This document shows positions 1-64,000 of a stretch of 64,000 nucleotides of DNA, in pieces. The position numbers and the translations under genes were made by a program. Numbering within the stretch: position 1 is the first letter of the stretch; every line of letters starts with the position of its first letter. Under the pieces are notes generated by a model. It was not told where the DNA came from and did not search any database. It saw only the letters and a list, made by a program, of their open reading frames with translations. Source of the DNA: Natrinema salinisoli. Lineage in GTDB: Archaea > Halobacteriota > Halobacteria > Halobacteriales > Natrialbaceae. Where the stretch lies: positions 3,596,001-3,660,000 of the forward strand of contig NZ_CP084469.1 of the NCBI RefSeq assembly GCF_020405205.1. The letters run 5' to 3'.

Positions 1-1
1 G

Positions 2-829
2 CAGGACCTCGCCGAGGCGGTTCGCGAGGAGATCGCGGCCGGCGCCGACGGCGTCGTCGTCATGCACGGCACCGACACGATGCAATACTCCGCCTCGGCG
101 CTGTCGTTCATGCTCGAGACGCCGGTGCCGATCGTCTTCACCGGGTCGCAGCGCTCGGCGGACCGGCCGTCGTCGGACAACGTGATGAACGCCGTGTCGG
201 CCGTCGAGGCCGCCAAGAGCGACTGCGCGGAGGTGTTAGTCTGCATGCACGCCTCCGAGTCGGACGACGTCTGCGCGCTCCACCGGGGGACTCGCGTGCG
301 GAAGAACCACACCTCGCGGCGGGACGCGTTCGAAACCGTCGGGGCGGAGCCGCTGGGCGAGGTCGACTACGAGACGGAGACGGTCGAGTTCCGTCGGGAG
401 TATCAGGAGCGCGACGACGTCGAGCTCTCGATCGAACCCGACCTCGAGAGCGACGTCGAACTCCTGAAGTTCACGCCGGGAATGGATCCGCAGTTCCTCG
501 ACGTCGTCGAGGAAAGCGAGGGGCTCATCATCGAGGGCACCGGCCTCGGCCACGTCCACACCGATCTGATTCCCCGCATCGAGGAGCTGATCGAGGACGG
601 CACGACGGTCGTCATGACCAGCCAATGTCTCGAGGGCCGCGTCTGCGATCGGGTCTACGACACGGGTCGGGACCTCCTCGAGGCGGGCGTGATCGAGGGC
701 GAGGACACGCTGCCCGGAACGGCGAAAGTGAAGCTGATGTGGGCGCTCGAGAACGCCGAGGACGTCGAAGCGGCGATGGGAACGTCGCTCGCCGGCGAGA
801 TTCAGGAGCGGTCGGTGCCCTGGGAGTGA
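2..829 (+). CDS. gatD: Glu-tRNA(Gln) amidotransferase subunit D (5' end outside window)
   Basis: GatD is the asparaginase-like subunit of the archaeal GatDE amidotransferase, which releases ammonia from glutamine so that GatE can convert Glu-tRNA(Gln) to Gln-tRNA(Gln) in the cytoplasm. The visible part begins mid-protein (frame open from base 2) and carries the asparaginase signature HGTDTM with its catalytic Thr-Asp pair, followed by the GSQRSADRPSSDN segment and the RVRKNHTSRRDAF segment typical of GatD rather than of free asparaginases. The C-terminal small domain is complete and ends at a TGA. The N-terminal domain and start lie upstream of the window. A type I/II asparaginase is the alternative, but the signature wording favours GatD. 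Confidence 0.9.
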   Translation, partial: QDLAEAVREEIAAGADGVVVMHGTDTMQYSASALSFMLETPVPIVFTGSQRSADRPSSDNVMNAVSAVEAAKSDCAEVLVCMHASESDDVCALHRGTRVRKNHTSRRDAFETVGAEPLGEVDYETETVEFRREYQERDDVELSIEPDLESDVELLKFTPGMDPQFLDVVEESEGLIIEGTGLGHVHTDLIPRIEELIEDGTTVVMTSQCLEGRVCDRVYDTGRDLLEAGVIEGEDTLPGTAKVKLMWALENAEDVEAAMGTSLAGEIQERSVPWE

Positions 830-914
830 GTCGGGTTTCACTTGGTAACGACAGCTACGAACCCGTCGCTGCGGAAACGATATCGTCTTGATAATTCTCT
901 CCAGTTTGTTGCGT

Positions 915-1328
915 ATGAGTCACGACCACGCCAATCCCGAGCGTGCCGGTCACCTCCATCACGTCGAGCTCTGCACCGCCGATCTCGAAGCGGCAGTTGA
1001 CTTCTGGGCATGGTTACTGGATGAACTCGGCTACGACCGGAAGAACGAGTGGAGCGGCGGTCGTTCCTGGCGGAACGGTCCGACGTACATCGTACTCAAA
1101 GAGGCCGACGACTCCGCGCCACCATTTCAGCGACGGGCACCGGGCCTGAACCATCTCGCGTTCCACGCCGGTTCTCGTGACCAGGTCGATACACTGACCG
1201 CAGCCATCCGTGACCGATCGGATTCCGCCGTTCTATACGAGGACCAGCATCCGTACGCTGGCGGCTATTACGCGCTCTACTGCGAGGGCCCCGACGGAAT
1301 CAAAGTCGAAATCGTCGGTCCCGAGTGA
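915..1328 (+). CDS. VOC family (glyoxalase-like) protein
   Basis: A 137-residue single-module vicinal-oxygen-chelate protein. Paired beta-alpha-beta-beta-beta units are recognisable by HLHHVEL near the N terminus, NHLAFH in the middle and the terminal KVEIVGPE, which supply the usual His/Glu metal ligands. The family includes glyoxalases, dioxygenases and drug-binding proteins; nothing here fixes the substrate. An in-frame ATG at 888 exists, but its first nine codons (MIILSSLLR) are hydrophobic and not family-like, so the ATG at 915 opening MSHDHANPERAGH is preferred. It stands alone between gatD and an acetyltransferase on the same strand. Confidence 0.8.
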   Translation: MSHDHANPERAGHLHHVELCTADLEAAVDFWAWLLDELGYDRKNEWSGGRSWRNGPTYIVLKEADDSAPPFQRRAPGLNHLAFHAGSRDQVDTLTAAIRDRSDSAVLYEDQHPYAGGYYALYCEGPDGIKVEIVGPE

Positions 1329-1464
1329 CGTCAGTCTCACTCGCCGTTCGCGGTGCTTCGGGCGGAGGCTCTGATTGCGGTCATCCGCTGCAGTAGATGA
1401 ACCGCGTCGATTCTGCGAAGCCCTTTCCCGCGCGACTGCGTGAGGTGCGACTGGTCACCTACCG

Positions 1465-2424
1465 ATGTCACCCGATACGAACGCCGACGCTTCTATCGAG
1501 ATTCGCCGCGCGACCCACGAGGATTACGACGCCGTCGTCGACTTCACCAGTGACATCTGGCCCGACCGCGGTGGCGACTACATCCCGCGGATCTACCACG
1601 ACTGGCTCGAGGACGAGCCCGGGCAGGGCAAGAAGACCTTCCTCGCGGAGGTCGACGGCGAGGCTGCTGGGATCCTCCAGGGAGTCATGCTCTCGCCGGA
1701 CGAGGCCTGGTTTCAGGGGATGCGCGTCGCGGCCGACTATCGTCGGCAGGGTGTGAGCCACCGACTGAACGAAGCGACGTTCGAGTGGGCCCGCGAGCAG
1801 GGGGCGACGATCGGTCGCGTCATGGTCTTCTCGTGGAACGCCGCCTCGCTCGGCGCCGCGCGGGCCAGCGGCTACGACCCGATCACCGAATTTCGGTTCG
1901 CCCATCCCGAACCGGATTCGACCGCCGAGGGTCCGTACCGGGTCTCGAGCGATCCCGCGGCCGCGTGGCGCTACTGGACGCACAGCGACGCCCGCGAGCA
2001 CTTGAACGGACTCGGACTCGCACCCGAAGAATCGTGGGCCGTCCGGGAGCTCACGCGGGACGATTTCGACCGACTCGCGGACGAGACGGCCGTGTTCGCG
2101 GTCGAGGGCGAGGACGGACTCGCCGGAACGGCCTACCGATCGCGAACGTACGACCGGGAGATCGACGATGACGACGCAGCGGCTGCGAGCGACGAGGCGA
2201 CGACCGAGACGTGGGCCGAATACGGCGTCGCGGCCTGGGAGGACGTCGACGCCGCCCGGTCGCTGTTCGCCGCGATCGCTCGAGACGCGGCCGAGAGCGG
2301 TGCCGACGAGACGCGGGTCCTGATCCCCGAAACCGCCCGCTACGTTACCGACGCGCCCTACGCGGGAGTCCCTATCTCGGAGGAACCGGACTTCGTTCTG
2401 GGGATCGATCTCACGGGGGAATGA
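1465..2424 (+). CDS. GNAT family N-acetyltransferase
   Basis: A 319-residue cytoplasmic acyltransferase. The first ~150 residues form a GNAT domain: IEIRRATHEDYDAV opens the fold and the acetyl-CoA-binding motif is seen as MRVAADYRRQGVSHRLNE (R-x-x-G type). The second half (from about residue 150) is acidic and resembles the extra, degenerate GNAT-like half seen in many haloarchaeal acetyltransferases of about 300 residues. The acceptor substrate cannot be inferred. It ends 7 bases before the stop of the oppositely oriented HtpX-type gene, so the two genes converge. Confidence 0.8.
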   Translation: MSPDTNADASIEIRRATHEDYDAVVDFTSDIWPDRGGDYIPRIYHDWLEDEPGQGKKTFLAEVDGEAAGILQGVMLSPDEAWFQGMRVAADYRRQGVSHRLNEATFEWAREQGATIGRVMVFSWNAASLGAARASGYDPITEFRFAHPEPDSTAEGPYRVSSDPAAAWRYWTHSDAREHLNGLGLAPEESWAVRELTRDDFDRLADETAVFAVEGEDGLAGTAYRSRTYDREIDDDDAAAASDEATTETWAEYGVAAWEDVDAARSLFAAIARDAAESGADETRVLIPETARYVTDAPYAGVPISEEPDFVLGIDLTGE

Positions 2425-2431
2425 TGTCGGA

Positions 2432-3367
2432 CTAGTCCGCCAGCCGCCGCAACCGCTCGAGTCGCCGGTCCGTGGCCGGATGGGTCGCGAAGAGGCCGCC
2501 GCCGCCGTCGCGTTCCGGATCCAGCGTCGGGAGGACGGAGATCGCGTCGACGGACCGGGTGTGGTTTCGGAGGTCTTCGGGCGGTCGCTCGGCCGCCGCC
2601 GAATCGAGTCGCTCGAGCGCCGCGGCCAGCGCTCCCGGGTCGCCGGTCGCAGCGACGGCCGCGCGGTCGGCCGCGAACTCCCTGCCGCGGGAGAACAGCC
2701 CGACGCCGAGCGTCGACCCGCCGACCAGCAGCCGGCCGAGGGCCAGCCAGGGAAGGTCGCGGGGATCGAACTCGTCTCCCTCATCGTCCATCATCTCGTA
2801 GAACTCTTCGGACGCGATCAAGGGCACGATCGCCCACGTCATCAACCGCTGGTCGCCGTTCGCGACGTGGGCGAGTTCGTGGGCGAGCACCGCCTCGAGT
2901 TCGTCATCGGGGAGCGCCTCGAGCAAGCCCTCGGAGACGATCAACACCGGCTCGTCCCCGTGAGTGGTCGTACACGCGATCGGCGCGGTCGCGGCGTGAC
3001 GTCGCACCTCCGGCAGCGGGAGGTCGAACTGGGCAGCCAGTCTGGCGGCCGACGACGCGACTCGTCCGGTTCCGCCGGGGTCGATCGGCTCCGTCTCGCG
3101 GCGCAACCGTGCTCGGCTGCGACGGATCGCCTTCCGTACGCCGGCCGCCCACGATAGCAATAGCAGAACCGCGCCGACGAGCAGTGCCGCGACGAACGTC
3201 CGCAGGCCCGGCTCGATCACGAGGCCGGCCACGTAGAGAACGACCCCGCCGACCGCGAGACCGCCGAGTACCGCGAGAACGACCCCGAGTACCGCGAGCG
3301 TGCCGAGGCCGATGATCCCGGCTCCGAGTGCCCGTCCCGCGAGGCTGAGCGTCGTTCGTGCTCGCAT
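2432..3367 (-). CDS. M48 family metalloprotease, HtpX-like
   Basis: A 311-residue membrane zinc protease for quality control of membrane proteins. Two hydrophobic segments near residues 11-35 and 45-70 precede the catalytic helix; the HELAH zinc motif is at residues 163-167 and the third ligand is in the downstream segment SRGREFAADRAAV. The ATG at 3367 (MRARTTL) is chosen because the open frame upstream to 3649 runs through the SAMP1 gene and is rich in Arg/Ser, unlike protein. A second M48 protease sits at 33898-34989. The samp1 gene lies 88 bases upstream on the same strand; a shared transcript is possible. Confidence 0.85.
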   Translation of the reverse strand: MRARTTLSLAGRALGAGIIGLGTLAVLGVVLAVLGGLAVGGVVLYVAGLVIEPGLRTFVAALLVGAVLLLLSWAAGVRKAIRRSRARLRRETEPIDPGGTGRVASSAARLAAQFDLPLPEVRRHAATAPIACTTTHGDEPVLIVSEGLLEALPDDELEAVLAHELAHVANGDQRLMTWAIVPLIASEEFYEMMDDEGDEFDPRDLPWLALGRLLVGGSTLGVGLFSRGREFAADRAAVAATGDPGALAAALERLDSAAAERPPEDLRNHTRSVDAISVLPTLDPERDGGGGLFATHPATDRRLERLRRLAD

Positions 3368-3455
3368 GGCTCCCCGTTTCGATCGCGGACAGTTAAAAAA
3401 TTCGACGGTTTCCCGTGGGGCCGCAGTCACGACCGCTCTCCAGCGCGACCCGCAA

Positions 3456-3740
3456 TCACCCGCCGCTGACCGGCGGGAACAGCGCGAGCTCGTCGCCCTC
3501 CTCGAGTTTCGTCTCCAGTCCCTCCTCTTCGACCAGGACGTTCGTTCCGTTTCGAAGCACGTTGATCTGGGATCGCAGCTCGCCGTCCCCGTCGAGGACG
3601 CGGCCCTCGAGGTCGGGACGACCCGAAACGAGTTCCTCGAGGGCGTCACCGACGGTGTCGCCGGCTGCGGCGTCGACGGTCACGTGCTTGTCACCGGCGC
3701 GTTCGGCGAGGTCCGCGAACAGCTTCCACTCCGTAGGCAT
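3456..3740 (-). CDS. samp1: Small archaeal modifier protein 1 (ubiquitin-like, MoaD family)
   Basis: A 94-residue beta-grasp protein. MEWKLFADLAE-like opening (here MPTEWKLFADLAERAGDK), the middle INVLRNG segment and the terminal ELALFPPVSGG closely match Haloferax SAMP1, and the diglycine tail is intact. SAMP1 is adenylated by the E1-like UbaA and is either attached to lysines of target proteins or used as sulfur carrier for molybdopterin. The ATG at 3740 is taken because the nine upstream codons (MPSAPIAPR) are not conserved in the family. It lies just downstream of the RCK_C gene pair and upstream of htpX, all on the minus strand. Confidence 0.92.
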   Translation of the reverse strand: MPTEWKLFADLAERAGDKHVTVDAAAGDTVGDALEELVSGRPDLEGRVLDGDGELRSQINVLRNGTNVLVEEEGLETKLEEGDELALFPPVSGG

Positions 3741-3771
3741 ACGTGGCGCTATCGGTGCCGACGGCAAGTAG

Positions 3772-5022
3772 CTACCGCTCTTGGGGTCGTTCCGGCTGCC
3801 GATCGGGGTCCGGTTCGTCGGCGACGGACTCCTCGCTTTCTCGAGACCGGTCCGTGTAGGTCAGCGTTCGTTCCGTCACCCGCCGGAGCGCCTCCGGGCG
3901 ACCGAGAACGTAGGCGACATCGCCCGCCGCGAGTCGAACGTCGTCGGCCGGCAGCGGGAGGTGCTCGTCACCGTCCTCGCCCGCGCGTTCGACAGCCAGC
4001 ACCAGGACCGGCAGCGCGTCGACCGGGACGCCGACGAGCGAATCGTCGGAGCCGACGCTGACCGTCGTCACCGTCTCGTCGGCCGCACGGAGCAGGGAGA
4101 CGAGTTCTCGTTCCGCGTCGGGACTGCCGGGCAGGGTCACGAGCCGGTGCGGTCGATCGCCCTCGAGGTCGCGAACGTCCTCGGCGTCGATGGCGACCGT
4201 CACGGTGTCGTCGGCCGTCGCGCGCAGTTCGCCGCCGGCGATTCGCCGAGCGGTTCCGTCCGCGTCGTCTCGGCCCCAGATCCGGACCGCGTCGCCCGGG
4301 CTGGCGTCGGCCGCGGGATCGCCCGTCAGGGCGACGGCCACGGTCCCCGGCGCGAGCGTCGGCCCGATCCCGGCCGGTCGGCTCCCGACTCCGAGGTAGT
4401 CGATCGTCCCGTCGGCGGTGAGATCGACGTCGACGTGTCCGATCCCGTGGTCGCGCTCGAGGCGGGCGACCAGTCGCTCGCGCAGTTCCTCGACGGTGAG
4501 TCGACGGGGGAAGAGCAACGTCTGCCCCGCGAGTTCGGCTTTCACCGATTCGTCGACGGTGTCGTAGCCGTCGATGTCACCGATCTCCGTCGGGAGTTCG
4601 ACCGTGACGACGCGACCGGCCGAGCGAACGAGCTGTCTCACCTCGGTGATCGTCCGCGGGGTGGCGGCTACGAACACGTCTCGAGCGAGGTAATCGCCCA
4701 GCCGCCGGCCGGCGTCGGCGGCGACCGCGCTGGCGACGAACGCACTGACTGTGAAGACCGCGGTACTCGGGTCGGTCAGCGGTGAATCGCCGATGATAGC
4801 CTGTTGTAACGCCGTCTCGGTGTTCAACCAGAGCGCGACGAGCGCGACGCCGAACAGAACGGCGACGCCTTCGGGAATCTCGTCCGAGCTGTACCAGCGG
4901 TAAATAAATGCGACACCGCCCCCCGCTCCGGCCGCGAGCACGGCGAAGCCGACGATCTGAACGAGCGCGTCCACCAGCGTCGCGGACGTGACGACCTGCG
5001 CGAGGACGGGAACGGCGCTCAT
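3772..5022 (-). CDS. Membrane protein with TrkA-C (RCK_C) domains
   Basis: A 416-residue protein. Residues ~1-105 contain three hydrophobic segments (VDALVQIVGFAVLAAGAG, VAVLFGVALVALWL, AVFTVSAFVASAVAA). The remainder is soluble and holds RCK_C-like units, for example near GDAVRIWG and the final LPADDVRLAAGDVAYVLG. RCK_C domains bind ligands such as cyclic di-AMP or cations in potassium channels and transporters. No pore signature or Rossmann TrkA-N domain is present, so it is probably a regulatory or anchor subunit. Its ATG overlaps the stop of the upstream paralogue by 4 bases (5019-5022), implying translational coupling. Confidence 0.7.
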   Translation of the reverse strand: MSAVPVLAQVVTSATLVDALVQIVGFAVLAAGAGGGVAFIYRWYSSDEIPEGVAVLFGVALVALWLNTETALQQAIIGDSPLTDPSTAVFTVSAFVASAVAADAGRRLGDYLARDVFVAATPRTITEVRQLVRSAGRVVTVELPTEIGDIDGYDTVDESVKAELAGQTLLFPRRLTVEELRERLVARLERDHGIGHVDVDLTADGTIDYLGVGSRPAGIGPTLAPGTVAVALTGDPAADASPGDAVRIWGRDDADGTARRIAGGELRATADDTVTVAIDAEDVRDLEGDRPHRLVTLPGSPDAERELVSLLRAADETVTTVSVGSDDSLVGVPVDALPVLVLAVERAGEDGDEHLPLPADDVRLAAGDVAYVLGRPEALRRVTERTLTYTDRSRESEESVADEPDPDRQPERPQER

Positions 5023-6272
5023 CGCGCCATCGCCTCCACGTACGCCTCGGTCGCGTCCTCCGGTCCCGCGACGAACGCCTCGTCGCCGGCCTCGAGTCGC
5101 CGTTCGATACCGGGGCCGAACACCCAGCCGTGGCGACGACCGCCGGTCTCGCTGCCTTGCCGGCGCACTGCGAGGAGGGTCACCTCGTCCGCCGGCGCGG
5201 GCTCGTCGGCCCCGGTCGAGCCGACGATGAACCGACGGATCGCGTATCCGCTGCGCTTGACCAGCGCGAAGGCTTCGAACTCGCGGCTCGTCCCGCGGGA
5301 GCGCACGACGAGTCGCGGGGACTCGGCCTCGAGGACGGACTTGACGTCTCGGCGGGCGACGGCGATGGTCACGCGTCCCGGCCCGCCGGCGGTCGACGCG
5401 TTCGATTTCGCGTCGGGGAGCGGCGGGTCGGTTTCCTCTCCGCCGTCGGTCGCGACGTCGTCACCTGGCGGCTCGGAGACGGCCGTCTCGTGTTCGTCGT
5501 CGATATCCGTTCGGGCGCTCAGTACCGTCCCGGTGATCGAGCGCTCGTCGGTTCGGACGCTCACCTCGTCGCCTCGAGCGAGCCCCGTCGGGACGAGCGC
5601 TGCGACCGAGACGGCCCGCTGGCCCGCCGGGACCCGTCGCGAAAGGCTTCCCGACGGTGGTGCCGCGATGACGGTCGCCCGCGCCTGTTCGTCGATCTCG
5701 ACGTCGACGTCGGCGAGATCGTGATCCGTTCGGAGCCGTTCCTCGAGTCGGGACTCGAGTTCGGAGAGGGGGATGTCCGCCGGAAGCCGCCACGAGCCGG
5801 CTTTGAGGGTTCGCCGGAGATCCGGCGACAGTGGCGGATAGCCCTCCATGTCGTGGATTTCGCCGGTCGGTCGGACGGTGACCTGGCCGACCGAGCCGAC
5901 GAGTTCGACGACGTCGGCCGAGAGGGTTCGCTGTCGGAGCGACGTCAGCGAGAGCCGACGGGGGAGTTCCGCGCCGAGTTTGTCCCCCTGATTGTGAGCG
6001 TAGAGTGCGAGCATGAGGACGACGAGGACGGCGACCAGCAGTCGCGGCGACTGGGCGATCGTCGGTTCGATGAGGCCGAGTAACCCGCCCTGGACGCTGG
6101 CAATCGACAGCGCGAGGACGACGACACCGAACCCGGGAAGCGTGACGCCGCTGAAGTACCGGACGAGAAAACCCAGCGAGCCGGCGACGAACGCGGGGAC
6201 GATCCCGGTCAGGAGCCCGAGATAGAGGCCCAGAAACACCTCGACCAGTAGATCGACGGGAAGCGATTGCAT
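5019..6272 (-). CDS. Membrane protein with TrkA-C (RCK_C) domains, paralogue of the downstream gene
   Basis: A 417-residue protein with about three or four membrane segments in the first 110 residues (VDLLVEVFLGLYLGLLTG; VVLALSIASVQGGLLGL; LLVAVLVVLMLALYA), then a long soluble region ending in an RCK_C-like unit (ADEVTLLAVRR ... LEAGDEAFVAGPEDA). The layout matches its downstream neighbour, with which it overlaps by 4 bases; the pair probably arose by duplication and forms a hetero-oligomer. The ATG at 6272 is supported by a TATA-like GATTTAACC on the minus strand about 27 bases upstream (leaderless transcript). The divergent neighbour is uspA. Confidence 0.7.
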   Translation of the reverse strand: MQSLPVDLLVEVFLGLYLGLLTGIVPAFVAGSLGFLVRYFSGVTLPGFGVVVLALSIASVQGGLLGLIEPTIAQSPRLLVAVLVVLMLALYAHNQGDKLGAELPRRLSLTSLRQRTLSADVVELVGSVGQVTVRPTGEIHDMEGYPPLSPDLRRTLKAGSWRLPADIPLSELESRLEERLRTDHDLADVDVEIDEQARATVIAAPPSGSLSRRVPAGQRAVSVAALVPTGLARGDEVSVRTDERSITGTVLSARTDIDDEHETAVSEPPGDDVATDGGEETDPPLPDAKSNASTAGGPGRVTIAVARRDVKSVLEAESPRLVVRSRGTSREFEAFALVKRSGYAIRRFIVGSTGADEPAPADEVTLLAVRRQGSETGGRRHGWVFGPGIERRLEAGDEAFVAGPEDATEAYVEAMAR

Positions 6273-6294
6273 TGTCGGTCGGTCGTTCGGAACG

Positions 6295-6303
6295 GTTAAA
6301 TCA
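6295..6303 (-). promoter_or_regulatory. TATA element for the RCK_C gene pair
   Basis: Read on the minus strand this is GATTTAACC, centred about 27 bases before the ATG at 6272, the spacing of leaderless haloarchaeal promoters. It forms one half of the divergent control region shared with uspA. Confidence 0.5.
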
Positions 6304-6378
6304 GCACCGACGCGGTCACTGCGCGGGAATACCGAATCGACGCCGACCGACGTCGACCCGCCAGCGACGGTCCAGCGC

Positions 6379-6422
6379 GAGCGTATACACTCCTTCTCGG
6401 GAGCGTATACACTCCTTCTCGG
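6379..6422. repeat. Perfect 22-bp tandem repeat, two copies
   Basis: The unit GAGCGTATACACTCCTTCTCGG occupies 6379-6400 and again 6401-6422 with no mismatch and no spacer. It contains the palindrome GTATAC. The second copy ends 6 bases before the TATA-like element of uspA, the classical position for a transcription factor that contacts TBP/TFB. It is interpreted as a duplicated operator; a recent replication slippage without function is the alternative. Confidence 0.75.
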
Positions 6423-6427
6423 GAGGG

Positions 6428-6434
6428 GTTTATC
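6428..6434 (+). promoter_or_regulatory. TATA element of uspA
   Basis: GTTTATC lies about 28 bases upstream of the ATG at 6459, consistent with a leaderless transcript, and directly follows the 22-bp tandem repeat. Confidence 0.5.
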
Positions 6435-6458
6435 CGTTCGCCCGTGGTGTCTGGCACC

Positions 6459-6878
6459 ATGCTCGATCGCGTTCTCGTTCCGATGGACGGGTCCGTGCTG
6501 TCCGAGCGCGCGCTCACGTACGCGCTCGAGAATCACCCCGACGCGGCGGTCACCGTCATCACCGTCGTCGCCGAGCCGTCGGTGATGATGGGGAGTGCGA
6601 TGGGCCTCGCCATGGAAGACGACATCGAGGGGGCCGCGGAGGACCGCGCAGCGGAGGTGTTCGAGCGCGCCCGCGAGATCGCTGCCGACTACGACGCCGA
6701 GATCGACACCGTCGTCGAAATCGGCCGTCCCGCACGGGCGATCGTCAGCCATGCCGACGACTACGACGCGATCGTAATCGGGAGCCACAGCAGTGACATG
6801 GTCGACCGACTGTTCGTGGGCAACGTCTCGGAAACCGTGTTCCAGCGCTCGCCCGTGCCGGTTACCGTGGTTCGCTGA
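6459..6878 (+). CDS. Universal stress protein, UspA family
   Basis: A 139-residue single Usp domain. It opens with MLDRVLVPMDGS, the usual first strand and nucleotide-contact loop; the ATP-binding signature G-2x-G-9x-G(S/T) is approximated by IGSHSSDMVDRLFVGNVSE near residues 110-130, and it ends SPVPVTVVR as the family does. Usp proteins bind ATP or AMP and act as stress sensors or as cytoplasmic partners of ion transporters. The ATG at 6459 is favoured over 6444 because it begins at the conserved strand and fits the TATA box. Neighbours with RCK_C domains and a potassium channel suggest a role in osmotic or ionic stress. Confidence 0.88.
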   Translation: MLDRVLVPMDGSVLSERALTYALENHPDAAVTVITVVAEPSVMMGSAMGLAMEDDIEGAAEDRAAEVFERAREIAADYDAEIDTVVEIGRPARAIVSHADDYDAIVIGSHSSDMVDRLFVGNVSETVFQRSPVPVTVVR

Positions 6879-6968
6879 TCCGCCCCGGACAGTTTCGCTC
6901 GTTACTCGATTTCGATCGTTTCGGGGGCCAAACGGGACCGCTATCTCTCGTGCGGAAGAGACGGAGAC

Positions 6969-6977
6969 GTTTAACTA
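6969..6977 (+). promoter_or_regulatory. TATA element of the potassium channel gene
   Basis: GTTTAACTA is centred about 26 bases upstream of the ATG at 6999, which supports that start over the GTG at 6993. Confidence 0.5.
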
Positions 6978-6998
6978 ACACCACTGCCCACGGTGTGT

Positions 6999-8186
6999 AT
7001 GGTCGAGGCCCGGTCGCTTCAGGAGCGATTGCCGGATAACTGGCGACGAGTGCTCACTACGCGGGCGGCCATCGTGCTCGTCTTGCTCGTCGCGTTGCTC
7101 TCGGTCGCGACAGCGGTCTTCAACATCGGCACCAATGCCGTCGGCGGCCCCCTCGTGGAGTACGTTCCCGACGCCGTCCAGAGCGCCGCCGCGTTCACCG
7201 GTGCACTCACCGGATTCATGATGGTCGGCAGTGCGCTCGCACTCCGTCGCGGGCTCCGGACCGGGTGGTGGGCGACGCTGCTATTGCTTCCGCTGACGGC
7301 GGCACAGGGGCTCCTCCAGTCGAGCCCGTACTCGTTCCCGTTGATCGTCCTCTCGATCGTCTCGATCCCGGTCCTGTTACTCACCCGCAAGCGCTTTACG
7401 AAACCGCTCTCGCTGTCGACGACGCAGATCGCGGCCGGTGCGTCCCTCGTCGGCGTTCAGGTGTACGGTACCATCGGCGGCTACGCGCTCCGCGAGGATT
7501 TCGACGGCATCAACAGCATCCTCGACGCCTTCTACTTCACGCTGATCACCTCGAGCACGGTCGGTTACGGCGACGTGACGCCGAACACCGGCTCGACCGA
7601 GGCGATGCTGTTTACCATGTCGGTGCTCGTCCTCGGCGTCGCCAGCTTCGGTATCGCCATCGGAGCGCTCGTGGGTCCAGCGATTCAGGACCGAATCTCG
7701 AAAACACTCGGAAAGATGAACGAATCACAGCTCCAACTCTTGGACCAGCACATCCTCGTGCTCGGTTACGGCGAACTGACGGAACCGATCGTCGACGAAC
7801 TCGCGGACAGCAACCGGGAGTTCGTCGTCGTCACCGACGACCGCGAGGCCGCGACGATGCTCGGGGAACGGGACATCCTGGTCGTCACCGGCGATCCCAG
7901 CGACGAGGGGCCGCTCGACCGCGCGAAGATCGACCGCGCGACCGCGATCCTCGTCGCGACGAACAACGACGCCGAAGACGCACTCGCGATCCTCACCGCT
8001 CGCCAGCTCGCACCGTCCACACGCATCGTCGCCGGCGCGACCGACCGTGAAAACGTCAAGAAACTCGAGCGAGCCGGGGCGGACACGGTGATCAGCCCCT
8101 CCATGCTCGGGGGCCACCTGCTCGTACGGTCCGCGCTCGGCAACGACGAGAGCGATCTGATCGATCGGATCCTCGAGCGGGACTGA
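6999..8186 (+). CDS. Potassium channel with cytoplasmic TrkA-N (RCK) domain
   Basis: A 395-residue membrane protein. Hydrophobic segments span residues ~20-180; the selectivity filter TVGYGD is at residues 187-192, preceded by the pore helix FYFTLITSS and followed by the last transmembrane helix (LFTMSVLVLGVASFGIAIGAL). From about residue 245 comes a Rossmann TrkA-N domain with HILVLGYGELTEPIVDEL (Gly-rich loop) and acidic VVVTDD strand end. This is the Kch/MthK arrangement: potassium conduction gated by nucleotide or calcium binding to the RCK ring. The N-terminal four-helix part exceeds the two helices of MthK. No TrkA-C domain follows, and the RCK_C proteins nearby could supply it. Confidence 0.9.
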   Translation: MVEARSLQERLPDNWRRVLTTRAAIVLVLLVALLSVATAVFNIGTNAVGGPLVEYVPDAVQSAAAFTGALTGFMMVGSALALRRGLRTGWWATLLLLPLTAAQGLLQSSPYSFPLIVLSIVSIPVLLLTRKRFTKPLSLSTTQIAAGASLVGVQVYGTIGGYALREDFDGINSILDAFYFTLITSSTVGYGDVTPNTGSTEAMLFTMSVLVLGVASFGIAIGALVGPAIQDRISKTLGKMNESQLQLLDQHILVLGYGELTEPIVDELADSNREFVVVTDDREAATMLGERDILVVTGDPSDEGPLDRAKIDRATAILVATNNDAEDALAILTARQLAPSTRIVAGATDRENVKKLERAGADTVISPSMLGGHLLVRSALGNDESDLIDRILERD

Positions 8187-8592
8187 GTCCTCGCGCGAGG
8201 GCGTCCAGCGGGTTTCGTTCGGACGGAATTGCGTCGCTCACGATCCGTTGAGAGAGCTCCGTACCAGTCCGAATTACGCAGCCGGCATATGGCGGCGCGC
8301 GCTGTTGGCCGTCCGAGTGTAACGAGGGCGGCCAACGACACTGCGCGAGGGATGAGTGAGCGCCGCGAGGTGCGAACGTTAGCGCGGAACCGCAGGTTCC
8401 GCGAACCGTGCGAACGGGCGCTGCGCGCCCGTGAGCAGAAATCGGTTGGGGAGGGCGTGGCCGTTCCCTGTTGTCACGCTAGCAGCACACTCGGTACCGT
8501 CGCCCGCTCCGACTCCCCTCTCCGTCCGGTTCGAAGACGTACAGGTCGGATTGACGGGTTACTTCCGCATTCATTCTCACCACCGAGTCCCG
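8187..8592. other. Long intergenic region between convergent genes, with hairpins
   Basis: A 406-base gap lying between the channel gene (plus) and the HPP-Usp gene (minus), that is, downstream of both. No open frame shows haloarchaeal protein composition. The middle, roughly 8311-8460, is GC-rich and contains two strong short hairpins (8384-8402 and 8414-8432). The wording around them (gcgaacgttagcgcgg ... gtgagcagaaatcggt) is of the kind repeated between genes in Natrialbales genomes, so it may be a dispersed repeat or a structured RNA. Confidence 0.5.
8384..8432. repeat. Paired mini-hairpin element (intergenic copy)
   Basis: Two perfect hairpins, each with an 8-bp stem and a 3-base loop. 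Hairpin 1 is GCGGAACC-GCA-GGTTCCGC (8384-8402), hairpin 2 is ACGGGCGC-TGC-GCGCCCGT (8414-8432), separated by 11 bases. A similar pair (6-bp and 8-bp stems, 3-base loops, 10-base spacer) occurs inside trpA at 55378-55421. The shared geometry suggests one family of palindromic elements. Confidence 0.6.
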
Positions 8593-10017
8593 CTACCGGC
8601 GGCGACCGCGGTGGACGATCGCCACGTCCGCCTCGAGATCGCTCAGCTTCTGGAACGTCGGCGGGGAGACGAACCGCGAGGCGGCCGACCGGTCGGTGCT
8701 CGAGCCGACGAAGACCACGTCGTATCGCGGTGCGACCCGCGAGAGGTAGTCCTCGACCGCCGCGGTGACCACGTGCGTCTCGAACCGGCCCGAAAAGGCG
8801 TCAACGAGGTCCGCCAGCGTACTCTCGGCGGCCCGGCGGCGGGACTCGCTGTCGATACACGTACAGACGCTGATCGTCCGGTCGGACTCTGCAACCCGAA
8901 TCGCGAAATCGAGCATCGCGCGCGCGGTGTCGCCGGCACCTCGAACCGCCACGAGGCTGTCCCGCCATCGGCGTCGCGAAGTTCCGTTCGATCGAAAGGC
9001 GATGACGTCGATCTCGCTGTCGAACAGCCCCGTGATGAACGACGAGAGACCGCCGCTCTCCCGCTCGCCGTACGGCGTGACGATGAGATCGCAGTTTTCC
9101 TGCCGCGCGGTCCGGAGGACCAGTCCGGCGGAGGCCCCACCGTCGGCCGCGACGACGACCTCGCAGGGCACGTCGTACGCCGCCTCGAGATCCGAGGCGA
9201 GGGACTCGAGACGGCGACCGACGTCGGTGGCTGCGCGTTCGGCCGGCGTCGTCGCTTCGTCTCCACTATCCTCGTCGGCTCCGTCTTCCCGTCCGACGGC
9301 GTCCTCGTCGACGACGTCGAAGAGCACCACCTTCCCGGCGTCGTGCGCGCCGGCGATCGAGGCGGCGAACCGCGCGACCGACTCCTCGCCGTCGCCCATC
9401 GGCACGAGCACGTGATCGTCGCCGCTGGTCGTCTGATAGAGGAAGCGAGCGCGCTGTTCGTAGAAGCGATCCCGCCAGAGGACGAAGGCGGCCGCGACGA
9501 ACGAACTCGAGACGACGATCCCGAGGACGTACGCGAACTGCGCGTTCCCGGTGACGAGCACGAGCAGCGCGGTCGAGAACGCCGTCGGCTCCTCGAGGTC
9601 GAGCGCCCAGGTGCAGGCGCCGGTAAAGAAAATGCCGAGGGCGGCACCCGATGCGCTGACGCCGCCGCCGTCCAGCCCGGCCGTGGTCGTGAGCTCGAGC
9701 GCGAGCCAGCCACAGAGCGCCCCGACGGTCATCCCGCCGACGAATTTCGTCGGCGTCGCGTACTTCCCCTCCGGATCCGCAAAGAGCGTGTACGTCCCGG
9801 ACGCGAGCGGCGGGAACAGCAGGAACGAGATCGGCCCGGCCACGTTCGCCACCCACGTCACCGCGGCGATCAGCAGCGGGACGAACACCAGCACCGAGAG
9901 GTGGACGAGGTTCCCCGTGTGCTCGAGCCACCGACCGAACGAATCGAGTTCGCGCCGCTCCAGCCGTCGGAGCCGTCTCGCGAGCGCGTAGAGTCGCGCT
10001 CGGACCCGCTCGAGCAT
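8593..10017 (-). CDS. HPP family membrane protein fused to Usp-like domains
   Basis: A 474-residue protein. Residues ~30-190 contain four or five hydrophobic segments matching the HPP integral-membrane family (LLIAAVTWVANVAGPISFLL, the stretch FPPLASGTYTLFADPEGKYA, then KFVGGMTVGALCGWLAL). The soluble C-terminal part holds one or two universal-stress-like alpha/beta units (DHVLVPMGDGEESVARFAAS; DSLVAVRGAGDTARAMLDFA; final ADVAIVHRGRRR). Bacterial HPP proteins have been linked to nitrite transport, but the haloarchaeal fusion is uncharacterised; the Usp moiety suggests nucleotide or stress control of transport. It converges on the potassium channel gene and closes the ion/stress block. Confidence 0.82.
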   Translation of the reverse strand: MLERVRARLYALARRLRRLERRELDSFGRWLEHTGNLVHLSVLVFVPLLIAAVTWVANVAGPISFLLFPPLASGTYTLFADPEGKYATPTKFVGGMTVGALCGWLALELTTTAGLDGGGVSASGAALGIFFTGACTWALDLEEPTAFSTALLVLVTGNAQFAYVLGIVVSSSFVAAAFVLWRDRFYEQRARFLYQTTSGDDHVLVPMGDGEESVARFAASIAGAHDAGKVVLFDVVDEDAVGREDGADEDSGDEATTPAERAATDVGRRLESLASDLEAAYDVPCEVVVAADGGASAGLVLRTARQENCDLIVTPYGERESGGLSSFITGLFDSEIDVIAFRSNGTSRRRWRDSLVAVRGAGDTARAMLDFAIRVAESDRTISVCTCIDSESRRRAAESTLADLVDAFSGRFETHVVTAAVEDYLSRVAPRYDVVFVGSSTDRSAASRFVSPPTFQKLSDLEADVAIVHRGRRR

Positions 10018-10124
10018 ATGCCCTCCGTTGGTGACGGCTCGACCAAAACTGTTCGGCTTCGATGGGACCTGCTGGCGGCTCGTCGCTGTGGTTCGTTCAG
10101 TTCACCGGCGGTAGCCAGGCTCCG

Positions 10125-10760
10125 TTATTCGGGTGCGCCCTCGAGAATGTCGACCCCGCTCGAGGCGCCGATCCGTTCGGCACCGGCCTCGAGCATCGCG
10201 ATCGCCTCGTCGTAGCTGCCGACCCCGCCGCTGGCCTTGACCGGGAGGTACTCGCTCATGAGTTCGACGTCCTCGAGGGTGGCGCCGCCGTCAGAAAATC
10301 CGGTCGACGTCTTGACCATCGCGGCGTCGGCCGCTTCGGCGGCCTCGCAGGCCCGCCGCTTCTCGGCGTCGGTCAGGAGTGCGGTTTCGATGATCACCTT
10401 CACGGGGATCGGCACGGCGGCGACCAGTTCCGCCAGTTCGGCCCTGACTGCGTCGTCCTCACCGGCTTTCAACCGACCGACGTTGATGACGACGTCGAGT
10501 TCGTCCGCGCTGTCCTTCCAGGCCGCGACACCCTCCTTTCGCTTCACCTCGGGGGCCTGCTGCCCGTGCGGGAAGGCGATCACCGTCGCGAGCGTTACGT
10601 CGGGAGCGTGCTCGGCAGCCATTTCGACCGCGTAGGGCGGGATACAGGCGTTCATTCCGTGTTCCGCGGCCGCATCGAGGACGCTGCGGACGTCGGCGGG
10701 CGTCGTCTCGGGGCCGAGGACGGTGTGATCGATCAGGGGGGCGAGTTCGCTACGGTCCAT
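10125..10760 (-). CDS. deoC: Deoxyribose-phosphate aldolase
   Basis: A 211-residue class I aldolase that splits 2-deoxyribose 5-phosphate to glyceraldehyde 3-phosphate and acetaldehyde in deoxynucleoside catabolism. The Schiff-base lysine lies in [16 protein letters not shown], the second active-site lysine in [12 protein letters not shown], and the N-terminal [12 protein letters not shown] is the family opening. The ATG at 10760 is preferred because [13 protein letters not shown] is the normal N terminus, whereas the nine upstream codons are basic and unconserved. The uridine phosphorylase at 19021 could provide deoxyribose 1-phosphate; a phosphopentomutase would be needed and is not seen here. 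Confidence 0.93.
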
Positions 10761-10870
10761 ACCCCTCTCGAGTCGCCGGACGGCCAAAAAGGTCGCTTAC
10801 TGATTTGGCGACTGGCTCTCGAGAGTCAGTGGTTACTTTAGCGTAGCCGCATCCGAGACACCGTTCGGTA

Positions 10871-11305
10871 TCAGTTCGGATCGTACGGGTTCGTCGCCGT
10901 GTCGAGGCGATAGACGTCCGCGGCTGCATCGAAGTCGTCGTCGAACGCGTACAGATAGCCCAGTCCCTCCGTTTGCATGTACGCGATCAGACACGCATCG
11001 ACGAAGGAGAGCGGTTCGTGCTGTCTGAACAGTGCTTTCCCCGTCGCGAGCGCGTCCGCGGTGAGCGAGTCGATGTGGAAGCGAGCGTTTCTCTCGAGGC
11101 GATTGAGGAGGTCGACGGCTGCGTCGTGGCCGGCATGGGTGACCAGGCCGTTGAGCGTTTCCGCGAGTACGTAATCGAGGATGACCGCTTCCGGAAGGGA
11201 CCCATCGTCGATTCCTCGGAGTATCGGAAGCGCATCGTCGTGAGCGCTATCTCGTCGATAGGCCGCTGCAAAGAGAACGGTCGTATCGAGTAGTACACGT
11301 GGCAT
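10871..11305 (-). CDS. vapC: PIN-domain ribonuclease toxin, VapC-like
   Basis: A 144-residue PIN domain. Metal-binding acidic residues are seen in VLLDTTVLFAAAYRRD (first Asp), YVLAETLNGL (Glu), SFVDACLIAY (Asp) and AFDDDFDAA (Asp). VapC toxins are magnesium-dependent RNases that cut tRNA or rRNA when released from the antitoxin. The start abuts the last base of the upstream vapB-like gene, so the two are co-translated. The order antitoxin-toxin is canonical. Confidence 0.88.
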   Translation of the reverse strand: MPRVLLDTTVLFAAAYRRDSAHDDALPILRGIDDGSLPEAVILDYVLAETLNGLVTHAGHDAAVDLLNRLERNARFHIDSLTADALATGKALFRQHEPLSFVDACLIAYMQTEGLGYLYAFDDDFDAAADVYRLDTATNPYDPN

Positions 11306-11557
11306 CTACTCGACATCGACGCCCCAGGCGTCGTGTTCGGCAGCGACGTCGGTTGTTTCCTGCCCATCGTATCCATCGAACCCGGAGAGCGTTCCCGTTT
11401 CCTGCTGGACGACCCGAACGCGGACGCTCCCGTCGTCTTCGAGCTGCCACCGGAGCTGATCGCCGTCGTCGATCCCGAGCTCGTGGCGAATCCGAGCCGG
11501 GATGTTCGCCTGATTTCCCGACACCTTGCTTTCGGCGTCAGTTCGATCGCTGCTCAT
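11306..11557 (-). CDS. vapB: AbrB/SpoVT-type antitoxin, VapB-like
   Basis: An 83-residue protein. The N-terminal ~50 residues form a swapped-hairpin AbrB DNA-binding domain (SKVSGNQANIPARIRHELGIDDGDQLRW is the recognisable region, with the A-x-I-P-x-x-I-R core). The acidic C-terminal tail after residue ~55 would wrap and inhibit the toxin. It binds its own promoter with the toxin for autoregulation. No gene separates it from vapC; the region upstream (11558-11691) is the divergent promoter shared with the RNA-ligase-like gene. Confidence 0.87.
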   Translation of the reverse strand: MSSDRTDAESKVSGNQANIPARIRHELGIDDGDQLRWQLEDDGSVRVRVVQQETGTLSGFDGYDGQETTDVAAEHDAWGVDVE

Positions 11558-11691
11558 GTTCTACGAAACGGGAGTTGCCGTGAAAAGCCTAGTGTGTCAC
11601 TACACTACTCTGTCGGAGCCCCTAACTCCGCCGTAACTCGAGCGCCCGAGCAGAGAGTTGAAGCCACTAGAACGTGTGTCTCAGATCACAC

Positions 11692-12540
11692 GTGAAGGAA
11701 TACCCGTCCATCCCGCACGCCGCGAACGCGCCAGACGAGTGCTTCGATGACGGGCACCTCTGGCTCCTCGAGAAGATCGACGGCGCGCAGCTTCGGTTTC
11801 AACTGCTGGAGTCGGGGCTTATCCGGTTCGGCGATCGGGATCGGTGGTATACGGATCCGGCTGCGATTCCCGACCCGTACCAGCACGCCGTCCGTCACGT
11901 TCGGGAGCGCCTCGATCGGGACGCGCTCCGACGCGCCGTCGACGACGTCGAGACCATCGTCTTCTTCGGCGAGGCGACCCACCGGCACGCGATCGACTAC
12001 GACTGGGATCGGCTGCCGTCGTTCCTCGGGTTCGATATCTGGTCCGCCGAGACGGACCGATTCTACCCGCCCGATACAGTCGAACGGATCTTCGATCGGA
12101 TCGGGCTCCGACCGGTGAACGCCTTCGAGCGGGAGCGTCACACCCGGGATTTCGATCCGGAATCGTACACCGTCCCGCAGTCGAAGTGGTACGACGGCCC
12201 GGCCGAGGGTGTTATAATCCGGAACAAACGCGGGCAACGGGCAAAGCTACTCCACCCGACCGTTCGGGACGTCGACGAGTCGGTTCCGGTCGACGCAGCA
12301 GCACCGGCGCTGGCCGCCGAATACGCGACCGACCGGCGGATCCAGAAGGTCGCGACTGAACTCGAGGATCGAGGGCATCCCGTCACGTTCGAGACGCTTT
12401 ACGAGCGAGTCCTCGAGGATATCGTTCGCGAAGAGCACGCGCAACTCTATCGCGGAGACGGGACCGTCGATCTGGAACCGTTTCGGTCGGCGGTCGGGAG
12501 GCTAGTCCGACGGTTTCTCGAAAATCGGCACGGCCGGTGA
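11692..12540 (+). CDS. RNA ligase family protein
   Basis: A 282-residue nucleotidyltransferase-fold protein. Motif I is LLEKIDGAQLRF, where the lysine of K-x-D-G would carry AMP; the later EGVIIRNKRG and AKLLHP segments match motifs IV and V. Such proteins join or repair RNA 5'-phosphate/3'-hydroxyl ends. A C-terminal helical part follows from about residue 200. The GTG at 11692 (VKEYPSIPHAAN) is preferred to the ATG at 11674, whose extra codons MCLRSH are atypical. It is divergent from vapBC, an RNase toxin pair. Substrate unknown; no partner gene is adjacent. Confidence 0.72.
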   Translation: MKEYPSIPHAANAPDECFDDGHLWLLEKIDGAQLRFQLLESGLIRFGDRDRWYTDPAAIPDPYQHAVRHVRERLDRDALRRAVDDVETIVFFGEATHRHAIDYDWDRLPSFLGFDIWSAETDRFYPPDTVERIFDRIGLRPVNAFERERHTRDFDPESYTVPQSKWYDGPAEGVIIRNKRGQRAKLLHPTVRDVDESVPVDAAAPALAAEYATDRRIQKVATELEDRGHPVTFETLYERVLEDIVREEHAQLYRGDGTVDLEPFRSAVGRLVRRFLENRHGR

Positions 12541-12684
12541 CCCGCCCGTCGAGGCGATCACCGGAATCGTCGTCACTCTGTTCGAGATCTCGTCCCGCTG
12601 CGAGCCCTGCAATATCGAATTCCAGCATTGGACTGGTAGATGATTATAATCTATAATAAATAAAATTATAATACCAACATAGTA

Positions 12685-12695
12685 TGATTTAATCC
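12685..12695 (+). promoter_or_regulatory. TATA element in AT-rich promoter of the Tat-exported domain protein
   Basis: TGATTTAATCC is about 31 bases upstream of the ATG at 12721. It sits in an unusually AT-rich tract (about 12640-12695) that contrasts with the GC-rich surroundings. Confidence 0.45.
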
Positions 12696-12720
12696 CCTCC
12701 GTTGCATACTCCTATTTGCA

Positions 12721-13605
12721 ATGATTGAAGAGAAATCACGTCGGAAATTTATAACGGGTGCAGCGACAGCAGTCACGGGACTCGGAGCGCTCGGAGGGAC
12801 GGGAACCGTCGCCGCCGACGACGTCGACATCCCTCTCTCTACGTCCGGTGACGACTGGACGGTCGGCGTCTCGGCCGAGCAGTACGATACGTCGGACCAA
12901 CAGGGTGCACGCCTCGAGGACGTCTACAGCGGCGACCGATCGAATATCGTCGTCGACGGTCTGGATACGGTCGTTTACGACGGATCCGTAACGCGGAACG
13001 CCCGGAGAGACGCGTCGTCCAGCGAGGTGAACGTGACGACGTCGTACGTCACTGAAGCGTACATGTCCGCGATGGTGCCCGTCGCGGACGGGACCGTCGA
13101 TCTGTACCAGCTGGCCCTCGTAGCCAAGGACAGGCCCGCGATCCTTCTCGAGAGCGAGGCCACGATCGACGCGAGCGGCGATTTCACGTTCTTTACGATC
13201 GCCACCCCCACGATCGGTTCCGACGGGGGGGCAGACAACGAGGCGTGGCTGACCGATCGGGACGGGTACGACGTCATCGTCGCCGCCCACGACGGACAGT
13301 ACGTTGCCTTCGCCCAGCGACAGGACTGGCGGAAAGAGTTCGACGGGCAACGAATCGGCACCGTCGACGGCAAGACGGCCTGGGACGACATTTACACCGA
13401 TAACGACGGGTGGATCGACAGCAACGAGTCCAATCAGGGTCGTATCGACGTCGGCGTCGGACTCTACGGTGGCGACGTCGACAGCCTGTCGTGGCTGACC
13501 GGAATCGGAATCGGCGGGAGCGAGGACGAGGCCGTCTCGAACGCCGTCTCCGTGGTCGACAACGGGTACGAGTCGGAACGCGAGAAGTACATCCCCTGGT
13601 CGTAA
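12721..13605 (+). CDS. Tat-exported protein resembling a stand-alone glucoamylase N-terminal domain
   Basis: A 294-residue protein with a Tat signal peptide (SRRKFITGAATAVTGLGALGG). The mature part resembles the all-beta glucodextranase/GH15 N-terminal domain: an early RLEDVYSGDRSNIVVDGLDTV segment corresponds to the E-x-Y-Y-P region, DFTFFTIATPTIG to the L-y-l-x-x-P-h strand, GTVDGKTAWDDI to the G-x-s-D-g-w region, and the terminal GIGGSEDEAVSNAVSVVDNG to the L-g-F-G-x-x-x-x-E-A helix. It stops at the point (YIPWS) where the catalytic (alpha/alpha)6 barrel would begin. No catalytic domain follows downstream. It may bind starch-like polymers, or be a relic. Family assignment is by pattern only. 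Confidence 0.6.
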   Translation: MIEEKSRRKFITGAATAVTGLGALGGTGTVAADDVDIPLSTSGDDWTVGVSAEQYDTSDQQGARLEDVYSGDRSNIVVDGLDTVVYDGSVTRNARRDASSSEVNVTTSYVTEAYMSAMVPVADGTVDLYQLALVAKDRPAILLESEATIDASGDFTFFTIATPTIGSDGGADNEAWLTDRDGYDVIVAAHDGQYVAFAQRQDWRKEFDGQRIGTVDGKTAWDDIYTDNDGWIDSNESNQGRIDVGVGLYGGDVDSLSWLTGIGIGGSEDEAVSNAVSVVDNGYESEREKYIPWS

Positions 13606-13964
13606 CGCGACGGGTATCGACCACTCCCCGTGAACCACCGGGGAGTGCTGGTTCAGCGCGATTCGTCCGGACGACCCGAATCGATTCCGACCCGATTTCT
13701 TGTGAGTTGGCTTCCCCATCCGGACCGGATCGAGATCCCCCTCCAATGAGGGGCCGTCGACGTTCGACAGCACACTGCTCTCCACGCGCGGGCTGTGTCG
13801 GTGTGACTTCTCTGTGAGACTCGAACCCGGATCCGAAGTCGTTCGGCGACGAGGTTCCGAACCCGGTTAGCGGCCCGACGGGGTGTTCACATACCCATAT
13901 GAATTTTCATGAACGACCAAAACTTTAATCATTATGAGTGTACTTTAGGGGTCGAGGGGTCCGA
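13606..13964. other. Intergenic region between two Tat-exported proteins
   Basis: 359 bases without a convincing gene. It holds the hairpin at 13622-13647 near its start and an AT-rich promoter (CTTTAATCATTA at about 13922-13933) near its end. The middle is GC-rich and featureless to my eye. Confidence 0.5.
13622..13647 (+). terminator. Hairpin after the glucoamylase-N-like gene
   Basis: CACTCCCC (13622-13629) pairs with GGGGAGTG (13640-13647) around a 10-base loop, 16 bases after the stop at 13605. There is no strong T-run, so termination is a possibility rather than a firm call. Confidence 0.4.
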
Positions 13965-15260
13965 ATGATAGACAACAACACGCAATCATCGACAGGGGAA
14001 TCGAGCGCTGATTCAGAGACGGACAACACGACTGTAGACGGTGGGGGCCGCGACCTCGCACGCCGGACACTTCTGAAAGCCACCGGTACTGCTACGGCGG
14101 TGGCGACCGGTATCGGGGCGTTCTCCGGCAACGCGGCAGCACTCAGCTGTGGCGACTACCTCGACGCCCCGAGCGGGTATCCGCACCTGAACTACGGGCG
14201 GCTCAACGGTATCCGGTCGGGCATGAAATACCGGTTCGTGAACGCCCACAGCGGAAACGTCCTCGACGTCTCGAACGCGTCTCCGGACGACGGCGCGAAC
14301 GTCCACCAGTGGGCCTGGGCCGACGGGGACAATCAGGTCTGGCGACTCGAGCGCGTCGCCGACGGCCAGTACAGATTCGTCGCCGAACACAGCGGAAAGG
14401 TCCTCGACGTCACAGGCGGGTCCGCCGATAACGGAGCCAATATCCACCAGTGGGAGTGGGTCGGCAACGACAACCAGAAGTGGCACGTGGACTCGGTCGG
14501 CGACAACGGTGAACACCGGTTGCGGGCCGCTCACAGCGACAAGGTCGCCGACGTCTTCGATGGGTCCACGGACGACGGCGCGAACGTCCACCAGTGGGGC
14601 TGGCACGGCGGCGACAACCAGAAGTGGTTCCCCGAGTTCGCCCACAACGACGGGACGCTGCTCGTCTTCACGCACGGCTGGCTCGAGGAGATCGGCGGAA
14701 GCGCCGAGGATCAGGCTTACAACGCGGAAGTCGCGCTTCGCGAAGCGGGCTACGATGGCCCGGTCATCGGCAACGAATACGACTCGCTCGACCTGGACTG
14801 GTGGGACGCCACGGACGAGGCCGAACGCGCCGGCCGCATCTTCGGCGACTGGCTGGCGCGGTTCCGCCAACGTAACCCTTCGACCACCGTCCGGGTCATG
14901 GGCCACTCGCTGGGCGCGATGATGACACTATCTGCACTGAACCGGCTGGCCGATCGCGGAGAGTGGATCCACTCGTTGGACCTGGTGGGCGGTGCCGTCG
15001 ACCACGACTCTATCGGCGATACCTGGACGAACGGCGTCGAGAACGCCGTCGGCGAGGTCCACAACTATCACAGCTACAACGATAGCATCCTCGACGTCAT
15101 CTACGAGGTCGGCGAGTGGGACGACGCACTCGGCTACTCCGGTGCCGAGGGGTGGACACCCGACAACTATTCCGACCACGACGTCTCCGACGACGTCGGC
15201 TCACACTGCGAGTACTTCAAACGCGGCGGCTGTATGCACCGCGTCGTCGCCAACTGGTGA
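13965..15260 (+). CDS. Tat-exported ricin-B lectin / alpha-beta hydrolase
   Basis: A 431-residue secreted protein. A Tat signal (ARRTLLKATGTATAVATG) follows an acidic leader of about 30 residues. Residues ~80-215 form a ricin-type beta-trefoil: three repeats, each with a V-L-D-V-like core and a dNQkW block (GDNQVWRL, NDNQKWHV, GDNQKWFP). After that comes an alpha/beta hydrolase domain beginning LLVFTHGWLEEIGG, with the nucleophile elbow VMGHSLGAMM and a C-terminal region rich in His/Asp candidates (YSDHDVSDDVGSHCEYF). It is probably a carbohydrate-anchored lipase or esterase. The ATG at 13965 fits the promoter; an ATG at 13938 would add nine odd residues (MYFRGRGVR). Confidence 0.82.
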   Translation: MIDNNTQSSTGESSADSETDNTTVDGGGRDLARRTLLKATGTATAVATGIGAFSGNAAALSCGDYLDAPSGYPHLNYGRLNGIRSGMKYRFVNAHSGNVLDVSNASPDDGANVHQWAWADGDNQVWRLERVADGQYRFVAEHSGKVLDVTGGSADNGANIHQWEWVGNDNQKWHVDSVGDNGEHRLRAAHSDKVADVFDGSTDDGANVHQWGWHGGDNQKWFPEFAHNDGTLLVFTHGWLEEIGGSAEDQAYNAEVALREAGYDGPVIGNEYDSLDLDWWDATDEAERAGRIFGDWLARFRQRNPSTTVRVMGHSLGAMMTLSALNRLADRGEWIHSLDLVGGAVDHDSIGDTWTNGVENAVGEVHNYHSYNDSILDVIYEVGEWDDALGYSGAEGWTPDNYSDHDVSDDVGSHCEYFKRGGCMHRVVANW

Positions 15261-15509
15261 GGCGGGGTACTCGACTGACCACCAAACCCACCCGGAATAC
15301 GTCCGTTGGGCCGTCGAAGAAGCCTGTTTCGTCACGGGACGGTCTCACCCGAACCTGTGGCTACCGTGTCAGACACCGCAGTCGCTGGAGATCTCGAGGT
15401 GACCTCCTGATTGGCAATCACCGTGATGATTCACTGGTCGGGCCGCCGGATTTCGTTTCCGGGTACGGCCGACAGCATCCTTTTCAGCGTTGCCATGTAA
15501 CCGATCCAC

Positions 15510-16523
15510 ATGGACGAGGGCGAACCCGGCGTTGTTCCGGCCATCGAATCCACCGCCGAGGACATCGCCGAGATGCGGACTCGCGGTGCGGCGACGATTG
15601 CAGACGCAGCCGCGGCGGCGCTGGCGACCCAGGCCGACCGATCCACCGCCGAGACTCCGGCGGCGTTCCGACGGGAGCTACGGGCCGCCGCCAGAACGCT
15701 CTACGAGACCCGGCCGACCGCGGTGAGCCTCCCCAACGCGCTCCGGTACGTGCTTCGCGGCATGGACGGCGACACCGTCGCCGACCTCCGGGCGTCGACC
15801 ATCGCCCGCGCCGAAGCGTTCCAGCGCGATCTCGCGCGGGCCCAGGAGACCCTCGGCGAAATCGGCGCGAACCGGCTCCAGGACGGCGACGTCGTCATGA
15901 CCCACTGTCACTCGACGGACGCCCTCTCGTGTATCGAGGCCGCACTCGAGGACGGGAAAGCCCTCGAGGCGATCGTCAAGGAAACACGACCCAGGAAACA
16001 GGGCCACATCACGGCGCGGCAGTTGCGCGAGTGGGACGTCCCGGTGACGCTAATCGTGGACAACGCGGCCCGCCGCTACCTCGACGGGACGGATCACGTG
16101 CTCGTCGGGGCCGACAGCATCGCGGCGGACGGCAGCGTGATCAACAAGATCGGGACGAGCGGGCTGGCGGTCAACGCCCGCGAGCGCGGCGTGCCGCTGA
16201 TGGTCGCGGCCCAGACGATCAAACTTCATCCCGATACGATGACGGGCCACACCGTCGAGATCGAACTGCGTGACGAGAGCGAAGTGCTGACCGACGAGGA
16301 GCGAGCGTCGATCGTCGATTCCGAACCGACTGGTGGGGACGATGGCGAACGCAGCTCCGAGACGGACGGGCCGCTGACCGTCGAGAACCCTGCATTCGAC
16401 GTGACGCCGGCGCGGTACGTCGATGCGATCGTCACCGAACGCGGCCAGTTCCCGCCGGAAAGCATCGTGACGCTCATGCGCGAATTATTCGGCGAGACGA
16501 CCGGCGAACCCTGGGAGGCGTGA
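15510..16523 (+). CDS. Ribose-1,5-bisphosphate isomerase
   Basis: A 337-residue member of the eIF2B/MtnA-like family that converts ribose 1,5-bisphosphate to ribulose 1,5-bisphosphate. The catalytic cysteine is in VMTHCHSTDAL at residue 133 and the catalytic aspartate in LVGADSIAADG at residue 202, the same numbers I recall for the Thermococcus enzyme; NKIGTSGLAV follows as in the family. An acidic insertion (~residues 265-285) is haloarchaeal. With the PfkB kinase at 17574 and uridine phosphorylase at 19021 it suggests nucleoside ribose breakdown through pentose bisphosphates. Translation initiation factor eIF2B-like annotation is the usual misnaming. Confidence 0.88.
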   Translation: MDEGEPGVVPAIESTAEDIAEMRTRGAATIADAAAAALATQADRSTAETPAAFRRELRAAARTLYETRPTAVSLPNALRYVLRGMDGDTVADLRASTIARAEAFQRDLARAQETLGEIGANRLQDGDVVMTHCHSTDALSCIEAALEDGKALEAIVKETRPRKQGHITARQLREWDVPVTLIVDNAARRYLDGTDHVLVGADSIAADGSVINKIGTSGLAVNARERGVPLMVAAQTIKLHPDTMTGHTVEIELRDESEVLTDEERASIVDSEPTGGDDGERSSETDGPLTVENPAFDVTPARYVDAIVTERGQFPPESIVTLMRELFGETTGEPWEA

Positions 16524-16633
16524 TCTCACGCGGGCCGCGCGTCGCGATCACTGTCGCTCCCCACGATAATTTTCAGCAGTACGATCCGTCGATAATCGGA
16601 AAGTGTTAGTCACTGGTGTAAACTATACCCCCT

Positions 16634-17455
16634 ATGGTGTTACCCGAGGGGTTCGTCGTTCCACCGTGGTATCTGGTGGTGCCGGTTCTCGTTATTCTCG
16701 GCGGTATCATCGCTCTCCTGTGGGCGCTCGAGCCGCCGGTGACCGATCGAACGGTGATCGCCTTCGCCCCGTGGATGATGTTCGGTGCGACCCTTCACGT
16801 CCTCTACAAGATGGGCACGTTTCCGTCGAGCATCGAGCCGCTGTTTACCGCGCCGATGGTGTATGCGGTCACGGCGGTGGTCACGGGACTCGTCTGGATT
16901 ATCGGCGTGTTCCTCCACGTCGGCGGCCTCCAGGAAACGATCTCCCGGTTCGTCGGTATCACCGGCACGGCGTTTTTCACCGTCTTCGCGATGTTCGCGC
17001 TCTTCCTCAGCCTCGAAATCGGAACGCTCGCGCCGTTCTGGCCGGTCATCGCCGTCGTCGTCGCCGGTATCGTGACCGCGATCGCCTGGCTCGCACTGGG
17101 CCTCTGGTTTACCGACGTCGCGGCGACGACGGGCGCGACGGGCGTGCTCGTCGTCTTCGGCCACACGCTGGACGGGGTCACGACCGCGATCGGATACGAT
17201 ATCCTCTCGGCCACCGAGAACGTTCCGCTCTCCTTGTTACTCCTCGAGGCCGGCGGATCGTTACCGACTGCGGAATACATCGGCGCCGGCTGGCTGTTCG
17301 TCCTCGTCAAGGTCGGACTCGCGATGGTCATCCTCGGACTGTTCCGAGAGTACGTGGAGGAGCAACCACAGCAGGCCCGACTACTCCTCGCGTTCGTCGC
17401 CGCGGTCGGGCTCGGACCGGCCGTTCACAACACTCTGCTGTTCACCGTCGCCTGA
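16634..17455 (+). CDS. DUF63 family integral membrane protein
   Basis: A 273-residue, mostly hydrophobic protein with about seven or eight transmembrane helices. It matches the archaeal DUF63 family: FAPWMMFGATLHVLY near residue 45-60, the FGHTLDGVTTAIGYD segment around residue 178, and the C-terminal GLGPAVHNTLL. Function is unknown; conserved His/Asp residues inside membrane segments hint at a catalytic or ion-handling role. It sits between the isomerase and the kinase of the pentose pathway on the same strand, but with its own gaps (about 110 bases each side). Confidence 0.8.
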   Translation: MVLPEGFVVPPWYLVVPVLVILGGIIALLWALEPPVTDRTVIAFAPWMMFGATLHVLYKMGTFPSSIEPLFTAPMVYAVTAVVTGLVWIIGVFLHVGGLQETISRFVGITGTAFFTVFAMFALFLSLEIGTLAPFWPVIAVVVAGIVTAIAWLALGLWFTDVAATTGATGVLVVFGHTLDGVTTAIGYDILSATENVPLSLLLLEAGGSLPTAEYIGAGWLFVLVKVGLAMVILGLFREYVEEQPQQARLLLAFVAAVGLGPAVHNTLLFTVA

Positions 17456-17573
17456 GACCGGGATTCCACTCGGCGGTATCGACGAGTTGGAAGTGTGGCA
17501 AACCGCTCGGCGAAACCCACCGTGCAGTCACCTAGACTTTTGCCTCGCGGGATCGTTCGCTTCCTAGCATCGA

Positions 17574-18461
17574 ATGGATTCGGTTACGGTACTCACCGCC
17601 GGCCACGTCAACTGGGACGTGACTCTTCGGGTCGACAGGTTCCCCGAACCCGACGGCGAGGCGTCGATCCGCTCGCAGCACCAGTCGGGCGGCGGGAGCG
17701 CTGCCAACGTCGCCGCGGCGCTCGCCGGCCTCGAGATCGAGGCCGAACTGATCGGCAGCGTCGGCGACGACGATCACGGCCTCCTCGCGCGGCGAGAACT
17801 CGAGGCCGCGGGCGTCTCCCTCGACGGCCTGCGAGAGATCGAGGGGGCCGAAACGGCGGTCAAATACCTCCTCGTCGACGAAACGGGAGAGGTCGCGGTG
17901 CTGGGAAACGACGGCGTCAACGAGGCGGTGACGCCGGACGACCTCGAGCCGGCCCGGATTCGGGCGGTCGATCACGTTCACCTCACGGGCCAGCGACCCG
18001 ACACGGCGGCCGCGATCGCGCGGATCGCGAGCGAGGCCGACGTCCCCGTCAGCTTCGATCCCGGACGCCGGCTCGGGGATCGGGAGTACGGCGAGGCGAT
18101 CGCGCTCGCGGACATCCTCTTCGTGACCGATCGGGAGGCGAGGGCGCTGTTCGGCGTCGACGGGATCGACGGGGCGGCCCGCGATCGGATCGTGATCGTC
18201 ACTTGCGGTGCCGACGGCGCGGAAGCGTACACGCCCGACGGCACCGCCGTTCACGGGGGCTTCGACGTCGATCCCGTCGATACCGCCGGTGCGGGGGACG
18301 CCTTCGCGGCGGGATTTCTCGCGGCGTGGCTCGAGGAGCGCGATATCGACCGCGCACTCGCGCACGGGAACGTGTGCGGCGCAGTGACCGCCGGCCGCGA
18401 CGGTGCGCGGAGCGCGCCGACGGCTGATCGCCTCGAAGACGTTCTCAGCCGGCAGTCGTAA
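17574..18461 (+). CDS. PfkB family sugar kinase, candidate ribose-1-phosphate kinase
   Basis: A 295-residue ribokinase-fold protein. PfkB signature 1 is GGGSAANVAAALAGL (residues ~41-55) and signature 2 is DTAGAGDAFAAGF (residues ~238-250), whose aspartate is the catalytic base. The N terminus VLTAGHVNWDVTLRVDRFP is family-typical. In haloarchaea a PfkB enzyme phosphorylates ribose 1-phosphate to ribose 1,5-bisphosphate, the substrate of the isomerase encoded 1 kb upstream; that assignment here is inferred from context. Ribokinase, adenosine kinase or ketohexokinase activity cannot be excluded by sequence alone. Confidence 0.82.
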   Translation: MDSVTVLTAGHVNWDVTLRVDRFPEPDGEASIRSQHQSGGGSAANVAAALAGLEIEAELIGSVGDDDHGLLARRELEAAGVSLDGLREIEGAETAVKYLLVDETGEVAVLGNDGVNEAVTPDDLEPARIRAVDHVHLTGQRPDTAAAIARIASEADVPVSFDPGRRLGDREYGEAIALADILFVTDREARALFGVDGIDGAARDRIVIVTCGADGAEAYTPDGTAVHGGFDVDPVDTAGAGDAFAAGFLAAWLEERDIDRALAHGNVCGAVTAGRDGARSAPTADRLEDVLSRQS

Positions 18462-18600
18462 CCGCGGCGCCGACCGATCGATGCGGCCGATGGAATACGC
18501 TGGCGTCGGGTGCTTCTCACCCGGTGTCGTCTGACGGTAGGTATATGGGCGGCGACGTTGCCAACTGGAATGAACGGTCACGATACCGTGACTGAGAGAC

Positions 18601-18903
18601 ATGACGGAAGGAAGGGTAAACGACGCTCACGGCTGCGGTCTCAGACGCCGCATCCAGTACGAGCGACGAGTGGACGAACCGCCGAGCATCGCCGCTGCGA
18701 TGGCACTGGCCCGCTACCACGGAGACGACGTCACTGCGGCCAGCACGCAGCTCTACGATTACATCGATCCGGACGCGCTCGATGCCCTCTTCGCCGAGAC
18801 GAACCGCGGTGATGCCCGATCGGAGGGGCGCGTCGAGTTCGAGACCGACGACGCGGTGGTCACGATCCGACCCGAGCGCGTCGAGGTGTCTTCGGACACC
18901 TGA
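18601..18903 (+). CDS. HalOD1 output-domain protein
   Basis: A 100-residue protein. After a basic leader, residues ~25-95 match the haloarchaeal HalOD1 domain: SIAAAMALARYHGDD, LYDYIDPDALDALF (the Y-x-x-I-D-x-x-A-L core) and VEFETDDAVVTIRPERVEV. HalOD1 is a small domain often found at the end of bacteriorhodopsin-regulator-like and response-regulator proteins and is thought to be a signalling output or ligand module. It stands alone here, between the PfkB kinase and uridine phosphorylase. The first 20 residues are unusual; a later start near VDEPPSI cannot be excluded. Confidence 0.72.
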   Translation: MTEGRVNDAHGCGLRRRIQYERRVDEPPSIAAAMALARYHGDDVTAASTQLYDYIDPDALDALFAETNRGDARSEGRVEFETDDAVVTIRPERVEVSSDT

Positions 18904-19020
18904 CGGTCGAGCATAGCCGATCGGTGCGGGGTGGGGTGGCGTCGAGGATCGCCGAACGCGTCGGTGGTTCCTCGGCCCTTCCTCGAACCTTTTTTCTCAC
19001 CGCCCGCGGAAGGCGACGGT

Positions 19021-19749
19021 ATGGCGACCCAGCCACACTTACTGGTCGACGACGGGGACCTGACAGACATCGCGCTCATTCCGGGCGATCCCGGACGGGT
19101 CGATCGCATCGCCGACCACTGCGACGAGTCGGAGACGATCGCGCAAAACCGCGAGTACAAGGTCGTCAACGCGACCTACGAGGGACGGGAGCTGACGATC
19201 TGTTCGACGGGGATCGGCTGCCCCTCCGCCGCGATCGCCATCGAAGAACTGGCCAACGTCGGCGTCGAGACGTTCATCCGCGTCGGGACGACTGGGGCGC
19301 TCCAGTCGGAGATCGAAATCGGCGACATGATCGTCGCGACCGGCGCGGCGAAAAACGAGGGGACGAGCAAGCGCTACGAGGCCGCCGAATACCCCGCGGT
19401 GCCGGACTACGACGTGTTGTCTGCGCTGGTCGACTCCGCCGAAGCCAACGACGAGGACGTCCACGTCGGCCCCATCGCCTCCGACGACGCCTACTACGCC
19501 GAGACCGACGCGTACGTCGACGACTGGGAAGCCGCCGGTATGCTGTCAGTCGAGATGGAAGCCGCCGCGGTCTTCTCGCTGGCCCGCCGCAAGGGACTCC
19601 GAGCCGGCGCGATCTGTACCGTCGACGGCAACCTCGTCGAAGGCACGCAGAAGGGTACCGACACCGAAGACGACGAACTGCCCGAAAAGGCGAAGAACAA
19701 CGTCGGCCGTGCGATCGATCTCTCGCTCGAGGCCGCGACCACTCTCTAA
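19021..19749 (+). CDS. udp: Uridine phosphorylase / nucleoside phosphorylase
   Basis: A 242-residue NP-I family phosphorylase that cleaves uridine and related nucleosides with phosphate to give base and (deoxy)ribose 1-phosphate. Phosphate-binding IALIPGDPGRVDRIA (residues ~13-27), the substrate loop STGIGCPSAAIAIEEL and the ribose-binding SVEMEAAAVFSLA are intact. The ATG at 19021 is preferred; the frame is open to 18931 but that extension (30 codons, Pro/Phe-rich) is not family-like. Its product feeds the neighbouring kinase and isomerase, and with deoxynucleosides could feed deoC. Confidence 0.9.
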   Translation: MATQPHLLVDDGDLTDIALIPGDPGRVDRIADHCDESETIAQNREYKVVNATYEGRELTICSTGIGCPSAAIAIEELANVGVETFIRVGTTGALQSEIEIGDMIVATGAAKNEGTSKRYEAAEYPAVPDYDVLSALVDSAEANDEDVHVGPIASDDAYYAETDAYVDDWEAAGMLSVEMEAAAVFSLARRKGLRAGAICTVDGNLVEGTQKGTDTEDDELPEKAKNNVGRAIDLSLEAATTL

Positions 19750-19796
19750 CCGGCGATCATTCGTTGCAGTCGTCGCCGAATACGCACCCGAAACTG

Positions 19797-19804
19797 ATTT
19801 ATTA
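19797..19804 (+). promoter_or_regulatory. TATA element of the small membrane protein gene
   Basis: ATTTATTA is centred about 27 bases upstream of the ATG at 19827, consistent with a leaderless transcript. Confidence 0.5.
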
Positions 19805-19826
19805 GGTTTGTGCGTTCGGTCAATTA

Positions 19827-20414
19827 ATGAATGTCGGTTATCTGTCTGATCGCACGAGTGGTACCGTCGCCGTGTTTGCGCTGGTGACCACGGCTATTCT
19901 CGCGCTCTCAGGTATCGTTTCGGCCCAGCCCTCGAGTGGTGGCGGCGAATTCAGACCGGGCGCCTACATCGGTCTTCAAATCGTCGTCGCCTTCCTGATA
20001 AACGGACTGCTCGGCGGGGCGCTCGTCGCCGTTGGTCCGTCCTACGCGACCCAGACCGTAACGGAAATCCGGGACGATCCCGGCGGGGCATTCGTTTGGG
20101 GCCTTCTCGTCGGAATCGGTGTTCCGATTGTGTTCTTGCTCCTCGCGATCACGATAATCGGACTTGTCGTCACGATTCCCGGGTTGATCGCCGTCGGGAT
20201 CGTCGGCCTGATCGGCCACGCGGTCGCGATCGTCTGGGTCGGGACGCTCGTCAGCCGCGGGGACCGCGTCGGCGGGAAAGCCGCCGGGCTGGGCGCACTG
20301 GTGCTCGCGGTTATCAGTGCGATTCCAGCTCTCGGCGAGTTCATCATCACCGTCGTCGGCTATTTCGGGATCGGCGTCGTCGGTCGGCGGCTCTACGTTT
20401 CGCGGGAAAACTGA
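19827..20414 (+). CDS. Multi-pass membrane protein of unknown function
   Basis: A 195-residue protein. A first hydrophobic segment (residues ~12-33, ending near VSAQPSSGG) could be a signal peptide or anchor. Three or four further membrane segments follow: LQIVVAFLINGLLGGALVAV, the stretch GLLVGIGVPIVFLLLAITI, VAIVWVGTLV and LGALVLAVISAIPALG. Glycine-rich packing is conspicuous. Similar short proteins accompany bactofilin-like polymer proteins in haloarchaea, but none is visible here. I do not assign a function. It is followed after 56 bases by the stop of an oppositely oriented Usp gene. Confidence 0.65.
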   Translation: MNVGYLSDRTSGTVAVFALVTTAILALSGIVSAQPSSGGGEFRPGAYIGLQIVVAFLINGLLGGALVAVGPSYATQTVTEIRDDPGGAFVWGLLVGIGVPIVFLLLAITIIGLVVTIPGLIAVGIVGLIGHAVAIVWVGTLVSRGDRVGGKAAGLGALVLAVISAIPALGEFIITVVGYFGIGVVGRRLYVSREN

Positions 20415-20470
20415 GCGAACGACTGTCGGTGCCGCGACTGAACTGTACCGGCTCGAGCGACCCGCCACGT

Positions 20471-21352
20471 CTACTCCTCGGAGCGCCCGAACAACCGTTC
20501 GCGGAGCGATCGCTCCGTCGGTCGTTCGGCGAGCAGCACGGAGCACTCGAGGTCGTCGACGACGTCGTAGACGAGCGAACCGCGGACGAGCCGGGAGAGC
20601 AGCCCGCGTTCCGTCGCGCCGATGATCACGAGCGTCTCGTCGGCGGCTTCGCGGGCGATCGCGGCTTCGACGTCGCCGGAGGTGTCGACGGTCAGCACGG
20701 CGTCCCCGATGTCGTGGTCGGCGGCCCACTCCGTGAGGAACGCTTCGCCGGCGTCGCGTTCGCTCTCGTCGTCGACGACGTGGAGCAGGTCGATCGAAGC
20801 GCCCGTCGCCGAGCGCAGCGCCCTCGCGACTTCGGCGCTGAGGTCGGAGTCGGGGCCGCCGGCGGTCGGCAGGAGGATCCGGCTGGGGTCGTAGCCCCGG
20901 TCTTTCAGCACGAGGAAATCACACGGGAGGTCGTGGGCGAGTTCGTCGAGCGGTTGCTCGGCGCGACCCGCCGCCCACGGTCGGTCCCCGCCCCAGCCCA
21001 TCACCACCTGATCGGCGTCGTGTTCGCGGGCGGCGTCGAACACCTCTTCGAACGAGCGGTGGGAGATTATCGTCGTCGTTTCGATCGGTGCATCGTAGGC
21101 TGCGGCGTGTTCGCGGGCCCGCTCGAGCAGTTTCGCGGACTCGGCGTCGATCCGATCGAGGTGTTCGCCGGCGCGCTCCAGCGGCGTCTGGTCGGGGACC
21201 TGCACGATGTGGACCGCGTGGACGATGCCGTCCCGTTCGGCGGCGAGCGTGCTTGCGAGCTCGATTAGGTGTCGTTCGGTGCGGGGGTCAGCCAGGGGCA
21301 CGAGCACGCGGTAGCCGTCCGAACGCTCCGGGTCGCCCGCCGTCTCGCTCAT
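20471..21352 (-). CDS. Tandem universal stress protein
   Basis: A 293-residue protein made of two Usp domains. The first begins YRVLVPLADPRTERHLIELA and contains the nucleotide region VVMGWGGDRPW; the second begins SRILLPTAGGPDSDLSAEVA and contains VIIGATERGLLSRLVRGSLV, a good G-2x-G-9x-G-type ATP motif, ending ECSVLLAERPTERSLRERLF. The ATG at 21352 (MSETAGDPERS) is more family-like than the upstream ATG at 21382. The gene is divergent from the Lrp-RCK_C regulator at 21511, with 158 bases between starts, a pairing that recalls the Usp/RCK association at 3.8-10 kb. Confidence 0.85.
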   Translation of the reverse strand: MSETAGDPERSDGYRVLVPLADPRTERHLIELASTLAAERDGIVHAVHIVQVPDQTPLERAGEHLDRIDAESAKLLERAREHAAAYDAPIETTTIISHRSFEEVFDAAREHDADQVVMGWGGDRPWAAGRAEQPLDELAHDLPCDFLVLKDRGYDPSRILLPTAGGPDSDLSAEVARALRSATGASIDLLHVVDDESERDAGEAFLTEWAADHDIGDAVLTVDTSGDVEAAIAREAADETLVIIGATERGLLSRLVRGSLVYDVVDDLECSVLLAERPTERSLRERLFGRSEE

Positions 21353-21510
21353 TCGTGTCACCCGTTTCGCGACGGAGTGCAAAAAGAACTCGCCGGGATC
21401 GACACCGCGTCTCGGGCCGTAATCGATGGTTTCGGGACCGCGACCGCCGGCCGGCGACTGCCGGTGTGGATCGGTATAGCATATAGTGTCCGACCGATAA
21501 CGAGGCTCGT

Positions 21511-22269
21511 ATGGACTATCGACTCGACGAGATCGATCGTCGAATTATACACGCGCTGATGGCCGAGGCCCGGAACACGTCGGCTCCGACGATCGCGGAG
21601 GACGTCAACGTCTCCCCGGGAACGATCCGAAACCGCATCGCGCAACTCGAGGAGCAGGGCGTCATAACCGGCTATCACGCGGCCATCGACTTCGAACAGG
21701 CCGAGAGCTATCTTCCGAATCTCTTCATGTGTAACGCCCCCGTCTCCGAGCGCGAATCGATCGCCACACAAGCCCAGATAATCCCCGGCGTGATCAACGT
21801 TCGAGAGCTGTTGACCGGTCGCCGAAACCTGCACGTGCTCGCGGTCGGGGCCGATACCGAGGATCTCCGCCGGATCGCCCGCTCGCTCTCGGATCTCGGG
21901 CTCGAGATCGAAGACGAAGTCCTCGTCCAGAACGAAACGACGCAACCGTACTCGCCCTTCGGACCAGGGAACCAGACGCGCGAGGCCATGCTGACGGACT
22001 TCATCAGTCTCTCGGGCGACGCCGAGGTCGCCGAGGTGACGGTCGATCGAGACGCCCCGGTCGCCGGTACGAGCCTGCAGGAGGCCGCCCGCCGCGAAAC
22101 GTTCACCGACGACACGCTCGTGATCGCGATCGAACGGGACGACACCGTGTTGACCCCCCACGGAGACACGGAAATTCGACCGGACGACATCGTCACGGTC
22201 TTCTCTCGGAACGGCGTGACCGAGGAGACGATCAAAAGTTTTCGCTCGAGCGAGACCGCTGACACCTGA
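21511..22269 (+). CDS. Lrp/AsnC-type regulator with C-terminal RCK_C domain
   Basis: A 252-residue transcription factor. Residues 1-60 are an AsnC-type helix-turn-helix (LDEIDRRIIHALMAEARN ... VSPGTIRNRIAQLEEQG). Residues ~65-140 form the ligand-binding alpha/beta region, and residues ~165-245 are a TrkA-C domain (EVTVDRDAPVAGTSLQEAA ... IRPDDIVTVFSRNG). The fusion suggests a regulator that senses a small ligand or cation via RCK_C and controls transport or stress genes, most obviously the divergent usp. Such Lrp-TrkA_C fusions occur widely in haloarchaea; the ligand is not known to me. Confidence 0.87.
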   Translation: MDYRLDEIDRRIIHALMAEARNTSAPTIAEDVNVSPGTIRNRIAQLEEQGVITGYHAAIDFEQAESYLPNLFMCNAPVSERESIATQAQIIPGVINVRELLTGRRNLHVLAVGADTEDLRRIARSLSDLGLEIEDEVLVQNETTQPYSPFGPGNQTREAMLTDFISLSGDAEVAEVTVDRDAPVAGTSLQEAARRETFTDDTLVIAIERDDTVLTPHGDTEIRPDDIVTVFSRNGVTEETIKSFRSSETADT

Positions 22270-22345
22270 CGGAGTCGCGAGCGAGCGCCGGCTCCCGACT
22301 GCTGTCCCTATCCGGAAAGCCGCGCCGTTCACGGCGCGGAGACCG

Positions 22346-23152
22346 TCACGCCGTGAGCCGCTCCGCCAGCGCCGTCGTCCGATCGGTCAACGTCTCGGTC
22401 GTCTCGGAGGCTCCCTGGAGCCGTTCGTTGACCGTCGCGAACAGCCGGTCGAACGCGAGGGTACTGTCCTCGTCCTGCCAGTCGGCCGTCTCGCGGGCCT
22501 CGAGGCCGCAGGTCGGACACCGCTCCCCCTCGAGTGGGTCGAAACAGCCGTGACAGCGCTCGAGACCGGTCGCGACGGTTTCGCTCAGCGCGACGACCTC
22601 GCGCAGGGTCGACTGCAGGTCGGCCGCTGCGTCGGAGAACGCTGCGAGCGCCGTTCGAACCTCGGGATCGTACGCGTCGTCGTCGAGGGTCGACAGCCGC
22701 TCGAGGCGGGCGTCGACGACGGCCACTGCGAGCAGGATGTCGCGTCTGTCCCGGCGGTACTCGGCGAGCGTGTCGTCGACGTCCGCGTCGGTCCCGTCGT
22801 CGAGAGCGGACTGGAGGGTCGACGGGAGCGAGGTCGCGAGCGACGTGAACTCGGCGACCGCCGAGATCGTCGTCCCCTGCAGTCGGGTGGTCTCGCGGAC
22901 GAGTTGAAACAGGTCGTCGGCGGCCATCGACTCCGTCCTCTCGGGTTCTTCGAGCGTCGCGAAACAGTCCGCACAAACGGTGACGAGCGCGCTCTCGTGG
23001 ACCTCCCCCTCGAGGGGAACGTCCCCCACGGGGTAGAGTCGGAGCGCGGTCGATTCGTCGTCGCCGTCGGCGTCGGTCCCGCAGTGTCGACACGTGAACG
23101 CGTCGCGGTCGAACACGGCCTCCCGGTCGGCACGCCAGTCGCGTGAAGTCAC
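22346..23152 (-). CDS. HNH-like zinc-binding protein
   Basis: A 268-residue protein. The N terminus DWRADREAVFDRDAFTCRHCG, followed by a second CADCF pair around residue 60, resembles the treble-clef start of HNH nucleases, but I do not see a clear catalytic H-N-H. The middle (residues ~85-210) is helical and acidic and may coil. A second zinc ribbon, CHGCFDPLEGERCPTCG, is near residue 215. GTG at 23152 (VTSRDWRADR) is chosen because the preceding MSTRCLRSP is unlike haloarchaeal N termini. Function unknown; nucleic-acid or protein binding is plausible. Confidence 0.6.
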   Translation of the reverse strand: MTSRDWRADREAVFDRDAFTCRHCGTDADGDDESTALRLYPVGDVPLEGEVHESALVTVCADCFATLEEPERTESMAADDLFQLVRETTRLQGTTISAVAEFTSLATSLPSTLQSALDDGTDADVDDTLAEYRRDRRDILLAVAVVDARLERLSTLDDDAYDPEVRTALAAFSDAAADLQSTLREVVALSETVATGLERCHGCFDPLEGERCPTCGLEARETADWQDEDSTLAFDRLFATVNERLQGASETTETLTDRTTALAERLTA

Positions 23153-23267
23153 GGGCGAGCGAAGACAGCGCGTCGACAAAAACGCTCCGACAGTGTCCGG
23201 TCGACGGGCGTCGCCGTCGCCCCCGGTAGTGCGAAATATTAACCCACAGCCTGCGGTACGTTACCGT

Positions 23268-23957
23268 ATGAACGATTCGCCGGACGATACGGATCGACCG
23301 GAAGCGTCGGACGAAGCGGAAGAAACTGAATTCGAACTCGAGCGCGGATACGACCGCGCGGACCTCGCTCCCGTCTTCCGCGAGTTCGCCACCGCGTTCG
23401 AGGACGGACGGCCCGTTCGCCTGAACGGGGAGGATCGAACCGTCAGGATCGCCGTCCCGGAGCGAGTCACCGCCGCCTTCGAGGCCGAACTCGAGTCCGA
23501 CGGCGAATCGTCGGTCGGCGAACTGGAACTGGAACTCGAGTGGGACGACGCCGACGGCTCGAGCGTTCGCGTCGCGGACCGCGACTCTGCCGGCGACGAC
23601 GGCGAGGATCGCGAGTCAACTGACGCGACGGACGTCGACGCCGCGACGGCAGTGATGCCGCTCGAGGGGGTGGCGGACCGCGGCGGTGCGGGCGAGGACG
23701 CCGATGCGGACGGGGCGGCGGTGACTGCGGACGTCGAGGGCGACGCGAGTGCGGAGGGATCGAGCGAGTCCGGTCGAACCAGCCGGTTCGAGGTCTACGA
23801 GGACAAGGGCGGACAGTGGCGCTGGCGACTCGTCCACTGGAACGGGAACATCGTCGCCGACAGCGGCGAAGGCTACGCCTCGCGGTCGAACGCCGAACGA
23901 GCGGCCCGGAGCGTGATGCGGAGCGCACCGACGGCGACGATTCGGCGACTCGACTGA
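23268..23957 (+). CDS. amphi-Trp / HVO_2922-type two-domain protein
   Basis: A 229-residue acidic protein. Residues ~20-95 match the amphi-Trp domain (a fold with alternating hydrophobic strand ending ELELELEWDDAD). A disordered Asp/Glu/Ala-rich linker occupies ~100-165. Residues ~170-225 match the YegP/HVO_2922 (DUF1508-like) unit: RFEVYEDKGGQWRWRLVHWN ... GEGYASRSNAERAARSV. Both modules are usually found as separate small haloarchaeal proteins, so this is a fusion. No biochemical role is known. The ATG at 23268 follows an AT-rich stretch (AAATATTAACC, about 23235) fitting a promoter. Confidence 0.8.
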   Translation: MNDSPDDTDRPEASDEAEETEFELERGYDRADLAPVFREFATAFEDGRPVRLNGEDRTVRIAVPERVTAAFEAELESDGESSVGELELELEWDDADGSSVRVADRDSAGDDGEDRESTDATDVDAATAVMPLEGVADRGGAGEDADADGAAVTADVEGDASAEGSSESGRTSRFEVYEDKGGQWRWRLVHWNGNIVADSGEGYASRSNAERAARSVMRSAPTATIRRLD

Positions 23958-24007
23958 CGACAGCCAGTACCGGCGACTCGGCGGCCGCGTCCGACTGCGA
24001 TCGCGAG

Positions 24008-24745
24008 CTACGGCCGGACGTCGTCGGCGTTCAGATCGACGTCGAGCTCCGCGGATCGATCGACCCGTTCGTACTCCAGCGACGGCGTGGTGTCGGTCGG
24101 GACGGCGTTGTACTCCCGGAGGAATCCGATGATGCCGTACGTTCCGCCGAAATCGCCCCGATACTGCCGGAAGAGTCGCGGGACGGTCGCGGTGTTTTCG
24201 TCCGAGTCGTACGTGACGTTCTCCTCGAGGAACCACTCGATGGCGATGTCCAGGTCCTCGTCGACGTCTCGCGGCGAATAGACCGCGATCGGCGGACTGT
24301 GTTCGGTGTCGTGACCGAGCGCGAAGTGAACCCGCGGGTCACACTCCGCGAGGCGGAAGTGCCGTTCGAACGACGACGGGAACAACCGGGGGACGTAGCC
24401 GAAGCCCCACGGCTGCTTCGAACTGCGGAGCAATCCGTGTTCGATATCGTTGAGACTCAGCCAGACCCCGCCGACGGGGATTCGATCGCGTGCGAAGAAC
24501 TTCCAGCGCTCGAGGAGTCCGCCATCGATCAGGTCGGGATCCTCCTCTTCCAACAGGAGTTGCGCGTAGGCGTTGTAACAGTTGAGCCAGAAGGAGAGTT
24601 TGTCCTCTCGGCTGGCGAGAGCCCGCTCTAGTTGCGATCGGTCGAGCGCCGCCAGACGCTCTCGAAGCGGATCGGCGTCACCCTCGGTCTTGACGGTATA
24701 CAGGAGATCGGCCGAGACCGAAAGGGGATCGAGCTGAGTCGACAT
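24008..24745 (-). CDS. DUF547 domain protein
   Basis: A 245-residue cytoplasmic protein matching DUF547: the core KLSFWLNCYNAYAQLLL (residues ~65-81), then VWLSLNDIEHGLLR and DPRVHFALGHDTEHSPPI, with a conserved cysteine/histidine pattern. DUF547 has been likened to a papain-like or transglutaminase-like fold, but activity is not established. ATG 24745 (MSTQLDPLSV) is preferred over 24787. It is divergent from the AI-2E-type transporter gene, with 116 bases between the two chosen starts. Confidence 0.78.
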   Translation of the reverse strand: MSTQLDPLSVSADLLYTVKTEGDADPLRERLAALDRSQLERALASREDKLSFWLNCYNAYAQLLLEEEDPDLIDGGLLERWKFFARDRIPVGGVWLSLNDIEHGLLRSSKQPWGFGYVPRLFPSSFERHFRLAECDPRVHFALGHDTEHSPPIAVYSPRDVDEDLDIAIEWFLEENVTYDSDENTATVPRLFRQYRGDFGGTYGIIGFLREYNAVPTDTTPSLEYERVDRSAELDVDLNADDVRP

Positions 24746-24831
24746 TCGGGTCAAAATTTGCGAAGCAGGCCCTTGAAGCCGTGTCACGGGTTCGCACGAC
24801 AGTCCGGACTGAGGACAGGTTCAGGCCGTGG

Positions 24832-24838
24832 TTTTATG
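24832..24838 (+). promoter_or_regulatory. TATA element of the AI-2E-type transporter gene
   Basis: TTTTATG is centred 27 bases upstream of the GTG at 24862; it therefore supports that GTG, not the GTG at 24781, as the translation start of a leaderless message. Confidence 0.5.
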
Positions 24839-24861
24839 CCGTCGAGACTGGAAATAATCGT

Positions 24862-25881
24862 GTGAATCTCAGCAAGGGATTTCTCCTCGTCCTCGTCGCC
24901 CTCTTCGCGTACCTCTCCTTGTTACTCGTCTTGCCGTTCTCCCAGTACGTCCTCGGTGCGATCCTCATCGCGTACGTCCTCTATCCCGCACAGGAGCAAC
25001 TCGAGAACCGAGTGCCGCCGGCGATCGCCGCACTCGCGCTCGTGTTGCTCGCAGTCGCCGGGTTCGTCGTCCCGCTGGTCGTCATTATCGCGGCGGTCGC
25101 CAGCGACGCTCGGCAACTCCTCGAGCGCATCAACACCGACTCCATCGAGCTGGCCGAACTCGAGCGGTTGATGGAGGAACGGACCGGCCAGCGCGTCGAT
25201 CTGCCGTCCGCGATCCTCGATGCCGCACAGAACGTCGGGTCGGTGTTTCTCGAGCGGTCGACCGAGTGGTTCAGCGCGGTGACGCACATCCTGATCGGGC
25301 TCGGCCTCGCGATCTTTCTCCTCTACTACCTGCTCAAGGACGGCGACGATCTGCTGGCCTGGATGCGGGAGCTGACGCCGCTCCCGGACGACGTCCAGGA
25401 CGATTTCTACCGGCGACTCGACGAGGTGATGTGGGCCGTCCTCGCGGGTCACGTCCTGATCGCGCTCATTCAGGGCACCATCGCCGGACTGGGGCTGCTC
25501 GCGACGGGCGTTCCGAACGCCGCGTTCTGGACGTTCATCATGGTCATCCTCTCGTTAGTCCCGCTGATCGGTTCGTTCCTGATCTGGGGACCGGCCGTTA
25601 TCTTCCTCTTCCTGACCGGCGAACCGCTGCTCGCGGCGGGGCTGTTCGCCTACAGCGTCGTCGTCGTCGGTCTCTCCGACGACTATCTCCGCCCCGTCCT
25701 CGTCGATCGGTACGCCGAACTCAACCCCGCCGTCATCATCCTCGGCGTCCTCGGGGGCGTCTACGCCTTCGGCGTCATGGGTCTGTTCTACGGCCCCGTC
25801 GTCCTCGGCGCGCTGATGGCGACGCTCGACGTGATGAACGACCACTACGATCGGCTCGAGAACGAACCCGGGATGAAGTAA
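24862..25881 (+). CDS. AI-2E family transporter (PerM-like)
   Basis: A 339-residue integral membrane protein with about eight helices: two near the N terminus (LLVLVALFAYLSLLLVLPF, then VLGAILIAYVLYP), two around residues 60-90, and the conserved cluster beginning ILIGLGLAIFLLYYLLKDGD. The later GLLATGVPNAAFWTFIMVIL and SLVPLIGSFLIWGP segments are the best-conserved family motifs. Members export autoinducer-2 or act as Na+/H+ antiporters or permeases; the substrate here is unknown. The start GTG at 24862 is fixed by the TATA box. Confidence 0.87.
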   Translation: MNLSKGFLLVLVALFAYLSLLLVLPFSQYVLGAILIAYVLYPAQEQLENRVPPAIAALALVLLAVAGFVVPLVVIIAAVASDARQLLERINTDSIELAELERLMEERTGQRVDLPSAILDAAQNVGSVFLERSTEWFSAVTHILIGLGLAIFLLYYLLKDGDDLLAWMRELTPLPDDVQDDFYRRLDEVMWAVLAGHVLIALIQGTIAGLGLLATGVPNAAFWTFIMVILSLVPLIGSFLIWGPAVIFLFLTGEPLLAAGLFAYSVVVVGLSDDYLRPVLVDRYAELNPAVIILGVLGGVYAFGVMGLFYGPVVLGALMATLDVMNDHYDRLENEPGMK

Positions 25882-25910
25882 TCAGTCGACACTCTCCGCG
25901 AGCGGGCCGA

Positions 25911-26435
25911 CTACGGCTCGCGCGTGCCCGCCAGCAACTCGTCGACGAGTCGCGTGAACCGATCGACGAGCCGATCGGGGACCGTCGGCGTCACCGTCGT
26001 CAGTAGTCGCCCCGTCGCCTCGGGCTCGGCGAGTTCGAGGCGCACGCGATTTCGGTCGTCGTAGCGCTTTTCGACGAGGTCGTGGTCGACCAGCCGGTCG
26101 AGGTGGTACTCGAGCGTGCTGCGGGCTATCTCGAGGGCGTCGGCAACCTCACCGGGTGCGGCCGGCTCGCGTTCGATCAGGTAGACGACGATCTCGCGGG
26201 CGGTCTCTCGGCGGAACAGTGCCAGCGCGGCCCGTTCCCACTCGTCGTACGTCGGAGGATAGTAGTGCGTTCGACCGTAGAATTCCTCGCGGACGAGCCG
26301 TCCATCCTCGCGGAGCCGCCGGACGTGATACTGGACTTGCCCCGGTGCAAAGTCCGACTCCCTGACGAGTTCGTTGAAGTGGATGCCGGCGTTCGCGCCG
26401 ACGTGCGTCCGGATCTGTTGTCGAGTGTCGGTCAT
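25911..26435 (-). CDS. Tandem winged-helix transcriptional regulator
   Basis: A 174-residue DNA-binding protein with two winged helices. The first (residues ~1-65) contains AGIHFNELVRESDFAPGQ and VQYHVRRLREDGRLV; the second (~75-145) contains ETAREIVVYLIEREPAAPGE and LEYHLDRLVDHDLVEKR. The same two-module layout occurs in the regulator at 37258-37875, so they are paralogues. ATG 26435 (MTDTRQQIR) is favoured over 26513. No obvious target gene is adjacent; autoregulation is possible. Confidence 0.82.
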   Translation of the reverse strand: MTDTRQQIRTHVGANAGIHFNELVRESDFAPGQVQYHVRRLREDGRLVREEFYGRTHYYPPTYDEWERAALALFRRETAREIVVYLIEREPAAPGEVADALEIARSTLEYHLDRLVDHDLVEKRYDDRNRVRLELAEPEATGRLLTTVTPTVPDRLVDRFTRLVDELLAGTREP

Positions 26436-26799
26436 TGGTTCCCGCTGAGTCCGTACTCGGGCGTACCGGGTGCTAGCACGTCGGTGACTATAACGAGTTT
26501 CGCCCGTTCCCAACCCCCGGGAACTGCCGTCTACGATCCGCGGTCGCAGCCGACGAGATCATCCCGTCGGACTCGAGCGCCGCGATCGCTTCCGTTCGGC
26601 CAGTTTCGATGTTCTTCTCGTCTGACCCGCTCTGTCCACCGGCGTCTCGGACCCCGGTAGCGATGCCGCTGCCGACGGTCGACCCGATACATGCCTCTCC
26701 CGAGATCACGCCGCAGTACTCCGGTATCGCTCCGTCCTCGAATCCGTTCGAGACGTCACCTGCGTCGGAAACGGCGATCGCTTCGACTTCGATCGCGGC
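26436..26799. other. Gene-poor region with a doubtful reading frame
   Basis: 364 bases between the winged-helix gene and the SPW protein gene. A minus-strand frame is open from about 26785 down to 26506 but lacks an ATG at a sensible place and has no recognisable family. A decayed gene is possible. No repeat or promoter stands out. Confidence 0.4.
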
Positions 26800-27231
26800 T
26801 CAGGCGCGAGCACGCGTTCGTTCGGGCGTGTCGGCCTTGCTATTCGCGTAGGCGTTGTACGCCGCGAGGACGGCGACGAGCAGGCCGGAGATCGCGGTGC
26901 CGGTCGCGAGCTCGTTGCTCCCCATCTCGATGATGGAGGGCGAAACGAGCGCCCACAGCCCCAGCAGGACGGTCAGCGATGCGACGCCGACGCTCGCCAG
27001 CCGGTCTTTCGACAGCCGGTAGAAGTTGTAGCCGGCGGTCAGGAAGATCGCCGTCCCGACGAGCGTGTCGTTCCAGGTCGCGGCGTCCGTCGACTCGAAC
27101 AGGAACGGCGAGGCGACGAGGTAGAGACCGATCAGTGCGGCGAGGGCGCTCACCCATTGCATCGCGTCCGTGTTCAGGGAATTGTAGTCGGCTCGGGTAT
27201 CGCGCTCCGGGTTGGTTGCTGTGTCACTCAT
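26800..27231 (-). CDS. SPW repeat membrane protein
   Basis: A 143-residue protein with four transmembrane helices: SALAALIGLYLVASPFLFES (with the SPF form of the SPW motif), LVGTAIFLTAGYNFYRL, ASLTVLLGLWALVSPSI and AISGLLVAVLAAYNAYA. The two SP(F/S) positions after W-containing helices mark a duplicated SPW unit. The role of this family is unknown; it is frequent in haloarchaea and actinobacteria. Confidence 0.8.
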   Translation of the reverse strand: MSDTATNPERDTRADYNSLNTDAMQWVSALAALIGLYLVASPFLFESTDAATWNDTLVGTAIFLTAGYNFYRLSKDRLASVGVASLTVLLGLWALVSPSIIEMGSNELATGTAISGLLVAVLAAYNAYANSKADTPERTRARA

Positions 27232-27444
27232 GGTTCTTCGTCCGTCGGTAGCTCTCGTTCGAGCAAAACGAACGTGCCTGCAACTGTCTGGTAGCCGTTT
27301 TCTCCGGGTTTCGAGCCCTCGAGTCGGGTCTCATCGGGGCAGTCGAGCGTCGGCCGCGGCCGGAAAACGGTCGGTGAGGGCGATTCCGGCCGGAGACACC
27401 GAAGCGAATAGGTGGCTGTCGGCTCGAATAGGGGTATCGATCGT

Positions 27445-27792
27445 ATGGTGGTCGCAATGTCGGTCGCGAGCGAGTGGCTGGATCCGCAGCTCGCACCCGT
27501 TCTCGTCCTCGTAATCGCCCTCGCAGTGCTGGGAACGACGGTGCTGTTCGTCGCCGGACTGGTGGCGTACTCCCGACGACGGACGTTCCGGTATCTGCTG
27601 ATCACGGTCGTCCTCGGCCTGCTCGTCGTCCGGTCGGTGACCGGCTTCGGGACGGTCCTCGGACTCGTCCCGATGACGGTCCATCACCTCGTCGAACACG
27701 GCTTCGACTTCCTGATCGCGGTGCTGGTGCTCTACGCGGTGTACCGGAGCGGTCCGGCGAACGACGCGTTCAGAGCCGAATCCGACGACTAG
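27445..27792 (+). CDS. Small haloarchaeal membrane protein (DUF7471-like)
   Basis: A protein of about 115 residues with three membrane helices: APVLVLVIALAVLGTTVLFV, FRYLLITVVLGLLVVRSV and FDFLIAVLVLYAVYRSG. A conserved-looking HHLVEHGFDF motif joins the last two helices. Starts at 27412 (GTG), 27445 or 27457 (ATG) are all possible. The layout resembles haloarchaeal DUF7471, often beside transcription regulators; here it is next to the MoxR gene. No function known. Confidence 0.6.
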   Translation: MVVAMSVASEWLDPQLAPVLVLVIALAVLGTTVLFVAGLVAYSRRRTFRYLLITVVLGLLVVRSVTGFGTVLGLVPMTVHHLVEHGFDFLIAVLVLYAVYRSGPANDAFRAESDD

Positions 27793-27894
27793 TTCCGCCC
27801 TCCGGTCGCGATACGCACCTGTCAGGTCGTCTCGGCAACCGTCAGTATCGTCCTACTCGCCGCTACCGCCGCTACCGTTCGACACGTATATCGC

Positions 27895-27900
27895 TTAAAT
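27895..27900 (+). promoter_or_regulatory. TATA element of moxR
   Basis: TTAAAT at 27895-27900 places the predicted start of transcription near 27923, giving a leader of roughly 15 bases before the ATG at 27938. Confidence 0.45.
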
Positions 27901-27913
27901 TCAGCATATCTAA

Positions 27914-27930
27914 GTTCCCGTAGGAACGGG
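27914..27930. promoter_or_regulatory. Overlapping palindromes at the moxR transcription start
   Basis: GTTCC-CGTA-GGAAC (27914-27927) is nested with CCCG-TAGGAA-CGGG (27917-27930). They straddle the predicted start of moxR transcription, a usual place for a repressor operator; an RNA hairpin in the short leader is the alternative. Confidence 0.4.
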
Positions 27931-27937
27931 TATCGAT

Positions 27938-28906
27938 ATGTCAGTCCCCGACGCCGCAGCGACAGCGGAGACCGTCGTCGACGAGATCCTCTCTGCAGTC
28001 GTCGCCGATCGAACCGTCCTCGAGGAGGTACTCGCCGGCGTGCTCGCCCGCGGACACGTGTTGCTCGAGGACGTCCCCGGAACGGGAAAGACGCTCACCG
28101 CACAGTCGTTCGCCACCGCGCTCGGACTGGAGTTCTCCCGGATTCAGTTCACGCCGGATCTGATGCCGGCCGACATCACTGGTTCGTACGTCTTCGAGGA
28201 GGAAACGGGCGAGTTCCATTTCACCGAAGGTCCGGTGTTCGCGAACGTAGTTCTCGCCGACGAGATCAATCGCGCGCCGCCGAAGACCCAATCCGCGCTG
28301 CTCGAGGCGATGGCGGAAGGGCAGGTGACGGTCGACGGCGACACCCACGAACTCCCGGACCCGTTCGTCGTCATCGCGACGCAAAACCCCGTCGAGCAGG
28401 AGGGTACGTTCGAACTCCCCGAAGCCCAGCGCGACCGGTTCATGGTGAAGACTTCGCTCGGCTATCCCGACGCCGACGGCACGCGCGAACTGATCGATCG
28501 CCGGGCCGACCGCGACCGCCCCGACCCGACCGTCGGGCGAATCGTCGACCGCGAACGCGTGCTCGAACTCCAGCGCGTCCCCGAGGGAATCGCAGTCGAG
28601 GAGCCGGTCCGGGACTACATCGCGGACGTCTGTCGGACGACCCGGACCGACGGTCGCGTCGACGTCGGCGTCTCGCCGCGGGGCGTCCAGCGGCTGTTCG
28701 AGGCGAGTCGCGCCCACGCCGTCCTCGAGGGACGCGAGTACGTCGTTCCGGAGGATATCAAGCGGATCGCCGCCCCGACGCTCGCCCACCGCCTCGTGTT
28801 GACGCCGGAAGCGAGCGTCGACGGCGTTTCTCGGCGTGCAATCGTCGACGCCGTGCTCGAGGACTGTGAGGTGCCGGCGATGGAACGGCCCTCAGCGGAA
28901 CAGTAA
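27938..28906 (+). CDS. MoxR-type AAA+ ATPase
   Basis: A 322-residue AAA+ ATPase. Walker A is EDVPGTGKTLTAQS (residues ~45-55), the family-specific segment IQFTPDLMPADITGSYVF follows, Walker B is VVLADEINRAPPKTQSALLE, and sensor 1 is VVIATQNPVEQEGTFELPEA. MoxR proteins work with DUF58/VWA proteins as chaperones for assembly or cofactor insertion of membrane or periplasmic complexes. The natural partners lie just downstream but on the opposite strand: moxR overlaps the DUF7519-like stop by 15 bases (28892-28906), tail to tail. Confidence 0.92.
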   Translation: MSVPDAAATAETVVDEILSAVVADRTVLEEVLAGVLARGHVLLEDVPGTGKTLTAQSFATALGLEFSRIQFTPDLMPADITGSYVFEEETGEFHFTEGPVFANVVLADEINRAPPKTQSALLEAMAEGQVTVDGDTHELPDPFVVIATQNPVEQEGTFELPEAQRDRFMVKTSLGYPDADGTRELIDRRADRDRPDPTVGRIVDRERVLELQRVPEGIAVEEPVRDYIADVCRTTRTDGRVDVGVSPRGVQRLFEASRAHAVLEGREYVVPEDIKRIAAPTLAHRLVLTPEASVDGVSRRAIVDAVLEDCEVPAMERPSAEQ

Positions 28907-30271
28907 CCACGTTCCGCCGACGGTCGCCGTCACGGCGACGATCACGCCCGCCGTCGCCGGAACCGACAGCGTGGGCGCGAGGACCGCCGCCCCCGCGAGA
29001 CCGACGACCGCGATCGGGATGCCGACGATCGCTACCGTCCCGCTCCAGCCGAGTCGCACGACCTGTGGTCGGCGGGACGCGTCGGCGCCGACCTCGACCG
29101 CGAGCGTCCGGCCGTAGCGACCGACGTCGTACGTGAACAGCGCGGCCGCGAGCGCGACGAACGTGGCCGCCCCCGCTCGGATCGTCTCGAGCTCGAGAGC
29201 GACGGTCTCGACGCTCGCACCGGCGACGATGCTGCCCCCGGCGAGCCCGGCGGCGAGCACGAGTTCGGGACGGGGGGCCGTTCCTCTCACGACCGCACCC
29301 TCGTAGAGCCACGCTGCCAGCCAGCCGACGCCGAGCACGACCGCCGTCGCGGCGAACAGCGCCGGCACGACGGTCGGGTCGGGGCTGCCGACGCCGGTCA
29401 CCCCCGCGAACGGGAGGACGACCCCGAGGACCGAGCCGACGACGATCGGGACGGTGGGATTCTCTCGGCCGTTCGTCTCGAGCCACGATGCGCGAACGAC
29501 GAGCCCGAGAACGGCCACCGCGACGGCCGATCCGGTGGCGATCGTCAGGAGGCCGCGAACGAGGGCACTGCCGGCGATCGGTTCGAGGAGCGGTCCGAAC
29601 AACGCTATCAACGGGGAAAGCACCGTCAACACGGCAATCGCGATCACGATCGCGATCGCGATCCCCGCAGGCAGCAGGAGTGCGTTCAGCGCGTTTCTCG
29701 CCGATTCCCCTCTCGAGGGGACGGTAACGGCCGCCAGTGGAACGAAGAGGAGAGCACACGCGACTGCGGCGATCGCGACGACGAGTCCGACGAGCAGTCC
29801 CGAGACGCCCTTGCCGGGGAACCACAGGATCGCGTCGAGCATCGGCGCTGGGCCACCCTGCCCGTCGATACCGAACGCGAGTAACGCGACGCCGCCGGCG
29901 AGGACCGCCGAACAGAGCGCCGTTTCGCCCGTTCGACGGAGCGCGGACGGCGTCGGCTGGCCGACGACAACGCTACAGGCGGCAGTTGCGACGAGTATCC
30001 CCGTGACGCCCGTGAGAGCCCGGACCGGTCCACCCGCGAGGCCGACGACGCCGATTCCGCCGAGAACGACGATCGGCAAGAGCGTTGCTCCGGCCGCGAT
30101 ACGACGGTGGGTCCCCGCGAAGAGGCCCCCAGCCATCGCGACCCCGATCCCGACGAAAGCGCCGAGAACGACGATCGGATCGTGAACCGCCAGCGCGACT
30201 GTCCCGACGAGCGCCGCGAGCGCGATCCCCCATCCCGTCGTCGCCGGGACCCGGTCGTCGAGAGCGCTCAT
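28892..30271 (-). CDS. Multi-pass membrane protein of the MoxR-DUF58 cluster (DUF7519-like)
   Basis: A 459-residue, mostly hydrophobic protein with about 10-12 transmembrane segments (for example VGTVALAVHDPIVVLGAFVG, LVGLVVAIAAVACALLFVPL, AVLGLVVRASWLE, and the final VGLAGAAVLAPTLSV). It has no enzyme motif. It is the last gene of a five-gene operon and its ATG overlaps the DUF58 stop by 4 bases. It probably forms the membrane part of the complex served by MoxR and DUF58. Family name is from context and haloarchaeal gene order. Confidence 0.7.
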   Translation of the reverse strand: MSALDDRVPATTGWGIALAALVGTVALAVHDPIVVLGAFVGIGVAMAGGLFAGTHRRIAAGATLLPIVVLGGIGVVGLAGGPVRALTGVTGILVATAACSVVVGQPTPSALRRTGETALCSAVLAGGVALLAFGIDGQGGPAPMLDAILWFPGKGVSGLLVGLVVAIAAVACALLFVPLAAVTVPSRGESARNALNALLLPAGIAIAIVIAIAVLTVLSPLIALFGPLLEPIAGSALVRGLLTIATGSAVAVAVLGLVVRASWLETNGRENPTVPIVVGSVLGVVLPFAGVTGVGSPDPTVVPALFAATAVVLGVGWLAAWLYEGAVVRGTAPRPELVLAAGLAGGSIVAGASVETVALELETIRAGAATFVALAAALFTYDVGRYGRTLAVEVGADASRRPQVVRLGWSGTVAIVGIPIAVVGLAGAAVLAPTLSVPATAGVIVAVTATVGGTWLLFR

Positions 30272-31590
30272 CGGCGTCCCACCTCCCCCGTTACATTGCG
30301 CAGGCGGACGCCCAGCGATTCGTCGCGGTCCCAGTCGAGGACGCGGGCCCCGGCCGTACGGGCTCGAGTGAGCCGCGTTCCCCGCTCGAGTGCCGCGAGC
30401 CGCGTCGCGACGTCGTCGGCGCCGGCGGTGACGTCGGGCGAGACGACGCGGACGGCGTACCCACGTGCGCGGAGTCCCTCGACGAGCTCGGTCGGTTCGT
30501 CGTCGATGAACGAGGAAAACAGGTACACCTGTGCTTCGCCGGGCAGTCTGCCGGCGAGGTCCGTCACGTCGGTTTCCGTTCGAGAATAGGAGAGGTGAAT
30601 CGAGTTCGACGGCTCCCGTATCTCGTCCATCAGGCGGGACAGCTCCCGTCGCGTCGCCGGATCCGTGCCCGGGGCGACGGTCGTGAGATCGTTGTCGTGA
30701 ACGGCGATGGCTCCGGTCGGGTGGCCCGCGGCCACGAGCGTTTCGAACGTTCGCTCGGCGGCCTGTGCCGAACGGGCGACGGCAGGCACGTTCGCAGTCG
30801 TCGCCGCACGGAACTGGCTCGAGCGAGCGTCGACGACGCAGACGATCCGCGTCGATCGCTCGGCGCGGTACTCGACGGTCGCCAGCTCCCGCGTGTTGGC
30901 GTATCGCCGCCAGTCGATCGCGCTCACCGGATCGCCGGGCTCGTACTCGCGGACGGAGTGGAACTCGATGCCGGTGCCGCCCTCGTCCGTCGGGACGTCG
31001 CCGGCGTAGTCGTTCGTCCCGTCACCGAGCGGAACCGTCTCGACGATCCGCGACGAGTCGATCGCGCCGTCGCCGGCGACGCTCGCCGCCCACGTCTCGG
31101 CCACCGTTCCCGTGAGATCGCGCGCTCGAACCGTGGCGTCGTCGAACGCGTGCTCGCCGCGCCGGAGTTCGACCTCGTACTCCAGGGTCGTTTCCTCGAG
31201 CGGCTCGAGGGTGACACACGCACGCGGGGAGCCGGCGATCACCGGTATCGCGTCGGGAACGCCGTCGACGATGCGCAGGTCGAGGATCGCGTCCGAGCCG
31301 GCGTTCTGGACGCTCGTTCGTACCGTGACGGTCTCGCCGGGGGTCCCTGATACCGGGCCTTCCGTTGCGGTCCCGTCGCTCGAGTCGTCCGAAACCGAGA
31401 CCCGGCGCTGAACGCGGATCATCGCTTCCGGTTCGGTTCCCAGGACTGCCGCGGCGACGTACCACAGCGGGAGCGTGGCGGCGGCGACGAGCAGCTGGCT
31501 GCCGACGGCGATGCCCAGCCCCGCGAGCGAGAGCGTCGCCGCGACGGCCCACTCGCCGCCGTCGAGACGGTCGGCGGTCGGGCCGGTCAT
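30268..31590 (-). CDS. DUF58 domain protein
   Basis: A 440-residue protein. Two hydrophobic stretches near residues 15-50 anchor it; a CARDB/adhesin-like beta region (~80-190) precedes the DUF58/VWA-like domain with its hallmark HSVREYEPGDPVSAIDWRRYA at about residue 225. A VWA-like core follows (RIVCVVDARSSQFRAA, with D-x-S). DUF58 proteins are MoxR partners. It overlaps the neighbours by 4 bases on both sides (30268-30271 and 31587-31590). Confidence 0.87.
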   Translation of the reverse strand: MTGPTADRLDGGEWAVAATLSLAGLGIAVGSQLLVAAATLPLWYVAAAVLGTEPEAMIRVQRRVSVSDDSSDGTATEGPVSGTPGETVTVRTSVQNAGSDAILDLRIVDGVPDAIPVIAGSPRACVTLEPLEETTLEYEVELRRGEHAFDDATVRARDLTGTVAETWAASVAGDGAIDSSRIVETVPLGDGTNDYAGDVPTDEGGTGIEFHSVREYEPGDPVSAIDWRRYANTRELATVEYRAERSTRIVCVVDARSSQFRAATTANVPAVARSAQAAERTFETLVAAGHPTGAIAVHDNDLTTVAPGTDPATRRELSRLMDEIREPSNSIHLSYSRTETDVTDLAGRLPGEAQVYLFSSFIDDEPTELVEGLRARGYAVRVVSPDVTAGADDVATRLAALERGTRLTRARTAGARVLDWDRDESLGVRLRNVTGEVGRR

Positions 31591-32264
31591 CCGTCCACCT
31601 CGGCGTCGACGTCTGCCGTCCCGTCGTCGATCGCCTCGATCGCCGCGAGCGTGCGACGGACGCGACGGACGTGCGCTGCGCCGGGATCGACGGTCGCGCG
31701 CAGCCGTTCGCCGAGCGGCTGGCGAACGTCGTCTGCGAGGAACGCGGCGGCGACCGGGTCGTCGGTCCACGTTCCCGACCGAACGGCGTCGCGAGCTGCA
31801 TCGGCCGCGAGCCCGCGTTTCGTAGTGATCACGCGAACCACACCGTCGGTGAGCCGGCGACGAACGTCCGCGATCGACTCGTTTGGCCGACAGCGGTACC
31901 AGCCGTGTGCAGCGGCGGTGAGCGTTCGGTCCGCCTCTCGGCCGGCAGCGTGCTCCGTCGGTGTGGTAGCCTCCTCGGGCGGTGTTCCCTCGAGCAGCGG
32001 GGGAGCCCGCGATCGGTCGGCGGTCCACACTCGCCAGCACACGCCCGCCGCGATCACCACGCCGAGCACCGGGAGGAGTACTGCGAACAGGTAGAGCGGG
32101 GCGACGAAGAGCCGCACAGACGAGACGAAGCCGCCGAGTACCACCGCGGCGATGGCCAGAACGGCGCCCGCACTGACCACGACCGTCGCGAATCGTTCGG
32201 GGTCGATCGCGCCGATTCTGGCGACCGCTCGCTGCCACGGACCCGGAGCCGAGCGTCGGCTCAC
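31587..32264 (-). CDS. DUF7269-like membrane protein
   Basis: A 225-residue protein with two adjacent transmembrane helices (ATVVVSAGAVLAIAAVVLGG; LFVAPLYLFAVLLPVLGVVI) and a cytoplasmic helical C-terminal domain with many charged residues. The GTG at 32264 (VSRRSAPGPW) is the start, since it overlaps the preceding stop in a GTGA and the frame upstream is Arg-rich. It is one of the haloarchaeal companions of DUF58 and MoxR. No independent function can be read from it. Confidence 0.72.
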   Translation of the reverse strand: MSRRSAPGPWQRAVARIGAIDPERFATVVVSAGAVLAIAAVVLGGFVSSVRLFVAPLYLFAVLLPVLGVVIAAGVCWRVWTADRSRAPPLLEGTPPEEATTPTEHAAGREADRTLTAAAHGWYRCRPNESIADVRRRLTDGVVRVITTKRGLAADAARDAVRSGTWTDDPVAAAFLADDVRQPLGERLRATVDPGAAHVRRVRRTLAAIEAIDDGTADVDAEVDG

Positions 32265-33901
32265 GTCGATCCCTCCTCGTCGTCCGGATCGTGGTCTCGC
32301 AGTTCTCGCACCGCGGCTCGAGCGGCGGTCACTTTGTCCGTCGATGGCTCGCGCCCGCCGTACTCGACGTCGCGAACGATCGCGACGAGCCGATCCACGC
32401 GATCGGCCGGGAACCCGGCGGCGAGCGCGTTGCGGGCTATCTCGCCCGGCGTCGCTGTCTCGCGGTCGTCTACCTCGAGTCGATCGAGGAACGCGTGCCA
32501 CGCCGCCCGGATCTCCGCGCGCGGTCCGCGGGGTTCGAGGGGCCGAGCAGCCAGTCGGGGGCCGTCGTCTTCGGCTCCCGTCGGCTCGTCGCTCGCGTCG
32601 TCGTCGCTCGTCCCGAACAGATCCCCGAGTGACGACCCGCTCCGGTCGTTCGACGACCACGCGAGCGAGCCGAGCGACGGGAGCGTGCCGAACGCGCGTC
32701 CGAACGACGAGAGCGCCGGACCGAGCGACGGGAACTCGAAGCCGCCGACCCCGCCGAACTCGAGGCGCGGCACGGAGAACGACGGAGCCGATACCGACGG
32801 CAGGCTGAACTCGCTGAGGGTCACGGTCAGGGTGCGAAGCGCGTCGGCGAACTGCTCGAAGATATCCGCGAACGCGAGGATTATTCCGGCTGAGGAACTC
32901 TCGCGACGGTTCTCGCTGGCGGCGGCCAGCCGAAGGTAGGTCAGCACCACGCCGATGGCGAATCCCGGGACCAGGACGACGACCGCTGTCAACCGGAGGT
33001 AGAGGTTCCCGACGCTCGTCGTCGCGGTCTCCGCACCGACGTCGGCGGTCACGGTCGCCTCGTCGCTGATCGGCAGCCACATCGTCGCCCGACCGTCGCT
33101 GTCGGTCGACTTCCTCCCGCCGCTCTCGACGGAGACTGTCGCGCCCGAAACCGGTCTCCCGTCGGCGGATACCTGCACCGCTGCGGGTGATCCCGGGAAC
33201 AACACGGGCGTGACGAACCTGACCGTCGGCTCGGCGACGTTGACGGTCCGATCCCCGGTCACCGGACCGCGTTCGACGTGAAGGTCCACCGGTCCGGCCG
33301 TCTCGGGCATCGTCACGGTCGCCGTGCCGTTGTCGTCGGTCTCCGCGACGGGTTCCCCGTCGAGCGTCACCGTCGCATCGGGGACGTTCGTCGATCCGAC
33401 GGTCGCCGTTATCTCGAGGTCGCGGGCCGGAGCCGCACCGGTTTTGGGTTCGATCGTCGCGTCCGTGCGGACGTCGAACGTTCGCGATCGGTTCTCGTCG
33501 GGAACGGAAACCGTCATCTCCTCGTCGTACGGGACGGTCACGTTGGCTCTGCCGAGCTTATCGACCCGCGTACGGTTCCTGCCGTTTACCGCGATGGCGA
33601 CGTTCGTAAAGTGATAGACTCCCCCGATGTCGACCGTCACCTCGCGTCCCGGTTCGACCGGCCCCTCGATCTCGATGTCGTCGGGTTGTGAGTCTCCGTC
33701 GGATCGGTCATCCCTGTCAGCCGACGTGTTCGCGTCGAACTCGGGAGTCGCTTCCATTGCGTCCCAGTCGCCGGCGACTGGCTCGCCGTTTCGGTCTCCG
33801 GGGCCGTCGATCCGCGGATCGGCCGCCGGAAGCGCGCTCGCGACCGCGAGCAGACAGCACAGGCAGCCGACGACGAACAGGAGGCGACGCGTCCCCGTCA
33901 C
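32261..33901 (-). CDS. DUF4129-type membrane protein of the MoxR cluster
   Basis: A 546-residue protein with an N-terminal signal-like helix (TRRLLFVVGCLCCLLAVASA), an extracellular region (~25-330) made of repeated beta domains like Big/transthyretin folds (VTLDGEPVAETDDNGTATVT; GRPVSGATVSVESGGRKSTD), a transmembrane helix (LTAVVVLVPGFAIGVVLTYL) and a cytoplasmic C-terminal domain that resembles DUF4129 (ETATPGEIARNALAAGFPAD ... DKVTAARAAVRELRD). In other MoxR systems DUF4129 is linked to transglutaminase-like proteins; no such catalytic domain is visible. GTG at 33901 overlaps the upstream protease stop. Confidence 0.77.
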   Translation of the reverse strand: MTGTRRLLFVVGCLCCLLAVASALPAADPRIDGPGDRNGEPVAGDWDAMEATPEFDANTSADRDDRSDGDSQPDDIEIEGPVEPGREVTVDIGGVYHFTNVAIAVNGRNRTRVDKLGRANVTVPYDEEMTVSVPDENRSRTFDVRTDATIEPKTGAAPARDLEITATVGSTNVPDATVTLDGEPVAETDDNGTATVTMPETAGPVDLHVERGPVTGDRTVNVAEPTVRFVTPVLFPGSPAAVQVSADGRPVSGATVSVESGGRKSTDSDGRATMWLPISDEATVTADVGAETATTSVGNLYLRLTAVVVLVPGFAIGVVLTYLRLAAASENRRESSSAGIILAFADIFEQFADALRTLTVTLSEFSLPSVSAPSFSVPRLEFGGVGGFEFPSLGPALSSFGRAFGTLPSLGSLAWSSNDRSGSSLGDLFGTSDDDASDEPTGAEDDGPRLAARPLEPRGPRAEIRAAWHAFLDRLEVDDRETATPGEIARNALAAGFPADRVDRLVAIVRDVEYGGREPSTDKVTAARAAVRELRDHDPDDEEGST

Positions 33902-34989
33902 GGTCCTCCCTCCAGTTCTGCCGCCAGTTCGGACAGGCGACGGACGCGGTCGTCGACCGCCGGGTGCGTCGGTGACGAATCGTCGGCGTCGACGGGGGTC
34001 GACGGCGTGGCGGCCTCGAGCCAGGCCGTGACCCGCTCTCGCCGGCGTGAGGCGTCCATCGGTCGCCGGATCGCGGGCAGCGACGTCGTGTCGTCGCCCG
34101 TGACGAGATCGGTCGGGACGATACACAGTGCGCGCGTTCTGGTCGTTCGGAGATCGGTCTCCGGCGTCGCGTCCGCCTCCGCGAGGGTCACCAGCGCGCT
34201 CGCGAGCGCCATCGGTTTCCCGGTGATCCGGGCAGCCGCGGCGTCCGCGGCGAACTCCCGCGACTGCGAGAGCGTCCGCGTCGCCCAGTCGGCGATCGTC
34301 GGGAACACCCACAGGATCGGCGCGACGAAGACGTACGTGAGCGCGACGAGCGGGAGAAACCAGTACAGCGCGATTCGACTACTGCTCGATAGCTCGTCCG
34401 GGTCGGCCAGTGCCCGGCGCGCGAGCCGGGCCGCGTGATACGCACGATCGGCGATCTCGAGGAACAGCGTCGTAACCGTCATCAGCGTCACGTCCCGGTT
34501 GGCGACGTGGGCGATCTCGTGGGCGAGTACGGCCTCGAGTTCGTCGGCGTCGAGGGAGTCGATCAGTCCCGTCGTGACGACGATCGTCGCGTCGGTGAGC
34601 CGGCCGACGGTGTAACAGCTCTCGGTTTCGTCCGCGACGACGCGAACGGTCGGCTCCGGAACGTCGGCCGTCATCGCGAGCCGTCGGACCGTTCGGGCGA
34701 CCGCGTGGTCCGCGTCACCGGTGTCGCCGCGAGTTCCGTCGAGGACGCGCTGATAGCCGTAATACGTCTGTGCGGCGAGGAAGCCGACGACTACCACCAG
34801 TGCCGTCGCCCAGGACACCGGCAGCCGGAGGAGGTCGACGTCGACGGTCCCGTACCGGAGAAAGACGATCGTGCCGCCGACGAATCCCGGCAACAGGACG
34901 CCGTACGCCCACAGCACTGCGAGGACGAAGGCGGCGCTGACCGCAACGAACACGCCGAGAACGGCACAGATTCGCAACCGGAGATTCAT
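33898..34989 (-). CDS. M48 family metalloprotease, HtpX-like, first gene of the MoxR-partner operon
   Basis: A 363-residue membrane protease. Two N-terminal helices (ICAVLGVFVAVSAAFVLAVL, near 60-80 another) are followed by the zinc motif HEIAH at residues 157-161 and the third ligand in SQSREFAADAAAARITG. A second pair of helices lies around 215-245. It opens an operon of five genes joined by 4-base overlaps with DUF4129-, DUF7269-, DUF58- and DUF7519-like proteins, suggesting that proteolysis, extracellular Big-like domains and MoxR remodelling act on one envelope complex. Confidence 0.88.
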   Translation of the reverse strand: MNLRLRICAVLGVFVAVSAAFVLAVLWAYGVLLPGFVGGTIVFLRYGTVDVDLLRLPVSWATALVVVVGFLAAQTYYGYQRVLDGTRGDTGDADHAVARTVRRLAMTADVPEPTVRVVADETESCYTVGRLTDATIVVTTGLIDSLDADELEAVLAHEIAHVANRDVTLMTVTTLFLEIADRAYHAARLARRALADPDELSSSSRIALYWFLPLVALTYVFVAPILWVFPTIADWATRTLSQSREFAADAAAARITGKPMALASALVTLAEADATPETDLRTTRTRALCIVPTDLVTGDDTTSLPAIRRPMDASRRRERVTAWLEAATPSTPVDADDSSPTHPAVDDRVRRLSELAAELEGGP

Positions 34990-35235
34990 GGAGGGAACTT
35001 GCTGGAATTCTAGACTCCTGAACCAAAAATTTTCCCAGATCGTTTCGTTCAGTAGTTACTATCTCCTGCCCGACTCGATCACCACCGGAGGTGATCGGCA
35101 CCGAACCGACAAGCAGGTTTTCGCGCCGGGTCTCGAGCGAGTTCGTGCGGAAGTTCGTTGGCTGGGCGGTCGACCGTCGGATCACTACCGGCACACTCGA
35201 CAACATTTAATTCGCGCGGGACTCTAGCTCTAAGT

Positions 35236-35835
35236 ATGGTCGAATCCCTCGTGGGAAACGCGCCGCTCTTGCTCCTGGTGGTGGGTCTCGTACTAATGGT
35301 ACTCGAGGCGATTTCGCCCGGTGCCCACCTCATCGTCATCGGGATCGCCCTGGTCGGGGCGGGGTTGATCGGCGTGCTCTTCCCGCCGGCAGCGAACGTG
35401 TTAATCTTGGCAGTGCTGACGCTCGCGATCGGTGCCGCTGCCGCCTACGTCTACCGGGAGTTCGACTTCTACGGCGGGAAGGGAACGGCCCGAACGACGG
35501 ACTCCGACTCGCTGTCCGGCGCGACGGGCTACGTCACCGAGACCGTGACGACCCGCAGCGGCGAAGTCAAGCTCGAGGAGGGGGGGTTCGCGCCCTACTA
35601 CAGCGCACGAACGACCGACGGAACGATCGAAGAGGGAGAAGAGGTGATCGTCATCGATCCCGGCGGCGGGAACGTTCTCACGGTCGAGTCGGTCTCCGCG
35701 ATCGGCGAGGACGAGATCGATCGCGCGCTCGCACGCGACAAGGCTGCGTCCGACGAACCCGATCGTGAGGCCGCCGACGGCGGTGAATCGATGGACGGTA
35801 CCGACACCGAGACGGAAACCGAGAAATCGAAGTAG
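35236..35835 (+). CDS. NfeD family membrane protein
   Basis: A 199-residue protein with three N-terminal transmembrane helices (LLLLVVGLVLMVLEAISPGA; HLIVIGIALVGAGLIGVLF; ANVLILAVLTLAIGAAAAYV) and an OB-fold-like C-terminal domain (SGATGYVTETVTTRSGEVKL ... EGEEVIVIDPGGGNVLTVES), ending in an acidic tail. NfeD proteins partner SPFH/stomatin proteins in membrane microdomains, and the next gene, 70 bases downstream, is exactly such a protein. ATG 35236 is used; the extension to 35158 is not conserved-looking. Confidence 0.9.
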   Translation: MVESLVGNAPLLLLVVGLVLMVLEAISPGAHLIVIGIALVGAGLIGVLFPPAANVLILAVLTLAIGAAAAYVYREFDFYGGKGTARTTDSDSLSGATGYVTETVTTRSGEVKLEEGGFAPYYSARTTDGTIEEGEEVIVIDPGGGNVLTVESVSAIGEDEIDRALARDKAASDEPDREAADGGESMDGTDTETETEKSK

Positions 35836-35905
35836 CGAGTGCCGGGATCGGATATGTTGACGAAATAAGGGAACGCTTTTCTCCCCGCCGCCGTAAGCTC
35901 GAAAT

Positions 35906-37084
35906 ATGGTAGTACAATTGTTCCCGATGCAAGCCCTCGGCGGCGCAGCACTGCTCGTTGGTGCGCTCGTCCTCGTCGTCGTCATCGCCGCGCTCCTCAG
36001 CGCGATCGAGATCGTCGACGCCTACGAGAAACGTGCCCTGACCGTCTTCGGGGAGTACCGCAAACTGCTCGAGCCGGGGATCAACTTCGTCCCGCCGTTC
36101 GTCTCGAACACGTACGCGTTCGACATGCGTACCCAGACGCTGGACGTGCCCCGACAGGAAGCGATCACGCGCGACAACTCGCCCGTGACCGCCGACGCCG
36201 TCGTCTACATCAAGGTGATGGACGCCAAGAAGGCGTTCCTGCAGGTCGACGACTACAAGAAGGCCGTCTCGAACCTCGCCCAGACGACCCTGCGAGCCGT
36301 GCTGGGTGACATGGAACTCGACGACACGCTGAACAAGCGCCAGGAGATCAACGCCCGCATCCGCGAGGAACTCGACGAGCCCACCGACGAGTGGGGCATT
36401 CGAGTCGAGTCCGTGGAGGTCCGCGAGGTCAACCCCTCGAAGGACGTCCAGCGCGCGATGGAGCAACAGACCTCCGCCGAGCGGAAGCGCCGCGCGATGA
36501 TCCTCGAGGCGCAGGGTGAACGCCGCAGCGCCGTCGAGAAGGCGGAAGGTGACAAACAGAGCGAAATCATCCGCGCACAGGGTGAAAAGCAGAGCCAGAT
36601 CCTCGAAGCGCAGGGTGACTCGATCTCGACCGTCCTCCGTGCTCGCTCTGCCGAATCGATGGGTGAGCGCGCCATCATCGACAAAGGCATGGAGACGCTC
36701 GGCGACATCGGGCAGGGCGAATCGACGACGTTCGTCATGCCCCAGGAGCTCACCTCGCTGGTCGGTCGCTACGGCAAGCACCTCTCGGGCAGCGACGTGA
36801 AAGAGAACGGCTCCGAACTCGAGAGCCGCGAGTTCGACGACGAAACGCGGGAGCTGATCGGTCTGGACGACATCGCCGAGATCATCGGCGAGATCGATCA
36901 GGAGGCGGACATGGACGTCGAAGCGATGGAGCAGGAGGCCCAGGCGATCAAGGAAGGCAAGGATCCGGCGGAGATCTCCGACCCCGACGAGGTCATCGAG
37001 GAGATGGATCAGGACTTCCAGAGTCAGGCCGACGGCGGCACCGAGGTGTCGGTCGACGAGGACGAACCGTCCACGAGCGACTGA
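35906..37084 (+). CDS. SPFH domain protein (stomatin/prohibitin family)
   Basis: A 392-residue membrane scaffold protein. One N-terminal hydrophobic helix (ALLVGALVLVVVIAALLSAI) is followed by the SPFH domain (EKRALTVFGEYRKLLEPGIN ... VSNLAQTTLRAVLGDMELDD) and a long Glu/Ala/Lys-rich coiled coil (residues ~185-275, with AEGDKQSEIIRAQGEKQSQI). The acidic C-terminal 90 residues are longer than in bacterial stomatins. It probably forms oligomeric rings at the membrane together with NfeD and may control a membrane protease. Confidence 0.92.
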   Translation: MVVQLFPMQALGGAALLVGALVLVVVIAALLSAIEIVDAYEKRALTVFGEYRKLLEPGINFVPPFVSNTYAFDMRTQTLDVPRQEAITRDNSPVTADAVVYIKVMDAKKAFLQVDDYKKAVSNLAQTTLRAVLGDMELDDTLNKRQEINARIREELDEPTDEWGIRVESVEVREVNPSKDVQRAMEQQTSAERKRRAMILEAQGERRSAVEKAEGDKQSEIIRAQGEKQSQILEAQGDSISTVLRARSAESMGERAIIDKGMETLGDIGQGESTTFVMPQELTSLVGRYGKHLSGSDVKENGSELESREFDDETRELIGLDDIAEIIGEIDQEADMDVEAMEQEAQAIKEGKDPAEISDPDEVIEEMDQDFQSQADGGTEVSVDEDEPSTSD

Positions 37085-37257
37085 CCCCCCGCCGGGCACC
37101 ATCCGCCCGCGGATCCGTTCGATCCGTGACGGGATGAACCGAAATACATAACATTTCTTTTTTGATTGAATTATAAGTCTCCTTTCGAGTAATATCGAAT
37201 AACGACGCGGAGCGAAACCTGTTTTACTGGTCAGTCCCTTTCGGACGGTAGGTAGCT

Positions 37258-37875
37258 ATGACACCACCCGATGGGGTCGACGACGAGAAACGAGCGACCC
37301 TGCGCCGATTCGCCGCCCTCGGTGCCGCCTCCCCGCTGGTCGGTCGGTCGGATTCAGCGGCGGCTGACACGGGTGAAAGCGACGCCCGCGATGCGATCGC
37401 GGGCTATCTCTCCACGACGCCGGGCGCGCACTTCTCCAAGATCCGCGACGACCTCCAACTCGGGACCGGCGAAACCCAACATCACCTCCGCCGCCTCGAG
37501 GACCTCGAGGCGATCGAGCGCTATCGCGACGGCGATTACAAACGCTTCGTCACCGCCGGCCGATTCGACGAGTTCGAGAAACGGGCGCTGGGGTACCTTC
37601 GTCGAGAGACGCCCCGGGGCATGCTCATCGAACTCCTCCTGCGTTCGGACCCCACCGCCGGCGACCTCGCCGAGGCGCTGGACGTCTCGCCGCCGACGGT
37701 GAGCAAGTACGCCGGCGAGCTCGAGGAAGCCGGGCTACTCTCTCGAGCGGACGGCTACGCGGTCGAACGACCGGAGACGGTGCTTGTCCTGGTCGTCCGT
37801 CACGCGGATTCCTTCGGCGACCGAGCGCAACGGCTCGCGCGGGACGCGGATCAGTTCCTCGAGTATCAGAGTTAA
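37258..37875 (+). CDS. Tandem winged-helix regulator with a Tat-like N terminus
   Basis: A 205-residue protein. Residues ~45-110 are a first winged helix (PGAHFSKIRDDLQLGTGE; QHHLRRLEDLEAIERY), ~120-180 a second (RGMLIELLLRSDPTAGDL; VSPPTVSKYAGELEEAGLL). It is a paralogue of the regulator at 25911-26435. Before the first module, TLRRFAALGAASPLVG looks like a Tat twin-arginine segment, which is odd for a DNA-binding protein; the hydrophobic core is short, so it may instead be a helix. The promoter region at 37141-37200 is AT-rich. Confidence 0.78.
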   Translation: MTPPDGVDDEKRATLRRFAALGAASPLVGRSDSAAADTGESDARDAIAGYLSTTPGAHFSKIRDDLQLGTGETQHHLRRLEDLEAIERYRDGDYKRFVTAGRFDEFEKRALGYLRRETPRGMLIELLLRSDPTAGDLAEALDVSPPTVSKYAGELEEAGLLSRADGYAVERPETVLVLVVRHADSFGDRAQRLARDADQFLEYQS

Positions 37876-37900
37876 AACGGTATTACCGGCAGGTAGAATC

Positions 37901-38563
37901 CTATTTCTCCGCGGAGTCGACGATTGACAGTAACTCCGTCAAAGACTCGAGCTCGTGCGTCGCGTTCGGCGGTCGCTCCTGATCGCGATTGTGCGGCCGT
38001 CGGAGGAACGCCGTCTCGAGGCCGGCCGCCGCTCCTGCCGTGACGTCTGTTGCCGAATCGCCGACGTACAGGCCGTCGGTGACGCCGAGCTCGGCGAGGG
38101 CGTCCTCGATGTAGTAGGGAGCCGGTTTGCGTCGGTCGTACCCGTCGAACGTCGGATCGCGACCGCGGACGACGTCGAAGTCGAACCCGAAGTAGTCGGC
38201 GACGAATTCGGCCGTTTCGTGGCGATTGTTGGTGACGAGTCCGATCGCGGTCTGTTCGCCGAGATCGTGAATCGCGTCGATATCGTCGTAGGAGTCGCGC
38301 TCGCCCGACCGGAGGCGATCGTGGGTGCTACTCGAGGCGTATGCTTCCTTGCGCTCCCAGAACTGCGCCGGATCGATCCCGAGTTCCGTGCAGTGGGTCC
38401 GGATCCGGTCCTCGTCGTGAGTTCTGAAATCGCGACGCTGGGGCGGCGTCGGATCGGCGTCGAGTTCGGCGAGCGCCGCGTCGGCGGCGTCGGCGTACAC
38501 CTGCGGGTCGGTCCGGGGCCCCTCGAGGATGACGCCGTCCATGTCGAACAGTACGACCGTCAT
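37901..38563 (-). CDS. HAD superfamily hydrolase
   Basis: A 220-residue phosphatase-like protein. Motif I is VVLFDMDGVILEG with the nucleophile Asp; motif II is GLVTNN (Thr); motif III Lys is in RKPAPYYIEDAL; motif IV is VGDSATDVTAGAAAGL. A helical cap lies between residues ~20 and 95. It resembles phosphoglycolate phosphatase-like enzymes; the true substrate is not evident. It ends 26 bases beyond the stop of the convergent winged-helix gene. As one of two HADs in the window it is a weak candidate for a ribulose-bisphosphate phosphatase. Confidence 0.85.
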   Translation of the reverse strand: MTVVLFDMDGVILEGPRTDPQVYADAADAALAELDADPTPPQRRDFRTHDEDRIRTHCTELGIDPAQFWERKEAYASSSTHDRLRSGERDSYDDIDAIHDLGEQTAIGLVTNNRHETAEFVADYFGFDFDVVRGRDPTFDGYDRRKPAPYYIEDALAELGVTDGLYVGDSATDVTAGAAAGLETAFLRRPHNRDQERPPNATHELESLTELLSIVDSAEK

Positions 38564-38679
38564 TCAGCGATACTCAGGGCCCGTGACAAAAGAACGTTCG
38601 GCGTCACTGCGTGCCGGCGGTGCTCGCTCGTGACGATAAGTAAACTGCGAGGCCGACGAGCCCGGCTGTCGTCCGCGAG

Positions 38680-38913
38680 TTAAATGTCGACTTTCCAGGT
38701 GGTGCTCGACGAGTAACCCCATTTTTCGATCTCGACGTCGTAGTCACCGTCCTGGAGCGCTGTAATGTTCGAGCCGACCTCTTTCGCCGTCATCCCGAGT
38801 TCCTTGCCGATGAGGCGGGATTTGAAGTACGTCTTCGTCGCCGCGTTGTTCCGGAGGTACTCCAGAATCCGCTGTTGTTTACTCGTGAGGTCGGGGGCCA
38901 TTGCAGTGCTCAT
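38680..38913 (-). CDS. Small winged-helix protein (DUF7123-like)
   Basis: A 77-residue DNA-binding-like protein: SKQQRILEYLRNNAATKTYF, then SRLIGKELGMTAKEVGSNIT forms a helix-turn-helix, and EIEKWGYSSSTTWKVDI the wing. It matches small haloarchaeal HTH proteins of the DUF7123 type. Its function is unknown; a chromatin-like or regulatory role is likely. A TTAACC element on the minus strand near 38970 can serve as TATA box. Confidence 0.8.
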   Translation of the reverse strand: MSTAMAPDLTSKQQRILEYLRNNAATKTYFKSRLIGKELGMTAKEVGSNITALQDGDYDVEIEKWGYSSSTTWKVDI

Positions 38914-39040
38914 ACACGTTCGAACGACAGGAACGCCCTTAGGGGGTTTGGTACGCGCGGTTAAGTCGCCGCTGTCTTGCGATTTCGGCCGGGAGTAATC
39001 AGCGAATAACCGAACGGAAAGCTTTCGTTGGTATGGACGG

Positions 39041-39052
39041 TTAAAATATATT
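39041..39052 (+). promoter_or_regulatory. Strong orphan TATA element
   Basis: TTAAAATATATT stands in a gap of 241 bases between two minus-strand genes and is preceded by the palindrome GAAAGCTTTC (39017-39026). On the plus strand it points at no annotated gene but at a short open frame with ATG at 39075, exactly at leaderless spacing. Confidence 0.45.
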
Positions 39053-39074
39053 GGATCGGGACTGTCATCTGTTC

Positions 39075-39134
39075 ATGATCGTTTCCGGCCGACGGTATCC
39101 GATGGCCGATAGCGAACCCGACGCGCCAGAATAA
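39075..39134 (+). CDS. Possible leaderless microprotein, 19 residues
   Basis: The frame reads MIVSGRRYPMADSEPDAPE and stops at a TAA. The ATG lies about 28 bases from the centre of the strong TATA element, the spacing of leaderless haloarchaeal genes. Composition is acidic at the C terminus. It could equally be chance, with the promoter driving a non-coding RNA antisense to the end of the inosine/xanthosine triphosphatase gene. Confidence 0.25.
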   Translation: MIVSGRRYPMADSEPDAPE

Positions 39135-39154
39135 GTGCTCGTTACGAGTGACAG

Positions 39155-39679
39155 TCAGTGATCGGTGTCGTAATACTCCGTTACGAACGGTCCGAACGAA
39201 GACGCAACTGCGTCACCGAGCGCTTGCGTTCGATCGGTCAACCCGGCGGTGAGTGCGCCCGCAGCGCCCTCCCTCTCGGCGACGTCCTCCGTTCCGAGGA
39301 GGTCGTCCATCACCGGCCCCAGTTCCGCACCGTCCGCGACCTCCCTCGCGACGGACTCCGGAAGTCGAAGCGTCGGCCCGCCGCCTCGCTCCATGCGATT
39401 GCCGTCCGTCACGGCACCCCACATGACCAGGGAGAGCCCCGGCGTCCCCTCGAGGCGAGCGACGCCACCCTCTAACCCCACGCCGTAGTCGGCGTCGGTC
39501 GCCGCGAGCGCTCGTCGGGCGCGGTTCTCCGCACCGGTGACGGTTTCCGCGATCGACCGCGGTTGTTCGTCGACGCCGGAGTCGACGTCGACGGCGATCA
39601 CGGTCGGCTCGTATCGCTCGAGGGTCCGCTCGACGGCGTCGATCTTGACGGGGTTCGTACTCCCGACTGCGAGTTCCAT
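39155..39679 (-). CDS. Inosine/xanthosine triphosphatase, YjjX family
   Basis: A 174-residue protein that hydrolyses non-canonical ITP/XTP to keep them out of nucleic acids. The N terminus ELAVGSTNPVKIDAVERTLE is the nucleotide-binding signature (S-T-N-P-x-K), and YGVGLEGGVARLEG and WGAVTDG follow as in the family. The ATG at 39679 is chosen; the frame is open to 39763 but the 28 extra codons are basic and unlike the family. It stands alone on the minus strand, divergent from TFB. Confidence 0.88.
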   Translation of the reverse strand: MELAVGSTNPVKIDAVERTLERYEPTVIAVDVDSGVDEQPRSIAETVTGAENRARRALAATDADYGVGLEGGVARLEGTPGLSLVMWGAVTDGNRMERGGGPTLRLPESVAREVADGAELGPVMDDLLGTEDVAEREGAAGALTAGLTDRTQALGDAVASSFGPFVTEYYDTDH

Positions 39680-39921
39680 GCCGGCAGTTCGAACGGGCCA
39701 CAGTTGGAGCCTCCGCTTCGAACGCGCGCTGGCTGTCAGCCGGCACGCTCTCCGCTGCTTCAATGTTTCTATCTATCATGCTCTTTCCCCCGAATTACCC
39801 GTTTTCGGAGGATATGGGACCGAGATTCCGAAACCCTTAACCATCGAGTCTCTGAACGTGGGAGGTAACGGAACCGTCCGGGCTTTTGCGATCGGTTCGG
39901 CCGGGCAGCAATCGCCATCGT

Positions 39922-40902
39922 ATGACTAACGCACCATCGAACACGAGAGTACGACGTAGCGAACCCGAAACGAACGAACAGGAGACCGAAAGCGAGGAGC
40001 AGGAGCTGGCCTGCCCCGAGTGTGCCGGCAATCTCGTCGTCGACGACGAACACGGCGAAACCGTCTGTGAGGACTGCGGACTGGTCGTCGAGGAAGATTC
40101 CGTCGACCGCGGGCCGGAGTGGCGCGCGTTCGACGCCGCCGAGAAGAACGAGAAGTCCCGCGTGGGCGCGCCCACGACGAACACGATGCACGACAAGGGG
40201 CTCTCGACCAACATCGACTGGCGAAACAAGGACGCCTACGGGAACTCCCTCGGCTCGCGCCAGCGCGAGAAGATGCAGCGCCTGCGCAAGTGGAACGAAC
40301 GTTTCCGCACCCGCGACTCCAAGGAGCGCAACCTGAAACAGGCACTCGGCGAGATCGACCGGATGGCATCCGCCCTCGGCCTCCCGACGAACGTCCGCGA
40401 GACCGCCTCGGTCATCTACCGCCGCGCGCTCGACGAGGACCTCCTCCCGGGCCGTTCCATCGAGGGCGTCTCGACCGCCTGCGTCTACGCCGCCGCCCGT
40501 CAGGCCGGCGTCCCACGGAGCCTCGACGAGATCGCGGACGTCTCCCGCGTCGAGAAGAACGAGATCGCGCGCACCTACCGCTACGTGGTCCGCGAACTCG
40601 GCCTCGAGGTCCAGCCCGCCGACCCCGAGAGCTACGTCCCCCGCTTCGCCTCGGGGCTCGAGCTCTCCGACGAGGCCGAACACCGCGCGCGCAGCCTCCT
40701 CCAGAATGCCAAGGAGAAGGGCGTGCACTCGGGCAAGTCGCCGGTCGGCCTCGCCGCGGCGGCAGTGTACGCCGCTGCGCTGCTGACCAACGAGAAGACC
40801 ACGCAGGCCGCCGTCTCGGACGTCGCCGACATCTCCGAAGTGACGATTCGAAACCGCTACCACGAACTCCTCGAGGCCGAGGAAACCATCGGGATGGCGT
40901 AA
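39922..40902 (+). CDS. tfb: Transcription initiation factor B
   Basis: A 326-residue TFB. The zinc ribbon is ACPECAGNLVVDDEHGETVC with the second CEDCG pair (residues ~30-53), the B-reader/linker region includes GPEWRAFDAAEKNEKSRVG, and two cyclin repeats follow (ALGEIDRMASALGLPTNVRE ... GRSIEGVSTACVYAAARQAG; then residues ~220-300 with KSPVGLAAAAVYAAALL). The ribbon and both cyclin folds are intact, so it should recruit RNA polymerase to TBP-DNA. Haloarchaea have several TFBs; which paralogue this is cannot be told. ATG 39922 is preferred to 39886. Confidence 0.95.
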   Translation: MTNAPSNTRVRRSEPETNEQETESEEQELACPECAGNLVVDDEHGETVCEDCGLVVEEDSVDRGPEWRAFDAAEKNEKSRVGAPTTNTMHDKGLSTNIDWRNKDAYGNSLGSRQREKMQRLRKWNERFRTRDSKERNLKQALGEIDRMASALGLPTNVRETASVIYRRALDEDLLPGRSIEGVSTACVYAAARQAGVPRSLDEIADVSRVEKNEIARTYRYVVRELGLEVQPADPESYVPRFASGLELSDEAEHRARSLLQNAKEKGVHSGKSPVGLAAAAVYAAALLTNEKTTQAAVSDVADISEVTIRNRYHELLEAEETIGMA

Positions 40903-40959
40903 CTGCGGCAGTCGCTGAAACGATACCGTTTTTGTCGTTCTCGCTCCCACTGGGAAGCA

Positions 40960-41634
40960 ATGGGACTGGACTTCGAGACGTTCGTGCTCGCAGCGTCGAC
41001 GGCCGATCTCGCCGACGAACCCGCGGCCCGCGAACACGCCGATGCGATCGAGTTTCGCATGGACCTGGCCGACGAGCCGCTGGCCGCGCTCGAGGCCTAC
41101 GACGGCGAGTTACCGATCCTCGCGACGAACCGCGCCGAGTGGGAGGGCGGGGAGGCCGGCGATGACGGCCGACTCGAGGCGCTGGCCGAGGCGAGCGCGC
41201 TCGACGCCGTCGGTGCGATCGACGTCGAACTCGAGGCGATTCTGGAGGGCGCGGCCGACGACCTGCTCGAAACGGCTCGCGAGCGCGACGTGTCGATCGT
41301 CGCGTCGGCTCACGACTTCGAGGGCACCCCGCCCCGAAACGAAATGGTGCGGACGCTGACCGAGGCGAGCAAGTACGCGGACGTCGCGAAGCTGGCGGTG
41401 ACCGCGGAGTCGAAGGCCGATACGATCGCGTTGTTGTCCGCGACTGAGCAACTGACTTCGCACGGCGATACCGTCGCGACGATGGCGATGGGGGAAGTGG
41501 GGAGTCACACGCGGGCTGTGGCTCCTGTGTATGGGTCGAAGATCGGCTATGCACCCGTTGATCCCGAGGAGGCGACTGCGCCCGGGCAATACGATTTGGA
41601 GACCCTAGCAGGATTGATTTCTACGCTCTCGTAG
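40960..41634 (+). CDS. aroD: 3-dehydroquinate dehydratase, type I
   Basis: A 224-residue class I enzyme of the shikimate pathway, removing water from 3-dehydroquinate by Schiff-base chemistry. The base histidine is in VASAHDFEGTP and the Schiff-base lysine in DVAKLAVTAES; EFRMDLADEP near residue 30 and GSHTRAVAPVYGS near the C terminus are family segments. It lies 57 bases after tfb and 7.8 kb from the 3-dehydroquinate synthase gene, both feeding the trpCBA products further downstream. Confidence 0.93.
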   Translation: MGLDFETFVLAASTADLADEPAAREHADAIEFRMDLADEPLAALEAYDGELPILATNRAEWEGGEAGDDGRLEALAEASALDAVGAIDVELEAILEGAADDLLETARERDVSIVASAHDFEGTPPRNEMVRTLTEASKYADVAKLAVTAESKADTIALLSATEQLTSHGDTVATMAMGEVGSHTRAVAPVYGSKIGYAPVDPEEATAPGQYDLETLAGLISTLS

Positions 41635-41675
41635 AATAGGCGACGTCGTTTAAAAATGGAATCGGAAATCAGAAT

Positions 41676-42203
41676 TCAGTTGCCGGCAGACGCGTCTGCC
41701 TTCACGCTGATCGTGTCAGGGAGGTCATCATACGTGTTGTCTTGAAGGAGGATGACTACATTGATGTAGACTCTCTCACCGACGCCGATCGCGTAGGCAT
41801 TGCCGGATCCCTCCACTGAAGTGCTGAAGTCCGAAGTATTGTTCGTCGATGTAGCATACCACTGCATAGCATCGTCCGAACCATTATCCTCTATCCAGAC
41901 ACCAACTGGCTGCGATCCTTGGTTTCTGATGCTGAAAACCCCGGTGAAGGAGTAGTCTGAGTTTTCGTTGAGACCGTCTCCACCAACACCTGCATCATCA
42001 TCGAACGTCAGCTTCAGCTGCTTGTCTGATCCATCAGAGTACGGACTCGTGCTATTGAGTGCCAAGAACGCGTCGCTGTCATCGACAACGTCGACCCCGA
42101 CACCCCGTTCGACGTTAGCGAAGTTGAACGCGCCAGTACCGATTGTAGCCGCCGAGCCGGCGGCGAGCGATCCCACACCGAGCATGAATTTACGTCGTTC
42201 CAT
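41676..42203 (-). CDS. DUF1102 protein with SipW-type signal peptide (TasA/camelysin-like)
   Basis: A 175-residue exported protein. The N terminus MERRKFMLGVGSLAAGSAAT ending GTGAFNFANVERGVGV is the characteristic haloarchaeal SipW-dependent type signal, followed by a beta-rich domain of about 140 residues (ITVSVF-like strands such as DYSFTGVFSIRNQGSQPVGV and NAYAIGVGERVYINVVILLQ). Homology of this class to TasA and archaeal bundling-pilus subunits is known in outline; I infer a surface fibre or matrix protein. A dedicated signal peptidase lies 1.7 kb upstream on the same strand. Composition is less GC-rich than its neighbours. It has its own 5' region rather than an overlap. Confidence 0.8.
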   Translation of the reverse strand: MERRKFMLGVGSLAAGSAATIGTGAFNFANVERGVGVDVVDDSDAFLALNSTSPYSDGSDKQLKLTFDDDAGVGGDGLNENSDYSFTGVFSIRNQGSQPVGVWIEDNGSDDAMQWYATSTNNTSDFSTSVEGSGNAYAIGVGERVYINVVILLQDNTYDDLPDTISVKADASAGN

Positions 42204-42677
42204 AGTTTTCACCACTGCTTGCACGCTCGAACCTCCCGTTCGTCTTCACCCACCAGCGTGACGTCGTCTCCGAACGCATGCATTCCAGCCCATGCCCGTC
42301 CCACACCTTGTGTATACACTGACAGGAGGTTCGACACACGAGCCCTGCAGTTCGGTATCGGCCCTCCGTACTCCGCCTAACCGAATTCAACCACTGACTG
42401 CAGCGATACTAGTCGAGTGATAAGCCGGGGACTCTATTTCCTCACACTCGAGCAACCTCGAGGGTATCCGACCCAATTCGCGACGGGTTCACCGACAGGG
42501 ATCGTCTGTAGTCGTTTGAAAGACAGTCCCGAACGGCTAGCGAATCGGAAATTCAGGATAGGGCATTACGCTCGGACCTGTCGCTGTCCGAGAGCCGCCA
42601 CTACCCACCGAACGATCGGTGGTGACTCGAGTTGAAAACAGAACGAGCGATACGGTCTACGGCGCGCTGTCGATCGC
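42204..42677. other. Intergenic region upstream of the DUF1102 gene
   Basis: 474 bases without a convincing gene. It contains the perfect palindrome GTGTATACAC at 42310-42319, sharing the GTATACAC core with the uspA tandem repeat, and a hairpin at 42605-42622 (CCACCGA-ACGA-TCGGTGG) after the DUF5305 stop that could help end that transcript. Open frames here have no protein-like composition. Confidence 0.45.
42605..42622 (-). terminator. Possible terminator hairpin after DUF5305
   Basis: A 7-bp stem with a 4-base loop, 56 bases beyond the DUF5305 stop on the minus strand. There is no clear T-run, so the call is tentative. Confidence 0.3.
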
Positions 42678-43832
42678 TTACGAGTCGCCGTTCGACTCGT
42701 CAGTACCAGCGTCCCCACCGTCGGTTCGTTCCTCCTCGAAGAGATGGATTCCGGAGCCGTCACCGCTCGAGCCCTCCTCGACCACGTCCGGCTCGTACGC
42801 GTACAGCGACTCCCCGTCGACCACGTAATACCCACCAACCGACTCGTCCTCGAGCACGCGCCGATCGCAGTCGATCGCGATATCGACCAGGTCCTCGAGC
42901 GTCGACACCGTAATCTGCGACCGCTCGCGGATGTCGGCGGGAAGCGAGCCCCGCGAGATCCAGTCGTCGAACTCCTCGCGCTCGTATTGGCCACGGAGGC
43001 GCTCGAGTTCCCTCTCGGAGGGCGCGAGCGTCCCCCTGACTCGGGCGATCGCGAGTGCGCCGAGCCCGCAGACCGATGCGAGTAGCAGGAGGACGGAGCC
43101 GAGCGGACCGCCGAACCCGGCCGAACTCGCCGTCTGGACGGTTTCCGTCCGCTCCTGCGTGCGCCGATCTGCCGTCGGCGCGTCGACGCCGTACGTGGAG
43201 CCGTCCGGCGCGATCGCGAGTTCGTAGCGCTCGGTCCGCTCGACGGGTTCGCCCTCGACGGTTCCCTCCATCGTTACGTTCGCGACGACGGCCGTCTCCA
43301 CGGAGCCGGGCGACCCGCCGAGGGTCTCCTCGATACGCTCGCTCTCGTTTACGGTCGCGGGAACGTCGACCGCGAACGAGGTCGTGGCCTCCTCGCCGGG
43401 CTCGAGGCCCTCGGCCGTCGTCGCTGCGATCGTGTCGTTCACTTCCCAGTACTCCCGTTCGTCGTCGGCGGCTCGTATCACCCGCTCGAGCTCGATGTCG
43501 GCGGTCAGGTCGCCGGCGTCGGCGTCGTATCGGTACGCGAACGTCCCCTCGAGTTCGGGCGTCACTCGAGTGAAGTAGACCGATCGGTCCGAGAGCCGCG
43601 TCCCGACGGGATAGACCTCGTTCTCCGTCTGTACCGTCGCGCCGTGGTCGAAATTCCCGGTCGCCGACCACTCCTCGACCCGTTCCCGGTCCGTCTGTTC
43701 GGCGGGACCGGTGGCCGACGCGTAGGCTCCCCAGCCGCCGACGAGCGCGAGCGCGAGCAACGCGACCACGGCGACGACGAACCACTCGTCGAGTGCGGCT
43801 CGCGCCCGTACGAGCAGCCGATCGCTGTTCAC
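42678..43832 (-). CDS. DUF5305 domain membrane protein
   Basis: A 384-residue protein. A helix near the N terminus (WFVVAVVALLALALVGGWGA) and one near residue 250 (FGGPLGSVLLLLASVCGLGA) flank an extracellular beta domain (TVQTENEVYPVGTRLSDRSV ... FTRVTPELEGTFAYRYDADA). The C-terminal cytoplasmic part (~270-384) is charged. DUF5305 genes in haloarchaea are found beside signal peptidases and DUF1102 proteins; it may be an accessory for export or assembly of the exported subunits. It starts 43 bases after the signal peptidase gene, so the two are likely co-transcribed. Confidence 0.8.
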   Translation of the reverse strand: MNSDRLLVRARAALDEWFVVAVVALLALALVGGWGAYASATGPAEQTDRERVEEWSATGNFDHGATVQTENEVYPVGTRLSDRSVYFTRVTPELEGTFAYRYDADAGDLTADIELERVIRAADDEREYWEVNDTIAATTAEGLEPGEEATTSFAVDVPATVNESERIEETLGGSPGSVETAVVANVTMEGTVEGEPVERTERYELAIAPDGSTYGVDAPTADRRTQERTETVQTASSAGFGGPLGSVLLLLASVCGLGALAIARVRGTLAPSERELERLRGQYEREEFDDWISRGSLPADIRERSQITVSTLEDLVDIAIDCDRRVLEDESVGGYYVVDGESLYAYEPDVVEEGSSGDGSGIHLFEEERTDGGDAGTDESNGDS

Positions 43833-43875
43833 TGTCGATCCCTCCCTGATGTCGAAACTCTCGTGTGCATAGCTG

Positions 43876-45039
43876 TCACCTCAGAAATCTCCCTGTCGAA
43901 CTCGAGCGCTGTCGCGAGCGGGTCCTGATCGTCCCGGTGCCCGCGAGGAGCGCGAACGGCAGTACGAACAGTCCGGTAGCGACGGTCGCCACGGTGGTCA
44001 TCGCCACCCAGGGGTGGACGGCGTGCAGCCGGGCGATCATCGGCGGTGGGAGCACCGCGAAGTACCGGCGGTCCGTGTACGAGCGCAGGTAGTATCCCGT
44101 CTCGGGCGGTGCGGTCAGCGAGACGGTCGCGTCGACGCGCTCGCCGCGAGTGAGCACTCTCGGGTCGTCGTCGACATCGATCCCGTCGCTCGCCGGTTCC
44201 GTGATCGACACGACGGGCAACACGCCGCCGTTTCGCAGTTCCGCGGAGTGGGTCTTCGTTTCACCGACGGGGACGACGTCGGGCCGCTCCGAGTCGAACT
44301 CCGCGCTCACGAGTCCGATCTCCACCGATCCCGACATCGCGACCATCGTCACGAGCGTGACCGTGAAGAGCAGGAGGGCCATACCGCCGACGAGCCGTCG
44401 GGCGTCGAACGCGTCTTTGCGCGTGTGCGATCGAGAGCGTTCGCGGTCGGGCGTTCCACGCCCGTCCAGTACCACCGAGAGGCCGGTCACGAGCAGCCCG
44501 AATCCGAGCAGGAGATACGAGAGTCCCTGACTGCCTGCCAACGCTCGGATGCCGAGCGTCGACGCGAGCCACCACTGGGCCGACTCGAGTCCCCCCTGGA
44601 CAGTCATCGCGACCGTCCCGAGGTGAGGGATCGTCACGACCTCGCCGTTCACCTGCAGCGCCGTCGCGACGATCTGTCCGTCGGTGACGTGTGGCTCGCC
44701 GCTGTCCTGATCCGTGAACGGATTCGCGTCCCCGCGGGTCACGTAGCCGTGGTCCGTTTCCTCGACGACCCGATGGGTCGTCAGACCGCCGCCCTCGATC
44801 TCCTGTGCGTCGTAGACGATCACGTCTCCTTTTTCGACGGGACCGGCGACGGCCGATGGAACGGCGACGAATCCGTCACCGGCGTCGATCGTCGGCTCCA
44901 TGCTTCCGGTCTCCACGTAGCCGAGTCCGATCGGAACGCCGAGCACGTGACCGACCGCCAGTAGACTAACGAGGGCGACGATACCGATCGCCGCCGCTCG
45001 CCGAAGCCCCGTCCCACCATCTGTTCTGATTCGTGCCAT
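43876..45039 (-). CDS. Signal peptidase I, archaeal S26B (SipW/Sec11-like) with extra domain
   Basis: A 387-residue membrane protease. The catalytic serine is in YVETGSMEPTIDAGDGF (about residue 46), the catalytic histidine in GLTTHRVVEE, and the third motif is GYVTRGDANPFTDQD. That S-H pairing is the Sec11/SipW type rather than the bacterial S-K type. Additional helices follow (SYLLLGFGLLVTGLSVVL; GGMALLLFTVTLVTMVAMSG), then a soluble beta domain to residue ~340 and a last helix, making it twice the normal length. Genomic context with DUF1102 suggests a dedicated processing peptidase. Confidence 0.88.
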   Translation of the reverse strand: MARIRTDGGTGLRRAAAIGIVALVSLLAVGHVLGVPIGLGYVETGSMEPTIDAGDGFVAVPSAVAGPVEKGDVIVYDAQEIEGGGLTTHRVVEETDHGYVTRGDANPFTDQDSGEPHVTDGQIVATALQVNGEVVTIPHLGTVAMTVQGGLESAQWWLASTLGIRALAGSQGLSYLLLGFGLLVTGLSVVLDGRGTPDRERSRSHTRKDAFDARRLVGGMALLLFTVTLVTMVAMSGSVEIGLVSAEFDSERPDVVPVGETKTHSAELRNGGVLPVVSITEPASDGIDVDDDPRVLTRGERVDATVSLTAPPETGYYLRSYTDRRYFAVLPPPMIARLHAVHPWVAMTTVATVATGLFVLPFALLAGTGTIRTRSRQRSSSTGRFLR

Positions 45040-45335
45040 ATTCTACGCTCCAGCTGACGCGGCGACGTATCGTCGAGTTGCGTCGGCGCGTCGTTCATCC
45101 GAACGGGACTGTTCACTTTTGCTATGGGTGGGCTTCCGTCACTGCTGGCGAGGATTGCAGTCGGAGGACCGCTCGGTAACGTCTTCTTTCTCTCTGTCAC
45201 CTTTCCATTCATTTCGTTTATATAATCACGAATGGTACCAATAGTAACGAATTCGCAACGGAGAACGCGGAAGTAACCTTCTGATGACTGGTTCGATCGC
45301 TATAGTTTACAATTATTTAACAATGCGACCGGCGA
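45040..45335. promoter_or_regulatory. Divergent promoter region of the signal peptidase and DUF7344 genes
   Basis: The minus-strand TATA element ATTATATAAA (about 45217-45226) would start transcription near 45195, giving the signal peptidase gene a leader of about 155 bases, long for a haloarchaeon. On the plus strand TTATTTAA (45313-45320) serves the DUF7344 gene. The long leader may hold regulatory RNA or a short leader peptide; no clear one is visible. Confidence 0.45.
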
Positions 45336-45359
45336 GTGAACCGACGGGGGGATGAAGGG

Positions 45360-45926
45360 GTGACCGACGACCTCTCTTCGAGAGGAGACTCACGGACTGA
45401 CGAACTGACACGCGACGAAATATTCACCATGCTGAGCAATCGACGGCGGCGGTGGGTACTCCACTATCTCAAGCGGACCGACGAGGAACGAGTCGAGCTG
45501 CGGACGCTCGTCGATTCGGTCTCGTCCTGGGAGTACGACGTCCCGGCTGACGAGCTTCCCTGGAAGAAACGAAAGCGGGTCTACACCGCGCTCCGGCAGT
45601 CACACCTGCCGAAGCTCGCCGACGTCGGGGCGATCGAGTACGATCAGACTCGAGGCGTCGTCGAACTGACCGACGAAGCGGCGGAACTCCAGATGTATCT
45701 CGAGTACGTTCCGGCCGACGACATTCCCTGGAGTCAGGTCTATCTCGGACTGGCAGGGATCGGCGTGGTGTTGACCGTCCTCGCCCGGTACGCGATTTTC
45801 CCGTTCACCGAACTCGGCGGGACGGCGCTCGCGGCGATCTTCGTCGCGATGTTCGGCGTGACCGCGCTCGTGCATACGAGCTACGCTCACCGAAACCGAA
45901 TCGGACGGGGTGAGCCGCCGCGATGA
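45360..45926 (+). CDS. DUF7344-type winged-helix membrane regulator
   Basis: A protein of 188 residues (196 if the GTG at 45336 is used). Residues ~20-95 form a winged helix of the haloarchaeal DUF7344 type: DEIFTMLSNRRRRWVLHYLK is its standard opening, LPWKKRKRVYTALRQSHLPK the recognition part. Two transmembrane helices follow (QVYLGLAGIGVVLTVLARY; LGGTALAAIFVAMFGVTALV), so the DNA-binding part is tethered at the membrane. It is divergent from the signal peptidase and probably controls this surface locus. Its stop overlaps the next ATG by 4 bases. Confidence 0.82.
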   Translation: MTDDLSSRGDSRTDELTRDEIFTMLSNRRRRWVLHYLKRTDEERVELRTLVDSVSSWEYDVPADELPWKKRKRVYTALRQSHLPKLADVGAIEYDQTRGVVELTDEAAELQMYLEYVPADDIPWSQVYLGLAGIGVVLTVLARYAIFPFTELGGTALAAIFVAMFGVTALVHTSYAHRNRIGRGEPPR

Positions 45927-46366
45927 CCCGGAAAATCGGGCTCGCGATGATCGCTCTCGCGATCGTCTCGCTCGTCGCCGCGAGCGGCGGTGCGAGTTCG
46001 GTCGCCGTCGAACGATCGATCGAGGTGGCTGTCACCGACGATCCGTCGGCACAGCCCGTCGCTTTCTACACGGAGGCGAGCGGTGAGAACGACTCGAGGA
46101 TCACGGTGACGAACCGAGTTGACGAAGAGTTGACGGTAACGGAGGCGTCCGTCGACGAATCTCGAGTCGGCGACTGGGGGCAGAACGTGAGCGTCGACCG
46201 GACCGTTGCGTCGGCCGATCCGGGATCGAACGCATCGGTCATCGTAACCGACGTTCCCTGCGGCGACGCCGTGGCCGCGGGAGGCCTGCCGATCGAAATT
46301 ACGGTCGAGGCGGGATTGACGACGATCGAGACGACCGTCGACGCCGCCGTCGCGTGCGACGGATAG
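45923..46366 (+). CDS. Secreted beta-rich protein of the DUF1102 locus
   Basis: A 147-residue protein with a clear Sec signal (IGLAMIALAIVSLVAASGGA) and a mature part of regular beta character (VERSIEVAVTDDPSAQPVAF; SRITVTNRVDEELTVTEASV). Two cysteines (VPCGDAV and VACDG) could form a disulfide. It looks like an exported subunit or companion of the DUF1102 protein and is translationally coupled to the membrane regulator upstream. No family name recognised. Confidence 0.68.
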   Translation: MTRKIGLAMIALAIVSLVAASGGASSVAVERSIEVAVTDDPSAQPVAFYTEASGENDSRITVTNRVDEELTVTEASVDESRVGDWGQNVSVDRTVASADPGSNASVIVTDVPCGDAVAAGGLPIEITVEAGLTTIETTVDAAVACDG

Positions 46367-46464
46367 ACAGCGGTCCGTTTTCGCGAACCAGTGCCGTCGC
46401 TTCGCTCGAGAGTGATCGAAATCGGAATGTTAAGGGACGGGGTCCCCTACCATCCTCACGTACA

Positions 46465-46902
46465 ATGACATGGCTCCGTGCGCTTCTCGCCGCCGGCCTG
46501 TCGGTGATCATGCCCGGTGCGGGCCACGTCCTCGTCCGGGACTGGCTCCGCGCCGCCCTGTTCGCCGGCCTCTTCCTCTCGGCGAGCGCCCTCTTCCTCC
46601 CGATCGAACAGCTAGCGGCTGCCGGCCCGATAACGAACGTCGACGAAATCACCGCGTACGCGGACGTGATGTCCGAAGAGACCGACTCGATGACGCAGTT
46701 CCTCCTCTCGTTTATCGCGCTGTTCGCCGCGATCGACGCGACGTTTCGCGCGCTCGGATACCCGCCCGGCGGGACCGACACCGCGGACGGACCGACCTGT
46801 CCCGAATGCGGGAAGGAGATCGACGAGGACCTCGCGTTCTGTCACTGGTGTACGACGCGTCTCGAGCCCGAGTCATCCGACGAAGAGCCCGCTCATTCGT
46901 AG
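46465..46902 (+). CDS. Membrane protein with C-terminal zinc ribbon (DUF7575-like)
   Basis: A 145-residue protein. Two N-terminal membrane helices (RALLAAGLSVIMPGAGHVLV; AALFAGLFLSASALFLPI), a third around residue 80 (FLLSFIALFAAIDATFRAL), and a C-terminal zinc ribbon CPECGKEIDEDLAFCHWC. The arrangement matches haloarchaeal proteins with a DUF7575 ribbon. It has no known function. The ATG at 46465 is preferred to 46354, whose extension lacks protein character. Confidence 0.75.
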   Translation: MTWLRALLAAGLSVIMPGAGHVLVRDWLRAALFAGLFLSASALFLPIEQLAAAGPITNVDEITAYADVMSEETDSMTQFLLSFIALFAAIDATFRALGYPPGGTDTADGPTCPECGKEIDEDLAFCHWCTTRLEPESSDEEPAHS

Positions 46903-47080
46903 GACGAACTCCGCTGCGATCGGCGATCGCACCTGAGTCCGGTTTCGGAGCGGTCGGTGACGACGGCCCGCTCGGGAGGGATATAACCACACTAGTAGTG
47001 CTTCCACGGAGCCCTTTTCCCCGCTCGTCCGATACGGCAGTCAGCCACCGGCCACCCGCTGTGACCGGGAGGAGTCCATA

Positions 47081-47242
47081 ATGCGAACGAACACCGAACG
47101 ACGCGACGAGACGGTTGTACCGGACGATGGAGCGTTCGACCAGTACGTGAGTTACGCCGCGAGCGACGGGACGGTCATCTGCGACCGCGAGAATCCGGCC
47201 GCGTGGATCCGGTCGACGGACGTTCGACCGTGTTTACGGTAG
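47081..47242 (+). CDS. DUF7331-like small protein
   Basis: A 53-residue protein: after a polar N terminus come FDQYVSYAASDGTVICDREN and PAAWIRSTDVRPCLR. The V-I-C-D-R-E-N-P-x-A-W core is that of haloarchaeal DUF7331 proteins. A GGGAGGAG Shine-Dalgarno-like stretch lies 9 bases before the ATG, unusual in this leaderless genome. Function unknown. The following gene is on the opposite strand and ends 36 bases away. Confidence 0.72.
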   Translation: MRTNTERRDETVVPDDGAFDQYVSYAASDGTVICDRENPAAWIRSTDVRPCLR

Positions 47243-47278
47243 CGGGGCTATCGACGGGTGCCAGCGCCGATAGCGGCG

Positions 47279-48535
47279 TCACCGACAGCGGCTACAGACG
47301 AATTCGGTCGGACTGATCGCCCTCAGCTGTGGTTCCGGGAGGTACCGGCCACACTCCGCGCACCACGTCCAGTAGATGCGGTATGGATCGGGCGGATCCG
47401 CGGCGTCCGTCTCGGCTGTGCCCGTCGGTGTTTTCTCGTCGCGTTCGATCGTGATCGACCGATCGCCGACGCCCGTGACCGTCCCGGTGATCGACGCGTG
47501 CTGGGCGACGCTGATTCCGTCGGCCGGTTGGGCGATCATTTCGCCCGACTCGACCTCGTCGCCGGCCCGGACGATCGGCTCGCTGGGCACCACCACGCCC
47601 TCGAAGTCGGGGTTCGTGATCAGCGGTACTTCGACCCGGTCGGGCTCGAGCGTCTCCGTCGGTTCCGTCTCGTGACTCGACTGCTTCCACGCCGCCGGTG
47701 CGAGGACGTTGACCCGCCCGCCGCTGCCGATTCGGTTCTCCGCGACGACTGACTCCTCCATCACGAGCAAGCAGTTTGTCCGTTTGCGGACGCCGAAGCG
47801 CTCCGGCGGCTGCTCGATCTCGAAACACCACCCGGGCCCGCCGTCGAGGATGACCTCGTTCTCCGCGAGCCCGTCAGTTCGACCCGCCGCCTCGAGGAGG
47901 TCCGTCGCGGGCGTTCCGATCGGCACTCGGAGCAACCGGTGGGTCGGGACGCGGCCGTCGACGTGGACGAACTTCTCGGTCGTCGGCTCGCCGTCGACGA
48001 GCGCCCGGTAAACGTTGTAGAGCGTCTCCGTGTTCTGGACGATCCAGCCGTGATCCATCGGGAGCTCGCCCCCCTTCATCACGACGTCCGCGACGATCCG
48101 CATGAGCACGGTCTCCATCCCGAACTCGTACTTGTCCGCGGTGTAGGCGGCGACGATCCCGGTCGCGTCCCCGTCGATCGGGAGATCGCTCGGCTCGTAG
48201 ATCGTCGCGTCGGTCGCCGCCTCGAGCGGGCCCATCCACTCCTCGCGGTTGGCCCGCTTGACGCTGATGACGATCCGATCGAACGCGCGGTCGAGCAGCC
48301 CCTCGAACAGCGCCGCGAGCTCGTCGGTTCGCTCCCGGCCCAGCCACTTGTCCATGTAGTAGTTCGGTTCGCTCTCCTGGTGGTTCACCAGCAGCGAGTC
48401 GACCTCCTCGAGTCGGTCCCACTTGGCGTACGTCGGGAATCCGGCACCGCCCGCCCCTGCCAGGCCGGCGTTGCGCAACGTCACCGCGAACTCGGGTGGC
48501 TCGACCGCGCTGACTTTCTCTCGAGTGACGCTCAT
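47279..48535 (-). CDS. RnfC/SLBB-type NADH-binding protein
   Basis: A 418-residue protein related to RnfC, PduS and the 51-kDa NADH dehydrogenase subunit. The flavin/NADH loop is AGLAGAGGAGFPTYAKW (residues ~25-41), followed by LLVNHQESEPNYYMDKW, an SLBB-like segment (VHVDGRVPTHRLLRVPIGTP) and a barrel-sandwich region (IVRAGDEVESGEMIAQPADG). Instead of the usual 4Fe-4S ferredoxin motifs it ends in a zinc ribbon (WCAECGRYLP ... FVCSRC). An electron-transfer role without Fe-S centres is therefore uncertain. ATG 48535 (MSVTREKV) replaces the upstream 48580. Confidence 0.78.
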   Translation of the reverse strand: MSVTREKVSAVEPPEFAVTLRNAGLAGAGGAGFPTYAKWDRLEEVDSLLVNHQESEPNYYMDKWLGRERTDELAALFEGLLDRAFDRIVISVKRANREEWMGPLEAATDATIYEPSDLPIDGDATGIVAAYTADKYEFGMETVLMRIVADVVMKGGELPMDHGWIVQNTETLYNVYRALVDGEPTTEKFVHVDGRVPTHRLLRVPIGTPATDLLEAAGRTDGLAENEVILDGGPGWCFEIEQPPERFGVRKRTNCLLVMEESVVAENRIGSGGRVNVLAPAAWKQSSHETEPTETLEPDRVEVPLITNPDFEGVVVPSEPIVRAGDEVESGEMIAQPADGISVAQHASITGTVTGVGDRSITIERDEKTPTGTAETDAADPPDPYRIYWTWCAECGRYLPEPQLRAISPTEFVCSRCR

Positions 48536-48752
48536 ACTCGGGATAGAGCCACGATACCAGTCACCATAGATCGCAGCCAACGTTGACCTGAATGACTAGC
48601 GAAACTGCACTTTGATCGCCGGATCAGTGTCTCGGCGGCGAACTATTTGCGCGACTGAGACGTCGCGAGCGTCCGTCGATCAAGGGGCCCAACGAACGCG
48701 AGGTATGTTACCAATTAACTATGGTTCCGAGGCGAAACGACGGCGAAAGCAC

Positions 48753-49952
48753 CTATTTCTCGATGATACTCTCCTCGACGGGCTCGCCGAAGTGGCGCGC
48801 CGTGTCCTCGGCGTACAACAGAATCTCGTCGCCGGCTTCGACGTCCGTCACCGCTTTGCGACCCTCCGCGGTGGGGACCTTGATCGTCTCGGCGTTCTGG
48901 AGCAGGGTCTCGACGCGGTCGCCGCTCTCGGTCTCGAGCGCGAGCCGGAACATCGGTCGCTGTTCGATCTTGACCCGGCCGACGATGGCCTCCCGCGTGT
49001 TGCCGTCGAGGTCGACGACCTGGACCTCGTCGCCGCTCTGGAGTTCGGAGAGGTACTTCGTGCCGCCGTCGGGCGTCCGGACGTAGGCGTGGACCGCGCC
49101 GGCGTTGACGCGGAAGGGACGGGAGGCGACGTACGGCGATTCGGCGGTCTCGCCGTGGACGAAGACCAGCCCGCGGCTCATCGATCCGACGAGCATCCCC
49201 TCGTCGTGCTCGAGCAGATTCCCGGTGTCGACGCAGACCCGATCCGCGCTGCCCGCTCGTTCGATGTCGAGCACTTCGGCGTACTCGAGATCGAGAGTCT
49301 CGCGTTCGGCCTCGTCGCGGACCTCGACGGTCTCGCGGATCTCGTCGGGGTCGTCCGAGTCGAGCAGGACGGCGTCGGACCCGATCTCGAGGGTCTCGAA
49401 CGCCGTTTTGGCCTCCTCGGCGCTGGTGACGCCCGCGACGAGGTCCGTCTCCTCGCCGATGCGGGCGATCAGGTTCTCGAGGGGGATGATCGTCCAGTCC
49501 TCGCCGACGACGATCGTGTGGTCTGCCTCCTCGGCGGCGGTTTCGGCGAAGCGCTCGTACTCCTTGCCGAGGATGCGGACGTACGCGCCGCGCTGGAAGT
49601 CGCCGTCGCGGCGCAGCGTCGAGAGGTCTGCCGATCCGGAGAAGTCCTCGGGCAGGTCGATCGTCGCGTCGCCCTCGCCGTTCTTCCCGACGACCACCGC
49701 GTCCGCCCGTGCGGCCGGTTCGCCGTCGTCGCTCTCGGCTTCGGCGTCGTCGATGTCGTCGACGAGGGTCACGTCCCCGTCGGTTCGAAACGCCGCGACG
49801 TTGATATCGCCGAGTTCGCGGACGCGCTCCACGTCTCCCTCGTCGACCAGTACCCAGTCTGCACCCGCCTCGAGCGCGGCGGTGATCCGCGCCCGGCGGT
49901 CGTCCCAGTCACCGACGGTATCGTCGGCTTTTACCCAGACAGCTCGCGTCAT
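48753..49952 (-). CDS. aroB': 3-dehydroquinate synthase II (archaeal type)
   Basis: A 399-residue enzyme that converts ADH (2-amino-3,7-dideoxy-threo-hept-6-ulosonate) to 3-dehydroquinate with oxidative deamination, replacing bacterial AroB. Family segments are the opening TRAVWVKADD, WTIIPLENLIARIG, DLEYAEVLDIERAGSADRVC, DTGNLLEHDEGMLVGSMSRG and SRPFRVNAGAVHAYVR. The ATG at 49952 begins the conserved region. Its partner enzyme, ADH synthase, lies at 54020-54814. An operator-like dyad sits about 200 bases upstream between it and the divergent cyclin-like gene. Confidence 0.92.
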   Translation of the reverse strand: MTRAVWVKADDTVGDWDDRRARITAALEAGADWVLVDEGDVERVRELGDINVAAFRTDGDVTLVDDIDDAEAESDDGEPAARADAVVVGKNGEGDATIDLPEDFSGSADLSTLRRDGDFQRGAYVRILGKEYERFAETAAEEADHTIVVGEDWTIIPLENLIARIGEETDLVAGVTSAEEAKTAFETLEIGSDAVLLDSDDPDEIRETVEVRDEAERETLDLEYAEVLDIERAGSADRVCVDTGNLLEHDEGMLVGSMSRGLVFVHGETAESPYVASRPFRVNAGAVHAYVRTPDGGTKYLSELQSGDEVQVVDLDGNTREAIVGRVKIEQRPMFRLALETESGDRVETLLQNAETIKVPTAEGRKAVTDVEAGDEILLYAEDTARHFGEPVEESIIEK

Positions 49953-50093
49953 GCATCGACCCTCGAAGGGAACGGGCTTGAACGTGGCGAATCGAACAGG
50001 GGCGACGGATCGTCCCTCGCCCGGGATGACGCCCTCCGGTACCGATCGAACCCCACCATCGATCGTGAATCGCTGTGCGATCGATCGCACACC

Positions 50094-50197
50094 GATAGTC
50101 GGTGGCTCTGGGTCGCCTCCTCGCTTCCCGAGGCCGTGCTCGTCGTGACTATCGCTACTATCACGTTAGTTGCGACACTCACGATAGTAATGATAGT
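50094..50197. promoter_or_regulatory. Five GATAGT/ACTATC hexamers, four in a symmetric 50-bp dyad
   Basis: ACTATC occurs at 50148 and 50157, and GATAGT at 50183 and 50192, each pair 9 bases apart, so the whole (50148-50197) is exactly symmetric about 50172.5. A fifth GATAGT lies at 50094. The dyad stands about 50 bases upstream of the ATG at 50249 and just before its AT-rich TATA region (about 50217-50226). A dimeric factor binding twice, or a tetramer, is the likely reader. The gene on the other side is aroB', about 196 bases away. Confidence 0.65.
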
Positions 50198-50248
50198 CGA
50201 AATACTTTCTCAGAAATTGATAATATCTGTTCGATCGATCCTTCGGAT

Positions 50249-50833
50249 ATGGGTCAGCGCCACCTCGAGACGGACGCCGAACTGTCGATCGACTGCGCCG
50301 CCCGCCGGCTCGGGGTGGACCCTGCGGCCGAGGTCGCGCGAGCCGCGTTCGACCACGCGGGCGAGCTGGCGGCCCTCGAGTACGGCCGAACGGCGGCCGT
50401 GCTCGGGTCCCTCCGTCTCGCCGCTCGCCGCACCGACGTCGTCGATCTCGAGCGCGAACACCTCGCGGAAGCCTTCGACGTCGATCCCGACGACGTCGTC
50501 GCGGCCGAGGAACTGCTGACGCGGTACCTGTCGCCGCCCGCGGACGCCGCCGAGATCCGCTCGCTGCGACGGACGCTCATCGCGGCCCGGGAAGTCCTGG
50601 CCGCGGTCGAGCGCGGCCGCGCCGCTGGCCCCGAGCTCCCGGGCTCGCACCTCGCTGACGCCGCGCCCTTCCTGCTCGCTCGCGCGAGCAGCCACCTCGA
50701 CTCTCGCACCGGCCGCGAGTTCCCGGGGCTCGACGCGGCGGCGCTTCGTGCTCACATCGAGCGTCTCGAGGCCGACCTCGAGCACGCTCGACTGGGGACG
50801 AGGCTTTACCTACTGGTCCACGACGCCGACTGA
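50249..50833 (+). CDS. TFB-like protein with a single cyclin repeat
   Basis: A 194-residue protein. Residues ~10-95 align by pattern with the first cyclin repeat of the TFB at 39922: IDCAARRLGVDPAAEVARAA matches IDRMASALGLPTNVRETASV, EYGRTAAVLGSLRLAARRTD matches PGRSIEGVSTACVYAAARQA, and EHLAEAFDVDPDDVVAAEEL matches DEIADVSRVEKNEIARTYRY with nearly identical spacing. There is no zinc ribbon and no second cyclin repeat; the remainder is a helical domain (~100-194). It might modulate promoter recognition or be a divergent relative with another role. Homology is by eye. Start ATG 50249 fits the TATA region. Confidence 0.6.
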   Translation: MGQRHLETDAELSIDCAARRLGVDPAAEVARAAFDHAGELAALEYGRTAAVLGSLRLAARRTDVVDLEREHLAEAFDVDPDDVVAAEELLTRYLSPPADAAEIRSLRRTLIAAREVLAAVERGRAAGPELPGSHLADAAPFLLARASSHLDSRTGREFPGLDAAALRAHIERLEADLEHARLGTRLYLLVHDAD

Positions 50834-50868
50834 GCCACCCTCGCCCGCCTCCCTGCTGACGCCGCGCC

Positions 50869-51726
50869 CTACCGCAGCTCTCCCGCGTCCTCCATGAGCT
50901 TGTGCCGGAACGCACGGTAGGCGTTTTCGCCCCGCTCGGTCAGCTCGACGACGCGCCGGCGGCCGACCGACTCGATCGTGACGTAGCCGTCCTCCGCGAG
51001 GGGCTCGAGGACGTGCGTATCCAGTACTCGAAACGCGCCCTTGTCCTCGCCGGAGCGGTCGTCGGGCGAGCGCCGATCGGCCATGAAGGAGAGCCCGCGG
51101 TCCCGCGCGTACTCGATGAGGTCCTTCTTCTTCGGCGGGGCCGTTCGATCCTCGTGGAACCCCTCCCACGCGCCGGGGTCGGAGAGCAACTCCATGATCG
51201 CGACCTGGTCGCGCGTCGGCGACTCGATCGGGTAGGTCGGCACCTCCTCCATCTCGTCGAGGCCGAACGAAATGGGTTCGGTCGTTCCATCGTGGGCGTA
51301 CTCCGAGGGCTCGACGTAGTAGGCGTGGGCGTCCGTCGAGACGTCCATGCACGCGATCGTCGCCCCGATCGCCGGAATCGTCCCGGCCCCCGAGACGTTG
51401 ACGTACACCTGATCCTCCGCGTGCACGTCGGCGATCGTCGTCACGTCGCCGAGGACGGCGTAGACGTCCGTCAGATCACACTCGCGGATCCGGACCTCCG
51501 GGACGATCGACTCGAGTTCCTCGCGCAACTCATCGTGATACTCGGCCCTCGCCGTCGCGTTCCGCTCGCCGGTTCCACCGTCTTCTCCGTCATTTCTCCC
51601 GTTTCTGCCCGTCCGTTCGTTCTCGAGGAGATAAACCAGATCCGCCCGCTGGGTTCGGATCGGCTCGAGGATCCGATCGAACTCGTAGCCCAGCGGCACG
51701 ACGTGCACTCGCTTGACGACCTCCAT
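50869..51726 (-). CDS. DUF6293 / HFX_2341-type regulator with CARF-like domain
   Basis: A 285-residue protein. The N-terminal ~160 residues are Rossmann-like and resemble CARF sensors: KRVHVVPLGYEFDRILEPIR as the opening, a central EDQVYVNVSGAGTIPAIGAT as the second ligand loop and AYYVEPSEYA as a strand. An acidic linker (~45-65) is inserted. The last ~110 residues form winged helices (DQVAIMELLSDPGAWEG; VLDTHVLEPLAEDGYVTIES; VELTERGENAYRAFRHKLME). This matches the haloarchaeal HFX_2341 family regulators. No cas gene is near, so ligand and targets are open. Confidence 0.78.
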   Translation of the reverse strand: MEVVKRVHVVPLGYEFDRILEPIRTQRADLVYLLENERTGRNGRNDGEDGGTGERNATARAEYHDELREELESIVPEVRIRECDLTDVYAVLGDVTTIADVHAEDQVYVNVSGAGTIPAIGATIACMDVSTDAHAYYVEPSEYAHDGTTEPISFGLDEMEEVPTYPIESPTRDQVAIMELLSDPGAWEGFHEDRTAPPKKKDLIEYARDRGLSFMADRRSPDDRSGEDKGAFRVLDTHVLEPLAEDGYVTIESVGRRRVVELTERGENAYRAFRHKLMEDAGELR

Positions 51727-52044
51727 ACGCCGTGAGGCGTGTCAGTAAAAATAACTGCTACGGAATCGTCGGTGTCGGCTCGAGTCGAACCTACTTCGAT
51801 CAACCGGCGGGTTTCGGCCGCCCGGTGGAACCACCGTCGGGTGGGACTGAAAGGGGCGACGCTCTCGTCCGGCGAAGCGACGCAAGAACCGCAGCCGAGC
51901 GCAGCGAGGCGAGGATCGAAGCGAGCAGCAGCCGACGAGAGCGTCGGGGCTTTCGGAGTGTTCGCGGCGGCACCGACTGCAACTGCGACCATTTCACCTA
52001 GTCGGCGAAACGTTGAGAACGCCCCCGCTCGTACGACGTGACAG
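51727..52044. other. Intergenic region with a long inverted-repeat element
   Basis: 318 bases lying upstream of both flanking genes, the CARF-like regulator (minus) and the HAD phosphatase (plus). It carries the inverted repeat at 51849-51954, and its wording (GGTGGGACTGAAAGGGGC and short gaagcgagcag-like repeats) resembles sequences dispersed between genes in this group. No protein-coding frame is convincing. Confidence 0.5.
51849..51954. repeat. Stem-loop element with 12-bp perfect inverted repeat
   Basis: GACGCTCTCGTC at 51858-51869 pairs with GACGAGAGCGTC at 51934-51945. Outside it, GAAAG (51849-51853) pairs with CTTTC (51950-51954) across a 4-base internal loop. The 64-base interior is made of purine-rich repeats (cgaagcgagc, cgagcgcagcgagg). 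It could be a small non-autonomous mobile element or a structured RNA. Confidence 0.6.
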
Positions 52045-52719
52045 ATGGCCGCCTACGACGCGATCTGTTTCGATCTCGATTACACCCTCTGTGAATCCAC
52101 CCAGGACCCCGCGACCCTCCTCGAGTCGACCTTCGAGCGCGCCGGCTGCGAGCAGTTCTGTACGCCCGCGGACCTTCGCGCTGCCGTCCCCGACCTGCCG
52201 ACCGCCGAAACGGACCGCGAGTTCTACGACCACCTCTTCACCGAAGTTGCGCGACGGGCTGACGTCGATCCCGACGTCGCGCCGACGCTCGCGGCTGCGT
52301 ACCTCGAGCGGCAGGATCCGACCGCCGTCCGGTTCCGGCCCGGGGCGAAGACCGCACTCGAGCACGCCCGCACTCGAGGCTCGGTCGGGCTCATCACGAA
52401 CGGGGGACGGAAGACACAGACGCAGAAACTCCGGGCGCTGGGGATCGCGGACGCCTTCGACGTTCGGGTATTTACCGAGCCGAGCGCGGGGATCCTCCCG
52501 AAACCGAACGCGGCGCCGTTCGAACGCGCGCTCGGAGAACTCGATGTCGCGCCGGACGCGGCGATCCACGTCGGGGACTCGCTCCACGCCGATATCGCGG
52601 GTGCCAACGCGATGGGACTCGATTCGGCCTGGCTCGATACCGGCCGCGACGACGGCCCGCGCGACCACGAGCCGACGTACGAACTCGCCTCGCTCGAGGC
52701 CTTCGAAACGATCGTCTAG
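52045..52719 (+). CDS. HAD superfamily hydrolase
   Basis: A 224-residue phosphatase-like protein. Motif I is ICFDLDYTLCES, motif II VGLITNGGRKTQTQ, motif III Lys in ILPKPNAAPFERAL, and motif IV HVGDSLHADIAGANAMG. A cap of ~60 residues sits between motifs I and II. It resembles haloarchaeal HADs annotated as phosphoglycolate phosphatase or (S)-2-haloacid-type hydrolases; the substrate is not evident. It lies next to, and convergent with, the unknown gene at 52733. Confidence 0.85.
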   Translation: MAAYDAICFDLDYTLCESTQDPATLLESTFERAGCEQFCTPADLRAAVPDLPTAETDREFYDHLFTEVARRADVDPDVAPTLAAAYLERQDPTAVRFRPGAKTALEHARTRGSVGLITNGGRKTQTQKLRALGIADAFDVRVFTEPSAGILPKPNAAPFERALGELDVAPDAAIHVGDSLHADIAGANAMGLDSAWLDTGRDDGPRDHEPTYELASLEAFETIV

Positions 52720-52732
52720 CCGACGGCGCCTC

Positions 52733-53269
52733 TTACTCCTCCGGCAGCAGGTCCGTGTGCACGACGGCACGATACTGGGTGTCCGTCCCCTCCTCGAGTC
52801 GCTTGAGCAGGGCCGCCGCGTCCTGGAAATTCTCTGGGAGCACGAACGAATCCGACTGGTCCTCGTCGCGCTCCTTACAGCGTTTGACGAACTCGACCAG
52901 AACCTGACGGGTCCCGCGACGGGCGTAGACGACGCCGATGTCCCGCTCGAGCCCCGCGCTCCAGGTTTCGATCACCGACGCGGCCGCGTTCTGGGGCCGC
53001 TGCAGCCGCTCGACCAGTGCGTCGGTATCGATATCCGCGTCCTCGCCGCCCACCTCGTCGATGACCGCCTGGAGCTCCTCGGGGTCCGTCTCGCCGGACG
53101 GCCCGTCGCCCGCCGCCTCGAGCAAGTCCCCGAAGGCGTCGACCTCCTCGCGACGAACCGCGATCGGATAGACGAAGTCGTGGGTCTCCTTGGGAAGCGT
53201 GTAGGACTGCCCCTCGATACCGTGTTCGCCGGGGCCGGACTTCCCCAGCATCAGATCGACGATTCTCAT
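52733..53269 (-). CDS. Conserved haloarchaeal protein of unknown function
   Basis: A 178-residue protein starting MRIVDLMLGKSGPGEHGIEG (ATG 53269; the frame continues to 53428 without protein character). It is acidic, predicted mixed alpha/beta, with a helical middle (EELQAVIDEVGGEDADIDTD) and a C-terminal FVLPENFQDAAALLKRLEEG. No motif, signal or membrane segment stands out. It sits between a HAD phosphatase and a SprT-like metalloprotease on the same strand as the latter. I do not recognise the family. Confidence 0.55.
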   Translation of the reverse strand: MRIVDLMLGKSGPGEHGIEGQSYTLPKETHDFVYPIAVRREEVDAFGDLLEAAGDGPSGETDPEELQAVIDEVGGEDADIDTDALVERLQRPQNAAASVIETWSAGLERDIGVVYARRGTRQVLVEFVKRCKERDEDQSDSFVLPENFQDAAALLKRLEEGTDTQYRAVVHTDLLPEE

Positions 53270-53330
53270 ACTCGAAACAGGTATCGTGAGGCGAATAAGC
53301 CTTCCGCGGTTGACTCGGCCACCGTCCTCG

Positions 53331-53903
53331 TTACCAGTCGTCGCCGAGCGCGGCCTTCGCGCCGCCGTACCCGCTCGCGGTCGTCCACGTTCGACCGCTG
53401 TCCGCGTGTTCGACCTCGTAGGAACCACCGCAGGCCCCGCAGCGATACCGGTCGGGAGCCTTCACCGGCTTCGACGCCCGGTGTCGCGTCGCTCGCCAGT
53501 CACAGTCCGCCGAGCGACACCGGAGCACGTACCGCGGCTCCGCGAACGACTCGCAGTAGCGCGGGGCCTCGAGCGCCGCCGCCCGCTCGCGAAAGCGGTC
53601 GCCGTGTCCGGACTCGCCAAAGCGCTGGAACTCCCAGGCGTGGACGAGTTCGTGACGGACGACGCCCGCGAAGGTCGGCCAGTCGTACCGTTCGTACGCC
53701 CGTCGAGCGAGGACGATCGTCGCAACCTCGCGGTCGGCGTCCCATCGGCAGCAGCCCGCCCGACGGCGCGCTCGCTCCGAGACGTCCCACTCGAGGGCCT
53801 CGAGATCGACGGTCAACCCGTCTTCGTCGACGACCTCGCGGGCGTGAATCCGCGCCCGGGCGGTGATCTCGTCCGCGAGCGTGAGCTCTTCGCCGTCGGT
53901 CAC
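53331..53903 (-). CDS. SprT-like zinc metalloprotease-type protein
   Basis: A protein of about 190 residues. The zinc site is VVRHELVHAWEFQRFGESGH (H-E-x-x-H with a later His in GHGDRF) and a C-terminal zinc ribbon pairs CRSADC with CGACGG. This SprT/Spartan arrangement in eukaryotes cleaves DNA-protein crosslinks; the archaeal function is assumed similar. Starts at GTG 53903 (VTDGEELTLADEI) and ATG 53960 both keep the frame; I prefer the former because the additional 19 residues are atypical. Confidence 0.8.
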   Translation of the reverse strand: MTDGEELTLADEITARARIHAREVVDEDGLTVDLEALEWDVSERARRRAGCCRWDADREVATIVLARRAYERYDWPTFAGVVRHELVHAWEFQRFGESGHGDRFRERAAALEAPRYCESFAEPRYVLRCRSADCDWRATRHRASKPVKAPDRYRCGACGGSYEVEHADSGRTWTTASGYGGAKAALGDDW

Positions 53904-54019
53904 GGACTCGCAAAGGGAGACGACCGCCGAAATTCTTCCGGTAGCCGAAGCGAGGAGCACAGCGCAGCTGCGGAGGGCCCGCGGTCGGCGCTGTGTGACT
54001 GTCGGAGAAGAGCGAAGAG

Positions 54020-54814
54020 TTAGGCTTCGAGCGCCAGTCCCGCTTCGGCCAGCGCTTCCTCGGTCGAGAGGTCGTCGTGGACGACGCCGGCGACCGCTCG
54101 GGCGATGGCCTCGGGATCTTCGTGCTGGAAGATCGAGCGGCCCATAGAGATGCCGGCGCCGCCGGCGTCCATCACGCCGCGCACCATCTCGATCGTCTCG
54201 CGGTCGGTCCCCTTCGAGCCGCCGGCGATGACGACCGGGAGCCGGGTCGACTCGACGACGTGCTGGAAACTCTCCGCGTCGCCGCTATAGCCCGTCTTGA
54301 CGATATCGGCGCCGAGTTCTTCGGCGAGTCGAACCGCGTGGCCCAGCGCTTCGGGGTCCGCCGAGTCGACGCCGGGGCCGCGAGCGTAGGCCATCGCGAG
54401 CACCGGAATACCGAACCGCTGGGCCCGCTCGGTGACCTCCGAGAGCTGACTGATCTGGTCCGGTTCGTGATCCGAGCCGACGTTGATATGAAAGGAGACG
54501 GCGTCGGCACCGACGCGGATCGCCTCCTCGACGGTACCGGTCATCCGTTTGTCCTCCTCGTCGGGCCCGATCGTCGTCGAGCCGTTGAGGTGAACGATGT
54601 AGCCCTTTCCGTTCTTGTTGTCGTGGACGCGAGGTGCGATCCCCTTCTGCGTGAGTACCGCGTCCGCCCCGCCGGTCGTTACGCCGTCGATCGTCGCTTC
54701 GATGTCTTTCAGTCCCGTGACGGCACCCATCGTGATGCCGTGGTCCATCGGGACGATCACGTACGATCCGTCTGTACCGATTCGCTCGAGTCGTGCGTCA
54801 ATTCCTGTGGTCAT
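54020..54814 (-). CDS. aroA': 2-amino-3,7-dideoxy-D-threo-hept-6-ulosonate (ADH) synthase
   Basis: A 264-residue class I aldolase-type enzyme that starts archaeal shikimate synthesis from 6-deoxy-5-ketofructose phosphate and aspartate semialdehyde. Recognisable are VIVPMDHGITMGAVTGLKDI, GYIVHLNGSTTIGPDEEDKR, the Schiff-base lysine in ADIVKTGYSGDAES and the phosphate-binding MDAGGAGISMGRSIFQHEDP. The protein resembles archaeal fructose-bisphosphate aldolase, from which this family diverged, but its neighbours (trpABC downstream on the same strand, aroB' 4 kb away) favour ADH synthase. Confidence 0.9.
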   Translation of the reverse strand: MTTGIDARLERIGTDGSYVIVPMDHGITMGAVTGLKDIEATIDGVTTGGADAVLTQKGIAPRVHDNKNGKGYIVHLNGSTTIGPDEEDKRMTGTVEEAIRVGADAVSFHINVGSDHEPDQISQLSEVTERAQRFGIPVLAMAYARGPGVDSADPEALGHAVRLAEELGADIVKTGYSGDAESFQHVVESTRLPVVIAGGSKGTDRETIEMVRGVMDAGGAGISMGRSIFQHEDPEAIARAVAGVVHDDLSTEEALAEAGLALEA

Positions 54815-54838
54815 TGCGGGAGTGTAGCAAGCTTGCAG

Positions 54839-55759
54839 TTATGGCTGTTCTGGTTCCGGTGTATCTTCCGGATCGTCCGTGAGGGTCTCCGCGCCGCGGC
54901 GTGCGCCCCGTTTGAGCTCCGCCGCTTTGGCCTCGAGCGCGTCGACCGCGTCGCTCGGGTCGTCGCTCGACGCGATAATGTCGATGAGCGCGCTGCCGAC
55001 GATGACGCCGTCGGCACCCGCCTCGATGATCTCGGCCGCGTGATCGCCCTCGCTGACGCCGAACCCGACGGCTTTGGGGACGTCGTACTTCGACAACCGC
55101 GCGAGGCTATCGTGGGTCGCACCCGACACGTTCGCGCGCGCGCCGGTCGTTCCGAGGCGGGCCTGGACGTAGGCGAAGCCCGAGACCCGGGACATGATGG
55201 CGTCCAGTCGCTCGCCCTCGGTCGTCGGCGCGATGATGAAGATCAGGTCGAGCCCGTTGTCGTCGCAGGCGTCCCGCAGCGGATCGGCCTCCTCGGCTGG
55301 CAGGTCGGGGACGATGATCCCTGAGAGCCCGGCTTCGGCGGCCCGCTCCACGAACGGCCTGACGTCCGGCTTGGCTCGCGGGCGCTGCCCGCTCGCCTCT
55401 TCCGAGGCGCGTGGCGCCTCGCTGCCCCCATACTGCAGGATCATGTTGTAGTACGTCATCACCAGCAGCGGCGCCTCGATCTCCAGGTCCTCGACCAGTT
55501 CGAAGAACCCCTCGGGGGTCGTCCCGGCCGCGAGCGCGCGGTTGATCGCGGCCTGAATCGTCTGTCCCTCCGCGATCGGCTCCGAGAACGGGAGCCCGAG
55601 TTCGATCAGATCCGAGCCGCCGCGGTCGAGTGCCTCGACGTACGCCTCGGTGTCCTCGAGCGAGGGATCGCCCGCGGTGATGTACGTGATGAGCGCGGGG
55701 TGGTTCGCGCGGATGGCCGCTTCGATGTCGCTGTCGTATTCCGTCGACGTATCGCTCAC
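54839..55759 (-). CDS. trpA: Tryptophan synthase alpha subunit, with a palindrome-encoded insertion
   Basis: A 306-residue enzyme (usual length about 265-275) that splits indole-3-glycerol phosphate. The catalytic Glu is in [15 protein letters not shown] and the Asp in the beta-2 region near [16 protein letters not shown]. Between [11 protein letters not shown] and the helix at [15 protein letters not shown] an extra ~20 residues ([19 protein letters not shown]) are inserted; their DNA (55378-55421) is a paired mini-hairpin. GTG start at 55759 overlaps the trpB stop by 4 bases. Confidence 0.92.
55378..55421. repeat. Paired mini-hairpin element inside trpA
   Basis: Hairpin 1 GCGGGC-GCT-GCCCGC (55378-55392) and hairpin 2 CGAGGCGC-GTG-GCGCCTCG (55403-55421) are separated by 10 bases. 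They coincide with the non-conserved insertion in the TrpA protein and keep the reading frame. The geometry is like that of the element at 8384-8432. Confidence 0.7.
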
Positions 55760-57021
55760 CCGTCGAACACCTCGATTTCGGGTGCAGCCTCGAGATCGCG
55801 TTTCTCGGTCTCCTCGAGCACCGTCTCGAGGTCCTTGTCGCCGCGCCCGGAGACGTTGACGACGACGAGGTCGCCGAGAGTCTCGTATTCTTCCTCGAGA
55901 TATCCCAGCGCGTGACTCGACTCGAGGGCCGGGATGATCCCCTCGAGTCGCGAGAGCCGGTGGAACCCGTTGAGCGCGTCGTCGTCGTCGACGTTCGCGG
56001 GCGTGACTCGCCCGATATCGACGAGATGCGACAGCTCGGGGCCGACGCCGGCGTAGTCGAGTCCCGCGCTGACGCTGTGGGATTCGACGATCTGGCCGTC
56101 GCCCGCCTGGAGGAGCTTCGTCATCGCACCGTGGAGGACGCCGTCGGTCCCCGTCGAGAGCGTCGCGGAGTTGGGGGCCATCCCTTCCTCCTCGTCGATC
56201 TCGAGGCTCGAGCCGCCGGCCTCGACGGCGTAGAGATCCACGCCCTCGTCGGGGACGAACGCGTGGAACGTGCCCATCGTGTTCGAGCCGCCGCCGGCGC
56301 AGGCGACGACGCTGTCGGGCAGTCGTCCCGCCTTTGCCTGAATCTGGTCGCGAATCTCCTCGCCGATCACCGCCTGAAAGTCCCGGACCATCTGCGGGAA
56401 CGGGTGCGGGCCGACGACCGACCCGATCACGTAGTGGGTCCGCTCGACGGTGGTCGCCCAGTCGCGCATCGTCTCGTTGATCGCCTCCTTCAGCGTCGCG
56501 CTGCCGGCCTCGACCGGGTTCACCTCGGCCCCGTTCATCCGCATTCGGTAGACGTTGGGCCGCTGGCGGTTGACGTCCGTTCGGCCCATGTAGATCTCGC
56601 AGGGCATGTCGAGGTGGGCCGCGGCCATCGCCGTCGCGGTGCCGTGTTGCCCGGCACCGGTCTCGGCGATGATCCGCTCTTTGCCCATGTACTTCGCCAG
56701 GAGAACCTGTCCGAGCGCGTTGTTGAGCTTGTGGGCCCCGCCGTGGAGGAGGTCCTCGCGCTTGAGGTAGATCTCCCGGTCGTAGCGCTCGCTCAGCCGA
56801 TCCGCGCGCTGCAGCGGCGTCGGCCGGCCGCCGAAGTCCCGCATTCGCTCGCGGAACTCGTCCATGAATCCGTCTTCGTTCTCGAGGACGTAGCGCTCGT
56901 AGGCGTCCTCGAGTTCCTGCAGCGCCGGCATCAGCGCCTCGGGGACGTACTGGCCGCCGTAGTCGCCGAACGTGCCCCCGCCCGATTCGTACTCGTCGTC
57001 GCGTTCGCGTTCCGTGCTCAT
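55756..57021 (-). CDS. trpB: Tryptophan synthase beta subunit
   Basis: A 421-residue PLP enzyme that joins indole and serine. The PLP lysine is in [12 protein letters not shown], the phosphate-binding loop in [14 protein letters not shown] (G-G-G-S-N), and the allosteric Asp/Glu region at [20 protein letters not shown]. It is a TrpB1-type enzyme of ordinary length. It overlaps trpA and trpC by 4 bases on both sides, so trpCBA is one translation-coupled operon in the order C-B-A. Confidence 0.95.
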
Positions 57022-57827
57022 GTCTGGGTGTTGTCGTCGTCGTTCGTGTCGTCTCCCGATTCCGCTCGCGTGAGTCGCCGCGTGTTCTCGGTGACGTCGC
57101 TGTCGTCCGCGCCGTGGTCCATGATCGCGCTGCCGACCAGGAGGGCGTCTGCACCCGCCGTGCGCATCCGCCGGACGTCGGCCGGCGACGACACTCCGCT
57201 CTCGGCGATCAGGGTCACGTCGTCCGGAGCCTCGGGAGCCACCGACTCGAAGGTTTCGAGGTCGACCTCGAGTCGCGCCAGATCCCGGTTGTTCACTCCG
57301 ATGATCTCTGCGCCCGCTTCGAGCGCGGTCTCGAGTTCGTCCCGATCGTGGACCTCAACGAGGGGTTGAAAGCCGCGCTCCCGGGCGGCGGCGACGAGCG
57401 CCTCGAGATCGTCTACGAACCTGGCGATCAGCAGAAGCAGATCGGCCTCGACGACGTCCATCCCCGCTTCGTCGAGGACGAAGTCCTTGCGCAGGACGGG
57501 GACGTCGACGGCTTCGCGGATGCGGGTCAGCGCCTCGGCCGACCCGCCGAAGTGGGTCGGCTCGGTGAGAACGGAAATCGCCGCCGCGCCGCCGTCGACC
57601 ATCGCCTGCGCCAGTTCGACCGGATCGTCGTCTCGAGTGCCCTCGGCCGTCGGACTGGTCGGTTTCACCTCCGCGATCACTGGGACTCGCCCGTCGGCCT
57701 CGGCGTCGGCCAGCGCGTCCGGCAGCGAGCGGGCGTCGACCGCGACGACGCCCTCACCGCCCGAGCGCTCCCGTGCCGCCTCGAGTATCGACTGCACCGC
57801 GGGAGCGAGCTCCGTATCGGAGTTCAT
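57018..57827 (-). CDS. trpC: Indole-3-glycerol phosphate synthase
   Basis: A 269-residue TIM barrel that closes CdRP to indole-3-glycerol phosphate. Catalytic residues are seen in [14 protein letters not shown] (Lys/Glu strand), [12 protein letters not shown] (Lys), [14 protein letters not shown] (Glu), [15 protein letters not shown] and [14 protein letters not shown]. It is the first gene of the trpCBA operon, so the 120-base region upstream (57828-57949) should hold the promoter. The trpDFEG genes are not in the window, as is usual in haloarchaea. Confidence 0.94.
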
Positions 57828-57949
57828 TATTGTACATCGACGTACTCATATGTACATAAGGCTTGCGTCATCGGGGTACGTACTATCGATGGCGAAGCTG
57901 TTGATATCGAGGGGATGACGGGGACTGTCTCTGTCGGGATAACGGATTG

Positions 57950-58354
57950 TCAGCCGAACTTGATCATGGCGCTTCTGACGAGGATGAAGAGAGCAAGATA
58001 ACAACCCGCGAGCAGGGTGAGAACCGCGCCGAGAAACATACCTCGCTCGTCGTACGTCACGACATTTTCAGACTGGTACACTGTGGAGAGATTCAAGAGA
58101 AAAAGAAGCAAAATCGCCACGCTGACACTCCCGCACAGGAGAGAATTAAATTGGAACTGGTTTTCCTTAATTTGGTAGAGAACAAGCCCACTGAGAAGCG
58201 GCGGCAGAAACCAAATACCGGCCCTGATCGCGATTCCAATCAGAGATGGCTCTTCGACATTGGGGATCCGTTCCGGTGGTGTTGGAAGGATAACCATTAC
58301 AGTACTCAGAAGAAGCAATGCTACAGACACCTCGAAAATTCGAAGCCGATCCAT
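57950..58354 (-). CDS. Membrane protein of AT-rich composition
   Basis: A 134-residue protein with four transmembrane helices (FEVSVALLLLSTVMVILP; AIRAGIWFLPPLLSGLVLYQ; LLCGSVSVAILLLFLLNLST; FLGAVLTLLAGCYLALFIL). Its codon use and base composition are markedly less GC-rich and less acidic than those of all neighbours, with Ile, Asn, Lys and Phe codons frequent, which suggests transfer from elsewhere. No family recognised. The gap to the next frame (58355-58480) is also AT-rich. Confidence 0.55.
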   Translation of the reverse strand: MDRLRIFEVSVALLLLSTVMVILPTPPERIPNVEEPSLIGIAIRAGIWFLPPLLSGLVLYQIKENQFQFNSLLCGSVSVAILLLFLLNLSTVYQSENVVTYDERGMFLGAVLTLLAGCYLALFILVRSAMIKFG

Positions 58355-58480
58355 ACCTGTAATTTCGAATTCGATATTAGTAAAATATGGGAATGAAACC
58401 GTAGACGTGACCTCATCTGTGGGTCACTCCCCTCTGAGAAACCTATCTCAGGTGAATTCCGCTGTTGTGATCGTTTCAAG

Positions 58481-58711
58481 CTAGTTCACACTAACGTATC
58501 GGTACTCGATACGATCGTCGAATCCACGTTCGGAAAGCAGCGTTTCGGTAGCTCGATCAGCCGGTTTATTAGTCGTCAAAAGGGCAATGCGGTCTGCTTG
58601 CCCGCTATCGAGTAGTTGAGCTGCGAGACCAATCAGCGCCGTGTCCGCCTTCTGGAGGATGTCCTCGTCATGACCTGCTTCGCTGGCGATGAACCGCCGA
58701 GCCTCGTCCAT
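58481..58711 (-). pseudogene. Probable C-terminal fragment of a PIN-domain-like protein
   Basis: A 76-codon frame reading KADTALIGLAAQLLDSGQAD, then RIALLTTNKPADRATETLLS, ending IEYRYVSVN. The pattern of an A-D-T-A-L helix and an ALLTTNKPADRA strand resembles the second half of PIN-type nucleases, whose last acidic residues come from such a helix. The upstream half of a PIN domain is missing, so it is most likely a truncated relic beside the AT-rich membrane gene. A short functional protein cannot be excluded. Confidence 0.45.
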
Positions 58712-58864
58712 CCTTGTCGCGACGAGTGGTCTTGAGGATATAGCGCCGTTTCACAGATCAGTAGGGTGTGGACTCGGTCGTAAGAGAACCGTGATCGTTC
58801 GAGGGACGAGAGAGAACGAACGCGGACCGGCGGCTATTCAAGCCCGGCTCTCTTACAGTCTCCT

Positions 58865-59335
58865 ATGGAGGACGTTACGGACGCCGGAATCTACGCGCGG
58901 GAATCGCAGTACCTCGATCGGTACGTCCAGCTCGGGGCCGCAAGCGGACGGGTCCTGAGCGTCTCGTTCCCCGAGATTCCCGACGACAATGCCGAGGACG
59001 ACCACGTCGTCCTCGATCGGATCTTCGAGTACCTCGACGGCCTCGAGGAGATCACCTTCGACGACGTCACGGTCGCGATGACCATGCCGACCGACCAGCG
59101 GGCGGTCCTCGAGGGCGTACAGGACATTCCTTACGGCGATCAGGTCTCCGTCGAGACGCTCGCCCGGATGACCTCGGGACTCGATCACACCGACGAGGAC
59201 GACATCATCCTCGTCCGAACCGCGCTCGACGAGAATCCCGCGCCCATTCTGATCCCCGACCACCGCGTGCGCGACGGCCCGAGTGCGGCTCCACCGGACG
59301 TCGAACAGAAGCTACGGTCGCTCGAAGGTCTGTAA
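58865..59335 (+). CDS. MGMT-like (Ogt) protein without the catalytic cysteine
   Basis: A 156-residue protein. The C-terminal DNA-binding domain of O6-alkylguanine transferases is recognisable by DIPYGDQVSVETLARMTSGL (helix-turn-helix and arginine region) and by ENPAPILIPDHRVRDGPSAA. In active enzymes the last segment is I-P-C-H-R-V; here Asp replaces the acceptor Cys, and the following G-G-Y loop is absent. It therefore cannot dealkylate DNA by the known mechanism and resembles alkyltransferase-like (ATL) proteins, which bind alkylated bases and recruit excision repair. Haloarchaeal start at ATG 58865. Confidence 0.8.
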   Translation: MEDVTDAGIYARESQYLDRYVQLGAASGRVLSVSFPEIPDDNAEDDHVVLDRIFEYLDGLEEITFDDVTVAMTMPTDQRAVLEGVQDIPYGDQVSVETLARMTSGLDHTDEDDIILVRTALDENPAPILIPDHRVRDGPSAAPPDVEQKLRSLEGL

Positions 59336-59398
59336 GGCGTTCGGCCATCGTCGCCTGTTTTTCGTTTTCTGTCCGATCGTTCCCGGGACGGTTTCGGT

Positions 59399-59629
59399 TT
59401 GACGGCCTGCGAGCAGACACCGTTATTGGGGATCGAATCATCATGCAGTACAACGAAGGACCGGTCGAAAACGAGACTCGAGGCCCTTCGGGATCACGAG
59501 ACGACGTTGCGAAAAGCGGCTGAACACGAGGGCATACCGTACACCGAGTTGTTCTCACTCGCTGCCGACGACGCTATCGACGTCGGATACACGACCGAGG
59601 AGCTCGAACGCGACCTCGATCGGATCTGA
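59399..59629 (+). CDS. Short acidic protein, start uncertain
   Basis: A 76-codon frame from a TTG. The conserved-looking part is the last 50 residues, TRLEALRDHETTLRKAAEHE then YTELFSLAADDAIDVGYTTE, which reads as ordinary haloarchaeal helical protein. The first 15-20 codons do not, and there is no ATG or GTG in frame at a good place, so the gene may be truncated or may begin internally. An ATG at 59443 opens another frame that closes quickly. Function unknown. Confidence 0.4.
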   Translation: MTACEQTPLLGIESSCSTTKDRSKTRLEALRDHETTLRKAAEHEGIPYTELFSLAADDAIDVGYTTEELERDLDRI

Positions 59630-59639
59630 TCGAAATCGG

Positions 59640-60233
59640 CTAGAACTCCGACCGCTCGACCTTCTCGGGCGCTTCGAAATCCGTCGCCAGCTCGAGCAGT
59701 TGCACCAGAATCCGGCCGGTCGCCCCCCAGACGGTGTAGCCGTTGACGTGGAAGTAGTGGATCACGATCTCGCCGTAGTAGGGGTGGGATCGGCGTTCGT
59801 ACTCGTAATTGTCCGGATCGAGCAGCCCCGAGAGCGGCAGGACGACGATCTCGGCGACCTCGCTCTCCTCGCGAACGTACTCCCGATCCGGAACGTGTGC
59901 GACGAAGGGAGTCACGGCGTACTCGGTGACCGTCCGAATGTCGTCGAGCTGGCCGACGAGTTCGGCCTCGCTGCGCTCGAGCCCGATCTCCTCGTTGGCC
60001 TCCCGGAGCGCGGTTTCGAGGATCGTCTCGTCTTCGGGCTCGGCTCCGCCGCCGGGGAAGCTCATCTGTCCGGGGTGTTCGCCGAGGTGGTCTGCACGCC
60101 GTGTGAACAGCAGGTGGTCCTCGCCGTCGCGATCGACGATCGGGGCGAGCACCGCCGCGTCGTACTCCTGATCGGTGATCTCGGTGGGTTCGTAGTTCGC
60201 GATCGGCTCGAGCGTCAGTCTCGGGCCCGTCAT
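59640..60233 (-). CDS. NUDIX hydrolase, CoA-pyrophosphatase type
   Basis: A 197-residue hydrolase. The Nudix box GGGAEPEDETILETALREAN followed by EEIGL provides the metal-binding E-x-x-E-E, and the region before it, LLFTRRADHLGEHPGQMSFP, has the L-L-T-x-R ... F-P-G-G pattern of coenzyme A pyrophosphatases. It probably hydrolyses CoA derivatives or ADP-sugars. It starts with ATG 60233 and overlaps the stop of the upstream gene by 4 bases, so the two are coupled. Confidence 0.88.
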   Translation of the reverse strand: MTGPRLTLEPIANYEPTEITDQEYDAAVLAPIVDRDGEDHLLFTRRADHLGEHPGQMSFPGGGAEPEDETILETALREANEEIGLERSEAELVGQLDDIRTVTEYAVTPFVAHVPDREYVREESEVAEIVVLPLSGLLDPDNYEYERRSHPYYGEIVIHYFHVNGYTVWGATGRILVQLLELATDFEAPEKVERSEF

Positions 60234-60727
60234 TCCTCGAGTGCGTCCTCCAGTCGCGTCCGTTCGTCGGTGCAGTCGACCGGCGCCCAAGCCTCGACGT
60301 CGTAGCTGACGTCGATCAGGGACCGGATCCGCTCCTCGTCGTCCGCGGCGATGGCCTCGTCGGCCGTCTCGATCACGCGCTCGCGGGCCGTCTTCCCCAG
60401 CGTCTCGCGGTCGACCCGTCGGCGGTCGATATCGAGGATGTGGGGGACGTCCTCCGCGTGTTCCGGAACCGCGGGAAACGCCGTCGGGCCGGCGACCAGC
60501 AGCGGCTCGCCGTCGGTCGTCGAAACCGCGCCCTCGTCGGCGGGATCGTGCCGAACGAGCGCGAACGTCTCGATCGCCTCGTCGATCGCCCCTTCGAGTG
60601 CCGCGTCGTCGACGGACTGACCGTCGTCGCGGTAGGCGGCCTCGGCGAGCGCCCGCTCGAGTTCCGAGCGAGTCAACCCGCCGAAGAGGTCGACCACGCC
60701 GGCCAGTTCGTCGGCGGTCGCGTCCAT
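60230..60727 (-). CDS. Haloarchaeal DUF7109-like protein
   Basis: A 165-residue acidic protein: ATADELAGVVDLFGGLTRSE near the N terminus, LVAGPTAFPAVPEHAEDVPH in the middle, then a helical C-terminal half ending in DERTRLEDALEE. No motif for an enzyme is seen. It is conserved in haloarchaea beside the NUDIX gene, with which it overlaps by 4 bases. ATG at 60727 is the natural start. Confidence 0.7.
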   Translation of the reverse strand: MDATADELAGVVDLFGGLTRSELERALAEAAYRDDGQSVDDAALEGAIDEAIETFALVRHDPADEGAVSTTDGEPLLVAGPTAFPAVPEHAEDVPHILDIDRRRVDRETLGKTARERVIETADEAIAADDEERIRSLIDVSYDVEAWAPVDCTDERTRLEDALEE

Positions 60728-60753
60728 ACGCTCCCCAACGGACGAGAGGGGGA

Positions 60754-61902
60754 TTAGTCTTGCGAGCGCGAGCCGATGCGACGCTCCCGCCACGGCCGGG
60801 CCGCCGCGAGCACGTCGGCCGGTTCGAACGGGGCGTCGGTCCACCGCGGCAGGCGGGCGTCCGGACCCGGCGGCGAGATCGACTCGGCGTAGCGGGCCAG
60901 CTGATCCCGCTCGCCGGCGGGGTCGTACTCGAGCCCGTTGAACGCCGCGTCGGCGCGGTACTGGTCGATCAGCTCGTCGCCGGCGGACAGGTACCGCTCC
61001 GGCAGCGTCTCGTACCCGGGGTCGACGCCGTGTTCCTCGAGAACGCGCAAGAACGTGGCCGCGACGTCGCGGCTCATTCCCTCGAGTCCGGTGTCGCCGG
61101 CGACCGCCCGGTGGTCGTGTTCGTGGCGGCCGAGGTCGACCTGCGCCGTCCCGCCGAAGCCGGCGACCTCGTAGGCGTCGCCGAGGGTCCCGACCTCGAG
61201 TCCCCACGTGCGCGGCGTCCGCAGCCGCCGGGCGAGGTCGGCTGTCGCGGCGAACTCGCCGGCCAGCGCGTACCGGAACGCGTCGAGGTAGTCGACGATC
61301 GGGGCGTCGTGGGCGTCCGCGAGGGAGCGAACGAGCGGTTCGTAGAACAGTCGGAAGAGCCGACCGTAGAGCCGGTCGCGTTCGACGCGGGCGTAGTACC
61401 CCTTCGAAAACTCGAACGCCATCGTCAGCGGGGCGAGCAGGCGGTGGACGTGTTCGGCCTCGTAGCTGCGGGCGTCGGCGTCGTGGACCACGACGGCGTC
61501 GGCGGCGTCGGCCGCGGGGCCGAGCGCGAGCCAGACGTCCCGTCCTTTCCCGAACTCGCCGCCCAGCCCCGCGTCGGCGAGCAACGCGTCGATACCGGGT
61601 GCGTTACACCACAGGACCCGAGTCGGCAGCGCGAACGAGCCGAGCCAGTCCCGAAACGGACCGATTCGCTCCGGCTCGGCGCGAACGGGCACGAAGACCG
61701 CCTCCGGTGCCGGCTGAAGACGCTCGAGTTCGCCCAGGACGCGTTCGGCGGCGGGGCTCTCGAGCTCGCGGCCGGTCATCGGGACGACGACGGCCGCGTC
61801 GGCGACTGCGGCGACCGCGTCGCGGGCGAGATCGGTTTCCCTTCCCCCGTTGCCCTCGCCGAACTCGTGGAGCGTGGCGATCCGCTCCTGGACGTACTCC
61901 AT
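60754..61902 (-). CDS. Glucosyl-3-phosphoglycerate synthase-like glycosyltransferase
   Basis: A 382-residue GT-A glycosyltransferase (GT81-like). The metal motif is VVHDADARSYEAEHVHRLLA (D-x-D), followed by FEFSKGYYARVERDRLYGRL and the sugar-acceptor region IVDYLDAFRYALAGEFAATA then RTWGLEVGTLGDAYEVAGFG. Such enzymes transfer glucose from a nucleotide sugar to 3-phosphoglycerate, the first step of glucosylglycerate synthesis, a compatible-solute and polysaccharide precursor. No phosphatase (GpgP) is adjacent. ATG 61902 (MEYVQERIATLH) is preferred to 61938. Confidence 0.85.
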   Translation of the reverse strand: MEYVQERIATLHEFGEGNGGRETDLARDAVAAVADAAVVVPMTGRELESPAAERVLGELERLQPAPEAVFVPVRAEPERIGPFRDWLGSFALPTRVLWCNAPGIDALLADAGLGGEFGKGRDVWLALGPAADAADAVVVHDADARSYEAEHVHRLLAPLTMAFEFSKGYYARVERDRLYGRLFRLFYEPLVRSLADAHDAPIVDYLDAFRYALAGEFAATADLARRLRTPRTWGLEVGTLGDAYEVAGFGGTAQVDLGRHEHDHRAVAGDTGLEGMSRDVAATFLRVLEEHGVDPGYETLPERYLSAGDELIDQYRADAAFNGLEYDPAGERDQLARYAESISPPGPDARLPRWTDAPFEPADVLAAARPWRERRIGSRSQD

Positions 61903-62016
61903 CGGTGGGGTGTTCGAGCGGACCGGTAAAACGGCCACGGATGCGGCAGACGGGACGCGGTCGGGGAGGCTCGCGCGGGATCACAGGAGGAAAGACTGGC
62001 CGGTGGATGGACCCGT

Positions 62017-63237
62017 TCATCCGTTCGCGCCCGTCGGAAGCCGACCGGCGGCGGCGAGCGCGAGCATGACGAGCAGGACGACCGCGATACCGACCGCGAG
62101 GAGCCGGAAGGAGTCGTCGAAGGTGATGCCGGCGTCGACCATCGCCCCCAGGATCGCGCTCCCGGTGGCCTGAATCGGCATCATTAGCCCGCTGAACAGC
62201 GCGTAGGCGCTCGCGCGGTTCTCGTCCGGAACGGACGCGAGGACGTAGGTGTCGGAGGCGGGGAAGATGCTGTGAATGATGTAGCCCATGCACGCCGTGA
62301 CGGCGAGGATCGCCACCGTCCCCTCGACGACGGTCAGCGCGAGCAGGGAGACGAGAAACGCGCCGACGATGCCCAGCAAGAGCGGCAGGAACCGGACCCG
62401 GTCGGCGATCCAGCCGGTGACGGCGAACGCGGGGACGCCGGCCAGAAAGAGCAGCGTCAGGACCGATCGCGAAAAGCCCTCGGGGAACTCCTTGACCTCG
62501 ACGAGATATGTCACGTAGAAGTTGAACACGCCGTTCCAGACCAGCATCGCCGTACTGACGATCGCCACGGCCGTCGCGACGATCGGCCACTGGCGCCGGA
62601 ACGCGCCGATGAGATCGCGATCCAGTTTCCCGGCCTCCGGTAGCGTCGCGCGCCTCGCGGCGACGAAGAGGGCGACCGTCGATCCGATTGCCACCACCGC
62701 GATCGCGAGAAAGAGCGCGCGCCACGCCGCGATCGGCCACGTCACCGCGAAGAACGCGCCGACCAGCAACGGCGCGACCACCGCGGCGGTCTGGCTCGAG
62801 GTCCCGTGGATCCCGATCGCGCGCCCGACGCGAGACGGGTAGAGTTCGCTGACCAGCGGGTTCGCCGCGACGAAGTAGGCGCTGCTCGCGATCCCCATAC
62901 AGAGCGCGCCGACGTAGAGCACCTCGAGACTCCCCGCGGTGGCCGCGAACGCCGACCCGGCGGCCAACAGCCCGCCCGAGGCGAGGATCAGCCAGTGACG
63001 GGGCACTCGCGTCAGGAGGTACCCCGTCGGTATCTGGAGCGCCGCGGCCCCGAGCCAGGCCAGCGTCGCCAACAGTCCGACTGCGGCGGCGCTCGCGTCG
63101 AACGTCGTCCGGAACGGCTCGAGCAGCGGCGCGTAGATCACTCGGCCGAGGTTCACCAGGAAGACCATCGCACACAGCGTCCCGAAGACGCCCGTCCGAC
63201 CGGCGTGCTGTCGTCGTCCGCTCGCCGTCTCGTTCAC
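62017..63237 (-). CDS. MFS family transporter
   Basis: A 406-residue protein with twelve transmembrane segments (VFGTLCAMVFLVNLGRVIYA as the first; SVPDENRASAYALFSGLMMP in the last third). The motif between helices 2 and 3 is a degenerate D-R-x-x-R-R (LTRVPRHWLILASGGLLA). The substrate is not evident; the arrangement is like drug or sugar-phosphate facilitators of haloarchaea. It precedes the glycosyltransferase gene on the same strand by 114 bases; export of a product is possible but unproven. Confidence 0.87.
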   Translation of the reverse strand: MNETASGRRQHAGRTGVFGTLCAMVFLVNLGRVIYAPLLEPFRTTFDASAAAVGLLATLAWLGAAALQIPTGYLLTRVPRHWLILASGGLLAAGSAFAATAGSLEVLYVGALCMGIASSAYFVAANPLVSELYPSRVGRAIGIHGTSSQTAAVVAPLLVGAFFAVTWPIAAWRALFLAIAVVAIGSTVALFVAARRATLPEAGKLDRDLIGAFRRQWPIVATAVAIVSTAMLVWNGVFNFYVTYLVEVKEFPEGFSRSVLTLLFLAGVPAFAVTGWIADRVRFLPLLLGIVGAFLVSLLALTVVEGTVAILAVTACMGYIIHSIFPASDTYVLASVPDENRASAYALFSGLMMPIQATGSAILGAMVDAGITFDDSFRLLAVGIAVVLLVMLALAAAGRLPTGANG

Positions 63238-63375
63238 ACTGCGGCTGTCTCGTCGAGGGGGTCAACCCTTACGAATCGCAGCGGGGGAGTCACGTCGGCG
63301 CCCGGAGGCGAGGGCCGCGGCCGAGACCGGATAAAGCACCGGTCTTTTTCTTCCCCTCCTCCCTACAGGGTGAAC

Positions 63376-63546
63376 ATGAAATCAGTCCGGAAGGCACTCC
63401 GTGCCGGCGACCTCGAGAAGGACACCTACGATCGACTCGTCTGTGGCGAGTGCGAGAAGCCGCTGAAGACCGAAAACGACCCGGACGAGATCAAGACGGT
63501 TCGTATCTGTCCGGAGTGCGGGGCCGAGTGGAAGGAGATCCGCTAG
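63376..63546 (+). CDS. HVO_0758 family zinc-finger protein
   Basis: A 56-residue protein: KSVRKALRAGDLEKDTYDRL, then the zinc ribbon CGECEKPLKTENDPDEI and CPECGAEWKEIR with four cysteines. It matches the small haloarchaeal HVO_0758-type zinc-finger family. A role in nucleic-acid or protein binding is expected; function is not established. The start ATG at 63376 lies after a TATA-like stretch. Confidence 0.9.
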   Translation: MKSVRKALRAGDLEKDTYDRLVCGECEKPLKTENDPDEIKTVRICPECGAEWKEIR

Positions 63547-63656
63547 GCATCCGGCAGCCGTCGGTAGGGGGCCTGCGAGTCAGCACAGCACAGACGCGCA
63601 GGTGTGGGTCCGTAACAAACATACGCCATAGTCTGGCGCTTCGGTGCGACGCTGCA

Positions 63657-64000
63657 TCACCGTTCGCCGGCCATCGCGGAAAAGAGCCGTTCTTCGAATT
63701 CTTCGCGGCTGATCCCGTCGGAGGGGCCGATTCCGTTCATGTGATCGACCGAGAGCTGTCCGCCGCCCATTCGCGCGTGGCCGCCCGCGCTGGCCATCGG
63801 AATGTCGCTGATCGCGTGGCGCAGCGTCTCGCCCATGTGGACCCGATCGTCGCGCGAGCGCCCGGACATATGTAACGTCCCGTCGTGTTCGCCGTAGACG
63901 ACGACCGCCGTGACGCCCTCGAGTTGCATCAGTTCGTCCGCGGCCTGCGGAATCGCGTCGACGTTGCCGATCTCGCCGACGTCGCAGGTGGCGAAGGGGC
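63657..64000 (-). CDS. DHH family phosphoesterase, C-terminal part (runs off window)
   Basis: The final ~114 codons of a gene that begins beyond the window. The visible sequence is the DHHA1 domain: FATCDVGEIGNVDAIPQAAD, then LEGVTAVVVYGEHDGTLHMS, SRDDRVHMGETLRHAISDIP and the motif ASAGGHARMGGGQLS, with the Gly-Gly-His substrate-binding signature. DHH/DHHA1 proteins in archaea act as nanoRNase/pAp phosphatase or on DNA repair intermediates (RecJ-like). Which one cannot be told without the DHH domain. Confidence 0.8.
   Translation of the reverse strand, partial: PFATCDVGEIGNVDAIPQAADELMQLEGVTAVVVYGEHDGTLHMSGRSRDDRVHMGETLRHAISDIPMASAGGHARMGGGQLSVDHMNGIGPSDGISREEFEERLFSAMAGER

Follow-up and report, generated by a model that had tools for sequence, protein, structure and literature searches.

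Upstream of a gene for a TFB-like protein in Natrinema salinisoli, sequence comparison points to a genuine, strongly conserved operator that the preliminary description had misread as a symmetric dyad. The conserved element consists of 9-bp units repeated in tandem, (GATAGTAAC)n-GATACTTTC, with a 9-bp register that takes in the TATA unit GATAATATC, and we consider it probable that this array is read by the protein of the neighbouring DUF6293 gene, which would control TBP/TFB at the core promoter. The system in the window (the whole stretch of 64,000 nucleotides that was analysed) can be viewed as a variant of the Csa3/HFX_2341 type of regulator, distinguished by an array of 9-bp units phased with the TATA box and by the unusual choice of a TFB-like target. 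A sensor driving a single-cyclin TFB-like protein would be an unusual route to the general transcription machinery, and the array offers a defined DNA element, a regulator clade and targets, testable in a culturable genus. The element was not described in the accessible parts of the literature searched (CARF proteins and haloarchaea, direct repeats, TFB-like proteins in Natrinema, C-rich haloarchaeal sRNA); nor did this literature yield an operator for a DUF6293 regulator or a counterpart of the 9-bp register between operator and TATA unit.

A direct 9-bp array in register with the core promoter

The preliminary description had reported four hexamers in an exact dyad (ACTATC-N3-ACTATC, N20, GATAGT-N3-GATAGT) together with a fifth, and all are present at matching positions, with GATAGT at 50094, 50183 and 50192 and ACTATC at 50148 and 50157. 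Its view that they are not due to chance also holds, as five hexamers (either strand) fall within the 296-bp intergenic region against 0.18 expected, and none of 5000 dinucleotide shuffles of that region reached five or produced the N3 hexamer pair; a chance origin was therefore rejected. For the window as a whole, the GATAGT count shows no enrichment (15 seen against 11.75 expected). Genome-wide, the exact GATAGT-N3-GATAGT occurs three times in 4.70 Mb, against none for the reversed control pattern; two of the three form this dyad and the third lies on a small contig (C3) within an apparent coding stretch, as judged by eye.

Comparison of orthologous promoters gave a divided answer on conservation, since the 9-bp array keeps its spacing to the TATA unit and start codon in 70/70 and the dyad occurs in only 2/70. 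The symmetric arrangement thus finds no support as a functional unit, and what is conserved instead is the direct 9-bp array leading up to the TATA box. Only the window and its closest relative (L005) carry the exact four-hexamer dyad, and the exact direct pair GATAGT-N3-GATAGT is present in 30 of the 70 promoters. From this distribution, the inverted pair, which does not share the register of the core array, appears to be a recent, lineage-specific addition; the hexamer at 50094 is absent from L005. Coordinates of these features are collected in Table 1.

Table 1. Positions of the operator, core promoter and flanking genes in the window
Feature	Position	Strand	Basis
aroB' (3-dehydroquinate synthase II), divergent neighbour, start corrected	48753..49952	-	NCBIfam model; aroB' scan
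Lone fifth GATAGT hexamer	50094..50099	+	Window letters; missing from nearest relative
Extra inverted hexamer pair (GATAGT-N3-GATAGT on -)	50148..50162	-	Out of register with core; window and L005, 2/70
Core operator array, units -3 to 0 (GACACTCAC, GATAGTAAT, GATAGTCGA, AATACTTTC)	50174..50209	+	Register table; 69-70 promoters
Unit 1 (TCAGAAATT), conserved spacer at the presumed BRE place	50210..50218	+	Conserved as TCAGAAGTT; BRE assigned by position
Putative TATA unit (GATAATATC), 30 nt before start codon	50219..50227	+	Array register; TATA assigned by position
TFB-like gene, 194 aa, one cyclin repeat and C-terminal helices	50249..50833	+	Homologues, model, fold match
DUF6293 gene (HFX_2341/Csa3-like), CARF-like and winged helix, candidate reader	50869..51726	-	Pfam, co-occurrence, tree, fold

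The promoter set comprised 70 homologues, with start codons assigned by a rule giving preference to an ATG that is in frame and preceded by a TATA-like element, and set by hand in five cases (L018, L026, L033, L055 and L059). The TATA unit begins 30 nt 5' of the TFB-like start codon in all 70, a figure partly shaped by the method because the start-codon rule favours a TATA-like element upstream. Fixed spacing of the array to the TATA unit and start codon, found throughout the set, supports the earlier proposal of a multi-site operator before the TFB-like gene. In the register-aligned consensus, units -4 to -1 read GATAGTAAC, unit 0 GATACTTTC, unit 1 TCAGAAGTT and unit 2 GATAATATC. The unit table covers 69 of the 70 promoters (L065 fell below the score cut), and unit 0 is preceded by two to six consecutive GATAGT-like units in 65/69. 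Unit starts in the window fall at 50174, 50183, 50192 and 50201, with the TATA unit beginning at 50219, so that the core array spans -75 to -40 relative to the start codon. Four more homologues (G030, G032, G097 and G098) were read by eye only, one of which (G032) has no TATA unit at the usual place.

Self-identity at lag 9 between -115 and -36 was 0.465 compared to 0.251 +/- 0.006 in shuffled sequences (70 promoters), with values of 0.434 and 0.391 at lags 18 and 27, and comparable periodicity was not found at -200 to -120 of the same promoters (0.294). The 9-bp unit is near-palindromic, GATA-S-TATC, with A at 0.46 and T at 0.24 at position 8 (244 units), and for this reason hexamers show up in both orientations. 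Allowing up to three mismatches, the array pattern recovers 67 of the 74 TFB-like promoters. A regulon in the genome of the window was not found with GATAGTN3GATAGTN3GATACT (up to three mismatches), which gave four matches against two for the reversed control; two of the four are this site and two lie, by eye, within apparent coding sequence. A looser pair pattern matched 62 times against 99 in the control and is therefore uninformative on a regulon.

The probable target encodes a single-cyclin TFB-like protein

The earlier label of a single-cyclin TFB-like protein was borne out by fold comparison, in which the best match was Pyrococcus TFB (1ais_B; Z 11.9, rmsd 2.0, 85 residues) with cyclins and TFIIBs ranking close behind. 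The model (pLDDT 80) contains a single five-helix cyclin repeat (residues 11-97) and separate helices. Foldseek alone gave no match with E < 0.001, Pfam gave no match for the window protein and no TFIIB match in 29 family members, and a sequence search of solved structures with either this or the DUF6293 protein returned nothing usable. The family profile also picks up ordinary TFBs in genus g72, at their first cyclin repeat (E to 6e-7). Archaeal TFBs and the window protein thus have the cyclin repeat fold in common; however, the latter has one repeat in 194 aa, and no zinc ribbon, B-finger or second cyclin repeat was found in it by Pfam or in the model, and we therefore call it TFB-like rather than a TFB.

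Homologues occur in 74 of 125 Natrialbaceae genomes. The nearest named relative is Natrinema salsiterrestre, also of the Natrialbaceae, with 94% identity in the TFB-like protein. In Natrinema hispanicum CDM_6 (L018/L082), L018 has ACG at the usual TFB-like start, and elsewhere matches to the gene are split in two (G066), interrupted by an internal TGA (G104) or reduced to a remnant (G079); from these cases the gene seems easily lost.

A CARF-like DUF6293 regulator accompanies the TFB-like gene

The DUF6293 gene and the TFB-like gene lie tail to tail; the neighbours seen around the locus are aroB' and the TFB-like gene. Its product matches PF19810 (HFX_2341_N) with 143 bits (cut-off 30) and PF22665 (DUF6293_C winged helix) with 114 bits (cut-off 27). 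In a weak model (pLDDT 59), the best Foldseek matches of the N-terminal domain are the CARF nucleases Can2 and Csm6 (best E 9e-4), and the C-terminal domain resembles MarR/PadR-type winged helices. Given the CARF-like fold, the model suggests that the regulator is likely to respond to a ligand. Of the cA4-binding motifs 1 and 2 printed for Csa3 in the available text of PMC8844856, the motif 1 Gly is present (G13, invariant in A3) and the motif 2 Arg was not seen near S112-G121, both judged by eye, and cA4 itself is therefore doubtful as the ligand.

Presence of the two genes is almost perfectly matched. At a threshold of at least 298 bits to the window protein, a DUF6293 orthologue was found in 75/125 genomes, comprising 74/74 with a TFB-like gene and 1/51 without, and this last genome (G079) carries a broken one. 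Six genera (g1, g10, g12, g13, g23 and g24) include some species with both genes and others with neither, all without discord, and the single discord, in genus g16, is G079. The genes are adjacent in 68/74 genomes, so co-loss may be one deletion. In the remainder they lie at least 250 kb apart on one contig (G111, G112, G114 and G117) or on different contigs (G097 and G116).

A tree of 75 proteins places the regulators found with arrays (three groups of 21, 10 and 16 rows) in a single clade (support 100/99), separate from class B and from a universal paralogue. Ten loci (L158, L159, L224, L255, L335, L341, L350, L352, L353 and L354) were left out of this tree, and the regulators of families f4 and f7 are therefore unplaced; six of the ten (L158, L341, L350, L352, L353 and L354) were assigned to DUF6293 by Pfam only. 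Counting against this regulator as the reader, the promoter of the window DUF6293 gene itself carries no array, and the same applies to the promoters of unlinked DUF6293 regulators in g24 (absent in 5/5).

The array at other genes

DUF6293 genes of a second class, scoring 150-200 bits against the window protein, occur in genomes in which a TFB-like gene was not detected. Here the array covers the presumed TATA position of the DUF6293 gene itself, with the start codon a few bases off, and extends towards a divergent ArsR-like winged-helix gene. A search with the ArsR-like protein returned eight loci, seven of which have a clear array (G009, G010, G018, G019, G022, G095 and G096), the weakest being G084; G021 has a clear array as well. 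More distant ArsR-like relatives have none. Genomes without a TFB-like gene account for most finds of the array-bearing ArsR-like subfamily, G083 being the exception. Two genomes, G079 and G083, also have an array at a subfamily member located away from the regulator; in G079 the array of the broken TFB-like gene is nearly gone, while the regulator is intact and the array is kept at the ArsR-like gene. Members of the subfamily (about 110 aa) with 9-bp arrays in their promoters were seen at L165-L173, L175, L149 and L151.

Within the Natrialbaceae, the array pattern gave 95 matches, 16 of them away from TFB-like genes; these include ArsR-like, lipoprotein and decayed cases together with several that resemble chance or coding sequence. 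Two of the arrays precede lipoprotein-like genes, at L088 (G007) and L152 (G097); the genes resemble each other by eye and are possible further targets. Outside the family, the order-wide search was examined at 30 loci among the matches listed, 22 of which have a DUF6293 gene in the locus. The gene is near the array in 21 of these 22 listed loci, the array lying on its 3' side; in L352 the two are about 0.95 kb apart. Five of the 22 were first spotted by a short C-terminal signature and then confirmed by Pfam. The distance from array to TATA-like element is a multiple of 9 in 20/22 of these loci, again among the matches listed. In family f7, the full locus aroB' - array - TFB-like - DUF6293 recurs (L158).

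At the outside-family loci (L326-L331, L334-L342, L344-L346, L350 and L352-L354), no long open frame is common to the regions 3' of the arrays (22 loci, among the matches listed). In 18/22 of these listed loci no ATG frame longer than 11 codons closes within 340 nt; one of the 18 (L339) is shortened by a contig end, and the other four loci have frames of 32, 69, 75 and 102 codons. The downstream region is CU-rich, with 81 CCTCC against 17 GGAGG and 34 GCCCTCC against 3.8 in shuffles (21 loci of sufficient length among the matches listed). In ten of the listed loci, a conserved GTGGAGG hairpin opens the region about 33 nt after the TATA-like element. Rfam returned nothing at the gathering threshold for 18 outside-family array loci. 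We read the region, which has anti-Shine-Dalgarno-like motifs, as a putative non-coding RNA, which would be a third output of the array.

Which protein reads the array

The candidate readers compared were the DUF6293, TFB-like and ArsR-like proteins. Of these, only the DUF6293 protein is seen with the array in all three contexts (TFB-like, ArsR-like and outside-family), and on this ground we name it as the probable reader. Another reader, either the ArsR-like protein or a further factor with the DUF6293 gene merely a neighbour, appears unlikely. Promoters of the ArsR-like subfamily do carry the array, an arrangement common among repressors that control their own genes, and two arrays precede lipoprotein genes; however, that subfamily is largely restricted to genomes that lack the TFB-like gene, and neither of the other two proteins compared follows the array across contexts.

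Autoregulation, with the TFB-like protein and TBP binding TATA-like units of its own promoter, would fit the placement of the array before the TFB-like gene, the likeness of its units to the TATA unit in the same register, and the TFB-type cyclin repeat of the product. We nevertheless regard it as improbable, because arrays stand beside DUF6293 genes in genomes without a detected TFB-like gene and one persists at the ArsR-like gene of G079, where the TFB-like gene is broken.

The divergent aroB' gene

The site had been placed between aroB' and the TFB-like gene, and an intergenic position was confirmed, although the start of the aroB' reading frame has to be moved from 50090 to 49952 because the NCBIfam model begins at residue 47; the region from the corrected start to the TFB-like start at 50249 is 296 bp. 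A symmetric operator common to both genes would agree with the exact dyad of the window and its nearest relative and with the divergent aroB' start found within 520 bp in 63/70 promoters, but we hold it to be highly improbable in view of the rarity of the dyad, the fixed register of the array with the TFB-like core promoter, the distance of more than 200 bp between its near edge and the aroB' start, and the 7/70 promoters that retain the array with no aroB' start detected within 520 bp. The suggested coordination of aroB' thus finds no support, and this gene is probably not a target of the array. In G068, the TFB-like gene is gone, aroB' is kept and only a decayed array remains. Directly upstream of aroB', at 49953-49995 of the window, lies a block resembling CGAAGGGAACCGGCTTGAACGTGGCG that recurs before aroB' in many relatives; it has no obvious TATA box and could serve aroB' as core promoter or leader.

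Comparison with known regulators and a proposed mechanism

Tandem short near-palindromic units bound cooperatively are familiar from the met-box arrays of MetJ, a ribbon-helix-helix protein that recognises 8-bp boxes. The window array likewise consists of tandem near-palindromic units, a comparison that concerns only the way of working.

A close parallel, in the accessible text of PMC4333418, is Csa3a of Sulfolobus islandicus, which activates the csa1 promoter and whose footprint there covers -81 to -42 relative to the start codon, next to BRE and TATA on their upstream side. This span nearly matches that of the array in the window (-75 to -40). As described there, Csa3a is a CARF-type regulator with a MarR-like winged helix, encoded on the opposite strand beside its target, features that the DUF6293 protein, with its CARF-like domain and winged helix, appears to share. 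The Csa3a site is, however, one imperfect palindrome, whereas the 9-bp units of the window are direct repeats kept in phase with the TATA unit, and its targets are spacer-acquisition genes (csa1/cas1 operators) rather than a TFB-like gene (PMC4333418). An imperfect inverted repeat of the Csa3a type does not describe the array, in which the inverted pair is found in 2/70 promoters, although single units are near-palindromic.

HFX_2341 (Crr) of Haloferax mediterranei belongs to the same Pfam family by name (PF19810, HFX_2341-like; PF22665, DUF6293_C). It is reported as a repressor in the available text of PMC11434293, which names the DNA regions bound as future work, and it differs from the window system in having no defined sites there. 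Judged by its high conservation rather than by a place in the tree, HFX_2341 probably belongs to the universal paralogue and would fall outside the array clade. MM_0565 of Methanosarcina mazei similarly combines CARF and winged-helix domains, forms a homodimer and binds its own promoter, but in the accessible part of PMC7465815 no distinct binding motif is identified and a TFB-like partner is not mentioned.

Returning to DUF6293 as the reader, comparison suggests that its dimers would sit side by side on the 9-bp units and would thereby govern whether TBP/TFB is recruited to, or can reach, the core promoter next to them. By analogy, a small ligand on the CARF-like domain could gate this action, and the TFB-like product might then, more speculatively, alter promoter use as an accessory factor. 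Whether binding would activate or repress the TFB-like gene is close to evenly balanced: following Csa3a, activation is slightly favoured because the array stops short of the BRE, and repression would be nearly as plausible since the TATA unit resembles the array units and the second-class array covers the TATA position of the regulator gene.

More broadly, one CARF-like clade might read 9-bp TATA-phased arrays that have been rewired to three outputs, with a nucleotide signal remodelling transcription or translation, a possibility to which we give a modest minority of our belief. Were it true, the switch would act through a TFB-like mimic that changes promoter choice, through an ArsR-like regulator, or through the CU-rich RNA, whose repeated CCUCC could mask ribosome-binding sites, for example during infection.

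Repeats at other DUF6293 promoters

Outside the array clade, promoters of the universal paralogue showed no clear lag-9 excess (0.303 compared to 0.271 +/- 0.017, 10 promoters). Class B DUF6293 promoters showed an excess with other unit sequences (0.337 compared to 0.253 +/- 0.012), which is overstated because the 20 promoters include close relatives. Four of the class B promoters (L257, L262, L264 and L266) contain short 9-bp repeats of another sequence, GGTAACGAx, and judging from these, 9-bp promoter repeats may be a habit of the entire DUF6293 regulator family.

Follow-up and report, generated by a model that had tools for sequence, protein, structure and literature searches.

The window analyzed here, a stretch of 64,000 nucleotides from contig NZ_CP084469.1 of Natrinema salinisoli, contains a gene for a protein that we term half-TFB, a candidate operator in its promoter and a neighboring gene for a regulator with a CARF domain. 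The features of the locus are as follows:

50148 to 50162, minus strand: a second, inverted pair of GATAGT motifs facing dehydroquinate synthase II, also seen by eye in locus L021 and not in most relatives.
50183 to 50209, plus strand: candidate operator array GATAGTAATGATAGTCGAAATACTTTC, -66 to -40 from the ATG, conserved in place across the upstream alignment.
50220 to 50225, plus strand: TATA-like ATAATA, -29 to -24, a conserved block of columns.
50249 to 50833, plus strand: the half-TFB gene, 194 aa, a conserved family with dN/dS below 1.
50279 to 50533, plus strand: residues 11-95, a predicted TFB repeat-1-like cyclin domain without the basic helix-5 residues (hhalign, HMM, AlphaFold/Foldseek and charge comparison).
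50534 to 50830, plus strand: residues 96-194, a non-cyclin helical module with no match to either TFB repeat.
50735 to 50824, plus strand: residues 163-192, HxxRLxxDLxxARLGxxLY, the most conserved signature, in the last two helices.
50869 to 51726, minus strand: the CARF and winged-helix regulator (HFX_2341_N, DUF6293_C), a near-obligate partner (Pfam, PADLOC CARF3, co-occurrence 74/74).

Half-TFB starts with MGQRH, which is kept in close relatives, and has a single cysteine. No family in Pfam or NCBIfam matched the protein, its relatives matched nothing meaningful in Pfam, and the homologue on a plasmid of Halomontanus rarus is deposited as a ‘hypothetical protein’. A relative search placed homologues in 20 genome contigs. 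The gene is present in 74 of the 125 genomes of the host’s family and, within its order, in a small number of genomes from other families, so that conservation in haloarchaea, one of the checks proposed with the original prediction, is borne out. Across an alignment of 38 members with 27-79% identity to the window protein, A30, R61, R172, D176, L182 and G183 are invariant. Values of dN/dS between close pairs (0.16-0.51) indicate purifying selection, and together with the breadth of distribution and identities down to 27% they argue that half-TFB is a real gene of a conserved, un-annotated haloarchaeal family. No relatives were found in viral contigs or phages, a PHROGs search yielded nothing meaningful, and the one plasmid match lies on a 0.9-Mb Halomontanus replicon. 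An in-frame upstream extension (DSNDSNDTFSEVDNI in the conserved upstream DNA) was considered and rejected on account of in-frame stops in four relatives (L029, L031, L033 and L036), so the upstream stretch is promoter DNA rather than coding sequence. The gene is probably leaderless.

The original prediction had matched the first ~90 residues to the first cyclin repeat of TFB, and profile-profile comparison upholds this. The N-terminal domain (residues ~10-102) was aligned by hhalign to TFB repeat 1 over 86 columns with a probability of 94%, an E-value of 1.5e-7 and a score of 42.2, vs. a mean of 10.4 and a maximum of 17.7 in 120 column shuffles and 8.7 for the reversed profile. Its score against TFB repeat 2 was 20. 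With shallow alignments (fewer relatives and fewer TFBs) the match of half-TFB to TFB was weak. An HMM of the half-TFB family picks out divergent haloarchaeal TFBs, each aligned in register over its first repeat (L116, 31.2 bits; L117, 24.9; L020, 22.0; L120, 18.7). A reversed null that included all frames reached 25.8 bits, its top matches coming from loci that carry half-TFB; with the frames that overlap the half-TFB gene taken out, no reversed ORF exceeded 9.4 bits. Reciprocally, the only non-TFB ORFs found with a TFB repeat-1 profile were three half-TFB members (weak, E 0.3-0.8) and one frame in a TFB locus.

Structure prediction agrees with the profiles. AlphaFold models of half-TFB have mean pLDDT values of 82.5 and 86.0 (pTM 0.81 for the latter), with pLDDT above 90 over residues ~11-110, and the predicted fold is of the cyclin type, not the non-cyclin fold that would have counted against the original prediction: TFIIB/TFB and cyclins stand at the top of the Foldseek list of PDB matches. 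Pyrococcus TFB (1d3u) is matched over 83-87 columns at 2.6-3.5 A with a probability of 0.98-0.99. No Foldseek E-value falls below 0.001, and the structural case therefore lies in the consistency of the matches. A sequence-only PDB search with half-TFB found no TFB, and PF00382 was below detection on the protein. Judged from these profiles and models, residues ~11-95 represent the first cyclin repeat of TFB in a divergent form, and half-TFB descends from TFB, reduced to that repeat. Within the first cyclin repeat of the TFB/TFIIB core (PF00382), the nearest by profile are the divergent haloarchaeal TFBs L116, L020 and L120. Half-TFB and TFB repeat 1 have in common the cyclin fold, the helix order and spacing, the GR... 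and A-A-R motifs and the L.LP/L.PPA end of the repeat.

Several other frames were encountered in these searches. A 364-aa open frame in L118 and L119, which is not a TFB, scores 15-16 bits against the half-TFB profile, with ~66 positions aligned. The host’s own genome has two TFB-like frames of ~201-209 aa (L019 and L020; contig C2, 204178-204717 and 266953-267492) that are divergent and retain both cyclin repeats with no in-frame zinc ribbon; they are possibly truncated or shifted frames. It also has frames of 108 and 133 aa (C2:240945-241169 and C1:1604645-1604875) with a single TFIIB repeat above the Pfam cut-off, either fragments or other half-TFBs.

Much of TFB is missing from half-TFB. 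There is no zinc ribbon, the part of TFB that docks RNA polymerase: the protein has one cysteine and begins at the cyclin repeat, and relatives have stops upstream. Nor is there a second cyclin repeat with its BRE-binding helix-turn-helix, as the C-terminal half scores 8.6 against repeat 1 and 14.9 against repeat 2, and its helix pattern in the AlphaFold models differs from that of the second repeat. The B-reader region is likewise absent, and an extra helical module is present. The original description of one cyclin repeat, no zinc ribbon and then a new helical domain is supported by profiles, structure prediction and conservation. By membership half-TFB is not a TFB, given that the zinc ribbon and second repeat are absent, yet it is a TFB descendant.

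The first repeat itself has changed in charge. In a joint alignment, helices 4-5 read SRVERKEIGRTYRY in TFB repeat 1, and the half-TFB equivalent is like FDVDPDDVVAAEEL; basic helix-4/5 residues of TFB are acidic or neutral in half-TFB. The mean net charge of helix 5 is -3.3 in half-TFB vs. +0.5 in TFB, with 1.1 vs. 3.8 lysines and arginines. In TFIIB/TFB complexes the helix-4/5 region lies near the DNA downstream of the TATA box, so with the basic helix-5 residues lost, half-TFB is unlikely to compete for promoter DNA. This bears on the further suggestion of the original prediction that the protein could compete with TFB on TBP-DNA, in which case half-TFB would repress initiation by taking the place of the TFB first repeat. 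Such a role would be in keeping with the shared fold and first-repeat ancestry, but the helix-5 basic residues are now acidic and the BRE-binding second repeat is missing, and we consider direct competition improbable. The other role suggested there, a bridge to further factors, may apply and comes near the model favored below. Neither the CARF partner nor the operator array had been noted in the original prediction.

In the C-terminal module, helices 100-121 and 163-192 are confidently modeled by AlphaFold and the middle has a pLDDT of ~60-65. R172, D176, L182 and G183, four of the residues invariant in the 38 members, lie in the signature of the last two helices. A decayed second cyclin repeat was considered for this half and rejected as unsupported on the hhalign scores given above, although Foldseek alignments do extend across the two halves, superposing poorly (rmsd ~15 A). 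Three ORFs elsewhere match the C-terminal module only (L121, 2953-3222, plus strand, 28.4 bits; L186, 1908-2270, minus strand, 19.2 bits; L187, 1254-1664, plus strand, 19.6 bits). These encode small haloarchaeal proteins of ~80-100 aa, perhaps a stand-alone form of the module, with no Pfam family above the cut-off; plasmid relatives were sought for two of them and none were found.

Beyond the 3′ end of half-TFB lies the CARF regulator, which matches PF19810 (7e-42) and PF22665 (5e-33) in Pfam and CARF3 in PADLOC (1e-101) and has a strongly conserved NVSGAGT loop. With its CARF domain, winged helix and loop it resembles the HFX_2341/Csa3 regulators. Csa3a is a structural relative of HFX_2341 of Haloferax mediterranei, a widely conserved transcriptional regulator that acts as a global repressor (PMC11434293). 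Unlike HFX_2341, the partner belongs to a patchy orthologue group that tracks half-TFB, in genomes without Cas10. Within the family, orthologues (E <=7e-89, at least 62% identity) were cleanly separated from paralogues (E >=1e-58, at most 49% identity). Among the 125 family genomes, 74 have both genes, one (G079) has the regulator beside half-TFB fragments and 50 have neither (Fisher p 2e-34, not corrected for phylogeny). The two genes are usually tail-to-tail, and 68 of the 74 pairs lie within 1.6 kb; in four pairs of one genus (g24) they are 254-438 kb apart on the same contig, and both are kept. The pair is absent beside present in at least five genera, the host’s own included. It is found in a second family as well (L114, L115, L140 and L185) and, among unrelated, catabolic genes, on the Halomontanus rarus plasmid. 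Exceptions are a half-TFB of another family without a regulator orthologue at the threshold used (L113, G325:C2:636228-636749) and a regulator without half-TFB nearby (G233/L184).

This distribution bears on two further explanations. In most loci, those of another family included, half-TFB is divergent from dehydroquinate synthase II, which would fit a regulator or partner of that enzyme in aromatic amino-acid biosynthesis. However, L073, L074, L081-L085 and the plasmid locus keep the CARF gene with no synthase within 3 kb, and all 17 of the pair-less family genomes examined keep the synthase, with the array left only as a relict in one (G068). In pair-less genomes of mixed genera, the synthase is usually directly followed by a HAD gene. 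An aromatic link was accordingly rejected as the main function and is, in our estimation, very improbable; the constant companion of half-TFB is the CARF regulator, not the aromatic pathway. Patchy presence, joint loss, the CARF partner and the rarity of half-TFB without the regulator might instead suggest a toxin-like or defence module, in which half-TFB would shut down host transcription once infection triggers the regulator. Against this, inheritance is vertical and mostly syntenic, PADLOC gives no match for half-TFB, and the viral and phage searches returned no relatives. The genes are convergent, form no operon and are sometimes hundreds of kilobases apart, rather than the linked, co-transcribed pair of a toxin-antitoxin system. 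CARF ligands usually come from Cas10, and Cas10 (PF22335) was found in none of the 125 family genomes, so the usual ligand source is missing. We therefore give a defence role little credence.

The half-TFB promoter carries the array, composed of 9-bp units (GATAGTAAC GATAGTANC GATACTTTC) with weaker units further upstream. No further copies with up to three mismatches occur in the host’s own genome, where the promoter copy is the only one, and no units were seen by eye in an alignment of the DNA upstream of the regulator, at its own promoter. Taken together, the final two units come close to a palindrome of 18 bp, GATAGTANCGATACTATC, a form of site that would fit a winged-helix protein binding as a dimer. 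Csa3a sites, too, are palindromes of 18 bp located immediately upstream of BRE/TATA (PMC8699464), and the half-TFB promoter has its palindrome-like site in the same place. Weight-matrix searches found the array absent from the G325 locus, which has half-TFB without the regulator, and present in G233/L184, the reverse case, ~110 bp past the regulator’s stop codon. In G068, of the host’s genus and with neither gene, a relict array persists beside dehydroquinate synthase II (L124:2844-2870), so this genome has lost the two genes; their place is now taken by an unrelated lipoprotein-like gene. The array is not recognizable in G079 with its decayed half-TFB. These comparisons show one conserved predicted operator in the genome, at the half-TFB promoter.

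Half-TFB may serve the CARF regulator as a cofactor or anti-factor, the two binding each other; half-TFB would then assist or impede the regulator at the operator and so feed back on its own promoter. Co-occurrence that is near-perfect even for unlinked genes would be expected of such partners, and specific, high-affinity DNA binding by Csa3a probably needs additional factors (PMC8699464). Feedback would nonetheless be the whole of the system, with no other output, if the sole operator is at the half-TFB promoter; moreover, half-TFB occurs without the regulator in G325, and the regulator persists without half-TFB in G079 and G233. We hold this explanation to be unlikely, though considerably less so than a role in competition or defence.

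We favor, tentatively and with somewhat less than even confidence, a two-gene circuit in which the CARF regulator controls how much half-TFB is present, and half-TFB in turn works on the basal machinery through protein contacts, in the manner of Sulfolobus TFB3. The ligand sensed by the regulator would be a small molecule, probably a nucleotide; the regulator would bind as a dimer to the GATAGTANC array, immediately upstream of the half-TFB BRE/TATA, thereby setting the amount of half-TFB made. Half-TFB would then contact RNA polymerase and/or TFB-TBP complexes through protein rather than promoter DNA and shift initiation, the role proposed for TFB3. With the sole array of the genome located at its promoter, half-TFB itself should be the output of the circuit.

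TFB3 is described as a TFB paralogue with no DNA-binding domain; it is reported to interact with RNA polymerase and, together with TFB1-TBP-DNA, to stimulate transcription, and the promoters of tfb3 and of further UV-inducible genes have an A(N)TTTC element at -44 to -39 (PMC5817253). By description the DNA-damage-inducible TFB3 and half-TFB are alike, the latter also being TFB-derived with DNA binding apparently lost. Half-TFB has ACTTTC at -45 to -40, again just upstream of BRE; this likeness may be chance, since position -42 frequently has A in place of T. Half-TFB differs from TFB3 in being haloarchaeal and in having a CARF partner and a C-terminal helical module.

Several lines of evidence converge on the circuit: the TFB repeat-1 homology with loss of basic, DNA-contact-type helix-5 residues; the 74/74 pairing, which is kept when the genes are unlinked, in a second family and on a plasmid among unrelated genes; and an operator that is fixed in position, unique in the genome, absent from G325/L113, where the regulator is missing too, and present beside the regulator in G233/L184, which has no half-TFB. 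The mechanism would follow the precedents of Csa3a and TFB3. On the other side, G079 has the regulator and no recognizable array, half-TFB is without the zinc ribbon of TFB, so that polymerase binding is only putative, and Cas10 is absent.

Archaeal TFB paralogues have a known role as alternative initiation factors, and CARF proteins have mostly been studied with type III CRISPR. We found no paper describing half-TFB in the open-licence literature, where a one-repeat TFB that is under selection and tied to a dedicated CARF partner is, as far as we found, undescribed. The near-constant joint inheritance of the two genes suggests an undescribed two-gene switch on the transcription machinery. The CARF regulator is retained in genomes that have no Cas10, and a single target promoter is predicted for it, so its ligand and logic are testable with a single reporter. 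It is possible, if somewhat doubtful, that a ligand-sensing CARF regulator and a half-TFB that reprograms the basal machinery by protein contacts alone make up a second-messenger pathway without type III CRISPR. If true, the pair would be an example of a general transcription factor domain recycled into a regulator, and of a second-messenger pathway with a degenerate general transcription factor as its output.
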